Source of the DNA: Bradyrhizobium jicamae
Lineage (GTDB): Bacteria; Pseudomonadota; Alphaproteobacteria; Rhizobiales; Xanthobacteraceae
NCBI RefSeq assembly: GCF_001440395.1
Contig: NZ_LLXZ01000141.1
Coordinates: 3,495-67,494 of the forward strand
Reading direction: 5' to 3'
DNA: 64,000 bases
The notes under the pieces were generated by a model that was given only the letters and a program-made list of their open reading frames with translations, did no database searches and was not told the origin of the DNA. The translations under genes were made by a program, and so were the position numbers. Numbering within the stretch: position 1 is the stretch's first letter; every line of letters begins with the position of its first letter. This document shows, piece by piece, positions 1-64,000 of the stretch.

Positions 1-12
1 AGAAGCCGCGCC

Positions 13-522
13 TCACACCCGCTTCATCGATACCGAAATTTTGGGGCCGTTCTTGATGGTCTGATAGACCACGCAATAACGCTCCGTCAGCTTCAGCAGC
101 AGATCGAGCTTGTCCTGCGGCGCGTCGGTTCCGACTTCGAAGCGCAGGCGGATTTCTTCGAACCCGACGGGGGCTTCCTTGTCGACGCCGAGCGTGCCGC
201 GAAAATCGAGGTCACCTTCGGCGATGACGATGCCGGTCTTGAGCGGCACTTCGACGGCAGTGGCAACCGATTTCAGCGTGACGCCGGCGCAAGCCACCAG
301 CGCTTCCAGCAGCATGTCGCCGGAGCACAGCTCAAGGCCAGAGCCGCCGGTGGCGGGATGGAGCCCGGCGACCGCCAGCGCGCGGCCGGTCTCGACCTTG
401 CAGGCGATGCCTTCATTGTCGATCGAGCCTTTGGCTTTCAGGGTAATGACGGCGGCGGAGGGATCGGACTTGTAGCGTTCCTTGATCGGGGCCTGCATCG
501 CGCGGAGTTCGGCGGCATCCAT
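13..522 (-). CDS. OsmC/Ohr-family protein (possible peroxiredoxin)
   Basis: A 169-residue protein of the OsmC/Ohr fold, whose members reduce organic peroxides through two cysteines. C78 (in VACAG, start of the long helix) and C150 (in ERYC) sit where the family carries its peroxidatic and resolving cysteines; C41 and C66 are extra. The start at 522 is chosen over an upstream ATG at 588 because GGGAG lies about 6 nt before it. It begins 57 nt downstream of the ABC ATPase on the same strand, so it probably ends that operon and may protect cells during sulfur-compound catabolism. The family assignment is firm; the substrate is inferred. Confidence 0.85.
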   Translation of the reverse strand: MDAAELRAMQAPIKERYKSDPSAAVITLKAKGSIDNEGIACKVETGRALAVAGLHPATGGSGLELCSGDMLLEALVACAGVTLKSVATAVEVPLKTGIVIAEGDLDFRGTLGVDKEAPVGFEEIRLRFEVGTDAPQDKLDLLLKLTERYCVVYQTIKNGPKISVSMKRV

Positions 523-578
523 CTTGTTCTCCCGGATTTTCGTTGGCCTGCCGGATTTAGTGCGAAACTGCGCCGATG

Positions 579-1364
579 TCACCACCACATCGCTTCGCCG
601 GCCATCGATTTTGGATCAGCGTCGGGGATGTTGCGGTCGAGCGAGCGATCGAGTGCGGTCAGCACATGGCGCTTGAAGTTCTCGAACAGGGGCGAGGCGC
701 GGTCGCGCGGCCGCGCCAGATTGACATTGATCACCTCGAACAGCCGGCCCGGCCGCGGCCGCATCACCAGCACGCGATCCGCCAGCACCACGGCCTCGTC
801 GACGTCATGCGTCACCAGGATCAGCGTCGGCCGCGTGTCCTTCCAGAGGTCGAGCAGATGGTCCTGCAGGTCGCGCCGCGTGAAGGCGTCGAGCGCGGAG
901 AACGGCTCATCCAGCAGCAGCACTTCCGGCTGCGGCACCAGCGCACGCGCAATCGCCACCCGCTGCGCCTGCCCGCCGGAGAGTTCGCGCGGCCAGGCCT
1001 TGGCCTTGTCGGCAAGGCCGACCCGCGTCAGCGCGCGATCCACCTTCTCGCGCCTGATATCGGCCGGCAGATCCGACAAGCCGAAGCCGATATTGTCGGC
1101 GACGCTGAGCCAGGGCAGCAGTCGCGGCTCCTGAAAGATGATTCCGATTTTTGCATGCGGCGCCGTGATCGCGGCGTCGTCGAGCGTCACCGTGCCCGTA
1201 CTGGCGCGGTCGAGGCCGGCGATGGCGCGCAGCAGCGTTGATTTTCCGCAGCCGGAGCCGCCGATGATGGCGACGATCTCGCCGGGCTTGATCCTGGCGG
1301 AGAAGCGCTCCAGCGCGTGGACGCCGTTGGGATAGGTTTTGCCGACCCGGTCGAGCGCGAGCAT
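579..1364 (-). CDS. ssuB: Sulfonate/nitrate-type ABC transporter ATPase (SsuB/TauB family)
   Basis: A 261-residue nucleotide-binding subunit of an importer for small sulfonate- or nitrate-like anions. Walker A GGSGCGKST lies at residues 35-43, signature LSGGQ near 127, Walker B VLLLDEP near 150, and the switch His in LVTHDVDEA. Its ATG overlaps the permease stop by one base (TGATG), which implies translational coupling. A longer reading frame extends upstream across the permease gene but has no family similarity there. The exact substrate (aliphatic sulfonate, taurine or other) cannot be told from the ATPase; the symbol reflects the nearest family. Confidence 0.88.
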   Translation of the reverse strand: MLALDRVGKTYPNGVHALERFSARIKPGEIVAIIGGSGCGKSTLLRAIAGLDRASTGTVTLDDAAITAPHAKIGIIFQEPRLLPWLSVADNIGFGLSDLPADIRREKVDRALTRVGLADKAKAWPRELSGGQAQRVAIARALVPQPEVLLLDEPFSALDAFTRRDLQDHLLDLWKDTRPTLILVTHDVDEAVVLADRVLVMRPRPGRLFEVINVNLARPRDRASPLFENFKRHVLTALDRSLDRNIPDADPKSMAGEAMWW

Positions 1365-2218
1365 CAGGCGGCTCCACTTTGGCGGCCGAACGCATCCTGC
1401 CAGCGCAATAGCGGCGCGGTGGCAACTTCGATCAGCCAGTCGGTGGTCTTGCCGAGGATCGCAAAGATCACGATCGCCGCCACGATCTGCGCCGGCTTGC
1501 CGAGCTGCTGACCGTCGATCAGGAGATAGCCGAGCCCTTCGGAGGCGCCCATGAATTCGGCGGCGACGACGAACATCCAGCCCAAACCAAGGCCGACGCG
1601 CAGCGCGACGACATAGGCGGGCAGCACTGCGGGCAACAGGATGCGGCGGATCATCGCCGGGCCCGAGAGGCGGAAGATGCGGCCGACCTCGACGATCTTG
1701 CGATCGACGGCGAGAATCGCACCCATCACGCCGAGATAGACCGGGAAGAACACGCCGACCGCGATCAGCGCGATCTTGGAGGTCTCGAAAATGCCGAGCC
1801 ACAGGATGAACAGCGGCACCCAGGCGATCGAGGGAATCGCGCGGAGCGCCTGCACGGTCGGATCGAGCAACTGCCGCGCCAGGCCCCAGTAGCCGGATAT
1901 GGCGCCGAGGACGGTTCCAGCGACGACGCCGAGGCCGAAGCCCGCGGCAACGCGCGACACGGTCGCCGTGATATGGCGCGTCAGCTCGCCGCTCTTCGCC
2001 AGTTCCATGACGGTGGCGAAGATCTTCGTCGGCGGCGGCACGAGGCGGCCGTTGGAATAGCCAAGCCAGACCCAGAGCTCCCAGAACAGCGCGAGGCCGA
2101 GGGGCAGCAGCAGGCCGAGCGCCGGACGCGCGTAACGGCGCAGGCGAGCGGAGGCTGGCGGTGCGGCGATCGCGTCAGCGCGTTCGCGGGTCACGTGGAG
2201 TTCAGCAGACATAGTCAT
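1364..2218 (-). CDS. ssuC: Sulfonate/nitrate-type ABC transporter permease (SsuC/TauC family)
   Basis: Inner-membrane permease of about 284 residues with six predicted transmembrane segments of the BPD_transp_1 type. The coupling loop reads EVGRIFRLSG followed by MIRRILLPAVLP, matching the EAA-loop region that docks on the ATPase. The start is placed at 2218 (MTMSAEL); an ATG two codons later is equally possible, and the upstream extension runs into a repeat element and is not protein-like. It lies between the binding protein and ATPase genes on the same strand, about 200 nt from the former, with a palindromic mosaic repeat in the gap. Confidence 0.87.
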   Translation of the reverse strand: MTMSAELHVTRERADAIAAPPASARLRRYARPALGLLLPLGLALFWELWVWLGYSNGRLVPPPTKIFATVMELAKSGELTRHITATVSRVAAGFGLGVVAGTVLGAISGYWGLARQLLDPTVQALRAIPSIAWVPLFILWLGIFETSKIALIAVGVFFPVYLGVMGAILAVDRKIVEVGRIFRLSGPAMIRRILLPAVLPAYVVALRVGLGLGWMFVVAAEFMGASEGLGYLLIDGQQLGKPAQIVAAIVIFAILGKTTDWLIEVATAPLLRWQDAFGRQSGAA

Positions 2219-2250
2219 AGCAAGAACGCGTCTCGCAGAGGAATGCAACA

Positions 2251-2414
2251 TCCTCCCCTGGAGGGGGAGGATCGGTTCGCATGAAATGCGAACCGAGGTG
2301 GGGTGACGGTCTCTCCACGTCCAGCAGCGCCCGGGTGGAGAGACTGTCACCCCGCCCCGTCTCGCATTTCGCTGCGCTCATGCGAGCCGACCCGCCCCCT
2401 CAAGGGGCGGGTAA
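2251..2414. repeat. Nested-palindrome mosaic repeat, copy 1
   Basis: An intergenic element of about 165 bp made of stacked inverted repeats: a short CTCCCC/GGGGAG hairpin, GGTTCGCAT/ATGCGAACC, then GTGGGGTGACGGTCTCTCC pairing with GGAGAGACTGTCACCCC, and a terminal CCCGCCCC/GGGGCGGG stem. The same element occurs in opposite orientation at 14720-14912. It lies between the binding protein and permease genes of one operon, so it is probably transcribed and could set their stoichiometry. It resembles RIME-type rhizobial mosaic elements in layout, but membership was not checked. Confidence 0.8.
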
Positions 2415-2422
2415 GCAAAGGA

Positions 2423-3397
2423 TCAATTCGTCGGCAGCGGGACCTGGTCGTCGATCAGCGCGTCCAGCGTTGCCTTCACGTCGACCTTGGCGTCGACGAC
2501 GCCGGCCTCCTGCAAAGCGAGGCCCGCGGCGAGGATGGACTCACGCTGCGGGGTGCCAATCCGGCTGTGGGTCAGTTCGGTGCGCTCCTTGAGCTGCTTG
2601 TCGACGACCGCCTCCGGCAGCTTGGTCACGCCGATGAAGGTCTTCTTCAGGTCGTCGTAATTGGCCAGCGCATATTTGCGCGCCTCCTCGTACACGGCGA
2701 GCACGCGGCGGACGGTGTCGGGATGGTCCTTCAGGAACTGCTCGCGCACATTGAGGATGCCCCAGGTATTGGCGTCGGCCTTGCGGAAGAACAGTTTGGC
2801 GCCCTCCTCGACTTCGGCCTGCGCCATCATCGGGTCGAGACCGGCCCAGGCATCGACGTCGCCGCGGATCAGCGCGGTCTTGCCGTCGGCGTGCTGCAGC
2901 AGCACCGGGGTAATGTCCTTTTCCGTCAGCCCCGCGCCGAGCAGCGCGCGCACCAGGAAGATGTGCGGATCGGTGCCGCGCGTCACCGCGACACGCTTAC
3001 CCTTGAGGTCGGCAACGCTGGCGATCTTGGAATCCTTCCCCGTCACCAGCGCCGTCCATTCGGGGCGCGAATAGACGTAGATCGACTTGATCGGGTTGCC
3101 GTTGATCTTGGCGACCAGCGCCGCGGAGCCCGCGGTCGAGCCGAAATCGATCGAGCCGGCGTTGAGGAATTCGAGCGCCTTGTTGGAACCGGCCGACTGC
3201 ACCCAGACGATGCTGATGCCGTCCTTGGCGAACTCCTTCTCCAGCAATCCCTTCTGCTTGAGGATCATCGACACCGGATTGTAGGTCGCCCAGTCGATGC
3301 GAATCTCCTTGAGCTGGTCGGCGGCAAAGGCCGCGCCGGGCAGCAAGGTCGATAGCGCGATGACCGTAGCCACTGCGCGCCGTGAAATCCTGAGCAT
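2423..3397 (-). CDS. ssuA: Sulfonate/nitrate-type ABC transporter substrate-binding protein (SsuA/TauA family)
   Basis: A 324-residue periplasmic binding protein. The start at 3397 has AGGGGAG 7 nt upstream and begins a clean signal peptide (MLRISRRAV, hydrophobic core, cleavage after AAFA). The mature part begins with a lobe-1 strand, IRIDWATYNPVS, and contains the family turn GSIDFGSTAGSAA and the hinge KGKRVAVTRGT typical of the aliphatic sulfonate/NMT1-like family. It is first in an operon with the permease and ATPase. It is divergent from glnD across 194 nt of AT-richer DNA that should hold both promoters. Substrate is inferred from the family only. Confidence 0.88.
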   Translation of the reverse strand: MLRISRRAVATVIALSTLLPGAAFAADQLKEIRIDWATYNPVSMILKQKGLLEKEFAKDGISIVWVQSAGSNKALEFLNAGSIDFGSTAGSAALVAKINGNPIKSIYVYSRPEWTALVTGKDSKIASVADLKGKRVAVTRGTDPHIFLVRALLGAGLTEKDITPVLLQHADGKTALIRGDVDAWAGLDPMMAQAEVEEGAKLFFRKADANTWGILNVREQFLKDHPDTVRRVLAVYEEARKYALANYDDLKKTFIGVTKLPEAVVDKQLKERTELTHSRIGTPQRESILAAGLALQEAGVVDAKVDVKATLDALIDDQVPLPTN

Positions 3398-3591
3398 GGT
3401 CGCTCTCCCCTGAGGCACTGAAAAACATCATTTATCTTCAATAAGTTAGATTGCGACGCAACGAGAAAATACATACCGTCAATGCGACGGCGCAAGCATA
3501 GCTTTGCCCAAGCGGCTCGGAATCCAGCATAGAATTGCCCTCGCCTTACAAACATCCGTGACAGGCTCTGCGCCGTCCGATATCGGGATAG

Positions 3592-6390
3592 ATGATGGAC
3601 AGCGTCGTGACTGAAGACCGCCCCGGGGCGGATGACCGTTTCGATACCGCGCGGGTCACCGCGGCGGTCGATGCCCTCGCCGAGAAACACGCCGGCCGCG
3701 AGGACGTGTTTCGCTCGGCGCTGGCGCAACTCCTGAAGGCCGAGATGATCGCGGCGCGTGCCACCGCGCAGGCCGTGCTGCTGAAGGACCGCCATGGCCG
3801 CCGCTGCGCCGAGCGGCTGTGCTTCATGCAGGACGAAATCATCCGCATCCTCTACTCGGCTGCCACGCGGCATCTCTATCGCTCGCATGTGCCGTCCGGC
3901 GCCGAGCGCATGGCTGTGGTCGCCACCGGCGGTTACGGCCGCGGCCTGATGGCGCCGGAATCCGACATCGATCTGTTGTTCATCCTGCCCTACAAGCAGA
4001 CCGCCTGGGGCGAGCAGGTCGCGGAAGCCATTCTGTATTGCCTGTGGGACATGGGATTGAAGGTCGGCCACGCCACGCGCTCGGTCGACGAATGTATCCG
4101 CCAGGCGCGCGGCGACATGACGATCCGCACCGCGATCCTGGAGACGCGCTTTCTGACCGGCGACCAGCCGCTCTATGACGAACTGGTCGCGCGGTTCGAC
4201 AAGGACGTCGTGCAGGGCACGGCTTCCGAATTCGTCACCGCCAAACTCGCCGAGCGCGAAGAACGCCATCGCCGCGCCGGGCAGTCGCGCTATCTGGTCG
4301 AGCCCAACGTCAAGGACGGCAAGGGAGGCCTGCGCGACCTGCACACCCTGTTCTGGATCGCCAAATACGTCTATCGCGTGCGCGAGACCGACGAGCTGGT
4401 CGAACGCGGCGTGTTCGACGCACAGGAGTACCGCACCTTCCGCCGCTGCGCCGATTTCCTGTGGTCGGTGCGCTGCAATCTGCATTTCGTCTCGGGGCGC
4501 GCCGAGGAGCGGCTGTCGTTCGACATGCAGCGCGAGATCGCGGTGAGGCTAGGCTACACATCCCATCCCGGCATGCAGGATGTCGAACGCTTCATGAGGC
4601 ACTACTTCCTGGTCGCCAAGGACGTCGGCGACCTCACCGCGATCCTGTGCGCCAAGCTGGAAGACGAGCAGGCCAAGCCCGCGCCGGTCCTGAGCCGCAT
4701 GGTGGCGCGGCTGCGGCCGGGCACCAAGCGGCGGCGGGTGCCCGACAGCGACGACTTCATCATCGACAACAACCGCATCAACCTCGCCGCGCCCGACGTC
4801 TTCAAGCACGACCCGGTCAATTTGATCCGGATCTTCCATCTGGCGCAGAAGAACAATCTCGCCTTCCACCCCGACGCGATGCGCACGGTGACGCGCTCGC
4901 TGAAACTGGTGAACACCCAGCTTCGGGAGAGCCCGGAAGCCAACCGTCTCTTCATGGAGATCCTGACCTCGAACGATGCCGAGACGGTGCTGCGGCGGAT
5001 GAACGAGACCGGTGTGCTCGGTCACTTCATCCGCGCCTTCGGCAAGATCGTGTCGATGATGCAATTCAACATGTACCACCATTATACGGTGGACGAGCAT
5101 CTGCTCCGCTGCATCGGCTTTCTCCAGGAAATCGAGCGCGGCGGCAACGACGAGTTCACGGTCGCAAGCGACCTGTTCCGCAAGATTCAGCCCGAGCATC
5201 GCGCGGTGATCTATATCGCGACGCTGTTGCACGACGTCGCCAAGGGACGCCCGGAGGATCATTCGATCGCGGGCGCCAGGGTGGCGCGGCGCTTGTGCCC
5301 GCGGCTCGGCTTTTCCGCCGCCGACACCGAGCTCGTGGCCTGGCTGATCGAAGAACACCTGACGATGTCGACGGTGGCGCAGTCGCGCGACCTCTCCGAC
5401 CGCAAGACGATCGAGAATTTTGCAGCGGTCGTGCAATCCGTCGAGCAGATGAAGCTGCTGACCATCCTGACCACCGCCGACATCAGGGGCGTCGGCCCCG
5501 GCGTGTGGAACGGCTGGAAGGCTCAGCTCCTGCGCACGCTGTATTACGAAACCGAGCCGGTGCTGACCGGTGGCTTCTCGGAAGTGAACCGCGCGCAGCG
5601 CATCGCCGTGGCGCAGTCGGAATTCCGCGCCGCGTTCACCGAGTGGCCGGAAGCGGAACTCAACGCCTATATCGCCCGGCATTACCCGGCCTACTGGCTC
5701 AAGGTCGATTTGCCGCGAAAAATCCGCCAGGCGCGCTTCATCCGCGCCAGCGAACAGGCCGGGCATCAGCTCGCGATCAATGTCGGCTTCGACGAGGCGC
5801 GCGGCGTCACCGAACTGACGATCCTCGCAACCGACCATCCGTGGCTGTTGTCGATCATCGCAGGCGCCTGCGCCTCCGCCGGCGCCAACATCGTCGACGC
5901 GCAGATCTACACGACGACCGACGGCCGCGCGCTCGACACCATCGCGATATCGAGAGAATACGACCGCGACGAGGACGAGGGACGGCGCGCAACCCGCATC
6001 GGCGAAATGATCGAGCACGTGCTCGAAGGCAAATTGCGGCTGCCCGAGGTGGTGGCGCGCAAGGCCGCCAATCGCGGCAAGGTGCGCGCCTTCGTGGTCG
6101 AGCCCGAGGTCACCATCAACAACCAATGGTCGGACCGCTACACCGTGATCGAGGTCTCCGGCCTCGACCGACCGGGCCTGCTGTATCAGCTCACCACCGC
6201 GATCTCGAAGCTCAACCTCAACATTGCCTCCGCCCATGTCGCGACCTTCGGCGAACGCGCCCGCGACGTGTTCTACGTCACCGACCTGCTCGGCGCCCAG
6301 ATCACCGCGCCGACCCGGCAAGCCGCGATCAAGAGCGCGCTGATCCACCTGCTATCCAGCGAGGACAACGTCGCCAAGCCGGCGGCGTAG
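3592..6390 (+). CDS. glnD: [Protein-PII] uridylyltransferase/uridylyl-removing enzyme GlnD
   Basis: Bifunctional nitrogen sensor of 932 residues, the normal size for the family. It uridylylates PII at low glutamine and removes UMP at high glutamine, and so controls glutamine synthetase and NtrC signalling. Domains in order: nucleotidyltransferase with GGYGRG and the metal pair ESDIDLLF at about 111-130; PII-uridylyltransferase helical region; HD hydrolase with H547-D548 (LLHDVAKG); two ACT domains starting near 741 and 852 (the second reads SGLDRPGLLYQL). The tandem ATG start is preceded by GGGATAG. It appears monocistronic; a short palindromic repeat follows the stop. Confidence 0.97.
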   Translation: MMDSVVTEDRPGADDRFDTARVTAAVDALAEKHAGREDVFRSALAQLLKAEMIAARATAQAVLLKDRHGRRCAERLCFMQDEIIRILYSAATRHLYRSHVPSGAERMAVVATGGYGRGLMAPESDIDLLFILPYKQTAWGEQVAEAILYCLWDMGLKVGHATRSVDECIRQARGDMTIRTAILETRFLTGDQPLYDELVARFDKDVVQGTASEFVTAKLAEREERHRRAGQSRYLVEPNVKDGKGGLRDLHTLFWIAKYVYRVRETDELVERGVFDAQEYRTFRRCADFLWSVRCNLHFVSGRAEERLSFDMQREIAVRLGYTSHPGMQDVERFMRHYFLVAKDVGDLTAILCAKLEDEQAKPAPVLSRMVARLRPGTKRRRVPDSDDFIIDNNRINLAAPDVFKHDPVNLIRIFHLAQKNNLAFHPDAMRTVTRSLKLVNTQLRESPEANRLFMEILTSNDAETVLRRMNETGVLGHFIRAFGKIVSMMQFNMYHHYTVDEHLLRCIGFLQEIERGGNDEFTVASDLFRKIQPEHRAVIYIATLLHDVAKGRPEDHSIAGARVARRLCPRLGFSAADTELVAWLIEEHLTMSTVAQSRDLSDRKTIENFAAVVQSVEQMKLLTILTTADIRGVGPGVWNGWKAQLLRTLYYETEPVLTGGFSEVNRAQRIAVAQSEFRAAFTEWPEAELNAYIARHYPAYWLKVDLPRKIRQARFIRASEQAGHQLAINVGFDEARGVTELTILATDHPWLLSIIAGACASAGANIVDAQIYTTTDGRALDTIAISREYDRDEDEGRRATRIGEMIEHVLEGKLRLPEVVARKAANRGKVRAFVVEPEVTINNQWSDRYTVIEVSGLDRPGLLYQLTTAISKLNLNIASAHVATFGERARDVFYVTDLLGAQITAPTRQAAIKSALIHLLSSEDNVAKPAA

Positions 6391-6429
6391 TCGCTGTCTC
6401 CGTCATTGCAATGACGCGGCCACAGTCTT

Positions 6430-6505
6430 GTAGGATGGGTGGAGCGAAGCGATACCCATCAATGCCGGTGAACGTGGCGACGGGTTTCGCTTCGCTCCGC
6501 CCAGC
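6430..6505. repeat. Short palindromic intergenic repeat (GTAGGATGGGTGGAGCGAAGCGA type)
   Basis: Left arm TAGGATGGGTGGAGCGAAGC and right arm GGGTTTCGCTTCGCTCCGCCC pair imperfectly around a short loop. The arm sequence belongs to a repeat commonly seen between genes of Bradyrhizobium-like genomes. It lies just after glnD and may act as a transcript-end hairpin. Confidence 0.7.
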
Positions 6506-6746
6506 CTTGAGACTCGAGTGTCGCCAAGCTCGCCGCCACGAAGGCGAGATAATTTGTCTGGGAAACCAGAACACCCAGGTCGAACAGTTCGAGCCAGGCT
6601 TGCCACGGGTCCCCTGCCGGCACGGCAATTGCCCGCTTGCCACCGTTGATCACGGAAGGTCTGAAGCTGCGGCCGGATCTCCGCCGCCTTGCTTCGGGTC
6701 CGATGTCATCGGAGCAAAGGATCAACTGCAGGCGTGGTTTCGGCAT
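6459..6746 (-). CDS. Doubtful small ORF, 95 aa, ending in an intergenic repeat
   Basis: The frame starts MPKPRLQL with GGGGAC about 6 nt upstream and includes a moderately hydrophobic stretch (WLELFDLGVLV). Its last 15 or so residues are encoded by the palindromic repeat, which is typical of spurious or decaying genes. No family was recognised. It could be a degraded gene whose 3' end was replaced by the repeat. Confidence 0.2.
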   Translation of the reverse strand: MPKPRLQLILCSDDIGPEARRRRSGRSFRPSVINGGKRAIAVPAGDPWQAWLELFDLGVLVSQTNYLAFVAASLATLESQGWAERSETRRHVHRH

Positions 6747-7168
6747 GTCAGTCCCCAGAGTTCAGTCGGCAATCCCTGAACGATCGGGTTTGACAACAGC
6801 GACGGTTGCGACCGGCAAGACGTCAGATCGATGGGTTTTCCGCGACACTTTTCCCGCATGGCAATACCGGCGTTTAGCCGCCATCCGGTTCACCAGTCAG
6901 CGTAATCATCGAGAAGGAATGGGCCATTGAACGGAGGTTGATTCCAAACTTTCTTTTCGGTTGACCGGATCATACGGAGGTTTAGTCAGCCTGAGCCGCA
7001 TGCGACGGAAGATCGCGCGTCCGGAGGTGGGGAAGGCACGGGCGAACAGCCGATTTTACCGTTCGCACATTCGAAAAGCTGGTAACATCCAGCCAGTTAG
7101 GAGGGCGACGTTGTCGCCGCTGATGATTGCGAACAGCTAGCGACGCAGCGCCGCTCGGGGATGGCCGA

Positions 7169-8935
7169 GTGTCCGTGCTGATGATGCGTGAGCCGACGAT
7201 AAAGTCCTGGCGCTCGGCCGAGCAATGGCTGCTCGGCAGCATGGCGCTGGCGTTGGGAGTGGTAGCCGGTATCTGGCTGCTACTCGGTCCGACCCCGATG
7301 GCCGCTCCTCATTTCGCTGCTCTCGCGCTGCTGATCGCTGCGCTTGCCGCCTCGTTGATCCTGATGGGCCGGGTGGGCCGCACCCGGCGGCAGATGGAAG
7401 CCATGCTTCAGGGACGAATGAGCGCCGAAGCGCGCGCGACCGAGACGCTGCGCAACAGCGAGGCGCAATGGAAGGAGGTGTTCGAGCACAACCCGGTGAT
7501 GTACTTCATGGTCGATGCGACGGGGACCGTGCTGTCGGTCAACACGTTCGGCGCCGCACAGCTTGGCTACTCCGTCAGCGAATTGCTCGGAAAGTCCGTA
7601 CTGAGGGTCTTTCCTGCCGAAGAGCAGCGCGCCGCCCAGAGCAATGTCGCCGTATGCCTGGAGAACATCGGCCAACCCCACAATTGGGAGATCTGCAAGG
7701 TTCGCAAGGACGGTTCAGCGCTCTGGGTTCGTGAAAACGCCAAGGCCGTGCGGCGGCTGGACGGCCGGTTGATCGTGCTGATTGCGTGCGAGGACATCAC
7801 GGAACGCAAGCAGGCTGAAAATGCGCTGCGGCAGAGTGAAATGTATCTGGCCGAAGCCCAGCGATTGAGCCGCACCGGCAGCTTTGGCTGGCGCATCGCC
7901 AGCGGCGAAGTCATCTGGTCGGAAGAAACATTCAGAATGTTTGGCTACGACAAGGCCCCCTCCATCAAGCATGCCACCATCTTTCAGCGCGTTCATCCGG
8001 ATGATCGCGCGCGCGTGGAGCAGACCATCGACCGAGCGTCCCGGGACGGAAAGGACTTCGCGCACGGGTATCGATTGCTGATGCCCGACGGATCGGTCAA
8101 ACATGTCCACGCCACCGCACGCGCCGTAATGGGTGCGTCGGGCGAGGTGGAATTTGTCGGAGCGGTGACCGATGTCACCGCCCGCAAGCGAGCCGAGATG
8201 GAATTGCATGAAGCGCAGGCGACCCTCGCGCATGTCACGCGCGTGACGGCTCTCGGCGAACTTGCCGCATCGATCGCGCATGAGGTGAACCAGCCGCTCG
8301 CCGCCGTCGTCACCAATGCCGCGGCTTGCCGGCGCTGGCTCGACCGCAAACCTCCCGATCTGAAGGAAGCGCGCGGGACCCTGGAGTCGATCATCAAGGA
8401 CGGCAACCGGGCAGGCGAAGTGATCCAGCGCGTCCGCGCGCTGGTGAACAAGGCTCCCGATCAGAAAGCCGTCCTCAACATCAACGACGTCATCAACGAG
8501 GTCATCAGCCTGGTGCAGCACGAACTGCTGAACCACCGGATATCGTTGCGGCTGGAACTCTCCCCCGCTCTCCCCCTTGCCGTCGCCGATCGGGTCCAGC
8601 TGCAACAGGTCATACTGAACCTGGTTGTCAACGGCATCGAGGCAATGCAGCCGGTCATGGACCGACCGCGGGAACTGGTGATCCGGACATGCCAGGACGA
8701 TCTCGGGCAAATCATGGTAACGGTGAAGGATTGCGGCGTCGGGCTCGCCGCCGAAAATGCCGACCGGCTGTTCGACGCGTTCTTCACCACCAAATCCGGC
8801 GGCATGGGAATGGGCCTGTCGATCTGCCGCTCCATCGTCGGCGCTCACGGCGGACGGCTGTCCGCGTCTGGGAATAGCGGCCCTGGCGCGACATTCCACT
8901 TCACCCTGCCACTGGATCAGGAGGGTACGCCATGA
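7169..8935 (+). CDS. Membrane PAS-domain sensor histidine kinase
   Basis: Sensor kinase that phosphorylates the adjacent FixJ-like regulator. Taking the GTG at 7169 (GGGG 8 nt upstream) it has 588 residues; a TTG at 7127 and ATGs at 7181/7184 are alternatives. Two transmembrane helices lie near the N-terminus, then PAS domain 1 from about residue 97, PAS domain 2 from about 220 (PAS_3-like, GYRLLMPDGSVKH), a HisKA H-box with phospho-acceptor H371 in SIAHEVNQPL, and a HATPase with DCGVGL and GMGMGLSICRSI. No haem-ligand signature of true FixL was evident, so the input signal is unknown. It overlaps the next gene by 4 nt (ATGA). Confidence 0.9.
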   Translation: MSVLMMREPTIKSWRSAEQWLLGSMALALGVVAGIWLLLGPTPMAAPHFAALALLIAALAASLILMGRVGRTRRQMEAMLQGRMSAEARATETLRNSEAQWKEVFEHNPVMYFMVDATGTVLSVNTFGAAQLGYSVSELLGKSVLRVFPAEEQRAAQSNVAVCLENIGQPHNWEICKVRKDGSALWVRENAKAVRRLDGRLIVLIACEDITERKQAENALRQSEMYLAEAQRLSRTGSFGWRIASGEVIWSEETFRMFGYDKAPSIKHATIFQRVHPDDRARVEQTIDRASRDGKDFAHGYRLLMPDGSVKHVHATARAVMGASGEVEFVGAVTDVTARKRAEMELHEAQATLAHVTRVTALGELAASIAHEVNQPLAAVVTNAAACRRWLDRKPPDLKEARGTLESIIKDGNRAGEVIQRVRALVNKAPDQKAVLNINDVINEVISLVQHELLNHRISLRLELSPALPLAVADRVQLQQVILNLVVNGIEAMQPVMDRPRELVIRTCQDDLGQIMVTVKDCGVGLAAENADRLFDAFFTTKSGGMGMGLSICRSIVGAHGGRLSASGNSGPGATFHFTLPLDQEGTP

Positions 8936-9600
8936 CGGGGCGCCGGACATCGCCTTCCCTCGCAAGCGCCGAGGACCCGATCGTCTTTGTCGTCGACGAC
9001 GATTCGTCGGTGCGTGAGTCGCTGAGCAGTCTTTTCCGGTCAGTGGGGCTGCGCGTCGAGGCGTTCGGCTCGGCTCACGAGTTTCTGCAATGCAAGCTTC
9101 CTAATGTCCCCAGTTGCCTGATCCTCGACATCAGGCTCCCCCGCCTCAGCGGTCTCGACTTTCAGGCCGAACTCGCCAAGGCCGACATTCAAATTCCGGT
9201 CATCTTCATGACGGGTCATGGCGATATTCCTATGACGGTCCGCGCCATGAAGGCCGGGGCCGTCGATTTTCTGACCAAGCCGTTCCGCGATCAGGACATG
9301 CTGGATGCGGTGACCGCGGCAATCGAACGCGACCGCAACAGCCGCGATGAGGCCAAGGTTCTCTCGAACCTGCACGAGCTTTTCGCGACCCTCACTCCCC
9401 GGGAGCGGCAGGTGATGGCGCTCGTGACGACGGGGCTCATGAACAAGCAGATTGCAGCCGAAATAGGCCTGGCCGAGATCACGGTGAAGATCCATCGCGG
9501 ACACATCATGCGGAAAATGGGGGCGAAGTCGCTGCCGGACCTGGTGAGGATGGCCGAGCTGCTCGAGATCGGCCCCCCGTCCGGCCAGCCGCAAACCTAA
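8932..9600 (+). CDS. FixJ-like response regulator with LuxR-type HTH
   Basis: A 222-residue transcriptional regulator. The receiver carries the acidic pair D23-D24, phospho-acceptor D66 (LILDIRLP), the T in FMTGHGDIPM and the K in FLTKPF. The C-terminal GerE/LuxR helix-turn-helix reads LTPRERQVMALVTTG and NKQIAAEIG. Translation is coupled to the kinase by an ATGA overlap, so the two form a cognate pair. Targets are unknown; genes immediately downstream are candidates. FixJ itself (symbiotic or microaerobic control) is not implied. Confidence 0.92.
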   Translation: MTGRRTSPSLASAEDPIVFVVDDDSSVRESLSSLFRSVGLRVEAFGSAHEFLQCKLPNVPSCLILDIRLPRLSGLDFQAELAKADIQIPVIFMTGHGDIPMTVRAMKAGAVDFLTKPFRDQDMLDAVTAAIERDRNSRDEAKVLSNLHELFATLTPRERQVMALVTTGLMNKQIAAEIGLAEITVKIHRGHIMRKMGAKSLPDLVRMAELLEIGPPSGQPQT

Positions 9601-9693
9601 GTATGATTTTCCCGCCCTGATTTGCAGCGCACTCTTCCCCTACGCGGCGGCACAGCAAAACACACCCTCTGGTCGTCTCCACAAAGGATTGCC

Positions 9694-10080
9694 TTGTCCA
9701 ACCCGATCATATCAATCATCGACGATGACGGATCGGTTCGAGCCGCGACCCATAATCTTGTCCGGTCGCTCGGCTACGTCGTGAATACATTTGCGTCGGC
9801 CGAGGAATTCCTGCGATCGCCGTGCCTGAATGACACGTCATGCGTGATAACGGATATCAGAATGCCCGCCATGAGCGGGCTCGACCTGCAGGCTCATTTA
9901 CTCGCCACCGGGTACAGGTTTCCGTTCATCTTCGTCACGGCCTTCTCGGTCGAAAGCGACCGCGACCGCGCCATGAAGGCGGGCGCAACCTGTTTCTTGA
10001 GCAAGCCGTTCGATGGAGAAACGCTGATCAAGTGCCTCGAAGCCGCGCTGGCGTCAAACGGCCGGTCCGCAACCGGATAG
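9694..10080 (+). CDS. Stand-alone receiver (CheY-like) protein
   Basis: Single receiver domain of 128 residues with no output domain. A TTG start at 9694 is preferred: AAAGGA lies 6 nt upstream and the protein then begins MSNPIISIIDDD, as in FixJ-type receivers. Phospho-acceptor D54 (VITDIRMP) and K in FLSKPF are present; the usual switch Thr is T in FVTAF. It is 93 nt after the regulator on the same strand and may act as a phosphate sink or second target of the same kinase. A frame extension to 9622 lacks a ribosome site. Confidence 0.85.
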   Translation: MSNPIISIIDDDGSVRAATHNLVRSLGYVVNTFASAEEFLRSPCLNDTSCVITDIRMPAMSGLDLQAHLLATGYRFPFIFVTAFSVESDRDRAMKAGATCFLSKPFDGETLIKCLEAALASNGRSATG

Positions 10081-10169
10081 GCCCGGGTGCAAGCCCTTCA
10101 TACGTAAGGATGACCGCGCCAAACATCTAGACGAATTGAAGATAATCCACCGACGGCGCAAAACTCCGC

Positions 10170-10194
10170 GCGTCCTTCGAGGAACGGAGGACGC
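10170..10194 (+). promoter_or_regulatory. Small hairpin upstream of the Cys-rich micro-operon
   Basis: GCGTCCT pairs with AGGACGC around an 11-nt loop, about 55 nt before the 10249 start. No U-tract follows, so it is not a classical terminator. It could be a leader structure or operator; its function is unknown. Confidence 0.3.
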
Positions 10195-10248
10195 ACAGCA
10201 TCACACATTTTAATTCGGCAAGTGGCAATTCCTCAGAAGGAGGTCGCC

Positions 10249-10413
10249 ATGCGTACAGAACCGCGTTGCACCGAATGTGACTGCGAGGACCCCAAGATCA
10301 TTGCTCTGCGAAATCCAGGACGCGAACGCTACTGCGGACGCTTCTGTCTCGACAAAGGTCACGAGAATTTCATTCGCTGGATCCGGCGTGCAAATGCGGA
10401 GGTCGCGTCATGA
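10249..10413 (+). CDS. Small Cys-rich protein, TRASH-like spacing (54 aa)
   Basis: A 54-residue soluble protein with C7-x2-C10-x-C12 and C29-x3-C33, followed by H38. C7 to C29 gives C-x21-C-x3-C, inside the spacing known for TRASH-type metal-binding knuckles (C-x19-22-C-x3-C). The ATG at 10249 is supported by a near-perfect AAGGAGG 5 nt upstream; an earlier GTG at 10222 lies before it. Its stop overlaps the next start by 4 nt (ATGA). Metal binding is inferred from spacing only; no characterised homologue was recognised. It begins 168 nt after the stand-alone receiver. Confidence 0.75.
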   Translation: MRTEPRCTECDCEDPKIIALRNPGRERYCGRFCLDKGHENFIRWIRRANAEVAS

Positions 10414-10607
10414 GTAATTGTTGCGGAAATCCGGAATGCAAGCGTCCCTTCGGACTGGTCCGGCGTAGCTGGTACTTCCAGCAGTTTTGCTCGACGAGTT
10501 GCCGCGACCTCTACAAGCGCCAACTGGAGCGTAACCGGACCTATTGGAAATGGCTCTACCAGGTGCCGGCAGTTGCGGGCCGCAGAGACTACTGCTCCAG
10601 CCGATAA
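10410..10607 (+). CDS. Small Cys-rich protein, FCS/TRASH-like zinc knuckle (65 aa)
   Basis: A 65-residue protein whose N-terminal half carries C4, C5, C10 and then FC27-S-T-S-C31-RDLY. C5 to C27 gives C-x21-C-x3-C, the same spacing as in the upstream protein, and the FCSxxC core is that of TRASH/MYM-like metal knuckles. The C-terminal half is basic and aromatic (RTYWKWLY). Translation is coupled to the upstream gene through an ATGA overlap. The two proteins may be diverged duplicates or partners; neither has a recognised function. Confidence 0.72.
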   Translation: MSNCCGNPECKRPFGLVRRSWYFQQFCSTSCRDLYKRQLERNRTYWKWLYQVPAVAGRRDYCSSR

Positions 10608-10620
10608 GCGCGGAGGAACC

Positions 10621-10737
10621 ATGTTGGCGACGGTAAATGCGATGCTGATCGGCGCGCTGCTGGCATGGGGACCCCTGCTGGTCGTGTTCATCTATATCTT
10701 GCGGGACATGCGAAACGCTCGCCCTGACCGCGATTGA
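10621..10737 (+). CDS. 38-residue single-pass membrane peptide
   Basis: ATG at 10621 follows GGAGG closely and lies 13 nt after the previous stop. The product has an N-terminal hydrophobic helix (LIGALLAWGPLLVVFIYIL) and a short charged tail (RDMRNARPDRD), which predicts an inner-membrane peptide with its C-terminus in the cytosol. It is below common gene-calling limits. Position and ribosome site make it the third gene of the Cys-rich micro-operon, perhaps a membrane anchor or partner. The function is unknown. Confidence 0.6.
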   Translation: MLATVNAMLIGALLAWGPLLVVFIYILRDMRNARPDRD

Positions 10738-10806
10738 TCTGAGACGGCTGACACCCCCGGCGCCATTTCAACTCGCCCGGCCGATCAGCCGCTCCTGTTT
10801 CCAGCA

Positions 10807-11316
10807 TTAAATCTCGACGCCCTCGTGCCTGAGCAGCCAGCGCTTGCGCTCCAGCCCGCCTCCATACTTCACCAGCGAGCCGTTGGCGCCGATCAGGCGG
10901 TGACAGGGCAGCACCACGCTGATCGGATTCGAACCATTGGCGTGGCCGAGCGCGCGAACGGCGCGCGGCATCAGGAGCTTTGCGGCAAGCGCGCCGTAGC
11001 TCATCGTCGTCCCCGCTGCGATCTTCGGCAGCGCGTGCCAGACTTTCTGCTGGAACGGCGTCCCGGCAACGCGCCATTCAATCGCGACGAGGCGGTCGAG
11101 ATCGCCCTTGAAATAGCCGGTCAAGGCCACGCGCAGGTCGCGTGGCGCCTGCGCATCGTTCAAATGCACCACGCCATAATGCAGCCGCAGCAATTGCATC
11201 ATGCGCGGTTCATAGTCTTCCCAATCCATTGCGCGGAGCAGGCCGTCGGCGTCGGTCACCAGCAGCGCGGTCCCGATCGGCGTCGGCAGGCGGTCGAGAT
11301 TGAAGTGTTCGGCCAT
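10807..11316 (-). CDS. ogt: Methylated-DNA-[protein]-cysteine S-methyltransferase
   Basis: A 169-residue DNA-repair protein that removes O6-alkyl groups from guanine by irreversible transfer to its own cysteine. The active-site motif PCHR contains C138, preceded by the helix-turn-helix region YGALAAKL and the Asn/Arg region (RALGHANGSNP) that contacts DNA. The start at 11316 has AGGGA 6 nt upstream; an ATG two codons earlier sits directly on that site. It lacks the AraC-like N-domain of Ada and so is Ogt-type. A tandem 17/18-nt repeat lies just upstream. Confidence 0.93.
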   Translation of the reverse strand: MAEHFNLDRLPTPIGTALLVTDADGLLRAMDWEDYEPRMMQLLRLHYGVVHLNDAQAPRDLRVALTGYFKGDLDRLVAIEWRVAGTPFQQKVWHALPKIAAGTTMSYGALAAKLLMPRAVRALGHANGSNPISVVLPCHRLIGANGSLVKYGGGLERKRWLLRHEGVEI

Positions 11317-11327
11317 CGTCATTCCCT

Positions 11328-11362
11328 GAAAATATCCGCGGAGCGAAAAATATCCGCGGAGC
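11328..11362. repeat. Tandem 17/18-nt duplication upstream of ogt
   Basis: GAAAATATCCGCGGAGC is followed directly by GAAAAATATCCGCGGAGC. Each copy has a CCGCGG palindromic core. The pair sits 12-46 nt before the ogt start and about 70 nt before the divergently placed DUF1304 gene. It may be a tandem operator or a recent slippage duplication. Confidence 0.7.
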
Positions 11363-11430
11363 ATGCCGCACTTTTCACCCGTAGCGTGCTAGCGTCCACC
11401 CGAATTCCGCTGCCGGTTGGGGGACCGCAC

Positions 11431-11793
11431 ATGATCTTCATCGCCAACGCTCTGGTCGCGGTGGTCGCCGCGCTGCATGGGTTCTTTCTGGTGCTGGAGA
11501 TGTTTCTCTGGGACAAGCCGCTGGGCCTGAAGATCTTCCGCAACACCATCGAGAAGGCAACGGATTCGAAGGTGCTGGCCGCCAATCAGGGTCTGTATAA
11601 CGGCTTCCTCGCAGCCGGCCTCGTCTGGGGTCTCGTTCATCCCAATCCAGCCTTCGCGTTCCAGATCAAGGTGTTCTTCCTGCTCTGCGTGATCGCGGCC
11701 GGCGCCTATGGCGCGGCGACCGTCAGCCGCCGGATTCTCTACGTGCAGGCGGCGCCTGCGGCGCTCGCCCTGGTCCTGCTCTGGCTGGCGTGA
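11431..11793 (+). CDS. DUF1304 family membrane protein
   Basis: A 120-residue protein with four predicted transmembrane helices and the DUF1304 pattern: an N-terminal helix ending in GFFLVLEMFLWD, a central NQGLYNGFLAAGL motif, and a C-terminal helix rich in Ala/Leu. The ATG at 11431 is chosen because the family begins at this helix; the long upstream extension is antisense to ogt and not protein-like. The molecular function of the family is unknown. It is divergent from ogt and may share its regulatory region. Confidence 0.85.
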   Translation: MIFIANALVAVVAALHGFFLVLEMFLWDKPLGLKIFRNTIEKATDSKVLAANQGLYNGFLAAGLVWGLVHPNPAFAFQIKVFFLLCVIAAGAYGAATVSRRILYVQAAPAALALVLLWLA

Positions 11794-11916
11794 GCATCCC
11801 TCCTCGCTGCCTTGCATTGGCAAAACCGTTCCGCCACACTCCCTTGCAACGATGACGCAGGCGATCCGAACGGATGACCGGCACAGGATCATCGGCCAAC
11901 ATAAGGGAGTAGCGAC

Positions 11917-13140
11917 ATGAGACGTGGCGTTCTTCATCTGATTGCAGGCACTGCGGTTGCGCTCGCGCTGGCCTCCCCGGCTGTCGCGCAGAAGAAATAC
12001 GATACCGGCGCGCCCGACACCGAGATCAAGATCGGCCAGACCGTTCCGTTCTCGGGCCCCGCGTCCGCCTATGCCGGCATCGGCAAGACGCAGGCGGCCT
12101 ATATGCGGATGATCAACGAGCAGGGCGGCATCAATGGCCGCAAGGTCAACCTGATCCAGTATGACGACGCCTATTCGCCGCCCAAGGCCGTCGAGCAGGT
12201 GCGCAAGCTCGTCGAAAGCGACGAGGTGCTGCTGACCTTCCAGATCATCGGCACGCCGTCGAACGCAGCCGTGCAGAAGTATCTCAACTCCAAGAAAGTG
12301 CCGCAGCTATTGGCGGCGACGGGCGCGTCGAAGTTCACCGATCCGAAGAACTTCCCGTGGACGATGGGCTTCAATCCCAACTACCAGTCCGAGGGGCGCA
12401 TCTACGGTCAGTACATTCTGAAGAACCATCCCAACGCGAAAATCGGCATCCTGTATCAGAATGACGATCTCGGCCGCGACTACCTCACCGGCCTGAAGGA
12501 GGCGCTCGGCGGCAAGGCGGCGACGATGATCGTCGCGGAAGCCTCCTACGAACTGACCGACCCGACGATCGACTCGCAGATCGTCAAGCTGAAGGCGGCG
12601 GGCGCCGACCTGCTCTACGACGCCTCGACGCCGAAATTCGCGGCGCAGGCGATCAAGAAAGCCGCCGATCTCGGCTGGAAGCCGGTTCACATCCTCGACA
12701 TCAATGCGAGCCCGGTGTCGGCGACGCTGAAGCCTGCCGGCCTCGATATCTCCAAGGACATCATCTCGACCAACTACGGCAAGGATCCCGGCGATCCGCA
12801 GTGGAAGGACGATCCCGGCATCAAGGCCTATTTCGCCTTCATGGACAAATATTACCCGGAGGGCGACAAGCTCAACACCGTCAACACGTATGGCTATTCG
12901 ACCGCGGAACTGCTGGTGCATATCCTCAAGCAATGCGGCGACGATCTCACGCGTGAAAACATCATGAAGCAGGCGACCAGCCTGAAGAACTTCTCCGGAA
13001 GCCTGTCGCTGCCCGGCATGGTCACCAACACCTCGCCGACCGACTATCGCATCAACAAGCAGATGCAGATGATGAAGTTCAACGGCGAGCGCTGGGAACT
13101 GTTTGGCCCGATCATCGAGGATGCCGGCCCGGCGGGTTAG
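11917..13140 (+). CDS. Branched-chain amino acid-type ABC binding protein, paralogue 1
   Basis: A 407-residue periplasmic binding protein of the Peripla_BP_6 (LivJ/LivK-like) family. The signal peptide ends near AVAQ, and the start has AAGGGAG at good spacing. The mature protein contains the opening strand TEIKIGQTVPFSGPASAY and the central NAKIGILYQNDDLGRDYL. It is about 75-80% identical by eye to the gene at 13421-14647, so the pair is a tandem duplication. No permease or ATPase genes lie nearby, so it must use subunits encoded elsewhere or act in sensing. The ligand could be an amino acid, amide or aromatic acid. Confidence 0.9.
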   Translation: MRRGVLHLIAGTAVALALASPAVAQKKYDTGAPDTEIKIGQTVPFSGPASAYAGIGKTQAAYMRMINEQGGINGRKVNLIQYDDAYSPPKAVEQVRKLVESDEVLLTFQIIGTPSNAAVQKYLNSKKVPQLLAATGASKFTDPKNFPWTMGFNPNYQSEGRIYGQYILKNHPNAKIGILYQNDDLGRDYLTGLKEALGGKAATMIVAEASYELTDPTIDSQIVKLKAAGADLLYDASTPKFAAQAIKKAADLGWKPVHILDINASPVSATLKPAGLDISKDIISTNYGKDPGDPQWKDDPGIKAYFAFMDKYYPEGDKLNTVNTYGYSTAELLVHILKQCGDDLTRENIMKQATSLKNFSGSLSLPGMVTNTSPTDYRINKQMQMMKFNGERWELFGPIIEDAGPAG

Positions 13141-13420
13141 GCTCTGGTTCTTTGTATCCCGGACGCGGTGCGGCGTGCACCGCGTCTGGAATATGAGATT
13201 GCCAACCCCGAACGGTGGGCCTCGCTCTTGCATTAATTCGAGGCAAACGGCGAACTGGATTCTTTTTGTGCAGGCGGAACCTGCACCTTTCGTCGACTAC
13301 CGACGCGTCTTGCAATGCAATATCGCTTCCGCCACTATCGTGGCAGCGATGGCATCCGCCGGGCTCAAGCCCCGGGCAAGATCATTAGCTCAATCATAAA
13401 CACACGAGGAATACAGCAAT

Positions 13421-14647
13421 ATGAGGAAGGGTTTTTTCCATCTGGCCACCGGCACGGCGCTCGCATTGGCGCTGTCGGTCTCCACAGCGTCCGCGCAGAA
13501 GAAATACGACACCGGCGCGAGCGACACCGAGATCAAGATCGGCCAGACCAATCCGTTTTCGGGACCGGCCTCCGCCTATGCCACCATCGGCAAGACCCAG
13601 GCCGCCTATATCAAGATGATCAACGACCAGGGCGGCGTGAACGGCCGCAAGATCAATCTGATTCAGTATGACGACGCCTATTCGCCGCCGAAGGCCGTCG
13701 AGCAGGTGCGCAAGCTGGTCGAAAGCGATGAGGTGCTGCTCACCTTCCAGCTGCTCGGTACGCCCTCGAACGCAGCCGTGCAGAAATATCTCAACAGCAA
13801 GAAGGTGCCGCAGCTGTTCGCTGCGACCGGCGCCTCGAAGTTCACCGATCCGAAGAACTTTCCCTGGACGATGGGCTTCAACCCCAACTACTTCGTCGAG
13901 GGCCGCATCTACGGCCAGTACATCATCAAGGAACATCCGAACGCCAAGATCGGCGTGCTCTATCAGAACGACGACCTCGGGAAGGATTATTTGAACGGCA
14001 TCAAGGCCGGCCTCGGCGACAAGGCGGCGAAGATGATCGTGGCGGAAGCCTCCTACGAAGTCTCCGACCCGACCATCGATTCGCAGATCCTCAAGATCAA
14101 GGACGCCGGCGCGGACCTGTTCTTCTCGGCAACCACGCCGAAGCAGGCGGCGCAGGCGATCAAGAAGATTTATGAGCTCAACTGGAAGCCGGTGCACATC
14201 CTCGATATCAACGCCACCTCGGTTGGCGCCGTCATGAAGCCGGCGGGGCTCGAAGCCTCGAAGGGCGTGATCAGCGTCAACTACGGCAAGGATCCGCTCG
14301 ACCCGACCTGGAAGGACGATCCGGGCATGAAGAAGTATTTCGAGTTCATGGCGAAGTACTATCCGGACGGCGACAAGGATTCGAGCTTCAACTCCTATGG
14401 CTACATGACCACGCAATTGCTGATCCATGTGCTCAAGGCATGCGGCGACAATCTGACCCGCGAGAACGTGTTGAAGCAGGCGACCAGCCTGAAGAACGTT
14501 CAGCTCGATCTCCTGCTGCCGGGCATCACCGCCAACACGTCGCCGGACGATTATCGCGTCAACAAGCAGTTGCAGATGATGAAGTTCAACGGCGAACGTT
14601 GGGAGATGTTCGGCCCGATCCTCGAGGACAAGGGTCCCGCGGGCTAG
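13421..14647 (+). CDS. Branched-chain amino acid-type ABC binding protein, paralogue 2
   Basis: A 408-residue paralogue of the preceding gene with its own signal peptide (core LALALSVSTASA). Conserved blocks include TEIKIGQTNPFSGPASAY, YDDAYSPPKAVEQVRKLVES and FNGERWEMFGPI. Differences concentrate in ligand-pocket-like stretches: YQSEG versus YFVEG, and DASTPK versus SATTPK. This suggests related but distinct ligands. The 280-nt gap before it has no gene and may carry a second promoter. A strong intrinsic terminator follows at 14685. Confidence 0.9.
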   Translation: MRKGFFHLATGTALALALSVSTASAQKKYDTGASDTEIKIGQTNPFSGPASAYATIGKTQAAYIKMINDQGGVNGRKINLIQYDDAYSPPKAVEQVRKLVESDEVLLTFQLLGTPSNAAVQKYLNSKKVPQLFAATGASKFTDPKNFPWTMGFNPNYFVEGRIYGQYIIKEHPNAKIGVLYQNDDLGKDYLNGIKAGLGDKAAKMIVAEASYEVSDPTIDSQILKIKDAGADLFFSATTPKQAAQAIKKIYELNWKPVHILDINATSVGAVMKPAGLEASKGVISVNYGKDPLDPTWKDDPGMKKYFEFMAKYYPDGDKDSSFNSYGYMTTQLLIHVLKACGDNLTRENVLKQATSLKNVQLDLLLPGITANTSPDDYRVNKQLQMMKFNGERWEMFGPILEDKGPAG

Positions 14648-14684
14648 GCTAGCGAGCCAATCGAAACGATCGGCGGTGGAAGCG

Positions 14685-14718
14685 ATCGGCGGCCCTTCGG
14701 GGCCGCCGATTTTTTTTG
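14685..14718 (+). terminator. Rho-independent terminator with UUCG tetraloop
   Basis: ATCGGCGGCCC pairs perfectly with GGGCCGCCGAT over 11 bp around a TTCG loop, followed directly by a run of eight T residues. It lies 37 nt after the second binding-protein gene, on its strand. Confidence 0.92.
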
Positions 14719-14719
14719 C

Positions 14720-14912
14720 TTCACCCGCCCCTTGAGGGGGCGGGTCGGCTCGCATGGAGCGCAGCGCCATGTGAGACGGGGCGGGGTGACAGTCTCTCAA
14801 CACAAACACTGTCAGACGCGGAGAGACCATCACCCCACCTCGGTTCGCATTTCATGCGAACCGATCCACGAGCGAGCTTCGCTCGTCTCGGACCCCTCCA
14901 GGGGAGGATAAG
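14720..14912. repeat. Nested-palindrome mosaic repeat, copy 2
   Basis: Inverted relative to the copy at 2251-2414. It shares the CCCGCCCC stem, GGTTCGCAT/ATGCGAACC, the GGTCTCTCC and GAGAGACTGTCACCCC blocks, and the CTCCCCTGGAGGGG end. It has an extra module of about 28 bp (GAGCGAGCTTCGCTCGTC palindrome) absent from copy 1, which shows modular build-up. It sits between a terminator and the 3' end of a convergent gene. Confidence 0.8.
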
Positions 14913-14925
14913 AAAATGGCATGCC

Positions 14926-15351
14926 CTACGTCGGAATCTCGCCAAACGTCTTGCCGACCGGGAGCACGGCATGCCGGATCAGGCGGGAATCCTCCACCGC
15001 GGCCTGGCGGTGCTTGACAGCCTCGCGGTAGACGGGATCGCGGATCATTTCGGCAAACGCGGCAACGCTTGGATATTCGGCGATGAAGCAGTGATCCCAG
15101 CGCTCGGCCTCGGGCCCGATCAGCATCAGCTCGAACCTGCCCTGCCACACGATCCGCCCGCCGAGCCGTTCGAACACCGGGCCGCTTTCCCGGCCATAGG
15201 CGGCATAGGCCTCCGCACCGGTGGCCTTGCGGCCGTCAGGATAGGCGGCCTGCTCACGCAGTCGGACCAGGTTGAGCATGTGGATCGGACCCGGCCGGTC
15301 GCTGGCCCGAAATTGCGCGAATACTTCCTTCGTGGGATCGATATGGCCCAT
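14926..15351 (-). CDS. DUF1330 family protein
   Basis: A 141-residue small alpha/beta protein of the dimeric ferredoxin-like DUF1330 family: PIHMLNLVRLRE near the N-terminus, GGRIVWQG mid-way, and WDHCFIAEYPSVAAFAEMIRDPVYREAVKHR in the conserved C-terminal part. The start at 15351 has AGGGGA about 8 nt upstream. No enzyme activity is established for the family. It is monocistronic and convergent with the upstream binding-protein gene. Confidence 0.85.
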   Translation of the reverse strand: MGHIDPTKEVFAQFRASDRPGPIHMLNLVRLREQAAYPDGRKATGAEAYAAYGRESGPVFERLGGRIVWQGRFELMLIGPEAERWDHCFIAEYPSVAAFAEMIRDPVYREAVKHRQAAVEDSRLIRHAVLPVGKTFGEIPT

Positions 15352-15496
15352 GGAGATTTCCCCTGAGAATATGGTCGGTTGCACCGACCCTAATACGGCT
15401 CCGCCGCACCTCCTAATCCCGCATTAACCTTTCCGTAACCGACCCTTAAACAGCCATCGCTAGCGTGAAGCAGAACGGGTGTGAACGGCGTTTGGG

Positions 15497-17710
15497 ATGG
15501 CGTGGGGACGGAAAAAGAGCGGCGGACGCAAGGAGCCGCTGTTCGGGCTTCCGGCAGCGCTCGCGGACCTGCGTCTGACGCCCGCGGACCGCATTCCGGA
15601 CGCCACCGACGACGACGACAAGCCGAAAAAGCCAGTGCCGAAGCGCAAGCACGAAGAGGACGACGACGAGCCGCCGCGCGAGCGCAAAGCCCGCGCGACC
15701 AAAAGCGGTGCCAAGCGGCGCTCGAAGCGCCGCTTCAGGTTCGGCCGGCTGGTCTATTGGGGCGCGGTGCTAGGCCTGTGGGCTGCGATCGCCATCATCG
15801 GCGTCGTGATCTGGGTCGGCGCGCATCTGCCGGCGATCCAGTCGCTGGAAATTCCGAAGCGCCCGCCGACCATCCAGATCGTCGGCCTCGACGGCAGCGT
15901 GCTGGCCTCGCGCGGTGAAGCGCCCGGCTCCAATGTCGCGCTGAAGGACCTGCCGCCCTATCTGCCGAAGGCGTTCATCGCCATCGAGGACCGCCGCTTC
16001 TATTCGCATTACGGCATCGACCCCGTCGGCATCGCGCGCGCGGTCGTGGCCAATGTCATGCACCGCGGCGTCTCGCAAGGCGGCTCGACGCTGACGCAGC
16101 AGCTCGCGAAGAACCTGTTCCTGACCCAGGAACGGACGATGGCGCGCAAGCTGCAGGAAGTGGAGCTGGCGCTGTGGCTCGAGCGCAAGCACTCCAAGAA
16201 CGAAATTCTCGAGCTCTATCTCAACCGCGTCTATTTCGGCTCCGGCGCCTATGGCGTCGAGGCCGCGTCGCAGCGCTATTTCGGCAAGTCTGCGAAGAAC
16301 GTTACCGTCGCGGAAGCCGCGATGCTGGCGGGCCTCGTCAAATCGCCGTCGCGGCTGGCGCCGAACCGCAACCCCGAGGGTGCGGAAGCGCGTGCTCAGA
16401 TCGTGCTCGCGGCGATGGCGGAGGGCAAATTCATCACCGACGCCCAGGCCAAGGCGTCGATCGGCCATCCCTCCTACAAGGTAAAGCCGGCCGGCGCCGG
16501 CACCGTCAACTATGTCGCCGACTGGATCGGCGAAGTGCTCGACGACCTCGTCGGCCAGATCGACCAGAGCATCGTGGTCGAAACCACGATCGATCCGAAG
16601 CTGCAGAGCACGGCCGAAGCCGCCATCATCGACGAACTCGCGGCCAAGAGCGTGAAGTTCAACGTCACGCAGGGCGCGCTGGTGGCGATGACCCCCGACG
16701 GCGCGGTGCGCGCCTTGGTCGGCGGGCGGAACTATGCCGACAGCCAGTATAACCGCGCGGTCACGGCCAAGCGCCAACCCGGCTCGGCGTTCAAGCCGTT
16801 CATCTATCTGACGGCGATCGAGGGTGGCCTGACGCCGGAAACCATCCGGCAGGACGCGCCGCTCGATCTGAAGGGCTGGCGGCCCGAGAATTACACCCAC
16901 GAATATTTCGGGGCGGTGACGCTGACGCAGGCGCTTGCGATGTCACTCAACACGGTCGCGGTACGGCTCGGCCTCGAAGTCGGCCCGAAGAACGTGGTGC
17001 GGACCGCACACCGGCTCGGGATTTCATCGAAGCTCGAGGCCAACCCCTCGATCGCGCTCGGCACCTCGGAAGTCTCGGTTATCGAACTGGTCGGAGCCTA
17101 TGCGCCGTTCGCCAATGGCGGGCTCGGCATTTCCCCGTATGTGGTGACCAGGATCCGGACCAATGAAGGCAAGCTGCTATATGCACGACAGCCCGACCAG
17201 CTCGGCCAGGTGATCGAGCCGCGCCATGCCGCGATGATGAATACGATGATGCAGGAAACGCTGCTGTCGGGCACCGCACGCAAGGCCGAGATTCCGGGCT
17301 GGATGGCTGCCGGCAAGACCGGCACCAGCCAGGATTTCCGCGACGCCTGGTTCATTGGCTACACGGCGAACCTCGTTACCGGCGTCTGGCTCGGCAATGA
17401 CGACAACTCGCCGACCAAGAAGGCGACCGGCGGCGGCTTGCCGGTGGAAGTCTGGACCCGCTTCATGCGCACCGCCCATCAAGGCGTGCCGGTGGCACTT
17501 CTGCCGAACGCGCAACGCGGCGGCTTCATGTCGAACCTGTTCCAGACCGCGTCACAGGTCAGCGCCGCCCCGCCGCCATCAGCGCCGCAGGGTGGTTCGT
17601 ACCGGCCAGCGCCGGCACGCAGCTCAGCGCCGCCGCCCAATCCGAATGCGCGGCCGGAGGCGGCCGCGGGACTGGATGGCTGGCTGGTGGATCGGTTGTT
17701 TGGGCGGTAG
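15497..17710 (+). CDS. Class A penicillin-binding protein (PBP1A family)
   Basis: A 737-residue bifunctional peptidoglycan glycosyltransferase/transpeptidase. A cytosolic N-tail of about 80 residues, very rich in Asp, Lys and Arg, precedes one transmembrane helix (about 85-107). GT51 domain: catalytic E164 in EDRRFYSHYG and the GGSTLTQQLAKN motif. Transpeptidase: nucleophile S430 in GSAFK, SLN in MSLNTVA, and K607-TGTS. The C-terminal tail is Pro/Ala-rich and likely flexible. It builds the cell wall in the periplasm. The charged N-tail is longer than in enterobacterial PBP1A, which is common in Rhizobiales. Confidence 0.94.
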   Translation: MAWGRKKSGGRKEPLFGLPAALADLRLTPADRIPDATDDDDKPKKPVPKRKHEEDDDEPPRERKARATKSGAKRRSKRRFRFGRLVYWGAVLGLWAAIAIIGVVIWVGAHLPAIQSLEIPKRPPTIQIVGLDGSVLASRGEAPGSNVALKDLPPYLPKAFIAIEDRRFYSHYGIDPVGIARAVVANVMHRGVSQGGSTLTQQLAKNLFLTQERTMARKLQEVELALWLERKHSKNEILELYLNRVYFGSGAYGVEAASQRYFGKSAKNVTVAEAAMLAGLVKSPSRLAPNRNPEGAEARAQIVLAAMAEGKFITDAQAKASIGHPSYKVKPAGAGTVNYVADWIGEVLDDLVGQIDQSIVVETTIDPKLQSTAEAAIIDELAAKSVKFNVTQGALVAMTPDGAVRALVGGRNYADSQYNRAVTAKRQPGSAFKPFIYLTAIEGGLTPETIRQDAPLDLKGWRPENYTHEYFGAVTLTQALAMSLNTVAVRLGLEVGPKNVVRTAHRLGISSKLEANPSIALGTSEVSVIELVGAYAPFANGGLGISPYVVTRIRTNEGKLLYARQPDQLGQVIEPRHAAMMNTMMQETLLSGTARKAEIPGWMAAGKTGTSQDFRDAWFIGYTANLVTGVWLGNDDNSPTKKATGGGLPVEVWTRFMRTAHQGVPVALLPNAQRGGFMSNLFQTASQVSAAPPPSAPQGGSYRPAPARSSAPPPNPNARPEAAAGLDGWLVDRLFGR

Positions 17711-17742
17711 CGCACCGTTGCCCCGCGCTTCCCGATGAGCGG

Positions 17743-18633
17743 CTAGCTGGCGAAGACGACCCGCGTTTCCACCGAAACGCGCCGGTACAAATCCTCGACA
17801 TCGTCGTTCACGAGCCGTATGCATCCGGACGCGACCAGATGGCCGATGGTCTTGGGTGAGTTGGTGCCGTGAATCAGCAGCCCCGGCTTGTCCAGCAACA
17901 GCGCGCGTGCTCCCAGCGGACTGCCGGGACGGCCGGCCGCCGCGAGCAGCGCGTCGGCTTCCTTCGTGTTCGCGCCCGAAGGCCGCCAGTCAGGCCATTC
18001 AAGCTTGTTCATGACGCGAGATAGGCTGCCCCCCTTCAGGCACTCCTGGGCAACTCCGATCCCATAACGGCGCGCGGAATTGTTGGCATCGATCAGATAG
18101 AGAAAGCGGTTTTCCCGATCGACCACGATCGAGCCCGGAACGACGGTGGTGCGGTAGAATACCACTTGCCGCTGCAGCGCAAACGGCAGGACTGCCCCCG
18201 AAGAGCCGCCATCGACGCCGGGCTTCAAGTCCGCCATCACGACGTCTTCGCGCCCGCGCTGCGCGTTCGGCGATGACGTCTTCACGCTGGCTGAGACGAT
18301 GGCGGGGCCTTTCGTCGCTACGAAGCCGTAGACCAACGCCGACAAGGCGATGACTGCAGCTACCGCGAAGGCGCCGATAACGAGCGGTTTCCAGTTCCGG
18401 TCTGTCAACAACACTTCGTTGATGGCCGCTGCGGAGTTCGCCTCCTCGGCGGCAATGTCATCTTCGATACGCCGGACGGCGTCTTCGAGCGCTGCGGCAT
18501 GAGATGAGGCAGCCTCGCGCGTGAGGTGAGATCTCGTGATGAGGCTAAAGGCGTCCTTGTAGATCTGATCACGTGCGACCGCGTCCTTGCCTGCAATCGC
18601 TTTCATCAGCAGCGAGTAATAATCCACGGTCAT
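17743..18633 (-). CDS. L,D-transpeptidase (YkuD) with cytosolic N-domain and one TM helix
   Basis: A 296-residue protein. Residues 1-80 are helical and polar, with an Ala/Glu-rich segment that could form a coiled coil; a single TM helix spans about 83-105; the rest is periplasmic. The YkuD domain carries H255 (IHGTN) and nucleophile C271 in SGCIRL, the usual catalytic layout for 3-3 peptidoglycan cross-linking or lipoprotein attachment. Most family members have a signal peptide and no sizeable cytosolic part, so this architecture is unusual. The start has AGGGGG 6 nt upstream. It lies 18 nt downstream of an amino-acid binding protein gene, so the two are cotranscribed. Confidence 0.88.
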   Translation of the reverse strand: MTVDYYSLLMKAIAGKDAVARDQIYKDAFSLITRSHLTREAASSHAAALEDAVRRIEDDIAAEEANSAAAINEVLLTDRNWKPLVIGAFAVAAVIALSALVYGFVATKGPAIVSASVKTSSPNAQRGREDVVMADLKPGVDGGSSGAVLPFALQRQVVFYRTTVVPGSIVVDRENRFLYLIDANNSARRYGIGVAQECLKGGSLSRVMNKLEWPDWRPSGANTKEADALLAAAGRPGSPLGARALLLDKPGLLIHGTNSPKTIGHLVASGCIRLVNDDVEDLYRRVSVETRVVFAS

Positions 18634-18651
18634 GATCTGCCCCCTGAATAT

Positions 18652-19686
18652 CTACCTCACGGGAGGCGCGTATTGAATTCCGCCCTGGGTCCAGAGCGCA
18701 TTCAGTCCGCGCGGGATGCTGAGCCTGGACTGTGTTCCAACGTTCCGTTCATAGATCTCTCCGTAATTGCCGACCGCGCGGACGGCGCGTGCGGCCCAGT
18801 CCTTAGCCAGGCCCAACTGTTCGCCATATTCGCCTTCGGTGCCGACCAGCCGCCTTATATTGGGATTAGGAGATTTCACCGCATCGTCGATCGTCGCCGA
18901 CTTGACGCCCAGTTCCTCGGCGTTGATCAATGAATAAAGCGTCCACTTGACCAGATTGAACCACTGATCGTCGCCTTGCCGCACCGCCGGCCCGAGCGGC
19001 TCCTTCGAAATGACTTCCGGCAGGATGATATGGCTGTCGGGTGCTGACAGCTTGAGACGCTCGGCGTAGAGTTGCGAAACGTCGCTAGTCAGCACGTCGC
19101 ATTTGCGATCGTCATAGGCCTTTAGGCTTTCCTCCGCAGTGCCGAGGGACAGAACCTTCAGTGCCATGTCGTTGGCCCGGAAATAGTCCGTCAAATTCAG
19201 TTCGCTGGTGGTGCCGGTCTGGGTGCAAACCGTCTTGCCGCCAAGCTGCAGGGCGGTATCGATCCCGGCATCCCGGCGCAGCAGAAAGCCCTGGCCGTCG
19301 TAATAGGCAACGCCGGCGAACATCAGGCCGAGCGAACTTTCCCGTGACATTGTCCATGTCGAGTTGCGCGACAATACGTCGATCCGGTTCGATTGCAGCG
19401 CCGCGAAGCGGGTGACCGCATCGAGCGGCACGAACGTCACCTTAGCGGGATCGCCGAAAATCGCCGCCGCCACGGCTCGGCAAATATCGACGTCGAAGCC
19501 GGTCCACGCGTTCTTGTCGTCCGCACTGGAAAAACCCAGCAGTCCCTGGCTGACGCCGCAATTGAGCGCGCCGCGCTCCTTGACCGCCTTCAACGTTTGC
19601 GCGCCGGCGGGAGGGCCGGCCGCGAGAACGAAGGCCAGAAATGCGAGGAGCGGCAGGATCACAGGCCGTTTCTTGAAATCAGGCAT
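18652..19686 (-). CDS. AapJ/BztA-like general amino-acid ABC binding protein
   Basis: A 344-residue periplasmic binding protein (SBP_bac_3) with an N-terminal signal peptide cleaved near AGAQ. Family features: LNCGVSQG, GFDVDICRAVAAAIFGD, NSTWTMSRE and YYDGQGF, as in AapJ-type proteins. No AapQMP genes accompany it; instead it precedes the L,D-transpeptidase. It may feed amino acids (including wall-derived D- or diamino acids) to a transporter encoded elsewhere, or may have been recruited to wall metabolism. That link is inference from operon position. Confidence 0.88.
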   Translation of the reverse strand: MPDFKKRPVILPLLAFLAFVLAAGPPAGAQTLKAVKERGALNCGVSQGLLGFSSADDKNAWTGFDVDICRAVAAAIFGDPAKVTFVPLDAVTRFAALQSNRIDVLSRNSTWTMSRESSLGLMFAGVAYYDGQGFLLRRDAGIDTALQLGGKTVCTQTGTTSELNLTDYFRANDMALKVLSLGTAEESLKAYDDRKCDVLTSDVSQLYAERLKLSAPDSHIILPEVISKEPLGPAVRQGDDQWFNLVKWTLYSLINAEELGVKSATIDDAVKSPNPNIRRLVGTEGEYGEQLGLAKDWAARAVRAVGNYGEIYERNVGTQSRLSIPRGLNALWTQGGIQYAPPVR

Positions 19687-19809
19687 TTGGATCTCGCGAG
19701 CGGTGGTGGCTTCGGCGTCCTTCAGCCGAAGGGACGTCCGTAGGCTAACACAAGCGGAAGGGTTCCCAATGTCTGGTTGGCCGGTGGATGGGCTGTTTGG
19801 AAGTCCCCT

Positions 19810-19926
19810 GTCGTCCCTGCGAAGGCAGGGACGCCGCAGCTTACCGGTCGAGCGAGCGATAGGGCTAGTTGTCTTCGCAACAACTACCGACAGTGGTTAT
19901 GGGTCCCTGCTTTCGCAGGGACGACA
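19810..19926. repeat. Palindromic repeat, GTCGTCCCTGCGAA type, copy 1
   Basis: Ends GTCGTCCCTGCGAA and TTCGCAGGGACGAC are exact inverted repeats, with an internal GTGGTTATGGGTCCC block also found at 30125-30255. The element fills the gap between two minus-strand genes. Confidence 0.75.
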
Positions 19927-19932
19927 TGACCG

Positions 19933-20688
19933 CTAGTCCTCGACCCCGTAACGATGCAGATCGTTGCCGTAGGTATCAAGCCAGCGCTTGGCGCGGTCGA
20001 CATGGTCGCAGATGCGGCCGACCACCCGCCAGAACCGCGGCGAGTGGTTCATCTCGACGAGATGGGCGACCTCATGGGCGGCGAGATAGTCGAGCACGTA
20101 AGGCGGCGCGAGGATCAATCGCCAGGAATAGGACAATGAACCGGCCGAGGTGCACGAACCCCAGCGGCTCGACTGATCGCGGATCGACACTCGCCTGACC
20201 CTGACGCCGAGTTCCGCTGCATAGGCGAGCGATGCCTTGTTCAGGTCCTTGCGCGCCTCGCGCTTGAGAAAGTCATGGACACGCCGGTCCATGTGCTCGG
20301 AGCCGCCGGCGACGCACAGAATCTTCTCGCCGCTATCGCGGGTTTCGGTCCACACCGTGCCGCGCTCGCCGGCGCGATGCACTAGGCGATGCGGAACGCC
20401 GCGCAACGGTACGATCGTGCCGGATTGAAACGGCGCCGCCTTCGGCAATCGGCCGAGACGAGCGGCGATCCAGCCGCCGTGAATCTGCGCGAAGTCGCGC
20501 GCTTCAACCAATGTGCCGCGCGGCGGCATGGTCAGGATCGCTTCGCGATCCGTCGGATGGATGCGCAAGGTGTAACGCCGCGCCCGGCGATGCCGGCGCA
20601 GCCGAATCGCAAAGAATTGCGAGCCGTGTTTGACCAAAAGGGTCGCGGGTTCGGCGGGACGCCGATAAAGGAGGGCGCGAGTAGCCAT
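19933..20688 (-). CDS. YgjP/SprT-like zinc metallopeptidase (M48-type fold)
   Basis: About 251 residues. The zinc site is HEVAHLVEMNHSPRFW (HExxH plus a later His), typical of the YgjP/DUF45 metallopeptidase family. Upstream features match the family: RRHRRARRYTLRIHP and SIRDQSSRWGSCTSAGSLSYSWRL. The start at 20688 (MATRALLYRR) is chosen over 20754 because similarity begins there, although neither start has a strong ribosome site. The family role is not well defined; protein quality control or nucleic-acid-linked proteolysis have been proposed. It is probably cytosolic. Confidence 0.85.
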   Translation of the reverse strand: MATRALLYRRPAEPATLLVKHGSQFFAIRLRRHRRARRYTLRIHPTDREAILTMPPRGTLVEARDFAQIHGGWIAARLGRLPKAAPFQSGTIVPLRGVPHRLVHRAGERGTVWTETRDSGEKILCVAGGSEHMDRRVHDFLKREARKDLNKASLAYAAELGVRVRRVSIRDQSSRWGSCTSAGSLSYSWRLILAPPYVLDYLAAHEVAHLVEMNHSPRFWRVVGRICDHVDRAKRWLDTYGNDLHRYGVED

Positions 20689-20990
20689 ATCTTGGAGTCC
20701 GGGGAGCAGGAGTTCGCCCGGATTCTGCCATATCCGCTGCCAAGGGAATCTCATCTAAATCGCTCGGCGCAAAAACAAATCATTTGCCCAATATACAGGG
20801 GCTGTGGCCCAAAAAACCTCTACAGGATGGGCCTGGAACCGGATTTTTTGGATGGAACCGGGAGTCTAAGGGGGGTCCAAAAGGCCCCCAAAGAGTGAGT
20901 CTGAACTCACCCCTTGATTCGACCGGAATCTGGAATGTTTGAATCTATTCAGCAACTTATCGGCGGGCCGGAAGCGATGCCGCCGGCACA
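20689..20990. other. About 300-bp intergenic region between two minus-strand genes
   Basis: It holds no convincing gene. A short plus-strand frame starting at 20914 runs into phaZ in antisense and is not supported. G and C runs near 20868-20890 (GGGGGGTCC, GGCCCCC) could form a hairpin after phaZ transcription, but no U-tract follows. Confidence 0.4.
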
Positions 20991-22340
20991 TTATTCGGCT
21001 GCGCGGACCAGTGTTGGCTTGGTCGTAGCCGCTGTCGCGTGGGTATTCGCCGCCGACATCATGAAATCGGAGATGCGCGGCACGATTTCGGAACGGAAAC
21101 GCGATCCGTTGAACACACCGTAGTGCCCGACGCCCTTTTGCACGTAGTGCACGCGGCGATGATCGGGAATGTGGGGGCACAGCGCGTGCGTCGCTTCGGT
21201 CTGACCGAGGCCCGAGATGTCGTCTTTCTCGCCTTCCACCGTCATCAGCGCCACGCGGTGGATCTTCGACGGATCGACCGGCTTGCCGCGATGGATCATC
21301 TTGCCCTTGGGCAGCGCATGCTTGACGAACACGACATCGACCGTCTGCAGGTAATACTCCGCCGTGAGATCCATCACCGCGAGGTACTCGTCGTAGAACT
21401 CCCGGTGCTTGTCGACCATGTCGCCGTCGCCCTTCACCAGATTATTGAACAGCGCCTTGTGCGCGTCGGTGTGGCGGTCGAGATTCATGGTGATGAAGCC
21501 GGACAACTGCAAAAAGCCCGGATAGACGTCGCGCATCACGCCGGGATGCGGGAACGGCACCTTGGTGATGACGTGGTTGCGGAACCATTCGATGCCGCGC
21601 TCTTCGGCAAGGTTGTTCACCGCGGTCGGATTGCGGCGGGTATCGATCGGGCCGCCCATCAGGGTCATCGACAGCGGCACGAACGGATCGCGCGCGGCTT
21701 CCATCACGGAAACCGCCGCCACCACCGGCACCGAGGGCTGGCACACCGCGATCACATGCATGTTGCCGCCGAGCACGTGCAGCATCTCGATGACGTAGTC
21801 GACATAGTCGTCGAGATCGAAGCGGCCCGCGGTGAGAGGAACCATGCGCGCATCCGTCCAATCGGTGATGTAGACTTCATGCGTCGGCAGGAACGCCTCG
21901 ACCGTGCCGCGCAACAGCGTCGCGTAATGGCCGGACATCGGCGCCACGATCAGCACGCGCGGCTGCGGGTTGCGCAGCGGGCGCGTCAGCTTGCGATCGA
22001 AATGCAGCAGGCGGCAGAACGGTTTTTCCCAGATCGAGCGGACCTCGACCGGCGTGCGGACGCCGTTGACCTCGGTGAAGTCGAGCCCCCATTCGGGCTT
22101 GCCGTAACGGCGGGTGGTGCGCTCGAACAATTCGCAGGCGGCGGCGATCGATTTGCCGATTTCGGTATGCGACCAGGGATTAAGCGGGTTTTGAAACAGG
22201 ATCTTGGTGGCGTCGGTCACCGCACGTGCCGGATTGAGCGACGCGTGGCCCATTTCGTACATCCAGTACATCGGCGTCGTGAACGCCGGACTGCCTTCGG
22301 CCACCAGCGGCGGTGCGCCGCCAAACTCACCAATCGGCAT
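20991..22340 (-). CDS. phaZ: Intracellular polyhydroxyalkanoate depolymerase
   Basis: A 449-residue alpha/beta hydrolase that mobilises stored PHB granules in the cytosol. The nucleophile is probably C200 in VCQPSVP, the Cys-based box typical of PhaZ1-type intracellular depolymerases in place of a lipase serine. Other conserved blocks: YWMYEMGHASLNPAR at the N-terminus, VLIVAPMSGHYATLLRGTV, LMGGPIDTRRNPT and QKGVGHYGVFNGSRF (catalytic His). There is no signal peptide, as expected. It appears monocistronic. Confidence 0.95.
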   Translation of the reverse strand: MPIGEFGGAPPLVAEGSPAFTTPMYWMYEMGHASLNPARAVTDATKILFQNPLNPWSHTEIGKSIAAACELFERTTRRYGKPEWGLDFTEVNGVRTPVEVRSIWEKPFCRLLHFDRKLTRPLRNPQPRVLIVAPMSGHYATLLRGTVEAFLPTHEVYITDWTDARMVPLTAGRFDLDDYVDYVIEMLHVLGGNMHVIAVCQPSVPVVAAVSVMEAARDPFVPLSMTLMGGPIDTRRNPTAVNNLAEERGIEWFRNHVITKVPFPHPGVMRDVYPGFLQLSGFITMNLDRHTDAHKALFNNLVKGDGDMVDKHREFYDEYLAVMDLTAEYYLQTVDVVFVKHALPKGKMIHRGKPVDPSKIHRVALMTVEGEKDDISGLGQTEATHALCPHIPDHRRVHYVQKGVGHYGVFNGSRFRSEIVPRISDFMMSAANTHATAATTKPTLVRAAE

Positions 22341-22464
22341 TTACCATGATCCCTGTTTTGCGACGCAGCATACTGCCGAATGCGTAATTAAGCGTCAATG
22401 CGGCGGCCGGTAGATCTACGGGGGCAAAAAGCCAAAACCCTCATGAATTCACGGAAATAGTGAC

Positions 22465-23283
22465 TTATTCGCCACCCCCGAGCAGCGATCCCACCCGTTT
22501 GGCGCTGCGTAAAAGCGCAAGGAAGATCGCAAAGGAGGCAATCAACAACATTACGTTGATGGCCAGCGACCAGACCATCAGATCGCTCCTGAAAGTTTGG
22601 TTAATGAGAAGTGCGCGCATGCCCTCGAACACATAGGTCGGCGGCAGCGTCCAGGCGATCCATTGCAGCCAGCCGGGCAGCACCGAGACCGGGTAATAGA
22701 CGCAGGCGAGCGGCATCAGGCCGAACATCAGCGTCCAGACGATACTCTCGGCCCCTAGCCCGTTGCGCAGCACCAGGCCCGACACAAAAATCCCGATCGC
22801 CCAGCTCGTGAAGATCAAATTGCAGAAGAACGCGATCAGCGGCAGCCCGATCGCGAAGAAATTGAAATCGAAGAAGAACAGCGCCAGCAGCGTCATCGGG
22901 ATGACGCCGATCGCAAGCCGGATCAGGCTCATGATCATCAGCGAGATCAGAAACTCGATCGGCTTCAACGGGCTCATCATCAGGTTGCCGAGGTTGCGCG
23001 CCCACATCTCTTCCAGAAACGAGATCGAAAAGCCGAGCTGGCCGCGAAACAGGATATCCCACAGGATCACCGCGCCGATCAGCGTGCCGCCGGCCCGGGC
23101 AAAGAAATTGTCGTTCTGCGCGATGTAGTTCTGCAGAAAACCCCAGGTGATGATCTGCAGCGCCGGCCAATAGATCAGCTCCAGGAGCCGCGGCCAGGAC
23201 GACATCAGCAGATACCAATAGCGCAGCACCATCGCCTGGATACGGTGCCAGGAAATGGCGCGATGGACTGTGATCTCGCTCAC
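22465..23283 (-). CDS. ABC-2 type exporter permease
   Basis: A 272-residue inner-membrane protein with six predicted helices and the ABC-2 family pattern (ELIYWPALQIITWGF near the N-terminus, GLMPLACVYYPVSVLPGWLQW toward the C-terminus). It starts with GTG, overlapping the upstream ATPase stop by 4 nt (GTGA), with GGAGGGG about 9 nt upstream. It pairs with that ATPase as an exporter. The substrate (lipid, polysaccharide or drug) is not determined. Confidence 0.9.
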   Translation of the reverse strand: MSEITVHRAISWHRIQAMVLRYWYLLMSSWPRLLELIYWPALQIITWGFLQNYIAQNDNFFARAGGTLIGAVILWDILFRGQLGFSISFLEEMWARNLGNLMMSPLKPIEFLISLMIMSLIRLAIGVIPMTLLALFFFDFNFFAIGLPLIAFFCNLIFTSWAIGIFVSGLVLRNGLGAESIVWTLMFGLMPLACVYYPVSVLPGWLQWIAWTLPPTYVFEGMRALLINQTFRSDLMVWSLAINVMLLIASFAIFLALLRSAKRVGSLLGGGE

Positions 23284-24092
23284 GATGACGTCCCCTCCGC
23301 AACCCGGCCACGCGCGACGTCGAGGAATACGTCTTCCAGCGTGGTGCGGTTGTAGCGCGCCATGATCTGGTCTGGGCTGTCGTCATCCTCGATGCGACCG
23401 CGCTTCATGATGATGACGCGGTCGCACAGCCGCTCCACTTCCAGCATGTTGTGCGACGCCAGCAGGATCGTGGCGTCATGGGTTTTGCGATAGTTCTGCA
23501 AATGCTGCCGCACCCAGTCGGCGGTATCAGGATCGAGCGAGGCGGTCGGCTCGTCGAGCAGCAGCAACTCCGGCTGATTGATCAGCGCCTTCGCCAGCGC
23601 GACGCGGGTCTTCTGTCCGGCCGACAGTTTTCCGTTGGCGCGATCGAGGAAATCCTTCAGATCGAGATCGGATGCCAATCGCTCGATGCGCTCGGCGAGA
23701 TTCTTCACCGCATAGAGCCGGCCGAAGATGGTGAGGTTCTGCCGCACCGTGAGCCGCATCGGCATGTCGACATAGGGGCTCTCGAAATTCATCCGGCCGA
23801 GCACCTCGGCGCTTTGCTCGGGCATCGCGTGTCCCAGCACCTGGACGCGGCCCGAGGTCGGCAGCACCAGCCCCATGATCATCGCGATCGTCGTGGTCTT
23901 GCCGGCGCCGTTGCCGCCGAGCAGCCCGGTGACGCTGCCGCGCGCGATCCGGAACGAGATGTCATCCACCGCGCGGGTGGTCTTGTAGAGCTTTATGAGA
24001 TGCGCAACCTCGATCGCGGCAGGACCTTGCGGCCCGGCCGCGGGCGATGGCGCTGGCACTGTCTCGCTATCGACCATTTCGGGGACGTTCAT
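23280..24092 (-). CDS. ABC-2 exporter ATPase (CcmA/NodI-like)
   Basis: A nucleotide-binding subunit of about 270 residues. Walker A GGNGAGKTTT, signature LSAGQKTRVALA (a variant of LSGGQ), Walker B LLLLDEPTASLDPDT and switch SHNMLEVERLCD are all visible. The start is uncertain: 24092 (MNVPEMV) is preferred, with 24131 an alternative; neither has a good ribosome site. The C-terminal part TTLEDVFLDVARGR is typical of exporters of this class. It is coupled to the permease by a 4-nt overlap. NodI itself is not implied since no nod genes are present. Confidence 0.88.
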   Translation of the reverse strand: MNVPEMVDSETVPAPSPAAGPQGPAAIEVAHLIKLYKTTRAVDDISFRIARGSVTGLLGGNGAGKTTTIAMIMGLVLPTSGRVQVLGHAMPEQSAEVLGRMNFESPYVDMPMRLTVRQNLTIFGRLYAVKNLAERIERLASDLDLKDFLDRANGKLSAGQKTRVALAKALINQPELLLLDEPTASLDPDTADWVRQHLQNYRKTHDATILLASHNMLEVERLCDRVIIMKRGRIEDDDSPDQIMARYNRTTLEDVFLDVARGRVAEGTSS

Positions 24093-24139
24093 TGAGCCAT
24101 TGCGGGGGTGAGCGCAAGTGAAGCTCGTCATATAAGGTC

Positions 24140-24265
24140 GTCATGCCCGGGCTTGTCCCGGGCATCCACGTCTTCTCGATGCCGCCGCAAGAAAGACGTG
24201 GATGGCCGGGCCATAGGCGAGCGGTAGCGACGCCGTCCCTTCGGACGGCTATGCCCGGCCATGAC
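24140..24265. repeat. Palindromic intergenic repeat, GTCATGCCCGGGC type
   Basis: GTCATGCCCGGG and its partner CCGGCCATGAC flank an inner stem CCACGTCTT/AAGACGTGG. It lies between the divergently transcribed ABC-2 ATPase and regB genes. Confidence 0.72.
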
Positions 24266-24326
24266 GGAGGGAGTATTAGTCACGCGTGAGTTTGTGATCG
24301 TGCCCTCCGACGGCTAAACTCCTGAC

Positions 24327-25661
24327 ATGTCCGACGTTGTAGCCTCCGACTTCCGCCTTCCGCACCGCTATGTCCGCCTTGATACGATTCTCCGGCTGCG
24401 CTGGCTGGCGGCGCTCGGCCAGCTCACCGCGATCTTCATCGTGGCGCATGGGCTGGAATTCGACTTTCCCGTCATTGCCTGCGTCGCCGTCGTCGGTGTC
24501 TCGGCGCTGCTCAATCTCGCGCTGCAGGTGGCCTTCAATCCGATGCAGCGGCTGGAACCGCTCCATGCGGCGGCGCTGCTTGCGCTCAATATCGTCGAAC
24601 TGGCTGCGCTCTTGTTCCTGACGGGAGGCTTGCAGAATCCGTTTTCATTCCTGTTCCTCGCGCCGGTTCTGATCTCGGCGACGGTGCTGCCGATCCGGCT
24701 GACGATCGGGCTCGGCCTGCTCGCGGTCGCCTGTGCCTCGGCGCTGGTGTTCTTCCATTTGCCGCTACCCTGGGACAGCGACGACCCGCTGGTGCTGCCG
24801 CCGATCTACCTGTTCGGCGTCTGGCTTTCGATCGTTCTCGCGATCGGCGTCACCTCGCTCTATGCCTTCCAGGCGGCCGAGGAGGCACGAAAGCTTTCCG
24901 ATGCGCTGGCCGCGACCGAACTGGTGCTGACGCGTGAGCAGCATCTGACCCAGCTCGACGGCCTTGCCGCTGCCGCCGCGCATGAACTCGGCACACCCTT
25001 GTCGACGATCTTTCTGATTTCGCGGGAGCTGGAAAAGACCATCGAGGGCAATGGCCAGCTCGCATCCGACCTCAAGACCCTGCGCGAGCAGGCGCAACGC
25101 TGCCGCGACATCCTCGCCAAGATCACCCAGCTCTCCTCGTCGGGGGCGCCGTTCGACCTGATGCCGATATCGACGCTGATCGAGGAAGCGGTGGCGCCGC
25201 ACCGGGATTTCGGCGTCGCGATCAAGGTGCGGCTTGCTGTCGCAGCCACGCGCGAGCCGGTCGGCGCCCGAAACCCGGCGATCCTCTACGGCGTCGGCAA
25301 CATCCTGGAGAATGCCGTCGATTTCGCCCGGACGACGGTTGAGGTTAATGCCTGGTGGAACGCCGATACGGTCGAAATCGTCATTTCCGACGACGGACCG
25401 GGCATCGCGCCCGATATGCTGAAACGGATCGGGGAACCCTATTTGTCCAGGCGCCGTAGCGCCGATGAGGCCCATCGCGAACGCGCCGGCCTCGGTCTTG
25501 GCATTTTCATCGCCCGAACGCTGCTGGAACGCACCGGCGCCAAGGTTTCCTTCTCCAACCGGACCTTTCCCGATCACGGCGCCGTGGTGCAGATCGCATG
25601 GCCGCGCGCCCGCTTCGAGGCCGCGGAAAGTACGGAATCCGCCGCCGGATCAGAGAATTAG
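24327..25661 (+). CDS. regB: Redox sensor histidine kinase RegB/PrrB/ActS (RegS) family
   Basis: A 444-residue membrane kinase with about six N-terminal helices. It has the quinone-binding motif GGLQNPF at 100-106, phospho-acceptor H219 in AAHELGTPLSTI, and C259 in RCRDIL. C259 is 40 residues after the His, the same distance as H225 to C265 in Rhodobacter RegB, so the redox-active cysteine appears conserved. The C-terminal HATPase ends GLGLGIFIARTLLER. Known role of the family: adjusting respiration, nitrogen and carbon fixation genes to redox state. In Bradyrhizobium the homologue is called RegS. It is followed 119 nt later by its regulator. Confidence 0.95.
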   Translation: MSDVVASDFRLPHRYVRLDTILRLRWLAALGQLTAIFIVAHGLEFDFPVIACVAVVGVSALLNLALQVAFNPMQRLEPLHAAALLALNIVELAALLFLTGGLQNPFSFLFLAPVLISATVLPIRLTIGLGLLAVACASALVFFHLPLPWDSDDPLVLPPIYLFGVWLSIVLAIGVTSLYAFQAAEEARKLSDALAATELVLTREQHLTQLDGLAAAAAHELGTPLSTIFLISRELEKTIEGNGQLASDLKTLREQAQRCRDILAKITQLSSSGAPFDLMPISTLIEEAVAPHRDFGVAIKVRLAVAATREPVGARNPAILYGVGNILENAVDFARTTVEVNAWWNADTVEIVISDDGPGIAPDMLKRIGEPYLSRRRSADEAHRERAGLGLGIFIARTLLERTGAKVSFSNRTFPDHGAVVQIAWPRARFEAAESTESAAGSEN

Positions 25662-25780
25662 AATTCCGTTAGGGATTAGGGGAAATCGGGCCGCGCGACC
25701 TTTGGGGCCCTTGGCAGTGCAAAATGGCCGCGCCATATGCTTTATATTGTGCTCTGGATCCGCAACCGGGAAACCCTGCC

Positions 25781-26335
25781 TTGAACGCCATCGCCGAACT
25801 GAACGATCTCTCCGACCGCTCGCTGTTGATCGTCGAGGATGACAAGCCGTTTCTGGAGCGCCTGTCGCGCGCGATGGAAACCCGCGGCTTCGCGGTGACA
25901 TCCTGCGACACCGTGTCCGACGGACTGGCGCAGATCAACAAGGCCGCGCCGGCCTTTGCTGTCGTGGACCTGCGGCTCGGCGACGGCAACGGACTCGACG
26001 TGGTGTCGGCGCTGAAGCGCAAGCGCCCCGACGCGCGCACCATCGTGCTGACCGGCTACGGCAACATCGCAACCGCCGTCACGGCGGTGAAGATGGGCGC
26101 GGTGGATTATCTCTCCAAGCCTGCCGATGCCGATGACGTGGTCGCCGCGCTGCTTGCGAGCGGCACCGAGAAATCCGAGCTGCCGTCGAACCCGATGTCG
26201 GCGGACCGCGTGCGCTGGGAGCACATCCAGCGCATCTATGAGATGTGCAACCGCAACGTCTCCGAAACCGCGCGGCGTCTCAACATGCACCGCCGCACCC
26301 TGCAGCGGATTCTCGCGAAGCGCGCGCCGCGCTAA
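25781..26335 (+). CDS. regA: Redox response regulator RegA/PrrA/ActR (RegR) family
   Basis: A 184-residue regulator using a TTG start at 25781, with GGGAA 9 nt upstream. This start puts the phospho-acceptor at D63 (VVDLRLGDG), exactly as in Rhodobacter RegA/PrrA, and gives the standard N-terminus MNAIAELNDLSDRSLLIVEDD; an ATG at 25724 would add 19 unlike residues. The receiver has K in YLSKPADADD. The C-terminal Fis-type HTH reads NVSETARRLNMHRRTLQRIL. It forms a two-gene unit with the kinase, and a perfect hairpin repeat follows. Confidence 0.95.
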   Translation: MNAIAELNDLSDRSLLIVEDDKPFLERLSRAMETRGFAVTSCDTVSDGLAQINKAAPAFAVVDLRLGDGNGLDVVSALKRKRPDARTIVLTGYGNIATAVTAVKMGAVDYLSKPADADDVVAALLASGTEKSELPSNPMSADRVRWEHIQRIYEMCNRNVSETARRLNMHRRTLQRILAKRAPR

Positions 26336-26344
26336 CTTCCCGAT

Positions 26345-26427
26345 ATTGTAGCCCGGATGAGCGCAGCGACATCCGGGACTTCATTAGCACCGGCCCCGGA
26401 TGTCGCTGCGCTCATCCGGGCTACAAT
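26345..26427. repeat. Perfect 33-bp inverted repeat (REP-like hairpin)
   Basis: ATTGTAGCCCGGATGAGCGC and onward for 33 nt (26345-26377) is exactly repeated in inverse at 26395-26427 around a 17-nt loop. It starts 10 nt after regA and is likely to cap that transcript. The arms match a family of repeats common in related genomes. Confidence 0.9.
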
Positions 26428-26581
26428 CTCCCCTCCGATTGCCTCACCGGTAACGGTTGCCCCTTAGCGGATCACATTTTCCGCTTGCCGAGGCGTGCGA
26501 CAGCCTCGACTGTATTCAGGCTGGGCCAATCGCAGTCGCTGCCCAAGCCAGCGAGCCCGGCCGCGCTTGGAGTGACCGGCC

Positions 26582-28303
26582 ATGAAGCATTGGATGCGCT
26601 GGCTGCCAGGTCTCGACACCCTCCGTCGATATGAAGCGGCGTGGCTCAGGCACGATGTCCTTGCCGGGCTCGTGCTGGCAGCCATGTTGGTCCCGGTTGG
26701 CATTGCGTACGCGGAGGCCTCGGGCTTGCCCGGCATCTACGGTCTGTACGCGACGATCATACCGCTCCTTGCCTACGCGTTGTTCGGCCCAAGCCGCATC
26801 CTTGTCCTGGGACCGGACTCGGCGCTTGCAGCTATCATCCTTGGCGTCCTCGTTCCGTTGTCGGGTGGCGATCCCGTCCGCGCCGCAACCTTGGCCGCCA
26901 TGATGGCAATCGTTTCCGGGACGATATGCATTCTGGCTGGAATCGCGCGCCTGGGCTTTGTGACCGAGCTTCTTTCGAAGCCGATACGCTACGGCTACAT
27001 GAACGGAATTGCGCTGACCGTATTGATCAGCCAACTGCCGAAGCTCTTCGGCTTCTCGATCGAGAGCGACGGACCTTTGCGGAGCTTGTGGGCGGTCGCC
27101 CGCGCCATCTTTGACGGAAAGACCAACTGGGCCGCCGCCGGGATCGGGCTCGGCACGTTGGCGGCTATCCTGCTGCTTCAGAGATACAAGCGACTACCAG
27201 TCGTCCTGATTGCAGTCGTTGCGGCAACTGTCGCCGTCGCTGCGCTGGACCTTGCGGCGCGTTACGGCGTGACGGTTCTGGGTCCGTTAGCGCAGGGTCT
27301 GCCCGGCTTCGCCGTTCCCTGGATCGGCCCCGCCGATGTCATTCCCGTGCTGATCGGCGGTTGCGCCGTCGCCATGGTTTCCTTTGCTGACACCAGCGTG
27401 CTCTCGCGGTCATATGCCGCGCGATTGGGCGATCGGGCCGATCCCAACCAGGAGATGGTGGGGCTTGGCGCCGCCAATCTGGCAACCGGACTTTTTCAGG
27501 GTTTTCCGATCAGCAGCAGCAGTTCGCGTACGCCCGTTGCCGAAGCCGCCGGCGCCCGCACCCAATTGACCAGCGTCGTTGGTGCGCTCGCCATTGCCTT
27601 CCTTCTGCTGGTGGCGCCAAACCTCCTTCAGCATTTGCCCAACGCGGCATTGGCCGCCGTCGTCATCTCCGCCGCGATCAGCTTGTTTGAGATCACCGAT
27701 CTCAAGCGGATCTACCGCATTCAGCGGTGGGAGTTCTGGCTTTCGATCGTCTGCTTTGTCGGCGTCGCCGTGCTCGGCGTGATTCCGGGAATAGGTCTGG
27801 CAATCGCCATCGCCATTGCCGAGTTTCTATGGGACGGGTGGCGTCCTCACTCCGCCGTATTGGGCCGCGCCGACGGCGTGAAAGGTTATCACGACATCAC
27901 GAGATATCCGGATGCACGCCAGATTCCCGGGCTGGTGCTGTTCCGATGGGATGCGCCCCTGTTTTTCGCCAATGCCGAATTTTTCAAGGAGCGCGCGCTG
28001 GATGCGGTGGCGAAGTCGCCGACGCCTGTACGCTGGCTGGTCGTTGCGGCGGAGCCGGTCACCAGCGTGGACGTCACTGCCGGTGATACGCTCGCTGAAT
28101 TGGACGAGGCGTTGCACGCGCAGGGAATCGAGCTTTGTTTTGCCGAACTCAAGGATCCCGTGAAGGACAAGCTGAGGAAATTCGGATTGTTGACGCAGCT
28201 TGGCGAGAGTAACTTTTTCCTCACCGTCGGCGCAGCCGTTTCCAGCTACCTCGAAGTCCATGACGTCGAGTGGGAGGACTGGGAAGATCAAGCCGCACGG
28301 TAG
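26582..28303 (+). CDS. SulP-family inorganic anion transporter with STAS domain
   Basis: A 573-residue secondary transporter. The N-terminal membrane part begins with the SulP signature region (DVLAGLVLAAMLVPVGIAYAEASGLP) and contains QGFPISSSSSRTPVAEAAGA. The C-terminal cytosolic STAS domain runs from about 440 to 555 (GLVLFRWDAPLFFANAEFFK). Members move sulfate, bicarbonate or dicarboxylates; the substrate is not fixed here. The ATG at 26582 lacks a clear ribosome site but fits the family N-terminus. It is not obviously co-regulated with the regBA pair, which is closed by a hairpin. Confidence 0.9.
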   Translation: MKHWMRWLPGLDTLRRYEAAWLRHDVLAGLVLAAMLVPVGIAYAEASGLPGIYGLYATIIPLLAYALFGPSRILVLGPDSALAAIILGVLVPLSGGDPVRAATLAAMMAIVSGTICILAGIARLGFVTELLSKPIRYGYMNGIALTVLISQLPKLFGFSIESDGPLRSLWAVARAIFDGKTNWAAAGIGLGTLAAILLLQRYKRLPVVLIAVVAATVAVAALDLAARYGVTVLGPLAQGLPGFAVPWIGPADVIPVLIGGCAVAMVSFADTSVLSRSYAARLGDRADPNQEMVGLGAANLATGLFQGFPISSSSSRTPVAEAAGARTQLTSVVGALAIAFLLLVAPNLLQHLPNAALAAVVISAAISLFEITDLKRIYRIQRWEFWLSIVCFVGVAVLGVIPGIGLAIAIAIAEFLWDGWRPHSAVLGRADGVKGYHDITRYPDARQIPGLVLFRWDAPLFFANAEFFKERALDAVAKSPTPVRWLVVAAEPVTSVDVTAGDTLAELDEALHAQGIELCFAELKDPVKDKLRKFGLLTQLGESNFFLTVGAAVSSYLEVHDVEWEDWEDQAAR

Positions 28304-28334
28304 GCAGCTTGAACCGGCCCGCCTGTTTCGCCGG

Positions 28335-28823
28335 CTAAAACTCCGCATGCCCCTGCGGATCGACCAGACGGTTGATCCGTTGCGCGGCCGCCATCGCAAA
28401 CCGCACCGTCATCGATTTGCGCGTCGCCGCCGGCAGCCGATGCTCCGGCGCTTCGCAATGCAGGTGGGCGCCATAGGCATCGGCGATGATCAGGCCGGTG
28501 CCTTCAGGAAAAATCTCGCAAGGCAGGTCCTGCGTGAAGGCGAAGAACAGCCGGTCGCAATGCATCCGGTAGTCCTGCCATTTCTGGTCGGCGCGCAGAT
28601 CTTCCACCGACGACTTGATCTCGACGATCCAGATCTCGCCCTTCTCATTCATCGCCACCAGATCGGCGCGTCGGCCCGACGGCAGCGGCAGTTCGCTGAT
28701 GCAGGAAAAGCCCAGCGACCGCAACAGCCGCGCGGTGCCGCGTGCGATCGCGAGCGCCGTCTCCGACTGGCGGCGATCCGGCGCGGGCACGAGGCTGATG
28801 TGGCGGACGGGTGATGATTCCAT
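28335..28823 (-). CDS. mmcB: MmcB family DNA repair protein
   Basis: A 162-residue protein of the MmcB family, which includes a Caulobacter damage-induced protein. It has a PD-(D/E)xK-like core: ADLVAMNEKGEIWIVEIKSS supplies D, E and K, followed by WQDYRMHCDRLFFAF. It is probably a cytosolic nuclease-like protein acting on damaged DNA. It is divergent from the VWA gene, with about 155 nt between starts. No LexA-type box could be confirmed by eye. Confidence 0.88.
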   Translation of the reverse strand: MESSPVRHISLVPAPDRRQSETALAIARGTARLLRSLGFSCISELPLPSGRRADLVAMNEKGEIWIVEIKSSVEDLRADQKWQDYRMHCDRLFFAFTQDLPCEIFPEGTGLIIADAYGAHLHCEAPEHRLPAATRKSMTVRFAMAAAQRINRLVDPQGHAEF

Positions 28824-28978
28824 GGCACTCGAACCATAACCGATTTCGGACCGTCCAACAGTCGGACCAGCGCACCATCAGCCGCAATTTCGACCCCGGC
28901 CCGCCTTGTTTTCGGCCACAGCCCCGCGAGGGCGGTGGAACTTGGGTTCCGAGGGGACGAAACATCTGGAGAAGATCC

Positions 28979-30100
28979 ATGAAGTCACGCACCACGCTTC
29001 GCTCGCTCGCATTCGCTCTCGCCGCCCTCCCTCTCGCCGCCGGCCTGTCACAGGCCAACGCCAAGCCCGCCGTCGAAGTCGCCTTCGTGCTGGATACCAC
29101 GGGCTCGATGGGCGGCCTGATCGAAGGCGCCAAGCGCAAGATCTGGTCGATTGCCACGGCCATCGTCGATTCAAATCCTGACGCCGACATCCGCATGGGC
29201 CTCGTTGCCTATCGCGACATCGGCGACGACTACGTCACCAAGAAGATCGACCTCACCACCGACATCCAGGATCTCTACGCCCACCTGCTCGAACTGAAGG
29301 CGCGCGGCGGCGGCGACTGGCCGGAGAGCGTCAACGAGGCGCTCGACGTTGCCGTCAACAAGCTGCAATGGACCAGCGGCAGCGATGTCAGGCGGATCGT
29401 GTTCCTGGTCGGCGACGCGCCGCCGCACATGGATTACGCGCAGGACACCAAATATCCGGTTACGCTGTCGGTGGCGAAGCAGAGGGACATCATCGTCAAT
29501 GCGGTGCTGGCCGGTAACGCCCAGGACACCGCGCGGATCTGGCGCGACATTGCCCAGAACGGGAACGGCCGCTTCATTCCGATCCCGCAGGACGGCGGCG
29601 AGGTGGTGCTGATCGAAACGCCGTTTGACGAGGAGATCATCATCCTGCAGCGCGAGATCAACGGCACCGTGATCCCCTATGGCCCGAAGCACCTGCAGAA
29701 GCGCACCGAGGGCAAGACCAAGCAATTGTCCGACGTCGCCGCCGCAGCACCCGCGCAGGCCTCGGAAATGGCGAGCTATCTCAACAAGCGTTCGAAGGTG
29801 ACGTCCGAAGCCGTCACCGGCGACGGCGACCTCGTCGCCGACATCACGGCCCGCGGTCGCAGCTTTTCCACGATCAAGGAGGAAGACCTGCCCGACAATC
29901 TCCGCGCGATGAAGCCAGAGCAGCGCATGGATGAAGTCAACAAGCAGATGACCCAGCGCAAGGTACTCAACGAGAAGCTCTCAGCGCTGGTGGCCAAGCG
30001 TGACAAATACGTCGCCGACCAGCGTGCGAAGGCGGCGCCGAAAACATCCTCGTTCGACCGCGTCGTCGAGGATACGCTGAAGGCGCAGATCAAGCGGTGA
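28979..30100 (+). CDS. Secreted von Willebrand factor type A domain protein
   Basis: A 373-residue protein with a signal peptide (MKSRTTLRS, hydrophobic core, cleavage near ANA), so probably periplasmic. The VWA domain starts AFVLDTTGSMGG; D39 with the following T/S residues forms the metal-ion-dependent adhesion site. Later motifs include RMGLVAYRDIGDDY and RRIVFLVGDAPPHMDY. The C-terminal 100 residues are charged and helical. The start at 28979 has GGAGAAG just upstream. The partner and function are unknown; VWA proteins usually mediate metal-dependent protein contacts. Confidence 0.88.
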   Translation: MKSRTTLRSLAFALAALPLAAGLSQANAKPAVEVAFVLDTTGSMGGLIEGAKRKIWSIATAIVDSNPDADIRMGLVAYRDIGDDYVTKKIDLTTDIQDLYAHLLELKARGGGDWPESVNEALDVAVNKLQWTSGSDVRRIVFLVGDAPPHMDYAQDTKYPVTLSVAKQRDIIVNAVLAGNAQDTARIWRDIAQNGNGRFIPIPQDGGEVVLIETPFDEEIIILQREINGTVIPYGPKHLQKRTEGKTKQLSDVAAAAPAQASEMASYLNKRSKVTSEAVTGDGDLVADITARGRSFSTIKEEDLPDNLRAMKPEQRMDEVNKQMTQRKVLNEKLSALVAKRDKYVADQRAKAAPKTSSFDRVVEDTLKAQIKR

Positions 30101-30124
30101 GGTAGCCGCACCTGTCCTCCACGA

Positions 30125-30255
30125 GTCGTCCCCGCGAAAGCGGGGACCCATAACCACGAACAGAAGTTGTTGCGACGGCTGTGGCTCCAGCCCGCATCAA
30201 CATCAGGCTTCTGTGGTTATGGGTCCCGGCTCGCGCTTCGCTTGGCCGGGACGAC
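30125..30255. repeat. Palindromic repeat, GTCGTCCCCGCGAA type, copy 2
   Basis: GTCGTCCCCGCGAAAGCGGG on the left pairs with the GGGACGAC end on the right. Internally, CCCATAACCAC pairs with GTGGTTATGGG. It is related to the copy at 19810-19926. It lies between convergent genes and is a likely bidirectional transcript-end hairpin. Confidence 0.78.
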
Positions 30256-30260
30256 AAAGA

Positions 30261-31100
30261 TCAGCTGTGCCGGCCCATGGCGAGCTGATAGATCGTCACC
30301 AGTACCTCGAACAGGATCAGCAGCACGATAATCACTTCGAGCCGCAGCGAGCGCCGCGTGTCGATGATATCGGTCAACACCTGCGCGCTCTCGGCTATCA
30401 CGGCGAGCTTGCCGTTCAGCGATTCCGCACGCTCCTTGAGTTCGTACTCGTCCTCCAGCCGGGCATACAGCCGTTCCAGATGCGGCTTGTCCCAGAGCAC
30501 GTCAGGCTTCTCTCCCACTTCGACCGGCCCCGACACCCGGTGCCGCACCAGCAGCGCGTTGCCGATATTTTGCAGGATCGAGCGACGGCTGCCGCGCATG
30601 CGCCCACTCCGCGCCAGTTCCCGCGCGAACGGTTCGGTCGTGTCAAATACACTGGCAACCTCGCGTTCGTGCCGGGCCAGAACCACGCTCTTCGCCAGCG
30701 CCTCGCCGATCAGGATCAGCCGGTCGGGCGAAAGGCTCTGCAGACATATCGGACCGCCGGGTGGGATCTGGTCTTCCTTTTCCGGGGCCAGCTCGATGAT
30801 GGCGATCTCCTCGTCACGCCGCGCGAGCTTGCCCGTCATGCGATGTTCCAGGCCGCGAAGGAACTCCTCCTCTTCCAGCGCATTCAGCCCGATCAGAACC
30901 ACCACGCCATAGCGGAACAGAATCGCGATACCATTCGCATTGACACGAAACGCGAGCGGTATCGTGGCAAGCACGTCGCCGCGCTCGAGGCCCGACATAT
31001 TCAGGCGCTCGCTGACGAAGAAGGCGCGGGCAGTGATACGGGGCGCGACCAGCGGCGACGCAGAAGCCTGGCTGATGGAAGTCCCGACTGTCGTAACCAC
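30261..31100 (-). CDS. RMD1/YagE (DUF155) family protein with C-terminal membrane anchor
   Basis: About 279 residues. A GTG start at 31100 is preferred because GGGGGG lies 5 nt upstream; a TTG at 31160 is the alternative. The family core FRYGVVVLIGLNALEEEEFLRGL and the DKPHLERLYARLEDEYELKERAESLNGKL stretch match RMD1-type proteins. A single C-terminal TM helix (LEVIIVLLILFEVLVTIY) anchors it to the membrane. Eukaryotic relatives act in mitochondria, for instance in mitochondrial translation or meiotic division; the bacterial role is undefined. Confidence 0.85.
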   Translation of the reverse strand: MVTTVGTSISQASASPLVAPRITARAFFVSERLNMSGLERGDVLATIPLAFRVNANGIAILFRYGVVVLIGLNALEEEEFLRGLEHRMTGKLARRDEEIAIIELAPEKEDQIPPGGPICLQSLSPDRLILIGEALAKSVVLARHEREVASVFDTTEPFARELARSGRMRGSRRSILQNIGNALLVRHRVSGPVEVGEKPDVLWDKPHLERLYARLEDEYELKERAESLNGKLAVIAESAQVLTDIIDTRRSLRLEVIIVLLILFEVLVTIYQLAMGRHS

Positions 31101-31261
31101 GATGACCCCCCGGAACTGGCCGGCGGAGGCCCTATCCAGCACCGCAAGCCAAACTGTCAAACCGCACGCAACCTATCACGGAGCTGTGTGCATCACACGC
31201 CGGTAACACGATGATTACAAAGCCGTGTTGACCACCTTCCCGGGATGAATATGGTGCCCTC

Positions 31262-31942
31262 ATGGACAACAAAACCGATACCCAGGCCGAAAACCAGGCG
31301 AAGGCCGGCGCGATGATCGTGCCGGTGACGCTGTTCGAGCAGAACTGCACCATCATCTGGCACGAGCCCTCCAAGAAGGCCGTGGTGATCGATCCCGGCG
31401 GGGACGTCCCCAAGATCATGGGAGCGATCAAGCAGACCGGTGTCACCGTCGAGAAGATCTGGCTGACGCACGGCCATATCGACCATGTCGGCGGGGCCGC
31501 TGAACTGCGCGACGCGCTGCAGGTGAAGATCGAAGGCCCGCACATCGCCGACAAATTCCTGCTCGACAACGTGGTCTCGAGCGGCGAACGCTTTGGCATG
31601 ACCGGCGTGCGCAATTTCGGGCCCGACCACTGGCTCGACGAAGGCGATCAGGTCTCGATCGGCGACCTCACCTTCGACATCCTGCACTGCCCCGGCCACT
31701 CACCGGGCAGCGTGGTGTTCTTCAACAAGGAATTGCGCTTCGCCCATGTCGGCGACGTCCTGTTCAACGGCTCGGTCGGGCGCACCGACCTGCCCGGCGG
31801 CAGCCACGCCACGCTGATCAATTCCATCAAGGAGAAGCTGCTGCCGCTCGGCGACGATGTCGGCTTCATCTGCGGCCATGGCGCCGGCTCCAGCATCGGC
31901 CAGGAGCGGCTGACCAATCCGTTCCTCACCGGCGAGATGTGA
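31262..31942 (+). CDS. MBL-fold metallohydrolase (GloB-like)
   Basis: A 226-residue metallo-beta-lactamase-fold hydrolase. The metal motif THGHIDHVGG (H70, H72, D74, H75), the later LHCPGHSPGSVVF His, the ADVLFNG-type segment (VGDVLFNGSVGRTDLPGG) and the final CGHGAGS complete a GloB/YcbL-type site. The substrate is probably a thioester such as S-lactoylglutathione or a related compound. It is convergent with the downstream esterase, with stops 34 nt apart. An RNase or persulfide dioxygenase role is less likely at this length. Confidence 0.9.
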   Translation: MDNKTDTQAENQAKAGAMIVPVTLFEQNCTIIWHEPSKKAVVIDPGGDVPKIMGAIKQTGVTVEKIWLTHGHIDHVGGAAELRDALQVKIEGPHIADKFLLDNVVSSGERFGMTGVRNFGPDHWLDEGDQVSIGDLTFDILHCPGHSPGSVVFFNKELRFAHVGDVLFNGSVGRTDLPGGSHATLINSIKEKLLPLGDDVGFICGHGAGSSIGQERLTNPFLTGEM

Positions 31943-31975
31943 GCTGAATTAACGATCTGACGGAGTGGTGCCCGG

Positions 31976-33190
31976 CTACTTCATCAATCCCGCGGCTGTC
32001 AGCGCGCGGGTGATGACGCCGCTGACATCGATGCCGCGGCGCTTCGGCTCGCGCGGTGCGGGCTTGGGCTGGCGCACCGGTCTGTGGTTCCTCGACCAGA
32101 GTCGCGCGGCCAGATCGGACGACTGCAGGGATTCCGTGGCAGCCGATGCAACGACCTTCGGCGCCTGTTCCGGCTTGGCCACTTCGCTGACCGGGCTGAC
32201 GCGCTCGGTCAGGCCGAAGAAATTGGCGATGTGATAGGACGAGGAAATCCCCGCCTCGATCAGGAACGCGCCCTCCGCGCCGTAACGCTCGTCATTGCCG
32301 GAGAGCCCCAGCGGCGTGCCGTGGGCCATGTCTGATATGGTGTAGGATTCGACGACGGTCTCGCCGTCGGCATTCCACCAGACTTCGCGCGGATGACCGT
32401 CGACATCGCCGATTGACATCGGCGCCGCCGGCAGTCCGTGGACGTCGAGCCACTGCTTGATGATCTCGTTGGCGTTGCCCGGGTTCACCGTGCGGTCGGC
32501 GGTGCCGTGCCACACCGACACTTTCGGCCACGGTCCTTTGTGCTTGGAGGCCTTGCGCACGAGATCGCCAAGCTTGTCCGCAGGGCGTGACGTCGACTGC
32601 ATCATGCCGCCGAGCGCTTCCCGGACATTGCTGGCGATGCCGAACGGCAGGCCGGCGATGATGGCGCCGCCCGCGAATACTTCCGGATAGGTCGCCAGCA
32701 TCACCGACGTCATCGCGCCGCCGGCGGAAAGACCGGTCACGTAGATGCGGCGCGAATCGAGTTTGTGATCGGCGACCATGCGCGCGACCATCTGCCGGAT
32801 CGAACCGGCCTCACCGCGGCCGCGCGCGATGTCGCCCGGATTGAACCAGTTGAAACAGGTGTTGGCGTTGTTGGCCGCCTGCTGCTCGGGCATCAGCAAC
32901 GCAAAGCCGTAGCGTTTGGCGAGCGTCGACCAGCCGGTGCCGAAATCGTAACCGGTCGCGGTCTGGCCGCAGCCGTGCAGCACGACGACAAGGGCGCGCG
33001 CAGGCAACAATTGCTCCGGCACATAGGCAAACATCTTGAGCGCGCCAGGATTGGTGCCGAATCCGGTGATTTCGACCAGCGGACTTTGGGCCCCGGGCGA
33101 TGCGCTTCGGCCATAGATTCCCAGGCCATTGAACCCGTTCAGCTTCGGGAAATGGCGCAAGAATTCGACGTTCTTGGCGAGGGACAACAA
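31976..33190 (-). CDS. PHB depolymerase-type esterase with basic Pro-rich C-tail
   Basis: A 404-residue alpha/beta hydrolase of the Esterase_PHB family. Oxyanion region VVVLHGCGQTA, nucleophile S155 in TGLSAGGAM, WHGTADRTVNPGN near the catalytic Asp, and MAHGTPLG with the His. There is no signal peptide, although most characterised members are secreted. The last 50 or so residues are rich in Arg, Pro and Lys (RPVRQPKPAPREPKRR) and may bind granules or nucleic acid. The start is TTG at 33190 or 33187 with CAGGAG upstream. It could also act on other polyesters or feruloyl esters. Confidence 0.86.
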   Translation of the reverse strand: MLSLAKNVEFLRHFPKLNGFNGLGIYGRSASPGAQSPLVEITGFGTNPGALKMFAYVPEQLLPARALVVVLHGCGQTATGYDFGTGWSTLAKRYGFALLMPEQQAANNANTCFNWFNPGDIARGRGEAGSIRQMVARMVADHKLDSRRIYVTGLSAGGAMTSVMLATYPEVFAGGAIIAGLPFGIASNVREALGGMMQSTSRPADKLGDLVRKASKHKGPWPKVSVWHGTADRTVNPGNANEIIKQWLDVHGLPAAPMSIGDVDGHPREVWWNADGETVVESYTISDMAHGTPLGLSGNDERYGAEGAFLIEAGISSSYHIANFFGLTERVSPVSEVAKPEQAPKVVASAATESLQSSDLAARLWSRNHRPVRQPKPAPREPKRRGIDVSGVITRALTAAGLMK

Positions 33191-33319
33191 GAGCTCCTGG
33201 GGCGATTGTTCTTAGATTTAGATCACGCGATCCAAAACACATAGTTGCTGCACTGCAAAATAAAAAGGCCGTGCACTGTCATTCCCCACAATCAAATTTT
33301 GGCAGTTGACGTTAATTTG

Positions 33320-34726
33320 TCACGCCGTGATCGAACGCATCCATGTCAGGAATGCGGCGCAGGCGAGAATCGACGCACCAAACAGCGCGACCGCCGTGAG
33401 CAACGCCAGTTGCGCCGAATGCGCTGATTCGATCGCGAAGAATACCGCTCCGATCGCAGCCACGCCGGCGGCGTTGGCAATTTGCGCCGTCGTGCCGTAC
33501 ATGCCCGAGCCCGCACCGGCGCTGGCCGGCTTGACGCTCGACAGCACCGCGCTCGATAGCGGCGCCATCACAAGACCCTGACCGTAACCGAAAATCGTCA
33601 ATACCAGCGCAAGCATGACCGCCGACGGCGCCTCGATCCATTCGACCGCAGCCACCAGGGCCGCAAGCCCCGCGACCTGCACCGCGCAGCCCTCGATCAA
33701 TACCAGCGTGCCGCGATGTTTGGCGCGTATTCCACCATGCCGCGAAGCGATCACGAATGTCAGCGCCAGCGGCAGGAAGACCAGCCCCGCCTGCAGCGGC
33801 GGTATATGCAACCCCTTCTGCATGTAGATCGTCATGACGAGGTAGAACGAGAGGTTGGCGAAGAAGAAAAAGAACACGGCGGCCAGCCCGCGCATGAACG
33901 CGGCATCCGACAGCAGCGCCAGATCGATCAGCGGCATACCGCCGCGGCGGGCGACCGCGCGCTCCAGCCGCAGGAAGCCGGCGATGATGGCGATGCCGAT
34001 CGCCATCACGAGCCAGACCGTGGGCGACCACTGCAAATCATGGCCTGATAGCAGCGGGCCGATCAGACACAGCAGCCCAAGAAACAGCACGATGGCGCCT
34101 GATATGTCGAGCCGCGTGCCGGCTCGGCGCGGCACTGTCGGCATGACCTTGAAGGCGGCTGCGATGATGACGGCGCCAAAGGGCACGTTGACGAAAAACA
34201 CCGCACGCCAGCCGACGCCAGCCAGATCAAGCGTCACCAGGAGCCCGCCGAGCAGAAAGCCGGCCGCGCCGGCCAGTCCCAGCACGATGCCGTAAATGCC
34301 GAACGCGCGGGCGCGCGAGGCATCCGCAAACAGCAAGTGAATCGTGGCGAGCACTTGCGGCACCATCAATGCCGCCGTCGCGCCCTGCGCCAGCCGCGCC
34401 GCGATCAATTCGGGTCCGGATTGCGCGAGCCCGCACCACAGCGAGGTGACGGTGAAGCCCGCCACGCCCGCTATGAACACGTTGCGCGTGCCATGGATGT
34501 CGCCGAGCCTTCCGCCGGTAATGACAAGCGTGGCATAGGCGATCAGATAGATCGCGATGACCGCCTCGATCTGCGCCGCGCTGGCGTGCAGCTCGGCCGC
34601 AATGGTCGGGATCGCCACGTTAACGATGAAGGCATCGACCCCGAACATGAATTGCGCCGCGACTACGGTCGCGAGCACCAACCAGCGGCGCGAAGTATCG
34701 ACGGGAGTTGAGACGATCTGATGCAT
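33320..34726 (-). CDS. DHA2-type MFS efflux transporter (14 TM)
   Basis: A 468-residue major facilitator of the EmrB/QacA (DHA2) class with about 14 predicted helices. It carries GVDAFIVNVAIPTIAAEL in helix 1, GGRLGDIHGTRNVF in the loop 2-3 motif A, and GIVLGLAGAAGFLLGG as motif C. It probably exports drugs or small metabolites by proton antiport. It is divergent from an Lrp-type regulator across 373 nt, a common layout for a regulator controlling its neighbour. Confidence 0.9.
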   Translation of the reverse strand: MHQIVSTPVDTSRRWLVLATVVAAQFMFGVDAFIVNVAIPTIAAELHASAAQIEAVIAIYLIAYATLVITGGRLGDIHGTRNVFIAGVAGFTVTSLWCGLAQSGPELIAARLAQGATAALMVPQVLATIHLLFADASRARAFGIYGIVLGLAGAAGFLLGGLLVTLDLAGVGWRAVFFVNVPFGAVIIAAAFKVMPTVPRRAGTRLDISGAIVLFLGLLCLIGPLLSGHDLQWSPTVWLVMAIGIAIIAGFLRLERAVARRGGMPLIDLALLSDAAFMRGLAAVFFFFFANLSFYLVMTIYMQKGLHIPPLQAGLVFLPLALTFVIASRHGGIRAKHRGTLVLIEGCAVQVAGLAALVAAVEWIEAPSAVMLALVLTIFGYGQGLVMAPLSSAVLSSVKPASAGAGSGMYGTTAQIANAAGVAAIGAVFFAIESAHSAQLALLTAVALFGASILACAAFLTWMRSITA

Positions 34727-35099
34727 GAGAACGGGGCCTTGTCCGGAAATCTGTGCGCCGGATGATCTCAGGCGGCGGTCATCTCAGCGATTACCCCGGA
34801 GGTAGGTGATCTCCCGCGTTCGTGAACGCAGCTCCCGCGGCCTGCGACCAAGCAGCATCGCCGGTTGTGGTGCGGAGGCCGAATGTGCCGTAAGCGGCTG
34901 CAGGCCGCGCATCCACTGGATTTGCAGGAGAGTCCTCCGCGCTTTCGGAATTTTTGGACTCCCCCGTTTCGATTGTGGTTTTACCGATACATTCCGGACA
35001 TTATTCGAGAACAAGGCCGTAAAAGTCGCTGAATGCCTTTGCAGCTGCTCGACGGCCGGTCTAATTCCGCAAGATTTCCGAAATTCCTGGCGAGGGCCG
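34727..35099. other. Divergent control region between MFS pump and Lrp regulator
   Basis: A 373-nt stretch without a supported gene. The part at about 34940-35030 is distinctly AT-richer (GGAATTTTTGGAC, TTTTACCGATACATTCCGG) and probably holds the promoters and Lrp-type operators for both genes. No exact palindrome was established by eye. Confidence 0.5.
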
Positions 35100-35555
35100 A
35101 TGGCAAAACTCGACGACACCGACCGCCAACTGCTGATGCTGCTGCAGGAGGACGACCGCCAACCGCTCGCGGCGCTCAGCGAAAAGATCGGCGTCGCCGT
35201 TTCCACCATCAACGACCGCATCAAGCGGCTGGTTCGATCCGGCATGATTTCCGGTTTTCACGCCCGGATCGCACCGGAGGCGGTCGGGCTCGATCTGCTT
35301 GCCTTCATCATGGTGAGCTGGAGCAATCCGAAGGTCGAAGCGATATTCCTGGAACGGGTGAAGGCATCGCCCGACGTGCTGGAGTGCCATCACATCACCG
35401 GCGCCTGGAATTATCTCCTGAAGGTGCGCGTCGGCACCACGCGCGATCTGGAACGCTTTCTCACGGAGACGATCAAGTCGGTGGACGGCGTGGAGCGCAC
35501 CGAAACGCTGATCACGCTGTCGACGACAAAGGAGACGTGGAGCGTCCGCGTCTAA
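35100..35555 (+). CDS. Lrp/AsnC-family transcriptional regulator
   Basis: A 151-residue regulator. The N-terminal AsnC-type HTH reads LDDTDRQLLMLLQEDDRQPLAALSEKIG and STINDRIKRLVRSG; the C-terminal RAM ligand-binding domain includes PDVLECHHITGAWNYLLKVRV. The ATG at 35100 has AGGG 5 nt upstream; the in-frame extension to 34806 lies in the control region. It probably binds an amino acid and regulates itself and the divergent MFS pump. LysE-type targets are common for this family but the local LysE gene is 18 kb away. Confidence 0.92.
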   Translation: MAKLDDTDRQLLMLLQEDDRQPLAALSEKIGVAVSTINDRIKRLVRSGMISGFHARIAPEAVGLDLLAFIMVSWSNPKVEAIFLERVKASPDVLECHHITGAWNYLLKVRVGTTRDLERFLTETIKSVDGVERTETLITLSTTKETWSVRV

Positions 35556-35748
35556 CGCTAATTGATCCTCGCACTCCACCTGTTCAATAGAACATCAGGA
35601 ACGGGAATTCCGGGCGACGGCATGTCAGCCGGGGCTGCGCGACCACCATGCGCTGGCCGCAGGCTTGCAGCATTGCCTTGCCCTTGCCCACCCCGTAGGT
35701 TTGCTGCCGAGCAAATCCAAAGAACAATAATTTCGGAGAGCAAACCCC

Positions 35749-36990
35749 ATGGCACGCCTGAAATTTGGAGCCTTTCTCGCCCCGCATCATCCGATCGGCG
35801 AGAATCCGCTGCTCCAGTTCCGCCGCGACCTCGACTTTGTCGAACAGATCGACGCGCTCGGCTATGACGAGTTCTGGTGCGGCGAGCACCATTCCTCGGG
35901 CTGGGAAATGATCGCTTCGCCGGAAATGTTTCTGGCGGCAGCCGGCGAGCGGACCAAGCGCATCAAGCTCGGCACCGGCGTGGTCTCGCTGCCCTATCAC
36001 CACCCCTACAATGTCGCGCAGCGCATGGTGCAGCTCGACTGGATGACCGGCGGCCGCGCTATCTTTGGCTCGGGGCCGGGCGCGCTTGCCTCCGACGCGC
36101 ACACGCTCGGCATCGATCCGATGACGCAGCGCGACCGCCAGGACGAGGCGATTGCGATCATCCGCCGCCTGTTCAAGGGCGAGCGCGTCACCGCCAAGAG
36201 CGACTGGTTCACGATGCAGGACGCCGCGCTGCAATTGCTGCCGCTGCAGGAGGACATGCCGTTCGTGGTGGCGTCGCAGATTTCGCCGTCGGGCATGACG
36301 CTCGCCGGCAAATACGGCATCGGCATCATCTCGCTCGGCTCGATGTCGACGCAGGGCCTGATGGCGCTACCGACGCAATGGGGCTTTGCCGAGGATGCCG
36401 CCAAGAAGGCCGGCACCACGGTGAGCCGTTCCGACTGGCGCGTGCTCCTGAGCTGGCACATCGCCGAGACCCGCGAGCAGGCGCAGCGCGAGGCCGGCGC
36501 CGGCCTGATGCGCTGGCACAATGAATATAACGTCCGCACCCTGCAGCGGCCGGGGCTGGAGCCGTTTACCTCACCGGAGGACGCGCTCGAGAAAACCGCC
36601 GGTGGCGAAAATGCCGCCTCCACCATCGGCACGCCGGATGATCTGGTCAAAACCATCAAGAACCTGATGCAGGTCTCGGGCGGCGTCGGCGCCATCATCG
36701 GCTTCGTGCACGACTGGGCCAATCCGGAAAACACCCGCCGAAGCTGGGACATGGTCGCGCGCTACGTGATCCCGGAGATCAACGGTTACGTGAAGGGGCT
36801 GCGCGAGTCGCAGAAATTCCTGATCGAAAACCGCGCGGTGTTCGAGCGCGCAGGCCAGGCCGTGATGGCCAAGATCATGGAGAACGAAAAGGCGGCGGCC
36901 GCCTTGCAGCACACCGGCCCGGGCCGGGTGGCGATCCCGACCATCAACGCACCGGATCTGCAGAAGGAAGCGGCCAAGCGCAAGGCGTGA
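35749..36990 (+). CDS. LLM-class flavin-dependent monooxygenase (luciferase-like) 1
   Basis: A 413-residue bacterial-luciferase-fold (beta/alpha)8 enzyme using FMNH2. Conserved patches: YDEFWCGEHHSSGWEMIASPE, RIKLGTGVVSLPYHHPYNVAQRM and GSGPGALASDAHTLG. The subfamily resembles limonene-type or alkane-oxidising LLM enzymes more than SsuD. It is related to the gene at 55021-56193 with similar motif order. A good ribosome site (GGAGAG) precedes the start. The substrate is unknown, and no flavin reductase gene is adjacent. Confidence 0.9.
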   Translation: MARLKFGAFLAPHHPIGENPLLQFRRDLDFVEQIDALGYDEFWCGEHHSSGWEMIASPEMFLAAAGERTKRIKLGTGVVSLPYHHPYNVAQRMVQLDWMTGGRAIFGSGPGALASDAHTLGIDPMTQRDRQDEAIAIIRRLFKGERVTAKSDWFTMQDAALQLLPLQEDMPFVVASQISPSGMTLAGKYGIGIISLGSMSTQGLMALPTQWGFAEDAAKKAGTTVSRSDWRVLLSWHIAETREQAQREAGAGLMRWHNEYNVRTLQRPGLEPFTSPEDALEKTAGGENAASTIGTPDDLVKTIKNLMQVSGGVGAIIGFVHDWANPENTRRSWDMVARYVIPEINGYVKGLRESQKFLIENRAVFERAGQAVMAKIMENEKAAAALQHTGPGRVAIPTINAPDLQKEAAKRKA

Positions 36991-37020
36991 CGGCCTCGTC
37001 AGGTACGACGCGATCTCTCC

Positions 37021-37104
37021 GCGTCATTGCGAGGAGCGAAGCGACGAAGCAATCCATCTATCCCCACGCGGAGAGATGGATTGCTTCGCTGCGCTCGCAA
37101 TGAC
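37021..37104. repeat. Palindromic repeat, GTCATTGCGAGGAGCGAAGCGA type, copy 1
   Basis: GCGTCATTGCGAGGAGCGAAGC leads to AAGCAATCCATC, which pairs with GATGGATTGCTTCGCTGCGC and CGCAATGACGGAG. It lies between convergent genes. A second copy is at 40223-40303. Confidence 0.85.
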
Positions 37105-37145
37105 GGAGCTGGCAGCCCGGCCCTATTCGTAGGCCAGAAGCGCGG

Positions 37146-37982
37146 CTACTTCCCGTAATATTCCTGTACGGTGTCCCACGCGACGTTCTGCAGGAACGCC
37201 ACGGTTTTTCCGTCGAGGCCGGCGAGATGAGCGTTGCCGACCGGCGAGCGTCCGGTGAGCGCTGCAAACACCACGCTGGCGGCGAGATAAGTGCCGGCCA
37301 GGCTCGGATGGCGCTTGTCGGCGGCGTACAGACCGATCTCGGGCTGCTTGTCGAGCGCTTTCGCAAAGGCAAGGCCGGCCGGGATCACCAGCGCGGCGTT
37401 CGCATTGCCCGCGACCGTATAGGCCTCGGCGAGCTGCGCCGTCATTTCGGGCTTGTCAGCATAGGCCCAGGACATGAAGAACACCGGTTTGGCGCCCTTG
37501 GCGCGCACGATCTCGCTGTTCTTTTTGGCAAACTCGGTGAATACCGACTTGAGGTTGGGGTGGATCGGGCACTGGCTGCAATCCATCATGATCGCGACAT
37601 CGAACAATTTATCGAGCTTGTTGAAGACGACGTTGTTGTTCTCGTCGAAGGAATAGGAGCCGATCGCCTTGGGGCGGAAATAGCTTTCGACATCATGCCA
37701 GTCGATGCCGGAACCGCTGATCGTGACCGAGGTGGCGCGATAGGCCTGCTTGTTGGCGGCGTCGGCGGCCCGCTGCATCGCCAGCACGTGGCTGTGCATG
37801 CTGTTGTTGTAATAGAAGAAGCTGTTGCCGATGAAGATTTCGGTCTTGGGAAAATCCGGACCCAGCGTTTTGACCAAGGGTTTGGTCTGGGCCTGCGCCA
37901 GAGAATTTCCACCCAGCGCCACCAGCGCCAGCACCAGCACCAGCACCAGCACCAGCACCAGCAATCCAAACATCCGCGGCAT
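37146..37982 (-). CDS. Secreted SGNH-hydrolase-like protein with (Leu-Val)n signal peptide
   Basis: A 278-residue protein with the ATG at 37982 (AGGGGGG 6 nt upstream). The signal peptide core is an alternating Leu-Val run encoded by six exact hexanucleotide repeats (37928-37963), ending near SLAQAQ. SGNH features: block I-like GNSFFYYNNSMHSH with S54, and block V-like DKRHPS with D222 and H225. It is probably a periplasmic or secreted esterase or acyl-hydrolase; the oxyanion Gly and Asn blocks are less clear. It is divergent from the P450 gene across 239 nt. Confidence 0.8.
   Translation of the reverse strand: MPRMFGLLVLVLVLVLVLALVALGGNSLAQAQTKPLVKTLGPDFPKTEIFIGNSFFYYNNSMHSHVLAMQRAADAANKQAYRATSVTISGSGIDWHDVESYFRPKAIGSYSFDENNNVVFNKLDKLFDVAIMMDCSQCPIHPNLKSVFTEFAKKNSEIVRAKGAKPVFFMSWAYADKPEMTAQLAEAYTVAGNANAALVIPAGLAFAKALDKQPEIGLYAADKRHPSLAGTYLAASVVFAALTGRSPVGNAHLAGLDGKTVAFLQNVAWDTVQEYYGK
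37928..37963. repeat. Hexanucleotide microsatellite (CCAGCA)6 inside a signal peptide
   Basis: Six exact copies of CCAGCA (CTGGTG on the coding strand) encode a Leu-Val run in the hydrophobic core of the SGNH-like protein. Gain or loss of a unit would change the core length by two residues without a frameshift. Confidence 0.95.
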
Positions 37983-38221
37983 TTCTACCCCCCTGACCAT
38001 TTGATTTTGGCGAACCCTAGCACACGCTCGCGGCTTTGTGACGCGATCTGGAACATCGGGGGCATGGCGCCGGCCGAACGCACGCTTTGCCGCGGCTAAA
38101 CAAGGGGTTATGCCCGGGGGCAGCCAGGCGCGGTTGCCCGGCCGATATTTAAAGCCGCGACAAAGCCACCGACACGGTGGATAATATTTGCGATTTTCGC
38201 AGATCGTCCGGAGCAATTGCC

Positions 38222-39598
38222 ATGTCGATGCAGAATGTGGCTTCATCAGTCAATATTCCGGTGCCGCCGAATCCCAAGGCGTTGCGGCACATTCCCGGTA
38301 ACGAGGGCTGGCCGTTTATCGGCAACACGCTGGCGGTGCTGGCCGACCCCAAAGGACAGATTGAGAAATCGGCAGCCAAATACGGTCTGATCTACCGCAC
38401 CCATCTGTTCGGCGAGACCAGCGTGACGATGCTCGGGCCCGACGCCAACGAGCTCGTGCTGTTCGACCAGGCGCGCCTGTTCTCGTCCACCCATGGCTGG
38501 GGACCGATCCTCGGCCTGCTGTTTCCGCGCGGGCTGATGCTGCTGGACTTTGAAGAGCACCGGCTGCACCGCCGCGCGCTGTCAGTCGCGTTCAAGTCGG
38601 GGCCGATGAAGTCCTATCTCGTCGATCTCGACCGCGGCATTGCCGCGCGGGTCAAGCAGTGGAAGGCGAAGCCGGGCGAGATGCTGGTGTATCCGGCGAT
38701 GAAGCAGCTCACGCTCGATCTGGCGGCGACGTCGTTCCTCGGCGCCGAGATCGGGCCTGAGGTCGACGAGATCACCCGCGCCTTCGTCGACATGGTGGCG
38801 GCAGCCGTGGCGCCGATCCGGCGGCCGCTGCCGTTCACGCAAATGGGCCGCGGCGTGGCCGGCCGCAAGCGGATCGTTGCCTACTTCGCCGAGCAGATTC
38901 CGATCCGCCGCGCGCGTGGCGGCGGCGATGACCTGTTCTCGCAGCTATGCCAGGCGACGCATGAGAACGGCGCTCTGCTGTCGACCCAGGACATCATCGA
39001 CCACATGAGTTTTCTGATGATGGCGGCGCATGACACGCTGACATCGTCGCTGACCTCCTTTGTCGGCGAGCTTGCCGCCCACCCCGAATGGCAGCAGCGG
39101 TTGCGCGAGGAAGTCAAAGGCCTCGGCATCGAGGCCAACGACCCCTCCAGCCTCGACAATCTCGAAAAGATGCCGCTGTCGGAAATGGCCTTCAAGGAAG
39201 CGCTGCGGCTGAAGCCGCCGGTGCCGTCGATGCCGCGCCGCGCGGTGCGCGACTTTTCGTTCAGGGGATACGACATCCCCGCCGGCACGCTGGTCGGCGC
39301 CAACCCGCTGTTCACGCACCATATGCCGGAGATCTGGTCGGAGCCGGACAAGTTCGATCCGATGCGTTTCTCCGACGAGGCGCAGCGCACCCGCAACCGC
39401 TTCGCCTGGGTGCCGTTCGGCGGCGGCGCGCATATGTGCCTCGGCCTGCACTTCGCCTATATGCAGGCGAAATGCTTCGCACGGCATTTCCTGCAGAATC
39501 TGGAAGTGTCGCTGGAGCCCGGCTACAAGGCGGACTGGCAGATGTGGCCGATCCCGAAGCCGCGGGATGGGCTACGAGTGATGGTGAAGGCGGTTTAG
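38222..39598 (+). CDS. Cytochrome P450
   Basis: A 458-residue soluble P450 monooxygenase. Haem ligand C406 lies in FGGGAHMCLG; the ExxR helix is FKEALRLKPP; the I-helix reads MMAAHDTLTSS (the usual AGxDT with Ala in the first position). The N-terminal proline-rich entry IPGNEGWPFIGNT resembles CYP120/CYP26-like members. The ATG at 38222 has GGAG 8 nt upstream; a start at 38177 is less likely. No ferredoxin or reductase gene lies beside it. The substrate is unknown; fatty acids, terpenes or retinoid-like compounds are possibilities from family range. Confidence 0.93.
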   Translation: MSMQNVASSVNIPVPPNPKALRHIPGNEGWPFIGNTLAVLADPKGQIEKSAAKYGLIYRTHLFGETSVTMLGPDANELVLFDQARLFSSTHGWGPILGLLFPRGLMLLDFEEHRLHRRALSVAFKSGPMKSYLVDLDRGIAARVKQWKAKPGEMLVYPAMKQLTLDLAATSFLGAEIGPEVDEITRAFVDMVAAAVAPIRRPLPFTQMGRGVAGRKRIVAYFAEQIPIRRARGGGDDLFSQLCQATHENGALLSTQDIIDHMSFLMMAAHDTLTSSLTSFVGELAAHPEWQQRLREEVKGLGIEANDPSSLDNLEKMPLSEMAFKEALRLKPPVPSMPRRAVRDFSFRGYDIPAGTLVGANPLFTHHMPEIWSEPDKFDPMRFSDEAQRTRNRFAWVPFGGGAHMCLGLHFAYMQAKCFARHFLQNLEVSLEPGYKADWQMWPIPKPRDGLRVMVKAV

Positions 39599-39607
39599 AT
39601 TCGACGC

Positions 39608-39698
39608 GTAGGGTGGGCAAAGGCGCATCGCGCCGTGCCCACCATCTCTCAACACCACCAATGTGAATGGTGGGCACGCTTCGCTTTGCCCACTCTAC
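39608..39698. repeat. Palindromic repeat, GTAGGGTGGGCAAAGGCGC type
   Basis: GTAGGGTGGGCAAAG pairs with CTTTGCCCACTCTAC, and the inner GTGCCCACCAT pairs with ATGGTGGGCAC. It sits between the convergent P450 and cupin genes. Confidence 0.85.
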
Positions 39699-39707
39699 GA
39701 TTTGCCC

Positions 39708-40199
39708 CTACTTCACCAGCGTCGTGAGTTGCGCGCCCTCGTCGGCCACGAACACCGCGATCAATTCCGCAGGTTCGGTCATGCTGGCATTGGCCGAGAC
39801 CAGATGGGTTGCGCCGGGCGGCTCGAAGAACGACTGGCCGACCCCGAATGTCTCGACCGGACCGCCGGCCAATTGCGAGCGGATCTCGCCCTTGGTGATA
39901 TAGGCGGTGACGGAGCCGGAATGCTGGTGGGGCGGCGTAAAGCCGCCGGGGCCGTAGAACACGCGCACGATGGTGACGCGCTTGCCAGCCACGTTCGGCA
40001 GCGCATGCGAGCTGATCGGCTCGACGACATCCTGCGAACCGGTCACGCTGTTGGCGCAGAGCGGTTCGATGATCGCCGACACCGCGTCCATGGTCGAGGG
40101 CAGCGTCTTGCCGATGACGAAGGCGCAGGCGAGGCCGGCGATGACAGCGAGATAGAACGGACGGCCTTCGGATGGTGATTGCTGGAATGTTGCAGACAT
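39708..40199 (-). CDS. Membrane-anchored cupin-domain protein
   Basis: A 163-residue protein. One N-terminal hydrophobic helix (FYLAVIAGLACAFVIG) is a membrane anchor or uncleaved signal. The cupin_2 barrel follows: HQHSGSVTAYITKGEIRSQLAGG as motif 1 and GQSFFEPPGATH as motif 2, with His residues suited to bind one metal. The start at 40199 has AAGGGAG 6 nt upstream. The role may be a small dioxygenase or sensor at the periplasmic face; the substrate is unknown. Confidence 0.85.
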   Translation of the reverse strand: MSATFQQSPSEGRPFYLAVIAGLACAFVIGKTLPSTMDAVSAIIEPLCANSVTGSQDVVEPISSHALPNVAGKRVTIVRVFYGPGGFTPPHQHSGSVTAYITKGEIRSQLAGGPVETFGVGQSFFEPPGATHLVSANASMTEPAELIAVFVADEGAQLTTLVK

Positions 40200-40222
40200 T
40201 TGCGTCTCCCTTGCGATTTCTG

Positions 40223-40303
40223 CCGTCATTGCGAGCGAAGCGAAGCAATCCATCCTAACGCGCAAAGAAAGACTGGATTGCTTCGCTTCGCTCGCAATGA
40301 CGG
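40223..40303. repeat. Palindromic repeat, GTCATTGCGAGCGAAGCGA type, copy 2
   Basis: CCGTCATTGCGAGCGAAGCG continuing to AATCCA (40223-40252) is an exact inverted repeat of 40274-40303 around a 21-nt loop. It is between two minus-strand genes and is related to the copy at 37021. Confidence 0.9.
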
Positions 40304-40311
40304 TGTGGCTC

Positions 40312-41154
40312 CTACCCCGCGCCCTGGTCGAATGCCTTCTTCAGCATGACGTAGCCCTGCTGCTGCTGGCTCCAGTTGCGGCCGCCGATCATGGCGCCGT
40401 CGACCACAAGATCATGCCCGTTGACGAAGGAGGATTCGTCACTGGCCAGAAACACCGCCGCATGCGCGATGTCATCCGGCAGGCCGGCGCGCGGGATCGG
40501 CTGCGCCGACTTGTAGACCTCGCGCATCACGGCCGGGGTCTTTTCGGCGGCTTCCACCGACAGGCCCAGCGCTTTGCCGAAAATGCCGGTCGCGATCGCG
40601 CCGGGCGAAATCGAATTGACGCGAATGTTGGATTCGCCGAGTTCCATCGCCACGCATTTGGTGAGGTGGATGACGGCGGCCTTGGCCGCGCTATAGACCA
40701 TCGACGATGAATACCCGGCCAGCGTGCCGGCGATGCTGCCATTGTTGATGATGCTGCCGGAGCCCTGCTTGCGCATGTAAGGCGCCGCATGCTTCATGCC
40801 GAGCATCACGCTGCGGATCAGCGTCGCCATCGCCGCATCGAACCGCTCGACCTCGAGGCCTTCGATGCCGCCGGTCTGCGCCGGACCGCCGGCATTGTTG
40901 AACAGGCAATCGATGCGGCCGAATTTTTCCACCGAAACACCGATCAGCGCCTGCACCTGCGCTTCGACCGTGACGTCGGTCTGGCGGAAGATGCAAGCAG
41001 CGCCGAGCTTCCTGGCCAGCGCCTCGCCTTCCGGCGCGCGGCGGCCGGCGATGACGATTTTCGCGCCCTCGGCGACGAAGATCTCCGCGGTGCGCAGTCC
41101 GATGCCGCTTGTCGCACCCGTGATCACCGCAACCTTGCCGTCCAGCCGTCCCAT
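40312..41154 (-). CDS. Short-chain dehydrogenase/reductase
   Basis: A 280-residue SDR with classical motifs: cofactor site TGATSGIG near residue 13, NNAGG, the catalytic Ser region and YSAAK, and SPGAIATGIFG after the active site. The Arg in AGRRAPEG after strand 2 leaves NAD versus NADP preference open. The start at 41154 has GGGGGAA 6 nt upstream. The C-terminal extension (RNWSQQQQGY) is longer than minimal SDRs. It acts in the cytosol on an unknown alcohol or ketone. Confidence 0.9.
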   Translation of the reverse strand: MGRLDGKVAVITGATSGIGLRTAEIFVAEGAKIVIAGRRAPEGEALARKLGAACIFRQTDVTVEAQVQALIGVSVEKFGRIDCLFNNAGGPAQTGGIEGLEVERFDAAMATLIRSVMLGMKHAAPYMRKQGSGSIINNGSIAGTLAGYSSSMVYSAAKAAVIHLTKCVAMELGESNIRVNSISPGAIATGIFGKALGLSVEAAEKTPAVMREVYKSAQPIPRAGLPDDIAHAAVFLASDESSFVNGHDLVVDGAMIGGRNWSQQQQGYVMLKKAFDQGAG

Positions 41155-41337
41155 GCTGTTCCCCCGATATTGGTCGACTCCAATATTCCCGCCTCTTGCG
41201 GGCAAGGCAAGCGAGCTTGTTCCATCGCGTTCCCCGGCCATCGGGTTGGTTTGTGACGTGGACGGCCCTGAAATCCTCGAATTTCGGTAGGAATGGCCAT
41301 ATTTTGGATTCGCTGATCACGTGAAGTGACCATTCCG

Positions 41338-42300
41338 ATGAAGAAATTGATCGACGAATTCAGACGCGGCTGGCAGGGCATCTCCCAGCCCTCGCTGCTT
41401 TTCAGCACGGCCTTCGCGGCCGGCTGCCTCGCTCTGTCGACGATCGCCCGGTGGGGCGTCGCCCAGATTCGTCCCGACGTATTCTTCACACCCTATTTCC
41501 CTGCGGTGTTCCTGGCGGCCGCAGTCGGCGGCGCCCGGTTCGGGATCGCCACGGCGATCGCGGGGGGCGTGCTCGGCGTCACCGTCAATTTCAGCAGCGC
41601 CACGGCCGATTCGGCGCGGCTGGCGTTGCTACTGATGTTCTGGGCCGTCTGCGGTGTTGCCATCTGGGGCGTCGAGCATTACCGGACGATCGTGGCGCAA
41701 CAGCGGGAAGATTCCAAACGCCTGATACGGGAAGAGGAATATCGCAAGCTTCTCGTCGAGGAATTGCAGCACCGGCTCAAGAACAAGACGTCGACGATCC
41801 ACGCCGTGCTGCATCAGGTCCTGCAGGACCAGCCGCAGATCTGGGGCAGCATCGATCGTCGCCTGCGCGCGCTGTCGGCGACCGACGATCTGATTGCGCG
41901 GCTGGACGGCAGCGGTTGCGACATCAAGGACATGCTGCGCTCGGAACTCGGGCCCTATGGCCATGTCCGATTCAATCTGAACGGCGACTCGCTGTTCCTG
42001 CCGGCCAAGCTGGCGGTCAGCCTGGCGCTGATCTTTCACGAACTGGCGACCAATGCGGGCAAGTACGGCGCGTTTTCTTCGGCCCGCGGGCTGCTGCAGG
42101 TGTCGTGGTCGGTGTCGGAGGGGCGCCTCAACGTCACCTGGGACGAGACTGAAGGTCCCGTGGTCGAAAAGGTCGGCCCGGCGGGCTTCGGCACCAAACT
42201 GTTGCAATCGGCGCTTCGCGCCTTCGACGGCAAGACCGAGATCAGCTTCCTGAAGACCGGCGTGCATTGCACGATGCAGTGCCGGCTTCCCGCGAGCTAG
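41338..42300 (+). CDS. Membrane HWE/HisKA_2-type sensor histidine kinase
   Basis: About 320 residues. Three or four N-terminal TM helices (DUF4118/MASE-like, with FFTPYFPAVFLAAAVGGARFG) are followed by a short linker and an HWE-type dimerisation box, EELQHRLKNKTSTIHAVL, with phospho-acceptor H145. The ATPase N-box reads HELATNAGKYGAFS, typical of HWE kinases, and the GFGTKLL motif replaces the usual G2 box. No response regulator gene is adjacent. A GTG four codons earlier is an alternative start. These kinases often serve the general stress response or light sensing; the signal is unknown. Confidence 0.88.
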   Translation: MKKLIDEFRRGWQGISQPSLLFSTAFAAGCLALSTIARWGVAQIRPDVFFTPYFPAVFLAAAVGGARFGIATAIAGGVLGVTVNFSSATADSARLALLLMFWAVCGVAIWGVEHYRTIVAQQREDSKRLIREEEYRKLLVEELQHRLKNKTSTIHAVLHQVLQDQPQIWGSIDRRLRALSATDDLIARLDGSGCDIKDMLRSELGPYGHVRFNLNGDSLFLPAKLAVSLALIFHELATNAGKYGAFSSARGLLQVSWSVSEGRLNVTWDETEGPVVEKVGPAGFGTKLLQSALRAFDGKTEISFLKTGVHCTMQCRLPAS

Positions 42301-42514
42301 ACGCGATAGCGCCTTTTTCTCATCTTGAGACATCCTTGCCGATGCTGGATGCCCGTCGCGCACTCGAAACGCGGTGAATCGATATTCACCTTGCAAGCGA
42401 CATTCTCGCTTGGCATTGACACTCTGTTAATGACGATCGAGCGGATGCCGTTCGGAAATCGCCGACTTCTAGGGTTGTTGCAGCTTTTCGGAAGTCCGCT
42501 TAACCAATACTACA

Positions 42515-44314
42515 ATGGACTTTGCCAAGTTCCTTGGCATGCATAGTCCCAACAAAAACAATTTTCAGGCCGCAGCGACGCAGGCCGACAATGAAAGTTC
42601 ATTCGAATCCGAACTGAGCATCCTGAGGGATGTCTTCAGGCTGCTTCCGAACGGCGTGACGGTTCAGGACGAGAACGGCGAGTTCGTGCTGATGAACGAC
42701 GCCGCGGCGGCAACGCTGCAGAGGGCTGCCACCGCGCCGGAGGCCTCGCAACTGAACGATCGCCGCGAAACCTGCCTCGAATTGCTGCGTGCCGGCCGCG
42801 CGGCCGTGCTGGAAGAATCCGTTGCCGGTGGCCAGGCCAAACAGGTCTTGCTGACCTCGCACCGGCCGGTCCGGATCGCCGAGCGCAATTTGCTGATCTC
42901 GAGCTCCACCGACATCTCCGAACAGAAGGCGTTCGAGGAGCATCTGTTCCGCTCCGCCTATTACGACGAGTTGACCGGGTTGCCGACGCGGCGCGTGATC
43001 GAGCATCGCGTCAACAGCCTGTTGAAGTACGACAGCGGACAGGGCCGCTTCGCATTGGCCTTCCTCGACGTCGACAATTTCAAGCACATCAACGATTACT
43101 ACGGGCATTCGGTCGGCGACGCGCTGCTGGCGGAGATGGCCAAGCGGGTGGGTCTCGACCTGCGCGATTCCGACATCCTGTCGCGAATCAGCGGCGACGA
43201 GTTCGTGCTGCTGCTCAATCCGATCGAGAGCGAGGACGAGGTCGCCGAGTTCATTCGCTTCATCCTGCAGCGGCTGAAGGCGCCGTTCTTCATCGACCAG
43301 TCCGAAATCTTCGCCTCGACCTCGATCGGCGTCAGCCTCTATCCCGACCACGGACGCAGCTATGAGGAGTTGCGTCAGAACGCCGATATCGCGATGTACC
43401 GCGTCAAGAACGGCAGCAAGGGCGCCGCGGCGTTCTTCGATGCCAGCATGGAGCGCGAGGCGCTGGCGCGGATGAAGGTCGAGCAGGCGCTGCGAGTGGC
43501 GATCCTGGAGAAGCGCTTTTGCTGCGCGTTCCAGCCCAAGGTCGACATCCGGACCCAGGAGATCCAGGGCGTCGAGGCGCTGGTGCGCCTGCGCGACGAC
43601 GAGGGGGTGATTCAGGCTCCCAGCACGTTCATCAATCTTGCCACCGAACTCGGCCTGATCGACGAACTGACCCACCTGGTGCTGGCGGAGATCGTCAAGT
43701 CGATCGACCTGATCAACGAGACCTTCGGCTCCGACACCACGATCAGCATGAACGTCGCGGCCAAGCAGGCCGGTAACCCCGAATTCATGGGGCCGTTCGC
43801 CCAGGCGATCGAAGCCACCGGATTTCCCAAGCGCTTCATGATCGAGGTGACGGAAGACGCCTTCGTCACCAAGACGCATTTCCACGACGAAATCCTGCCG
43901 CTGTTCCGCAAGCTAGGCGTCAGGATCTCGATCGACGATTTCGGCATCGGCTATTCGTCGCTGTCGGCGCTGGCCGACATCACTGCCGATGAGATCAAGA
44001 TCGACCGCTCCTTCATCACCGACATCCATAAGCGGCCGCGCAGCCAGGGCATCCTGCGGGCGATCGAATCCTTGAGCGAAGCGCTCGGCATGACCGTGAT
44101 CGCCGAAGGGCTCGAAAGCTTCGAGGAATTGGCCTATCTGCAGGCCGCAACCAAGATCCGCTACGCGCAAGGCTACTACTTCTCGAAGCCGATCTTCCTG
44201 GAAGATCTCAAGTTGGCGACCCCGCGCGCCAGCGAGGCGCGCGCCGGTCTGGTCAGCCGCCCCGCCCCGGAAACCCGCGCTAGCTATGCCCGCACCGGCA
44301 CCTATCGCCGCTGA
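42515..44314 (+). CDS. PAS-GGDEF-EAL c-di-GMP turnover protein (SGDEF variant)
   Basis: A 599-residue cytosolic protein. Order: PAS-like region (about 35-140), GGDEF domain (about 145-310), EAL domain (about 325-570). The cyclase motif reads SGDEF (S226), a first-position change that often lowers activity, while the inhibitory I-site R217-xx-D220 is intact. The EAL domain has EALVRLR, NVAAKQ and DDFGIGYSSL, consistent with an active phosphodiesterase. It probably acts mainly as a c-di-GMP hydrolase or a GTP-sensing EAL protein. It has no TM helix. Confidence 0.92.
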   Translation: MDFAKFLGMHSPNKNNFQAAATQADNESSFESELSILRDVFRLLPNGVTVQDENGEFVLMNDAAAATLQRAATAPEASQLNDRRETCLELLRAGRAAVLEESVAGGQAKQVLLTSHRPVRIAERNLLISSSTDISEQKAFEEHLFRSAYYDELTGLPTRRVIEHRVNSLLKYDSGQGRFALAFLDVDNFKHINDYYGHSVGDALLAEMAKRVGLDLRDSDILSRISGDEFVLLLNPIESEDEVAEFIRFILQRLKAPFFIDQSEIFASTSIGVSLYPDHGRSYEELRQNADIAMYRVKNGSKGAAAFFDASMEREALARMKVEQALRVAILEKRFCCAFQPKVDIRTQEIQGVEALVRLRDDEGVIQAPSTFINLATELGLIDELTHLVLAEIVKSIDLINETFGSDTTISMNVAAKQAGNPEFMGPFAQAIEATGFPKRFMIEVTEDAFVTKTHFHDEILPLFRKLGVRISIDDFGIGYSSLSALADITADEIKIDRSFITDIHKRPRSQGILRAIESLSEALGMTVIAEGLESFEELAYLQAATKIRYAQGYYFSKPIFLEDLKLATPRASEARAGLVSRPAPETRASYARTGTYRR

Positions 44315-44510
44315 TCCGAACCCCTTCAAGCGCCGCCGTCACGACCGCGCTTGAAGAGAGATCCGGTATTTGGCCAATCGCGAGCGTCAGCGCGTGACCC
44401 ATCAAGGGCAATTCGCCGCTGCAAGAGCCGCATTAAGCCTTAAGTAACCGGATTTCCTAACGGCTTATGACATCCGCGCATCGTATGTACGTTCCCGGGG
44501 GACGGGAGAA

Positions 44511-47500
44511 ATGCGCGAGCTGTTGCACCACCTGCATGGCATGAAGGCCAGAACCGCGGCGACCGGGCGGCACCTTGCCGCGACCATCCGGGGCCCGGTG
44601 CTGTGGCTGACGCTTTGCGGCGGGATGCTGGTCGCGGCGATTTTCGTCGGCACCGTCATGATGGCCGGTGAATTCCGCGAGCGTGCGCTTGTCAACAGCG
44701 AACGCGAACTGGAGAACACCGTTCGCCTGCTCGCCCGCCATTTCGACCAGCAATTCGAGGATTCCGACACGCTGGCTGACGACGTGATCACCCGGCTGCA
44801 GATTTCCGGCATCGCCTCGGAGAAGGAATTCCGGCAACGCATCGCGAGCGCCGCAGCGCACGAGATCATGCGATCCAAGGCGGGCGTCCTGTCGTATCTC
44901 GGCGACATCTCGATCTTCGATTCCAATGGCGACATGATCAACTGGTCGCGGCCGCTGCCGGCACCGACGCTTAACATTTCCGAGCGCGGCTATTTCAAGA
45001 GCTTCAAATTCGATCCGCGATCGCCGTCCATTCTCACCGAGTCGGTTCGCAGCTATCTCACCGGCAACCTGAACTCGGTCATCGCGCATCGCCTGCGCGG
45101 CGAGGACGGCACTTTCCTTGGCGTGATGACGCGGCGAATCAACCCCGCGAATTACGAAAGATTCTTCGCTTCCGTCGCCCTCGGCACTGGCGCTGCCATC
45201 TCGATATTTCATGCCGACGGCACCCTGCTGGCGCGCTATCCGCGGGTCGACGAACAGATTGGACAGAATTTCGCGAAGGCGCCGCTGCTGCAGCTCGTCC
45301 GGGACAGGGGCGGCCAGCAAACGCTGCGTGTACAAAGTCCCATCGACCAGACGGACAGGCTGGGATCCGCGGCGCCGCTCTCGTACTACTCAGGCGTGGT
45401 GGTCGCGACCAACACGGTTTCCACGGCACTTGCCGACTGGCGCGAGCAGACCCGTTTTCTGGTCATCGCGGCCACGCTGTCGGCGGCGGTGATCGCCCTG
45501 ACCCTGTTCCTGATCATCCGGCAGATCTCCCGACAGAGCCGCGAGGCGCACGAGCGGCTGGAGGCGGAACGCGGCCGGCTCGACACCGCCCTGAACAACA
45601 TGATCCAGGGCCTCGTCACCTTCGACGCCTCGGCGCGCGTCGTCACTTTCAACCGTCGCTACATCGACATGTACAATTTGTCGACCGAGATCGTGAAGCC
45701 GGGCTGCCATTTCCGCGACCTGATGCGGCACCGCAAGGACAGCGGATCGTTCGCCGGCGACGTCGACGAATTCTGCTCGACCGTGATGCGCAACATCGCA
45801 CGCGGCCAGGTCGATCACAGCATCATGCAGGGCCCTGACGGGCGCTCGTTCATGGGGGTTAGCAAGCCCCTGGCGGGCGGCGGCTGGGTCGCCACCATGG
45901 AAGACATCACCGAGCGGCGCAATCTCGAACAGGAGCGCGACCGCAACTACGCGTTCCTGAGCCAGATCATCGACCACATCCCCTCGCAGATCACCGTGAA
46001 GGACGTGCATGACCGGCGCTATTTGCTGGTCAACCGCGTGGCGGAGGCGCAGTTCGGCGTTTCGCGCGACCTCATCATCGGCAAGACGGCCGAAGATCTC
46101 TTTCCACACGCCGCCGCCGAAATCATCGCATCCGACGAAGAGGAAACGCTGCAATCCCCCGACGGCCTCTTCAAGGACGAGCATGTCTGGGAAACGCAAG
46201 GGCTGGGCCCGCGCTACATCACGTCGAGACGGCTCGGAATCCGCAATTCCGCGGGTCAGGCGCGCTACATCATCAACGTCGTCGACGACGTCACCGAACG
46301 AAGGCTCGCCAACGAGAAGATCGCGCATCTGGCGCATTACGACGCGCTGACCGATCTTCCGAACCGGGTGCTGTTCCGAGAGCAGATCGAGCGCGAGCTG
46401 AGCAACGCCGCCGGCGGCAGACCATTCGCCCTGCTCTATATCGACATCGACGAATTCAAGGGCATCAACGACTCGCTCGGGCACCATGTCGGCGACGAGC
46501 TTTTGAAGGCGGTCGCGGCCTGCCTCAAGGATTGCATCAAGCCCGGCGATCTGATTGCCCGCCTGGGCGGCGACGAGTTTGCCGTCATCCAGACAGCGAT
46601 CCGCGGCCGCGCCGATGTCGAGGAATTCGTGGCGATCGTCTACGAGGCGATACGCCAGCCCTATCAATGCCTCGGCCATCAGCTTTCCACCGACGCCAGC
46701 ATCGGCATTGCGCTCGCGCCGGAAGACGGCACCGAACTGGACCAGTTGATCAAGCACGCCGACCTCGCGATGTACGCAGCCAAGGCCGAGGGGCGTCGCA
46801 TCCACCGCTTCTTCGAGCCCGCAATGGATGCCCGCGCCAAGGCGCGGCTCACCATGGAGCAGGATCTGCGGCAGGCACTGGCCGACGGCGGCTTCGAAAT
46901 CTATTACCAGCCGCTGCTCGATCTCGGGAGCAACGAGGTGACGGGCTGCGAGGCGCTGTTGCGCTGGCGCCATCCCGAGCGCGGCATGGTCTCGCCGGCG
47001 GAATTCATTCCGGTCGCCGAGGATACCGGGCTGATCAACGAGCTCGGCGACTGGGTGCTGCAGACCGCCTGTACCGAGGCTGCCGGCTGGCCGTCCCGGG
47101 TCAGGATCGCCGTCAACGTGTCGCCGATCCAGTTGAAGTCGCCGACGCTGGCACTGCGGATCACCGGCGCGCTGGCCGCCTCCGGCCTGGCGCCTGACCG
47201 GCTCGAGATCGAAATCACCGAGGCGGTGCTGATCCATGACGACGAGACCGCGCTCGCCATCCTGCATCAGCTTCGCGCCATCGGCGTCCGCATCGCGCTC
47301 GACGATTTCGGCACCGGCTTCTCTTCGCTCAGCTACCTGAAGCGGTTCCCGTTCGACAAGATCAAGATCGATCGCTGCTTCGTCAGCGATATCGAGGTCG
47401 ACGGTTCGGCAGCAATCGTGCAGGCAGTGGTGAATATTGCAGCTGCCCGCAACATGACCACGACGGCAGAAGGCGTCGAGACCGAGCAGCAGCGCGAGAT

Positions 47501-47618
47501 ACTGCGCCAGCTCGGCTGCACCCAGATGCAGGGTTACCTGTTCAGCGCACCCAAGCCCGCGGCCGAAGCGAGGCGATTGCTCGGCGCGCGATTGGAAGCC
47601 TCAACGGCCGTCGCCTGA
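44511..47618 (+). CDS. Membrane Cache-PAS-PAS-GGDEF-EAL c-di-GMP protein
   Basis: A 1035-residue inner-membrane protein. TM1 (about 29-54) and TM2 (about 313-337) flank a periplasmic Cache sensor; then two PAS domains (about 355-470 and 480-600), GGDEF and EAL. The cyclase motif is intact (G686 in LGGDEF), but the I-site position reads KPGD, lacking the Arg, so product inhibition may be lost. EAL reads GCEALLRWRHPERG with DDFGTGFSSLSYL. Its 3' end overlaps the convergent patatin gene by 85 bp. It probably converts a small-molecule signal into c-di-GMP. Confidence 0.93.
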   Translation: MRELLHHLHGMKARTAATGRHLAATIRGPVLWLTLCGGMLVAAIFVGTVMMAGEFRERALVNSERELENTVRLLARHFDQQFEDSDTLADDVITRLQISGIASEKEFRQRIASAAAHEIMRSKAGVLSYLGDISIFDSNGDMINWSRPLPAPTLNISERGYFKSFKFDPRSPSILTESVRSYLTGNLNSVIAHRLRGEDGTFLGVMTRRINPANYERFFASVALGTGAAISIFHADGTLLARYPRVDEQIGQNFAKAPLLQLVRDRGGQQTLRVQSPIDQTDRLGSAAPLSYYSGVVVATNTVSTALADWREQTRFLVIAATLSAAVIALTLFLIIRQISRQSREAHERLEAERGRLDTALNNMIQGLVTFDASARVVTFNRRYIDMYNLSTEIVKPGCHFRDLMRHRKDSGSFAGDVDEFCSTVMRNIARGQVDHSIMQGPDGRSFMGVSKPLAGGGWVATMEDITERRNLEQERDRNYAFLSQIIDHIPSQITVKDVHDRRYLLVNRVAEAQFGVSRDLIIGKTAEDLFPHAAAEIIASDEEETLQSPDGLFKDEHVWETQGLGPRYITSRRLGIRNSAGQARYIINVVDDVTERRLANEKIAHLAHYDALTDLPNRVLFREQIERELSNAAGGRPFALLYIDIDEFKGINDSLGHHVGDELLKAVAACLKDCIKPGDLIARLGGDEFAVIQTAIRGRADVEEFVAIVYEAIRQPYQCLGHQLSTDASIGIALAPEDGTELDQLIKHADLAMYAAKAEGRRIHRFFEPAMDARAKARLTMEQDLRQALADGGFEIYYQPLLDLGSNEVTGCEALLRWRHPERGMVSPAEFIPVAEDTGLINELGDWVLQTACTEAAGWPSRVRIAVNVSPIQLKSPTLALRITGALAASGLAPDRLEIEITEAVLIHDDETALAILHQLRAIGVRIALDDFGTGFSSLSYLKRFPFDKIKIDRCFVSDIEVDGSAAIVQAVVNIAAARNMTTTAEGVETEQQREILRQLGCTQMQGYLFSAPKPAAEARRLLGARLEASTAVA

Positions 47619-49468
47619 CGCCGTTCCAGCGCGCCGGTATCGAGTATCGCCGCGATCGCCGAACTGCCTCCCGCCTCCAGAGCCGCAATGGCCTCCCTGG
47701 CCCAGAGGTAGGACGATTCGAAGATTTCCGTGTGGCGATCGAAATCCGTGACATCGATCCCCTCCGGACACGGCGGCCGCATCACCGTATCGAACGGCCC
47801 GACTGGCAGCGTATCGTAGCGCTGATGCGCAACGAGGCTCCGCCACAGCACGTTCACCGCGCTCGGGGCCGTGGGCAGGAGCTTCTTGCGGAACGGCGTC
47901 AGCATGGCGGCGATCAGCTCCAGCCGCCCCGGCAGCGATGCATAGTCGACGTCGAACATTTCCGCCGCCGGCTCGCCGAAATGCACGACCAGATTGGGAC
48001 CGCTCTTGAGCTGATGCATCGAGGCCAAGGGTACGTTGTCGATCAGGCATCCATCGACCAGCATCGCCCCCTCCGCCGTATAGAACGGCGGCAGCAGTCC
48101 GGGGATCGCACTCGATGCCCGCACCGCCTGCCAGACCGGCCCCGAGCGGATCAGTTCGAGATTGTGCGTTGAAAGATTGGTGGCGACGGCAGCGAACGGC
48201 CGCCAGCAATCCTCGATCCGGCAGTCGGGACCGTACTGATGGGCCAGTGCCCGATCGAAGGCCTTGTGATCCAGCAGCGCGTAGCGCGGCCAGGTCGGCC
48301 GCCGGAAACTTCTGCTTTTGACGAAAATCTCGTGCGTTCCGCGCTCGAGATGCTCGGCTTCGAGATTTTTGGCAAATCCCGCCACCATGGCGGAGCCGAC
48401 GCTGGTGCCGACAAAGATGTCGAACATCACGCCGCGTTCGCGAAACGCCTTGTAGATCCCGACATGCGCCGTGCCAAAACTGCCGCCGCCGGCGGCGACG
48501 AAACCGATCGCGCGCCCGCACAGAAAGCGAACCAGGCTGTCGATATCGACCTGATCTTCGAGGGCGACGTGGTGATGCATGAAGGACGGCAGCCGGGAAA
48601 GCCAGGCCGCGGTGCGGGAGACCTCGCCACTTCGCCGGTCATGAACGCGCACGAGGCGCCGCGCGGAGATGGAATGAACCTCGCAGGCAAAGGCCTCGAT
48701 GTCAGTCAGTGCGGCTGCCGGCGCATCGCCGCGGCAGGCTAACACGACCATGTCGGCCTGCCGGATCGCCTTGCGCGCCCATGGCGATGCCTCGTGGCCG
48801 CCGAGATAGACCACCAGCGGCGCGGTGTGTTCAAGCTTGTTGAGCCACTCGGTCACTTCATGCGCATCGAGCGCGCGTCCCGGGAACATCGCCTGCAGAC
48901 GGTCGGCATCGACAATTTCGGCATCGATCGTGGCGAGCCCCTCGCGCATCCGGCGCTCGAAAGCGCCCGGCAGCGGCTCCAATCCACCGCCAATCAGCGC
49001 CACCGTTCGCGCCTTCGGCGAGGTACGGAATGGCGCGATGCGCGCGGTCTCCCTGGCGAACCGCCGCGCCAGCGCCGCGAGCAGCGCCTCGACGATGGCG
49101 GGGGCTTCCTCGACGAGCTTCTGATAGGCCGGCCGCGTCAGCGCCAGCACGCTGGTGTCGCGGATCGCGATCACATCCGCGGTGCGCGGGACGTCGGCGA
49201 AGAAGCCGATCTCGCCGACCAGTTCGCCGGCCCGAAGTTCCGCGATCGGGTCGAGATAGCCGGTCTTGCGCACCGCGAGCGCGCCGTGCAGCACCAGGAA
49301 AAGCGAATCCGACGGCCCGCCTTGCGCGACCAGCATCTGTCCCCGCACCAGATCCTGGCGGACCATGGCGCCGAGAGCCTTCAGCCGCTGTTCGGCACTG
49401 AGCGTTCGAAACAGCGCGAACTCCTCCAGCGCGGAGCTCCACGCAAGTACCGAACTCGATCCACTCAT
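47534..49468 (-). CDS. Cyclic-nucleotide-binding patatin-like phospholipase (NTE-like)
   Basis: A 644-residue protein. The N-terminal cNMP-binding domain lies at about 15-130 (GELVGEIGFFADVPRTADVIA), then an alpha/beta middle region, then patatin at about 330-500 with oxyanion GGGSFG, nucleophile S356 in GTSVGS and D472 in VDGCL. This order resembles eukaryotic neuropathy target esterase and bacterial RssA-type proteins. It probably hydrolyses phospholipids or lysophospholipids under cyclic nucleotide control. The last 28 residues are encoded antisense to the GGDEF-EAL gene end. Confidence 0.92.
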   Translation of the reverse strand: MSGSSSVLAWSSALEEFALFRTLSAEQRLKALGAMVRQDLVRGQMLVAQGGPSDSLFLVLHGALAVRKTGYLDPIAELRAGELVGEIGFFADVPRTADVIAIRDTSVLALTRPAYQKLVEEAPAIVEALLAALARRFARETARIAPFRTSPKARTVALIGGGLEPLPGAFERRMREGLATIDAEIVDADRLQAMFPGRALDAHEVTEWLNKLEHTAPLVVYLGGHEASPWARKAIRQADMVVLACRGDAPAAALTDIEAFACEVHSISARRLVRVHDRRSGEVSRTAAWLSRLPSFMHHHVALEDQVDIDSLVRFLCGRAIGFVAAGGGSFGTAHVGIYKAFRERGVMFDIFVGTSVGSAMVAGFAKNLEAEHLERGTHEIFVKSRSFRRPTWPRYALLDHKAFDRALAHQYGPDCRIEDCWRPFAAVATNLSTHNLELIRSGPVWQAVRASSAIPGLLPPFYTAEGAMLVDGCLIDNVPLASMHQLKSGPNLVVHFGEPAAEMFDVDYASLPGRLELIAAMLTPFRKKLLPTAPSAVNVLWRSLVAHQRYDTLPVGPFDTVMRPPCPEGIDVTDFDRHTEIFESSYLWAREAIAALEAGGSSAIAAILDTGALERRQATAVEASNRAPSNRLASAAGLGALNR

Positions 49469-49621
49469 TTGGCGGTACCCGGTTGAAACGCCCCGACTTT
49501 AGCGCCGGGCACAAACCACCGCGAGTGATATAAAGGCTTGCAAGCTGGCGCGCCGCCGCGGCAGTCCCGCGTCAGGCGGCCTTACGAATGCACTGCAGCA
49601 TGACCGCCGCGACCCCTGACT

Positions 49622-50701
49622 CTACGCCGCCCACCGGCCGCGATTGTTCTCGGCGACAATGGGACGGATCAGCCGGCCAAAGCGCTCGGCCTCCTCGTCA
49701 TGCAGATATCCGGACAGGCAGAACGAGTGGCAGCCGACATCGATGAATTGCTGCAGCGTCTCGGCGCACTGGACGGGATTGCCGACGACGGCGATGCCGG
49801 CGCCGGGACGGACTTTTGTGATGCCGGTCCACAGATGCGGCAGCAGGAGATCGCCGTGCTCGCGGGCGAGCTGCTGCACGCGCAGGTTCGCTTCCGATTT
49901 GTTGTAAAGCGTCTTCATTTCCTGCTTCTGCCGTTCGGTGGCGTGCCGCACCAGCTGGTCGGCAGCCTCCCAGGCATCGGCCTCGTTCTCACGGCAGATC
50001 ACCTGCAGCCGCATGCCGAAGCCGATATCGTCTTCGCGGCCATGCGCGCGCGCCATTTCCCTGATCTCCGCGATGTTCGAGGCGATCTTTTCCGGCAGGT
50101 CGCCCCAGAACAGATGGACGTCGGAATGTCTGGCCGACAGTTCCCAAGCCTGGCGCGAGCCGCCGCCAAGATAGAATTTCGGAAACGGCTGCTGGTGCGG
50201 TCGCGGCCGGATATGGGCGCCGGATAATTTGTGAAACTTCCCCTCGAAGTTTACCGGCCCGCGCGTGGTCCACAGCGCCTTGAGGATCGAGACTTCCTCC
50301 TCCATCAACTCATAGCGCGCTTCCTTCGGGTAGCGCACGCCCTCTCCTTCGACCTCGCTCTCGTTCTGACCGGCGATCAGGTTGATGCAGATGCGCCCGC
50401 CCGACATCTGATCGAAGGTCGAGATCATCTTGGCCAGCAGCACGGGATTGATGTAGCCCGGCCGCGCCGCGATCAGCGGCTTGATCGACGACGAGCGCGC
50501 CGCCATGAACGCGCCTGTGATCCATGCCTCCCAGCACACCGAGCCGACCGGGATCAGGAGATATTCGAAGCCGGCCTTCTCCGCCGCCTGCACCACGCGG
50601 TCGCATAGTTCGGGCGAGCCCGGAATCTGCGCGTCCATCAGGCCATAGGCGGTGGTGTCGCCATGCGTGGGCAGGTACCAGCCGAATTCGAGCGGACGCA
50701 T
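49622..50701 (-). CDS. SsuD-like LLM flavin monooxygenase 2
   Basis: A 359-residue FMNH2-dependent enzyme close to the alkanesulfonate monooxygenase (SsuD) group: GWYLPTHGDTTAYG, GFEYLLIPVGS, ARPGYINPVLLAKMISTFDQMSGGRICINLIAGQ and FYLGGGSRQAWELS. It may release sulfite from sulfonates imported by the SsuABC-like system at 0.5-3.4 kb, though the two are 46 kb apart. Related enzymes use dimethylsulfone or pyrimidines, so the substrate is inference. It is monocistronic. Confidence 0.88.
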   Translation of the reverse strand: MRPLEFGWYLPTHGDTTAYGLMDAQIPGSPELCDRVVQAAEKAGFEYLLIPVGSVCWEAWITGAFMAARSSSIKPLIAARPGYINPVLLAKMISTFDQMSGGRICINLIAGQNESEVEGEGVRYPKEARYELMEEEVSILKALWTTRGPVNFEGKFHKLSGAHIRPRPHQQPFPKFYLGGGSRQAWELSARHSDVHLFWGDLPEKIASNIAEIREMARAHGREDDIGFGMRLQVICRENEADAWEAADQLVRHATERQKQEMKTLYNKSEANLRVQQLAREHGDLLLPHLWTGITKVRPGAGIAVVGNPVQCAETLQQFIDVGCHSFCLSGYLHDEEAERFGRLIRPIVAENNRGRWAA

Positions 50702-50840
50702 GAACGTTTCTCCCTGTCGATCCTTGTTGCTCGGTCGTTAGGCAGATGAGTTTAGCGGCTGATGAGGCTGGGGCAATCGGGTTCCCTTGCGGGGCGGTTT
50801 TCGATTCCAATCGCGTTCACGGCAAGATAAGTTCTCAGCC

Positions 50841-51248
50841 ATGTCTCCAGTCTCGTTGCTTCTCAACATCATCTGGATCGTTCTCGGCGGCGCATGGATG
50901 GCGTTTGGCTGGCTGGTTGCCGCTATCATCATGGCGATCACGATCATCGGGATTCCCTGGGCGCGGGCCGCGTTCAACATCGCGGCCTACACGCTGTTCC
51001 CGTTCGGTTTCACCGCGGTCTCGCGCGACGCCTATACCGGGCAGGAGGATATCGGCACCGGGCCGCTCGGGGTGATCGGCAACATCATCTGGCTGGTGCT
51101 GGCGGGATGGTGGCTCGCGCTCGGGCATGTGATCACGGCGGTGCTGCTGGCCGTGACCATCATCGGCATTCCCTTTGCCTGGGCACACCTGAAGCTTGCC
51201 GGAATCGCGCTGTGGCCAATCGGCAAGATCATCGTTCCCACGAACTAG
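50841..51248 (+). CDS. YccF domain membrane protein
   Basis: A 135-residue inner-membrane protein containing two similar halves, each with a NIIWxVLxG helix followed by ITIIGIPWA or VTIIGIPFAWAH. This duplicated IIGIPxA motif defines the YccF/DUF307 family. The ATG at 50841 begins at the family N-terminus (MSPVSLLLN); the extension to 50787 is unlikely. The function of the family is unknown. Confidence 0.9.
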   Translation: MSPVSLLLNIIWIVLGGAWMAFGWLVAAIIMAITIIGIPWARAAFNIAAYTLFPFGFTAVSRDAYTGQEDIGTGPLGVIGNIIWLVLAGWWLALGHVITAVLLAVTIIGIPFAWAHLKLAGIALWPIGKIIVPTN

Positions 51249-51261
51249 CCTATGTCTATCC

Positions 51262-51732
51262 CTAGGCCGCCGTTTCCGCCGGCTTCAGCCGCTCGAACTC
51301 GGCGTCGCTGATCTCGGTCTGGGCCACCAGCACGCTGCAGCGCAGGCGCTTGACCAGATAGCTGCCGATCGAGCCGAACCAGCGCGCCAGCGCGCCCTGC
51401 GGGCGGTGGCCGACGACGACGAGATGCGCGCCGATTTCCTCGGCCACCTCGGCGATTTTCTGCCCGGCATCGCCGACCTCGAGCCGCGCGGTCGGGTTAA
51501 ATCCCAACGCCTTCAGCCGCTCGGTGCCCTCGTTCAGGATGGCCTTGTAATCCTCGGTCTGCAGTTCGATCGGGATCGTGAGCCCGGCCTCGGGCGTCAT
51601 GATCGAGGAAACCTCGACGACGGCGAGCAAAAAGACCTCGGAACGGCAGAGTTGTGCGAGCTTTGCGCCCTCCCGCAACGCACGCCGCCCCTCGACCGAA
51701 CCGTCATAGGCGAGAAGAACCTTCTTATACAT
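51262..51732 (-). CDS. Universal stress protein (UspA family)
   Basis: A 156-residue cytosolic protein. It has the N-terminal strand KKVLLAYDGSVEGRRAL and the C-terminal nucleotide-binding motif VVVGHRPQGALARWFGSIGSYL (G-x2-G-x9-G-S type), so ATP binding is expected. The start at 51732 matches the family. It is convergent with yccF, stops 13 nt apart. The tRNA-Arg gene lies behind its start on the other strand. Confidence 0.92.
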   Translation of the reverse strand: MYKKVLLAYDGSVEGRRALREGAKLAQLCRSEVFLLAVVEVSSIMTPEAGLTIPIELQTEDYKAILNEGTERLKALGFNPTARLEVGDAGQKIAEVAEEIGAHLVVVGHRPQGALARWFGSIGSYLVKRLRCSVLVAQTEISDAEFERLKPAETAA

Positions 51733-51897
51733 CGGACGTCCCCATCCATGGTTCAACGCGCCAAGACTAGCACCAATTCATGGGAACGGATCGGAATTTT
51801 GCGTCGAGAACGTGGTTATCGGCCGCCACCTTCGTCTCACCAACCCCGGCATGGGGCGTTGCCCCTGCCCGGCCAATCGGCTAAAGGAAGCCCCAAC

Positions 51898-51974
51898 GCA
51901 CCCGTAGCTCAGCTGGATAGAGCGTTGCCCTCCGAAGGCAAAGGTCACACGTTCGAATCGTGTCGGGTGCGCCA
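51898..51974 (+). tRNA. tRNA-Arg (anticodon CCG)
   Basis: A 77-nt cloverleaf. The acceptor stem GCACCCG pairs with CGGGTGC, the anticodon stem TTGCC/GGCAA encloses loop CTCCGAA with anticodon CCG, the T-arm carries GTTCGAATC, and the encoded CCA end is present. It decodes CGG. The 3' end faces a short region of somewhat different composition (52.3-53.7 kb). Confidence 0.97.
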
Positions 51975-52324
51975 ACTTTGTTGCGGCGAGAGTCTCGTCA
52001 GCCGATGCGCCTTCAGGCAGGGTCACGCCGGGTCGCCGCGGCTCCGGCCTGAATAATCGAAAACAACCCCATGCAAAGTAGCCGGCAGCCACCGGAACCG
52101 GCACTTGAGCCGATGCTCGACACGTCGGGCAAATCAGCAGCACAGTCTCATCATCTCACAATCCAGCAGGCTGGCTGAGCCGACACCGAGCTCTCCAAAG
52201 TCCTTTTTATTGCTTGCTCGGTTCGAACCCGACGATCACTTGCCCGCGACAACATCCCAGCCGGCTATTTTCCGTCGCCGCGAGAGGCGTCCGGTCGCCC
52301 GGAGGCAGCTTTTGAGAAACATTC
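51975..52324. other. 350-bp gap downstream of tRNA-Arg
   Basis: No gene is supported. The segment at about 52215-52235 (CGGTTCGAACCCG) resembles a T-arm, but no acceptor, D or anticodon arms accompany it. No direct repeat of the tRNA 3' end was found, so an attachment-site copy is not demonstrated. The region just before the next gene is AT-richer and may be its promoter. Confidence 0.45.
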
Positions 52325-52831
52325 ATGAACTGGGAATTGGTCGCCAAGGGCCTCACGTCAACTCTGACGACCCGGATGGCGTTGGCTGTGTTTTCTGCCG
52401 TCGTGCTGCATGAGCTTGGCCACCTTGTTTTTGGTCGAATTGTCGGTGTCGCAATTGTGGGTGTTGTGATCGGGGAGGGTCGGCGACTCTTCGGAAGGCG
52501 AATTGGCGCGATCACGTTCTCCGTCCACGCCGTCCCATTCGGCGGCCATGTCGAGCATGACGAATATTACGGCGGCCCGCTGACAAAGGCGGTCCTTGCC
52601 GCCGGGGGAATAGTCGTCAACCTCATCGTCGGGATTTCGAGCCTCGCGTTCTGCCTGTCAGGCGAGCCACATTGGACTGACAGGATGCTTTGGGCCATCG
52701 CATTCGCCCATCTCGGGCTGGCGGCATGGAATCTTATTCCGCGGCAATTCGAGGATGGCAACAAGTCCGATGGGCTACTTTTGTGGGAAGCATTGCGCTC
52801 GTTCATGCGCGGCAAATCGGTTGCCCGATAG
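52325..52831 (+). CDS. Short M50-like integral-membrane zinc peptidase
   Basis: A 168-residue membrane protein. HELGH (H29, E30, H33) sits in the first helix, followed by PFGGHVEHDEYYGGPLTKAVLAAGGIVVNLIVG, as in site-2 proteases. Near the C-terminus, WNLIPRQFEDGNKSDG supplies a plausible third zinc ligand, Asp. It is much shorter than typical RseP/SpoIVFB proteins and has no PDZ or CBS domain, so it is a minimal core. The next gene encodes a GST; no anti-sigma substrate is nearby. The role is unknown. Confidence 0.75.
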   Translation: MNWELVAKGLTSTLTTRMALAVFSAVVLHELGHLVFGRIVGVAIVGVVIGEGRRLFGRRIGAITFSVHAVPFGGHVEHDEYYGGPLTKAVLAAGGIVVNLIVGISSLAFCLSGEPHWTDRMLWAIAFAHLGLAAWNLIPRQFEDGNKSDGLLLWEALRSFMRGKSVAR

Positions 52832-53075
52832 CAGACCACAGCTGTCGGCCATGTCCCCTCCCAGCAAGTGGCCAAGACGCGCAATTGGGCAGCGCCCCCC
52901 GATTCCAATGCTCCAATAGCCTCTTCGAGAGCCGTCCAGGTCGTGTCAAACCGTCCATACTGATACCTTCTGCGGGTGAGATAGCTGCCGCAGATGGTTG
53001 CCGGGAAGGCACCAACGACCGGCTCAGGGCCGAGACTCGCTGTCGGGCTGGAACATGCAATAAGAGGAAGGTCTC

Positions 53076-53705
53076 ATGAAGCTGATGTACGCACCTCAAT
53101 CTCCGTTTGCGCGGAAGGCTCGTGCGGCTGCAATCGAGCTCGGCTTGGAAGAATCAATCGATCTTGTTTACGTCCAGGTCGTTCCCGGTCAGCCAAATAT
53201 CGACTTCGCGCGATCTCACAATCCCCTGAGGAAAGTACCTGCGTTAGTCGTGAACGAGCGCCGCACGCTTTTCGATTCCACCGTAATCTGCGAGTTTCTT
53301 GATCATCTCGCGAAGGGCGCTCGTCTGTTCCCGCGCGATCCGGACAAACGGTGGGAGGTATTGGCGCAGCATGCGCTGGCGCAGGGCATATGCGAAGCTG
53401 CCATTTCCATACGTTATGAGACTTCAGTCAGACCTGAAGAGAAGAGGTGGCAGGTCTGGATCGACGATCAATGGGACAAGATACTTAGCGCGCTAAGCTG
53501 GTTTGAAGCGAACCCCCGTGCCTTCGATTCATCACACCTGAATATCGCGCATCTCGCTTTGGTATCGGGCATAGGTTACATCGACTTCAGGTACGGGGAC
53601 GCCGTCGACTGGCGTGCGACACGGCCGCTTCTTTCGACCTGGGTTGAGGAGGTCTCGAGGAAAGAGTGCTTCGAAAAGACGGTTCCGACGGATCCGCCGT
53701 CGTAA
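53076..53705 (+). CDS. Glutathione S-transferase family protein
   Basis: A 209-residue cytosolic GST. The thioredoxin-like N-domain starts KLMYAPQSPFARKARAAAIELGL, with S/F residues near the usual catalytic position, then NPLRKVPALVVNERRTLFDSTVICEFL (cis-Pro and glutathione-binding DS). The all-helical C-domain follows. AAGAGGAAGG precedes the start. Codon use is less GC-biased than in neighbours, suggesting later acquisition. The substrate is unknown. Confidence 0.88.
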   Translation: MKLMYAPQSPFARKARAAAIELGLEESIDLVYVQVVPGQPNIDFARSHNPLRKVPALVVNERRTLFDSTVICEFLDHLAKGARLFPRDPDKRWEVLAQHALAQGICEAAISIRYETSVRPEEKRWQVWIDDQWDKILSALSWFEANPRAFDSSHLNIAHLALVSGIGYIDFRYGDAVDWRATRPLLSTWVEEVSRKECFEKTVPTDPPS

Positions 53706-53758
53706 ACGGACGCATGGATTTCATCGTTAAGTCACCATATGCCGGAGCACGCTGCGCC

Positions 53759-54400
53759 ATGACCTTCCTGCCCGCCCCCGAAATCCTGGCCGCCTTCACC
53801 GTGGCCTGTCTGCTGCTGGTTCTCACGCCGGGACCGGACATGACCTTCTTCCTTGGGCAAACTCTCACCGCCGGCCGGGCGCGCGGCATGGCGGCCATGC
53901 TGGGCGCGTGCCTCGGGGTCGTGGTGCATTCGATGCTGGCGGCGTTCGGTCTGTCGGCTTTGCTGGTGGCGTCCGCGACCGCTTTCACCGTCATCAAGAT
54001 CGCCGGCGCTTTCTACCTCGTGTGGCTCGGCATCCAGGCGATCCGGCACGGCTCGGCGCTTACCTTGAAGAAAGGCGACGGTCGCAAGGCGCCGATATCG
54101 CAAGTATTCCTGATGGGCGTCGGCATCAACCTGCTCAATCCGAAAGTCGTGATGTTCTTCCTGACCTTCCTGCCGCAATTCGTGTCGGTGAGCGATCCGC
54201 ATGCCGGCAGCAAGCTCATGTTCCTCGGCCTCTACTCCATCGCATTCTCGATCCCGATCTGCGCGGCGATGATCATGATGGCCGACCGCTTCACCGACGC
54301 GATGCGGCGCTCGCCGCGCGCAATGCGGATCTTCGACTGGCTGTTCGCCGGATTGATGGGGACTTTCGCACTGCGACTCCTGCTCGCGCGCGGAAACTGA
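53759..54400 (+). CDS. LysE/RhtB-family amino-acid exporter
   Basis: A 213-residue inner-membrane protein with about six helices. The family N-terminus FTVACLLLVLTPGPDMTFFLGQTLTAGRARGMAAMLGACLG and the mid-region GVGINLLNPKVVMFFLTFLPQFV are clear. The ATG at 53759 begins 53 nt after the GST stop; the frame extension to 53666 overlaps GST. It exports an amino acid or homoserine-lactone-like compound; the substrate is not fixed. Confidence 0.92.
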   Translation: MTFLPAPEILAAFTVACLLLVLTPGPDMTFFLGQTLTAGRARGMAAMLGACLGVVVHSMLAAFGLSALLVASATAFTVIKIAGAFYLVWLGIQAIRHGSALTLKKGDGRKAPISQVFLMGVGINLLNPKVVMFFLTFLPQFVSVSDPHAGSKLMFLGLYSIAFSIPICAAMIMMADRFTDAMRRSPRAMRIFDWLFAGLMGTFALRLLLARGN

Positions 54401-54437
54401 CTTACGCGCGCGCCCGCGGATCTTTCCAGCGCAAGTC

Positions 54438-54908
54438 CTACAGCCAGCGCCGGACCTGCGCGCAGTAGCGGCGATAGACGTCGCCGAACTTGCGCTCGAG
54501 ATAGGCTTCCTCGCGGGCGATCACGCCGTAGCGGATGACGAGCGCGAAGGGCACCAGCGTCATCAACAGCCAGAGGCTGTCGAAGGCAATGGCCAGGCCG
54601 ATGAGCCCCAGCACCATGCCGAGATAGATGGGATTGCGCGTGAAGCGGTAGGGGCCAGTGTCCACGATGGTCGTGCTCGGCAGGTTGGTGGGCACGTTCG
54701 AGCCGGCCCGGGTCATGGTCGCGACCGCCCATGCGAGCAGCGCCAACGCAACGACAAACACCATCGCGCCGAACCAGCCCGCGGGTAGCGCGGCCGGCAA
54801 GAACGGCAAGGGCATGAGCCAGTTGAGCGCGAACCCGGCAAGCACTGCGAGCGCCCATGCGATCGGCGGCCGGACAATGACATTCGCGGTATCTGCCGTA
54901 TCAGCCAT
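54438..54908 (-). CDS. Isoprenylcysteine carboxyl methyltransferase-like membrane protein
   Basis: A 156-residue membrane protein with about four helices. The SAM-binding C-terminal core GPYRFTRNPIYLGMVLGLIGLAIAF and EEAYLERKFGDVYRRYCAQVRRWL is that of the ICMT/PEMT family. Bacterial members methylate unknown small molecules or lipids. The start at 54908 is tentative: no close ribosome site is visible, and a longer frame to 55133 lacks family similarity. It is convergent with lysE. Confidence 0.85.
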   Translation of the reverse strand: MADTADTANVIVRPPIAWALAVLAGFALNWLMPLPFLPAALPAGWFGAMVFVVALALLAWAVATMTRAGSNVPTNLPSTTIVDTGPYRFTRNPIYLGMVLGLIGLAIAFDSLWLLMTLVPFALVIRYGVIAREEAYLERKFGDVYRRYCAQVRRWL

Positions 54909-55020
54909 GGCGAGACCGGTGAACCTGCGCTCCTGTTGATGTGGCCAGCCGAAAGCTATTTGCAAGCGCAGCGAAAAATCGCAGGCGGTCGCTGGCTCTT
55001 CAGTCGACGATGCGCGAACC

Positions 55021-56193
55021 TCAGCCGCCTCGCTTGGCGACCTCCGCGCCGTAGCGCGCTCTCGCGTCCTCCACGGCCTGGGCCTGTGCCGCCGCAAGAT
55101 TCTCACGCACATCCTTGGCGCGGCGCGCGGCATCGAGAGTTGCTTGGGCGTGGCCCTGGAATTGCGGCATCACCTCGCGCGCGATCAGCTCGTATGAGCG
55201 CTGCGTCGCCGCCCGATTTGCCCAGTTGTGCGCGAGCAGGAGATAGGCGCCGAACCCGCCATTCGACTGCTGCCACAGCCGCTCGATCTGCGCGGCGCAG
55301 GCGTCTGCCGTGCCGATGGCGCCGAGTCCGGAGCCGTTGATGAACTCGATCATCTCGCTGACCGAGTTGCCGACCACAGCCATTTGCGGAAATGCTGCAA
55401 CCTGCTGGAAGTAGCGGAACCAGTGCTCGATGCCGTACTCGACGTCGCGATATGCCTGCTCCTTGGTTTCTGCGATATGGCACAAACCGACGAGCCGCCA
55501 CTTGCTGCGGTCCGCGGTCTTGCCGTGCGCCTTCGCTTCTGTCGTCAGCACGTCCCAGTGCAGCGCCAGCGCGTCGAAGCCGGCGGCGGTGGTGGCCCCG
55601 ACCGAGAGCATGCCGGCACCATGCCGGCCGGCGAGCTTCGCGCCGGTCGGAGAGGCGACCGCCGCGACCGCCACGTCGAACAGCGGATTGGAGTAGGGGC
55701 GCAGATGCAGCCGCGCGTCGCGCAAATCCCAGCGATCGTTCTTGAACGTGACCGGCTCGTCGCTGGTGAGGAGCTTCGTGATGATGCCCATGCCGTCTTC
55801 CAGCAGCCCGCGGGTCTGACTCTGCTGCAAGCCGATCATGATGCCGTCGGTCGGCAGCGAGCCCGGGCCGAGACCGAGCATGACACGCCCTTGAGTCAGA
55901 TGGTCGAGCAGCACGATGCGTTCAGCCACCCACAGCGGATTGTGATAGGACACGCTGACGACGCCGGTGCCGAGCTTGATGTGACGGGTTCGCTCGGCGG
56001 CCGCGGCGATCATGATTTCGGGTGAGGCCGATAGCTCGGTTCCAGCCGAATGATGCTCGCCGAGCCAGGCCTCGTCATAGCCGCAGTGGTCCAGCCACTG
56101 GATCAGCTCGAGATCGCCTCGCAGCGCTAGCGTCGGGTTGATGCCGGGTTTGTGAAAGGGCGCAAGAAAGATACCGAAGCGCAGGCGGTTCAT
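55021..56193 (-). CDS. LLM-class flavin-dependent monooxygenase 3
   Basis: A 390-residue luciferase-fold enzyme resembling the one at 35749-36990. Shared blocks: FGIFLAPFHKPGINP, YDEAWLGEHHSAGTELSASPE, HIKLGTGVVSVSYHNPLWVAER and LGLGPGSLPTDG. It is expected to use FMNH2 and oxygen on an unknown substrate. The C-terminal tail is Ala/Arg-rich. It is on the same strand as the 106-residue gene upstream, about 90 nt away, so cotranscription is possible. Confidence 0.9.
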   Translation of the reverse strand: MNRLRFGIFLAPFHKPGINPTLALRGDLELIQWLDHCGYDEAWLGEHHSAGTELSASPEIMIAAAAERTRHIKLGTGVVSVSYHNPLWVAERIVLLDHLTQGRVMLGLGPGSLPTDGIMIGLQQSQTRGLLEDGMGIITKLLTSDEPVTFKNDRWDLRDARLHLRPYSNPLFDVAVAAVASPTGAKLAGRHGAGMLSVGATTAAGFDALALHWDVLTTEAKAHGKTADRSKWRLVGLCHIAETKEQAYRDVEYGIEHWFRYFQQVAAFPQMAVVGNSVSEMIEFINGSGLGAIGTADACAAQIERLWQQSNGGFGAYLLLAHNWANRAATQRSYELIAREVMPQFQGHAQATLDAARRAKDVRENLAAAQAQAVEDARARYGAEVAKRGG

Positions 56194-56284
56194 GGACGAT
56201 CCTCCGCGGTTTGTTATGTGGTCTTTCTTGTTGGGATAGTTCCCCGCTTCTTTGACCGGAACAAGGCGGGTTTGCGCGCATGGC

Positions 56285-56605
56285 TTACGAAATCCTTGCT
56301 ACAATTTCGGGCCGGTTTTTCTCAAGCCAGGCCACGGCCTCGGGTCCGTCGACGACGCATTCGAAGGTTTCCCAGGTTGGGTCCTCCAGGGATTCCGGTT
56401 TCAGCCGCTTCGTCGCATATTCAACGAGGTCATGCAGGGGCTCGTATCCTCGTCGGCGCTCGAGCGAATCGGCAATAGCCGTGCTGGCCCATCCTCGCCG
56501 GGCCAAATCGATAATGCTTGGCGCGTCGGCCTCGCTGAACCAGGGTGTGGCATCGAACTCGATGCAGCGGACATTATCGGCGGTATGGCAGGTAGCATGG
56601 ATCAT
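56285..56605 (-). CDS. Hypothetical protein, 106 aa
   Basis: A 106-residue acidic soluble protein with no signal or TM segment. The N-terminus is rich in Cys and His (MIHATCHTADNVRC). The rest looks like a compact helical domain (ADAPSIIDLARRGW, PTWETFECVVDGPEAVAWLEKNRP). A strong ribosome site, CGGAGG, lies about 7 nt before the ATG, supporting a real gene. It lies between NAD-GDH and the LLM gene. No family was recognised. Confidence 0.7.
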   Translation of the reverse strand: MIHATCHTADNVRCIEFDATPWFSEADAPSIIDLARRGWASTAIADSLERRRGYEPLHDLVEYATKRLKPESLEDPTWETFECVVDGPEAVAWLEKNRPEIVARIS

Positions 56606-56659
56606 TGGATTCCTCCGTTCGCCGGCTGACAGAGTTTCACATCGCTGCCTCGCGCGCCC

Positions 56660-59600
56660 TCAGGCTTTGACCAAATCCCCCAGCAGGTTCGCCGCGACCG
56701 TCAGCTTGGCGAGCGTCAGGCCGCTGGCAGCAATCTCCTCGACCGAGCGGCGGATGCGCGTCGCTTCGGGGTGAGCCGCGAGCCAGGTCTCGACGGCCTG
56801 TTGGCCGGATTGTCCGGTTGCCAGCATGTCCGCGGCCAATCTTCTTTCGGCGCCGGCGATCTGCTCAACGGCGCGATCGATCGCCATACGTTCGAAATAA
56901 TCGTTTGCCGGCATGCTGCGCGCGGCGGCGATAATGCGGTCGAGACGGAAGTTGGCCTTGGCGGCGAAGAAGGTCGCCGCCGCATCGCCGATCGCGCGCG
57001 TGGTGCGCTCCGCAACCGTCACGATATCGGGTGCCGAAACCAGCGCGTCGAGATCGGCAAGCTCGCCGGCAAGGCCGGACGGGACGCCGGCGTCGGTGAG
57101 TTCCTGCCGGCGCTTGTCGCGCGCGGCCCGCAAGTCCGGTGGCAGGGTGGCATCGAGCCCGGCAACGATTTCGCGGATAGCAGGCCCGAAGCGCACGACG
57201 ACGGCCTCCAACCCGTCCTTGAAATCGACATTGCGCACGTACCAGGCCATGCGGGAGAGCAGCAAGTCCTGCACAGAAGCGTAGAGCGATAGCTGCAACT
57301 GCCCGTCGATGTGGGTATCGAGTGCATCGATCGCATCATTGAGCCACTTCAGTCCGAAGCATTCGTCGACCGCCACGTAGGCCATGACGATGGTCGGGAT
57401 ATCGGCGTCCGTCTCGTCGATCAGGCGCACCACAGAGGCCGGGCCGCCGCGGTTGATCACCGCATTGGCGAGGCAAGTCGCGATGATCTCCCGCCGCAGG
57501 CGATGGAATTCGACCGCTGTCGGAAATTTGTCCTGCACCTCGCGCGGGAAATACTGGGATAGTTCGCGGGCAAGATAGGGATCATCGGGCACGCTGGTGG
57601 CGAGCAGGTCATCGTAAAGGGTCAGCTTGGCGTAGGCGAGCAACACGGCAAGCTCGGGCCGCGTCAGCGACTGGCCGCGCCGTGTGCGCTCGGTGAGCGC
57701 TGCGTCGTCGGGCAGGAACTCCACCGCGCGACTGAGCAGGCCGCGCTGCTCCAGCGACTGCATCAGGCGGGTGAGGAAGCCGGTCTCGGCCACGCCCTTG
57801 CGTTCGGCCAGCGAGAGCGCCAGCGTCTGCAGATAATTGTTACGCAGCACCAGCACGCCGACCTCGTCGGTCATCACGGCAAGCAGGCTGTTGCGCTCAG
57901 TGGGGCTGAGCCGCCCCTCGCGCTCGAGGCGCGCCAGCGCGATCTTGATGTTGACCTCGACGTCGGACGTGTTCACGCCGGCGGAATTGTCGATGGCATC
58001 GGTGTTGAGCTTGACGCCCTTCTGCGCCGCTTCAATGCGGCCGCGTTGGGTGACGCCGAGATTGGCCCCTTCGCCGATCACCCGGGCGCGCACGTCGCCG
58101 CCCGTGATGCGGATCGCATCGTTGGCGCGGTCGCCGGCCTGATCGTCGCTTTCCCCGGAGGAGCGGACATAGGTGCCGATTCCGCCAAACCACAGGAGAT
58201 CCGCGCGCGCCTTCAGGATCGCCGTCATCACCTCGAAAGGCGTGGCTTGCGGCTTATCGAGATCGAGCAGGGTGCGCACTTCCGGAGCGAGCGGGATCGC
58301 CTTGAGCTGGCGCGAGAACACGCCGCCGCCTTCCGAGATCAGCGACTTGTTGTAGTCCTGCCAGCTCGATCGCGGCAGGTCGAACAGGCGCTTGCGTTCG
58401 GCGAAGCTTGCGGAGGGATCGGGCGCGGGATCGATGAAGATGTCGCGATGATCGAACGCCGCCACAAGCTTTGTCGCCGGCGAGAGCAGCATGCCATTGC
58501 CGAAAACGTCGCCGGACATGTCGCCGACGCCGACCGCGGTGAACGGCATGGTCTGAATGTCGGTGCCGAGCTCGCGGAAATGGCGCTTGACCGCCTCCCA
58601 GGCGCCGCGCGCCGTGATCCCCATCTTCTTGTGGTCGTAGCCCTGGCTGCCGCCGGAAGCGAAGGCATCGCCGAGCCAATGGTTCTTCTCGACCGAGATC
58701 GCGTTGGCGACGTCGGAGAAGGTGGCGGTGCCCTTGTCGGCGGCGACGACGAGGTAAGGATCGTCGCCGTCGTGGCGCACGATGGATTCGGGCGGCACCA
58801 CGATGTCGCCGTCGAGATTGTCGGTGAGTTCGAGCAGCGAACGAATGAAGATGCGATAGGCTTCGGTGCCTTCCGCGAGCCAGGCTTCGCGATTGGAAGG
58901 CGGCGGCAGGCGCTTGGGCACGAAGCCGCCCTTGGCGCCGACCGGCACGATCACGGCATTCTTGACCTGCTGCGCCTTCACGAGACCCAGGATCTCGGTG
59001 CGGAAATCCTGCGGCCGGTCGGACCAGCGCAAGCCGCCGCGCGCCACCTTGCCGAAGCGCAGGTGAATGCCTTCGACACGAGGTGAATAGACGAAGATCT
59101 CGTAGAGCGGTCGCGGGGCCGGCAGGTCGTCGATCCGGCGCGCGTCGAACTTGAAGGAGATCACTGGACGCGGATGTCCATTCTCGCCGATCTGCCACAG
59201 GTTGGTGCGGATGGTTGCCTGCACCAGATTGGTGAAGCGCCGCAGGATGCGGTCTTCATCGAGCGAGGCGACGGATTTGAGCTGCTCCTCGATCTCGGCA
59301 AGCAGAGCCGTCTCGCGCGCCGCGCGCTCGGCATCCGTCAAGGCGAGGCGTGGGTCGAGGCGGGTCTGGAACAGCGCGACGAGGGTGGCCGTGATCGCAG
59401 CGTTCTTGCGCGAGGTCTCCCACATATAGTCCTGGGTGAACGGAGCCCGGATCTGGTGCAGGTAGCGCGACAGCGCCCGGATCGCCGAGACTTCCCGCCA
59501 ACCGAGTGCCGTGCGCAGGATCAGGGCATTGTACCCGTCCGATTCGGCGCGATCGGCGACGACAGCCATGATCGAGGCTTCCAGGCGATGGCTGAATTCC

Positions 59601-61474
59601 GGGGTGATCTCGATGGGCTGCCCGTCGCTGGTTTCGATCGTCATGTCGTGCAGCCAAACCGGCGCCGGCCTGGTACCGGGCACGATCTGATAGGTGCGTT
59701 CGTTGACCACGCGCAGGCCATGATTTTCGATCACCGGAACGCGGTAGGACAGCGATAGCGGTGCGGCGTCCGAGAACACCTTCAGGCCGAAGCGCCTGGG
59801 ATCGTTCTCGCCCTCGACGCGGTAAACCGAAATTGTCACCGGTCGGGCAGGCGTGAGCTTTTCGACGGTCGCGATATCGGCGATCGCCTGCTCAGCGCCG
59901 AAAACCTCGGTATAGCCGCCGCTAAAGGCCTGGGCGTATCGGTTGGTGAGCATGCGCGCCCGCATGCCATCGGTCGACGCAGTGAGCGCAGCCTTCAGCC
60001 TGTCGGCCCAGGTCGCGGCAATGGCGCTGATCCCGGCTTCGAGCGTGGCGCGCTCGACAACGGGAGTTTTGCCTTCATAGCGGCCGATGATGTAGTGGAC
60101 ACGCGCAAGCGCCCCTTCAGGGAATGATACGTACGAGGCGGACAAGGTCCCCTTGTAGGCCTGTGCCAGGAAGGCGCCGACACGCGTGCGGACGTCGGTG
60201 TCGTATTTCTCGCGCGGAATGAAGGTAAGGACGGAGACGAAGCGATCGAACTTGTCCACCCGCGCCAGCGCCCGGACGCGGGGCCGCTCGTAGAGGATCA
60301 GAACCTCTATGACGAAATTGTTGAGCGTGTCGACGTCGATCTGGAACAGTTCGTCACGCGGATAGTCCTCGAGGATATGCATGAGCGCTTTGCCGGAATG
60401 GCCGCTCGGGTCGAAGCCCGCGCGCTGGAGCACCCCTGAAACCTTGTGGCGGACATAAGGGATCTGTCGCACCGAGCGGGTATAGGCGCCCGAGGTGAAC
60501 AGGCCGACGACTCGCAGTTCACCCTCGAGCCGGCCGTCGGGCGAATAGAGCTTGATGCCTATATAATCCATCCGGATGCGGCGATGGACGCGGCTGGAGA
60601 CATTGGCCTTGATGACGATCAGCAGGGTCGGCTCGCGCATGAAATCGCGAATTTCCGGCGTCATCACCACCATTTCGCTGCCGCGGCGCAGGACCTTCAC
60701 GTCGGGATCGCGCAGGATGCCGAGGCCTTCACCGGTTGTCATGTCGTTGGGCGCATCGCTGTCGGGCGAGAAGCGATATTCGCGCACGCCGAGGAAGGTG
60801 AAATTGTCCGCGCAGAGCCATTGCAGGAACTGGTTGGCTTCGGCGAGTTCGTCGATCGGCAGCGGCGGAGGATTGGAAGAGAAAGTCTTGATCGTTTCCT
60901 CGACGCGGTCACGCATGGCGCGCCAGTCGGTGACGCAGGCGCGGACGTCGCTCAATGTCCTGATGAGGCCGTCGATCAGCTTCTGGCGATCGGCATCGGC
61001 GTCCAGGCGGGTGATGTGGAGATGAATCAGGCTTTCGCGCGTGCCCTTGGCGCCCTCGGGCAGGGCTTCGCCGTAGAAGCGCAGCAGCTTGCCCTGGTCA
61101 TCGCGCTCCACGGCGATGATCGGGTGAGCGACGAGGGTGACTTCGACGCCCTGCTCGGTGAGCTCCGCCATGGTGGAATCGAACAGGAAAGGCATGTTGT
61201 CATTGAGAATTTCGAGCACGGAAATCTCGCGCCCGTCCGGCATCACCGGGTTGACGATGCGGATATCGGCGCTGCCGGCCGTGCGCCGCTGCACGTGTTC
61301 CCAGGCTTGCTCCGCCAGGAGCGCAAGCGAGGCGGCGTCGTAATTGGCGAGGTCCTCGGTATTGGTGTAGCCGAACAACGGCTCGGCAAAGGCCCGGGGG
61401 CTTTTGCCCGGCTGAACGTTACCTGCGGCATCGCGGATGAGAGTTGCCCGGGCCTTGTCGTCACGCCAAGCCAT
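56660..61474 (-). CDS. gdhB: Large NAD-specific glutamate dehydrogenase (180-kDa type)
   Basis: A 1604-residue enzyme, the normal size of the L_180 GDH family, interconverting glutamate with 2-oxoglutarate and ammonium using NAD. The N-terminal half holds ACT-like regulatory regions. The catalytic core includes RGGLRWSDRPQDFRTE at about 808-823 and GAKGGF at about 843-849 (substrate Lys), then the nucleotide-binding region. The start at 61474 has GGAGGTCATT directly upstream; an ATG four codons earlier overlaps that site. It links amino-acid catabolism to the TCA cycle, and is allosterically controlled in characterised homologues. Confidence 0.95.
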   Translation of the reverse strand: MAWRDDKARATLIRDAAGNVQPGKSPRAFAEPLFGYTNTEDLANYDAASLALLAEQAWEHVQRRTAGSADIRIVNPVMPDGREISVLEILNDNMPFLFDSTMAELTEQGVEVTLVAHPIIAVERDDQGKLLRFYGEALPEGAKGTRESLIHLHITRLDADADRQKLIDGLIRTLSDVRACVTDWRAMRDRVEETIKTFSSNPPPLPIDELAEANQFLQWLCADNFTFLGVREYRFSPDSDAPNDMTTGEGLGILRDPDVKVLRRGSEMVVMTPEIRDFMREPTLLIVIKANVSSRVHRRIRMDYIGIKLYSPDGRLEGELRVVGLFTSGAYTRSVRQIPYVRHKVSGVLQRAGFDPSGHSGKALMHILEDYPRDELFQIDVDTLNNFVIEVLILYERPRVRALARVDKFDRFVSVLTFIPREKYDTDVRTRVGAFLAQAYKGTLSASYVSFPEGALARVHYIIGRYEGKTPVVERATLEAGISAIAATWADRLKAALTASTDGMRARMLTNRYAQAFSGGYTEVFGAEQAIADIATVEKLTPARPVTISVYRVEGENDPRRFGLKVFSDAAPLSLSYRVPVIENHGLRVVNERTYQIVPGTRPAPVWLHDMTIETSDGQPIEITPEFSHRLEASIMAVVADRAESDGYNALILRTALGWREVSAIRALSRYLHQIRAPFTQDYMWETSRKNAAITATLVALFQTRLDPRLALTDAERAARETALLAEIEEQLKSVASLDEDRILRRFTNLVQATIRTNLWQIGENGHPRPVISFKFDARRIDDLPAPRPLYEIFVYSPRVEGIHLRFGKVARGGLRWSDRPQDFRTEILGLVKAQQVKNAVIVPVGAKGGFVPKRLPPPSNREAWLAEGTEAYRIFIRSLLELTDNLDGDIVVPPESIVRHDGDDPYLVVAADKGTATFSDVANAISVEKNHWLGDAFASGGSQGYDHKKMGITARGAWEAVKRHFRELGTDIQTMPFTAVGVGDMSGDVFGNGMLLSPATKLVAAFDHRDIFIDPAPDPSASFAERKRLFDLPRSSWQDYNKSLISEGGGVFSRQLKAIPLAPEVRTLLDLDKPQATPFEVMTAILKARADLLWFGGIGTYVRSSGESDDQAGDRANDAIRITGGDVRARVIGEGANLGVTQRGRIEAAQKGVKLNTDAIDNSAGVNTSDVEVNIKIALARLEREGRLSPTERNSLLAVMTDEVGVLVLRNNYLQTLALSLAERKGVAETGFLTRLMQSLEQRGLLSRAVEFLPDDAALTERTRRGQSLTRPELAVLLAYAKLTLYDDLLATSVPDDPYLARELSQYFPREVQDKFPTAVEFHRLRREIIATCLANAVINRGGPASVVRLIDETDADIPTIVMAYVAVDECFGLKWLNDAIDALDTHIDGQLQLSLYASVQDLLLSRMAWYVRNVDFKDGLEAVVVRFGPAIREIVAGLDATLPPDLRAARDKRRQELTDAGVPSGLAGELADLDALVSAPDIVTVAERTTRAIGDAAATFFAAKANFRLDRIIAAARSMPANDYFERMAIDRAVEQIAGAERRLAADMLATGQSGQQAVETWLAAHPEATRIRRSVEEIAASGLTLAKLTVAANLLGDLVKA

Positions 61475-61874
61475 AATGACCTCCATTGCCGCGCCGTCCG
61501 ACCGCAGCTGCGATCACCAACTTGATCCCTGAGTACGTCTCCTCGAACGCCGCGATCGAGTGCGTACCGAAATCCCCGGTGTCGAGCCGCCGTCGGCTGC
61601 CGCCGACAATACTACGATCGCAGAGCGAAAGGCGCACGCTGTCGTGAGGCGTGATGAAATTCCCTACGGGTGAGCGTGAGGCCGAAGTCGGCGTCGACCG
61701 CCGCCAAACCAAAGGATGGAAAAATCACAAGTAATTTCAAATGTATATGACGTTCACCGCTTCGACTTGACGGATCCAATAGCCCAGCCGCCAGCATCCG
61801 GATTGGACGGGCCGGTTACATCGAAGGCGTATCCGGTCGCCTTGGACGGCCGCCTCGTGTTCGTCGCCGGTCCT
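61475..61874. other. 400-bp gap between NAD-GDH and the DUF305 fusion gene
   Basis: No supported gene. The segment at about 61715-61760 is AT-rich (AAAAATCACAAGTAATTTCAAATGTATATG). It may hold the GDH promoter on the minus strand. Short frames here are shadows of the flanking genes or unlike any family. Confidence 0.45.
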
Positions 61875-63287
61875 CTAGGGTTGCGGGATGTTCTTCTGCT
61901 TGAGCCATTCGCGCATCTCGCCGATCTCTCGTTTCTGGGCGTCGATGATCTCGCGAGCAAGGTGCTGGTTGCGGGCATCCTTGCCGAATTTCAGGACGAT
62001 CTCGGCCATGTCGACCGCGCCTTGATGGTGAGGGATCATGCCGAGCACAAAGGCCTGGTCGGGATCGACATTAGCGATGCCCTGCATCATCGGGCCGTGC
62101 ATACGGTCCATCGCTGCGCGATAGGCCGCCTCGGCCGTCGCCGCTGATGCCGCTGTTGCGGTGGCGCCGTGCATGCCGTGCGGATGCTCGGGGTTCGGCG
62201 TGTGCGTCAGCCGTTCGCCGGACGCCGTCCCCGTGTTTCCTTCGATGCCGTAAATCGCGATGTGCAGTCCCCAATACCCCGTTACGAAGATCACAAGCGC
62301 GGCCGCAAGTCCTGCCGGGACACCAGCCAGCCTGCGCTTGACGGCAGGCAGGAAATGCACCTCCCTTGTATGATCGGCGGCGATGGCGACGATGATCGCC
62401 ATGATGAGCGCGTGGCCGATCAGGTCGGTGCGGCCGAACGGATAGACGGCTGCGTTGAAGATGACGAAGAGCGCGATGGCCGACAGTCGGCGGACCAGCG
62501 GCGTCCAGATCAGGCCGAATCCCATCGTGAATTCGGCGACGCCGGCCATCGGAATGAAGACATCGCGCGGCATGCCGAAAGTCAGGAAGGGCTTTTCCTC
62601 CACGAGCGGGTAGAACCAGTCGGGATAGGCGAACTTTTCGAGGCTCGACCACATCAGCGCGATGGCCACGCCCCAGCGCAGCGCCTCGAAGCGATGCTTG
62701 CGCCATTCCGGATTGGACGATGCCTCCAGCACCAGATAGGCGGCGACGCCGACGCCGAGCGCAAGATAGTCAAGCAGGTGGAAGACATCGTAGTCGCGCA
62801 GCGCCAGCAGCCACAGGCCGATGATGCCGAGAGCCGCAAGCGGCTGCGTCTTGCGAGAGAAGATCAGCCCGGCGATCAGGAGCTGCGTCCACGACACCCA
62901 TTCGGCGGGCGTCTTCAGATCGGGCGTCAGGTAGACGCCACCGACCGCGAAGATCGCCACGAAGAAGGCGGCGATGACCACGCGCACGAAGTTGTCGAGG
63001 CAGTTCCAGAGCGGGTCGGTGATCCGGTCCATGCCGCTTAGAATCGTTTCACCCGCACTCGACTTCTCAATCGCTCTTGTCACGAGGAAAAACACCAGCA
63101 CCAGCGCGATGCCGGTCCAGAACCAGAGATTGGTCAGCGTGGCCGCAATCGGCTGTGGCGGTGCGCCGACGATATAGGGGGCAAACCATTTCACATGCGC
63201 GTGCGCCGGGCTCGATGCCGCCATGAATGCGAGTGCGGTCAGACCCAGCAGGCGAGCCGGGAAGCGAAGCAGAGTGGGATGGTTCAA
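61875..63287 (-). CDS. DoxX-like membrane protein fused to a DUF305 domain
   Basis: About 470 residues with a TTG start at 63287, supported by GAGGAGAAG 7 nt upstream; a frame to 63335 is the alternative. There is a signal-like N-terminus ending in AHAHVKW, then about nine TM helices of a DoxX-like type. A linker rich in His/Ala (HPHGMHGATATAASAATAEA) follows, and a C-terminal DUF305 domain: MHGPMMQGI, MIPHHQGAVDMAEIVLKFGKD, REIIDAQKREIGEMREWL. DUF305 is ferritin-like and linked to copper or metal handling. The fusion is uncommon, and metal-related respiration or detoxification is an inference. Confidence 0.8.
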   Translation of the reverse strand: MNHPTLLRFPARLLGLTALAFMAASSPAHAHVKWFAPYIVGAPPQPIAATLTNLWFWTGIALVLVFFLVTRAIEKSSAGETILSGMDRITDPLWNCLDNFVRVVIAAFFVAIFAVGGVYLTPDLKTPAEWVSWTQLLIAGLIFSRKTQPLAALGIIGLWLLALRDYDVFHLLDYLALGVGVAAYLVLEASSNPEWRKHRFEALRWGVAIALMWSSLEKFAYPDWFYPLVEEKPFLTFGMPRDVFIPMAGVAEFTMGFGLIWTPLVRRLSAIALFVIFNAAVYPFGRTDLIGHALIMAIIVAIAADHTREVHFLPAVKRRLAGVPAGLAAALVIFVTGYWGLHIAIYGIEGNTGTASGERLTHTPNPEHPHGMHGATATAASAATAEAAYRAAMDRMHGPMMQGIANVDPDQAFVLGMIPHHQGAVDMAEIVLKFGKDARNQHLAREIIDAQKREIGEMREWLKQKNIPQP

Positions 63288-63831
63288 TTTTCTTCTCCTC
63301 GGAACGAGGCTTTTTGCGAGTGAATCAGGTCGCACCTATCGGGAAAACCGCAACGCCGTGGTCCGACATTGTGCCCGATCTGCAGTAACCCGAAGGGATG
63401 GTGACCCCGCCGGAAGAATAGTGGTTGAGATACAGATCGCATAGTTCCGTGACGGCAATTGCCTTATGGTCAAGTTTGGCTTTCCACTGGATTGTCTCCA
63501 TGTGCGACAGCGCCCAACTGAAATTTCCTTGCCGGCGAGGCCAGGCGTCCACATGCAATCCGGCCGTGCGGCGGCGCCAACGCGCCGTGTCCCTGCCGAC
63601 AGCACCTGCATTTATTTCGCCAGAGATTTGAGAGTCGGGCGGATCGCGTCCGCGAGCCGATGCTGCAGCCTGGGGGTGGGCCTCAAGTGCGCGGCGGTCG
63701 AATTTCGATGGTATCGCGGTCGATTGGTTGATCGATCGTTACCATCCGGAGCGGCGAAGGTAGACAGAACTCACCCACGCCGGCCGAAATTTCGTTAACC
63801 CAGGACGCATCCGTTTCCGGAGCGCCCGCCG
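63288..63831. other. 540-bp gap, possible degraded mobile DNA
   Basis: No intact gene. It contains a short minus-strand segment resembling the N-terminal part of a tyrosine recombinase (see 63420-63490) and is less GC-biased than its surroundings near 63440-63530. It may be the scar of an excised or decayed element. Confidence 0.4.
63420..63490 (-). pseudogene. Possible tyrosine integrase fragment
   Basis: The minus-strand frame reads KLDHKAIAVTELCDLYL, which resembles the TVAELCDLYL entry to the core-binding domain of phage-type integrases. Similarity is lost on both sides and there is no catalytic domain, so at most it is a remnant. Chance resemblance cannot be excluded. Confidence 0.3.
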
Positions 63832-64000
63832 TCAGTTGACGGCGTAGCTGGCGGAGTGGGCCGTCGCGTGGCCGGTTGCCACGTGACAGAAAGCCTCATA
63901 GTAAGCTTCCAGTTCGGCGACGGCGCGATGTTCCCACTCGCTGGCCTGCGCCAGCAGGGAACAGCTGTGCAGTGGCCGGTACGCCGCGGTTTGACGGCAC
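63832..64000 (-). CDS. Partial CDS, C-terminal 55 residues of an unidentified protein
   Basis: An open frame enters from the right edge and stops at 63832. Visible residues include YRPLHSCSLLAQASEWEHRAVAELEAYYEAFCHVA, a helical Cys/His-containing pattern, and a short tail. The third-position composition is coding-like and no stop occurs to the window edge. The start lies outside the window and the family was not recognised. Confidence 0.5.
   Translation of the reverse strand, partial: CRQTAAYRPLHSCSLLAQASEWEHRAVAELEAYYEAFCHVATGHATAHSASYAVN

Follow-up and report, generated by a model that had tools for sequence, protein, structure and literature searches.

What do three very small genes, at the edge of what annotation pipelines record, do in Bradyrhizobium jicamae, and with which partners do they work? 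The genes, here called A, B and C, lie in a window by which we mean the whole 64,000-nucleotide stretch analysed, part of a genome of 8.73 Mb. They were found exactly as the original prediction had described them: A and B, of 54 and 65 codons, overlap by the four nucleotides ATGA, A follows a Shine–Dalgarno-type AAGGAGG (10237–10243), and C, of 38 codons, starts 13 nt past the end of B behind a GGAGG of its own (Table 1). All but one of 38 loci preserve the ATGA overlap, and the start codons, ribosome sites and reading frames of all three genes persist across relatives; the B of a named B. lablabi record is 94% identical to that of the window. Nei–Gojobori comparisons of the window with 12 relatives gave dN/dS values of 0.07–0.34 for A, 0.09–0.47 for B (first 55 codons) and 0.06–0.59 for C (30 codons). 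We conclude that all three are genuine genes, conserved in relatives and for the most part subject to purifying selection. As a gene, C is the weakest case of the three because the spacing between B and C ranges from −13 to 199 nt and because it is apparently frameshifted in one genome (L116) and stopped early in another (L121), with A and B intact in both. Its membrane helix was read from the sequence rather than called by a transmembrane predictor.

Table 1. Coordinates of the module genes and candidate control elements in the window, and loci of the divergent B2 arrangement
Feature	Coordinates	Strand	Description
Two-part box upstream of HK	6926–6985	+	TTGAACGGAGGTTGA (6927–6941), 29 nt, CATACGGAGGTTTA (6971–6984)
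HK, membrane-anchored PAS-PAS histidine kinase	7181–8935	+	About 584 aa; PAS, HisKA, HATPase_c
RR, FixJ/NarL-type response regulator	8932–9600	+	222 aa; Response_reg and GerE
SDRR, single-domain receiver	9694–10080	+	128 aa, TTG start
Element upstream of A	10099–10139	+	CATACGTAAGGATGA (10099–10113), CAAACATCTAGACGAATTGA (10120–10139)
Gene A	10249–10413	+	54-aa protein, knuckle C7-x2-C10-x18-C29-x3-C33
Gene B	10410–10607	+	65-aa treble-clef-like protein, C5-x4-C10-x16-C27-x3-C31, predicted helix 29–49
Gene C	10621–10737	+	38-aa peptide, one hydrophobic helix, GALLAWxP...RD core
Divergent B2 loci			L147–L153, L155, L157, L160, L161, L163, L165, L167, L168, L170

The small genes form the tail of six co-directional genes, HK-RR-SDRR-A-B-C, that are conserved as a unit. 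The kinase, whose start was picked from conservation and whose membrane segments were read by eye, has an N-terminal hydrophobic region and a core nearest to FixL-derived PDB chains. The RR scores 208.7 bits against the FixJ equivalog model, the cut-off of which is 255. The SDRR has D54 at the phospho-acceptor position, and its C50, C100 and C114 are invariant in all 49 aligned receivers (38 from the module and 11 linked to B2, a second finger family described below), a possible redox or metal site judging from the alignment. Two of these three cysteines are absent from the neighbouring RR, which has a cysteine at the place of C50.

To what extent the small genes belong to this unit can be read from the synteny of 39 stretches (L058–L096), each with a match to A or B: HK, RR, SDRR, A and B occur together in 37 of them, and C was found in 36 of these 37 module loci. 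The locus L077 has its kinase match on the opposite strand, a weak B and no C that could be found, and the two stretches outside the count are one whose B-like gene sits roughly 1.2 kb away from the end of its contig (L078) and one with a spurious A match (L091). The window has GlnD upstream of the module and Ogt and LivJ downstream, and the module is kept without these flanks in eight loci (L073–L077, L084, L088 and L089), so that the gene order is maintained in changed surroundings. The search of the genus, which covered 265 Bradyrhizobium genomes, gave B matches in 78, of which 61 scored at least 71 bits. The RR orthologue is present in each of the 61 genomes with a strong B: it scores at least 346 bits in 60 and 333 in the remaining one (G355). 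The best RR in a genome without a strong B reached 340 bits (G402). The co-occurrence of B and RR is complete, and the score gap is narrow. One draft genome (G410) has B and RR on different contigs. The link to the response regulators just upstream, offered originally as a possibility, is borne out by this co-occurrence as well as by the gene order, and the membership of A, B and C in a six-gene module is well supported.

The proteins themselves had been described as single knuckles of three cysteines, C7/C29/C33 in A and C5/C27/C31 in B, with identical C-x21-C-x3-C spacing. The spacing holds, but the count of three does not: a fourth cysteine, C10 in both proteins, is conserved as well, which makes the full patterns C-x2-C-x18-C-x3-C for A and C-x4-C-x16-C-x3-C for B. 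The four cysteines of A are invariant in alignments of 24 and 26 rows, both of them chosen subsets. Counted without gaps in 43 of the 45 distinct A proteins, C7 and C10 are present in 43/43 and C29 and C33 in 42/43, the lone exception being a row that a one-residue deletion puts out of register; the extra C12 of the window protein is variable, with serine in 34 of the 43 rows. Among 28 rows of B, C10, C27 and C31 are invariant and C5 is kept in at least 90%, and one B (L134) carries C-x2-C in place of the C5 arrangement. Such an arrangement is that of a four-cysteine zinc site, and from the pattern we would expect both A and B to bind zinc.

The TRASH domain has three cysteines in a C-x19-22-C-x3-C arrangement, into which the C-x21-C-x3-C spacing of A and B falls, with the fourth conserved cysteine in addition. 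A TRASH-type assignment had been suggested from this spacing; in the HMM search no TRASH, YHS or FCS model reached its cut-off for the window proteins. Window B scores 18.7 bits against zf-FCS (gathering cut-off 22.4) and 13.8 bits against DUF2116, a probable treble clef (26.8). DUF2116 gives weak matches in all 28 B members (best E 0.0012), zf-FCS in 2/28 (E 0.0015), YHS in 1/28 (0.061), ribosomal L24e in 2/28 (best 0.037) and VATC in 1/28; all Pfam matches of B, treble-clef families among them, lie below cut-off. B therefore resembles the TRASH, zf-FCS, DUF2116 and YHS treble-clef families of Pfam in its knuckle followed by a helix, and its weak matches fall there. Unlike these families, the window proteins, which stay below every cut-off, have four conserved cysteines, and A matches none of them. 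A of the window has no match in Pfam, NCBIfam or PHROGs, and its 26 relatives give chance-level profile matches only (best E 0.032). The best PHROGs match of B, at E 0.0054, is to a family without known function. Compared with each other as profiles, A and B give a probability of 3.4%, which leaves a common origin of the two unsupported.

Predicted structures add little to this. The AlphaFold model of B has a pLDDT of 67.7, with the helix 29–49 at about 85, and that of A a pLDDT of 61.5. Fold searches with the modest-confidence B model gave nothing significant, the top match being 9ci7_B (Tox4) at a Foldseek E of 0.33 and a VIA Z of 4.0; the MYND, ZMYM5 TRASH and YacG folds came at E 4.7–9.8 only. 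YacG-type proteins are small zinc proteins with four cysteines, and they share with A and B the small size and with A the C-x2-C...C-x3-C layout, but the sequence and fold match is not significant (PDB 1lv3 at E 9.8).

A further family of fingers came from the weak end of the genus search. B2 is a distinct small protein with a C-x2-C...C-x3-C knuckle and an FGLIRYYSWRT-like centre, and its source set was all 17 weak B matches among the 265 genomes. Fifteen of these loci encode B2 (L164 and L169 do not), and at 12 of the 17 the gene lies upstream of, and divergent from, a paralogous triplet of HK, FixJ-type regulator and receiver; the three true B2 loci without a full triplet are L156, L162 and L166. 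A profile search added six more, three linked to a triplet (L151, L153 and L155) and three unlinked (L154, L158 and L159). B2 is linked also at L170, a locus of G402 that had been picked for its RR, and B2 is missing from L171 of G357, where an RR and a receiver are present. In a tree built from 63 RR sequences, all 37 from the module fall on one side of a branch with support 96/93, and 14 of the 15 B2-linked RRs group with the RR of plasmid p184_1 and that of L171 (94/89, not starred). Thirteen plasmid records with B2-like matches have no annotated feature under the match in the collection's gene table, which is incomplete. The window's own genome has a B2-like copy as well (L158; contig C131, about 8541–8675), with a stop inside the matched stretch and, as read by eye, transposase-like and Crp-like frames as neighbours.

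Two conserved elements could place these genes under the control of the regulator. The first is the two-part box upstream of the kinase: regular expressions matched the 5' half in 27 and the 3' half in 29 of the 36 module-kinase upstream regions, a tally in which the window's own incomplete row counts as a miss. An alignment of 16 intergenic regions between B2 and the kinase shows the same two-part layout, CTCAATTGTACGGAGGTAA...CTATACCTAGGTTTG. Written as ATACSNAGGTTTR, the 3' half occurs 5 times in the window's genome against 0 for the reversed control; in 14 chosen relatives, of which 11 carry the module and 3 carry B2, the counts are 52 and 4, respectively. Flanks were read for 35 of 57 sites: a loose pattern for the 5' half matched 29 of the 35 sites and 257 of 14,000 random windows, and a stricter one 27 of the 35 and 37 of 14,000, both patterns having been composed after the sites were seen and several sites being one site in related genomes, counted repeatedly. 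The kinase promoters that had defined the box account for 10 of the 29, and 19 of the 25 other sites carry the 5' half.

The second element lies upstream of A. Across 38 loci, both of its blocks have a mean majority fraction of 0.89, whereas the spacer and the sequence on either side reach 0.55–0.72; comparable conservation upstream of A (0.85–0.89) is confined to the ribosome site and the 15 bases that precede it. Searched as a 14-mer, the first block has a single match in the genome, the same number as its reversed control, and a relaxed form of the element gives 10 matches within the window at three mismatches where 7.6 are expected, which is not above chance. The A-type pattern is found upstream of A in 33/38 loci, upstream of HK in 1/36 and in the B2/kinase intergenic regions in 1/16, whereas the HK-type pattern occurs in 0/38 and 29/36 of the upstream regions of A and HK, respectively. 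Because the two patterns do not swap places, control of A-B-C by the RR is something that we infer.

The box recurs beside nodulation genes. One copy in the window's genome lies between nodA and a LysR gene that we read as nodD-like; NodA, NodB, NodC, NodS and NodU beside this box reach their family cut-offs, and the LysR gene has no match at cut-off in NCBIfam. Another copy lies 412 bp upstream of the gene for GDP-mannose 4,6-dehydratase (gmd), presumably noeL-like to judge from its context. The nodulation-locus boxes are on contig C113 (L178:5740–5812 and L177:5870–5930), and the remaining ones are in the module kinase promoter and on contigs C166 and C140, the last without a 5' half. Outside this genome, G336 has a box that precedes a NodD-like gene by 284 bp (L208), and plasmid p184_1 has one upstream of an 890-aa PAS kinase, after which come an RR and a single-domain receiver. 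Within the window's genome the module RR is the only close member of its type, the next RR being 53% identical.

These positions touch on a question from the literature. According to the relevant section of a review, nodD1, nolK, noeL and noeI of B. japonicum USDA 110 are induced by flavonoid and NodW without a nod or tts box, NwsB can restore their NodW-dependent induction, and the joint action of NodW and NodD1 at nod boxes still awaits clarification (PMC5793154). A passage of another paper gives ATC-N9-GAT as the nod-box signature and, contrary to the review, reports that nodD1 is preceded by a nod box as well as by a sequence resembling one (PMC5596368). Homologues of two of the genes reported as NodW-dependent, nodD1 and noeL, share the two-part box with the module kinase promoter in the window's genome; the dependence itself is known from USDA 110 (PMC5793154, in the section cited), and nod-box-like ATC-N9-GAT repeats stand between box and gene at both nodulation sites here, a difference from the NodVW account. 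NodW dependence at these sites may therefore act through the nod-box-like repeats rather than the box.

The triplet resembles known symbiotic relays in its layout too. As described in the part of PMC4070871 that treats nodVW, a second nodW copy adjoins the first in four soybean strains and similar chromosomal sets, including nwsAB, exist; NodV/NodW and NwsA/NwsB share with the module a PAS kinase, a following FixJ/NarL-type RR and a further receiver gene adjacent. The second nodW copy of that paper we would liken to the single-domain receiver here, and the p184_1 triplet likewise has a receiver next to its RR. The nodulation-locus boxes, the adjacent receiver and the sole close RR together lead us to read the triplet as putatively NodVW/NwsAB-like and the box as a candidate site for a NodW-family regulator. 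The module kinase differs in having two PAS domains and 584 aa, against 890 aa and four PAS_3 stretches in the p184_1 stand-in, and A, B and C are absent from the NodVW/NwsAB descriptions in the relevant parts of PMC5793154 and PMC4070871. No paper linking small cysteine proteins to NodVW was found in the open literature.

FixL/FixJ/FixT offers a second comparison. FixT is a single-domain receiver that inhibits FixL (PMC7078487, as far as the passage on FixT goes), and the module shares with this system a FixL-like kinase core, a FixJ-like RR and conserved cysteines, so that the SDRR could serve as a feedback inhibitor. The Caulobacter FixT carries a C53/C56/C59/C64 motif, unlike the SDRR with C50, C100 and C114 only, and for this reason we do not class the SDRR as an Fe–S FixT; FixT proteins from outside Caulobacter also lack the motif, according to the same passage (PMC7078487). 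A counterpart of A, B or C is absent from its description of the system.

From these likenesses we propose that A-B-C is an accessory arm of a NodV/NodW (NwsA/NwsB)-like phosphorelay that feeds back on the relay, a mechanism to which, as a whole, we give a probability of about one half. The kinase would signal to the FixJ-type RR, which would autoregulate the kinase operon through the box at 6926–6985 and drive A-B-C from the element at 10099–10139. A and B are each predicted to hold a single zinc ion in a fold of the treble-clef or zinc-knuckle kind. As small adaptors for feedback, or as anti-kinases, they would attach to the kinase, the RR or the receiver and might, by analogy, restrain the relay in the way FixT restrains FixL; C would sit in the membrane beside the kinase and modulate it. 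A further possibility, in this nod-bearing strain without another close RR of the type, is that the relay acts at the nodD-like and gmd (noeL-like) genes too. That A, B and C tune the sensor/response-regulator system, which is akin to the one that turns on nodulation genes, is probable; the NodVW kinship of the relay and the biochemical role of the three proteins are putative.

The main rival to this proposal is nucleic-acid binding by A or B. Both would then be outputs of the relay under RR control rather than its regulators, and they would act as small treble-clef binders of the L24e, HNH or FCS kind on DNA, RNA or the ribosome. The weak L24e matches of B would fit, as would its E values of 0.11–0.34 against L24e, RLP24 and eL24 chains in the PDB, the basic character of its helix, and the position of Tox4 (9ci7_B) at the head of the sequence matches of A (E 0.07) and of the fold matches of B. 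Yet every one of these matches is below threshold, and an unrelated viral envelope chain did better for B (E 0.078) than L24e. The tight pairing with kinase triplets, in two different arrangements, suits a relay partner at least equally well, and we regard nucleic-acid binding as unlikely, though the most probable of the alternatives.

A TRASH-like module for metal handling or redox was the function originally put forward; A and B would in that case sense or chaperone metal, and C would be a membrane anchor. The conserved cysteines and their C-x21-C-x3-C spacing agree with it, the best weak matches of B are to treble-clef families that include zf-FCS and YHS, and single loci have neighbours that look, by eye, NicO-like (L088), UreG-like (L073) or RND-efflux-like (L075). 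The conserved cysteines are, however, four rather than three, as in structural zinc sites, the window proteins reach no cut-off and the best match of A is at E 0.03. Since no profile reaches threshold and no metal gene is kept with the module across different contexts, we set this reading aside; it has little support and seems quite improbable. Least probable of all, and very much so, is that the small genes travel as unrelated riders on the RR transcript and owe their conservation to that of the region. The variable spacing of C and its apparent breakage in two genomes would be expected of a rider, but the order of A and B and their overlap are kept in 37/38 loci while the flanks change, and B-like fingers recur beside paralogous triplets on the opposite strand.

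The proposed accessory arm can be extended into a single broader claim: that A, B and B2 are a standing third component of bradyrhizobial NodVW/NwsAB-type relays, that the box is the site of a NodW/NwsB-type regulator at nodD1 and noeL, and that the chromosomal module replaces NodVW in such strains, so that nodulation signalling would be gated by zinc-finger microproteins and a membrane peptide. Taken jointly, these statements are speculative, and we doubt that all of them will hold. If they did, a missing cis element and missing protein parts would be added to symbiotic signalling, and small genes below annotation limits could be core parts of two-component systems. A candidate box common to a chromosomal NodVW-like relay, a nodA/nodD-like locus and a noeL-like gene is a concrete and testable proposal. 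It bears on the question of NodW and NodD1 at nod promoters that the review leaves open in the section cited (PMC5793154). What is new here is the tie between easily missed microproteins and a symbiosis-type relay.

Some observations concern other parts of the locus. Over 111 nt, the leader of HK folds no better than shuffled sequences (z −0.36); at 7112–7141 it has a conserved GGAGG and the palindrome GGCGACGTTGTCGCC, and it contains a mini-frame that starts TTG TCG CCG CTG ATG and ends with TAG after nine codons. As the mini-frame persists in relatives, a leader peptide is possible. The box on C166 (L180, about 6017, minus strand) has strongly similar copies in five relatives (L198, L203, L206, L207 and L209), and in this genome and the five relatives no frame of at least 60 codons starts within 900 nt downstream of it.

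Beyond the genus, searches with A and B gave few matches. Across the family, B was found in 18 of 296 genomes from five genera, several of them weak, and A in 12 of 296, also from five genera and two weak; L015 and other loci seem to encode B-like fingers in other genera. The order search returned A in 4/249 genomes, one weak, and B or B2 in 8/297, all in each case from the same genus, and the class search B in 2/289, the second being a short match with a stop. A plasmid search with A and B gave no match. Among viral contigs, 39 stretches were matched, one of which encodes a B-like finger (L145:5001–5081, IMGVR_UViG_3300021057_000019).
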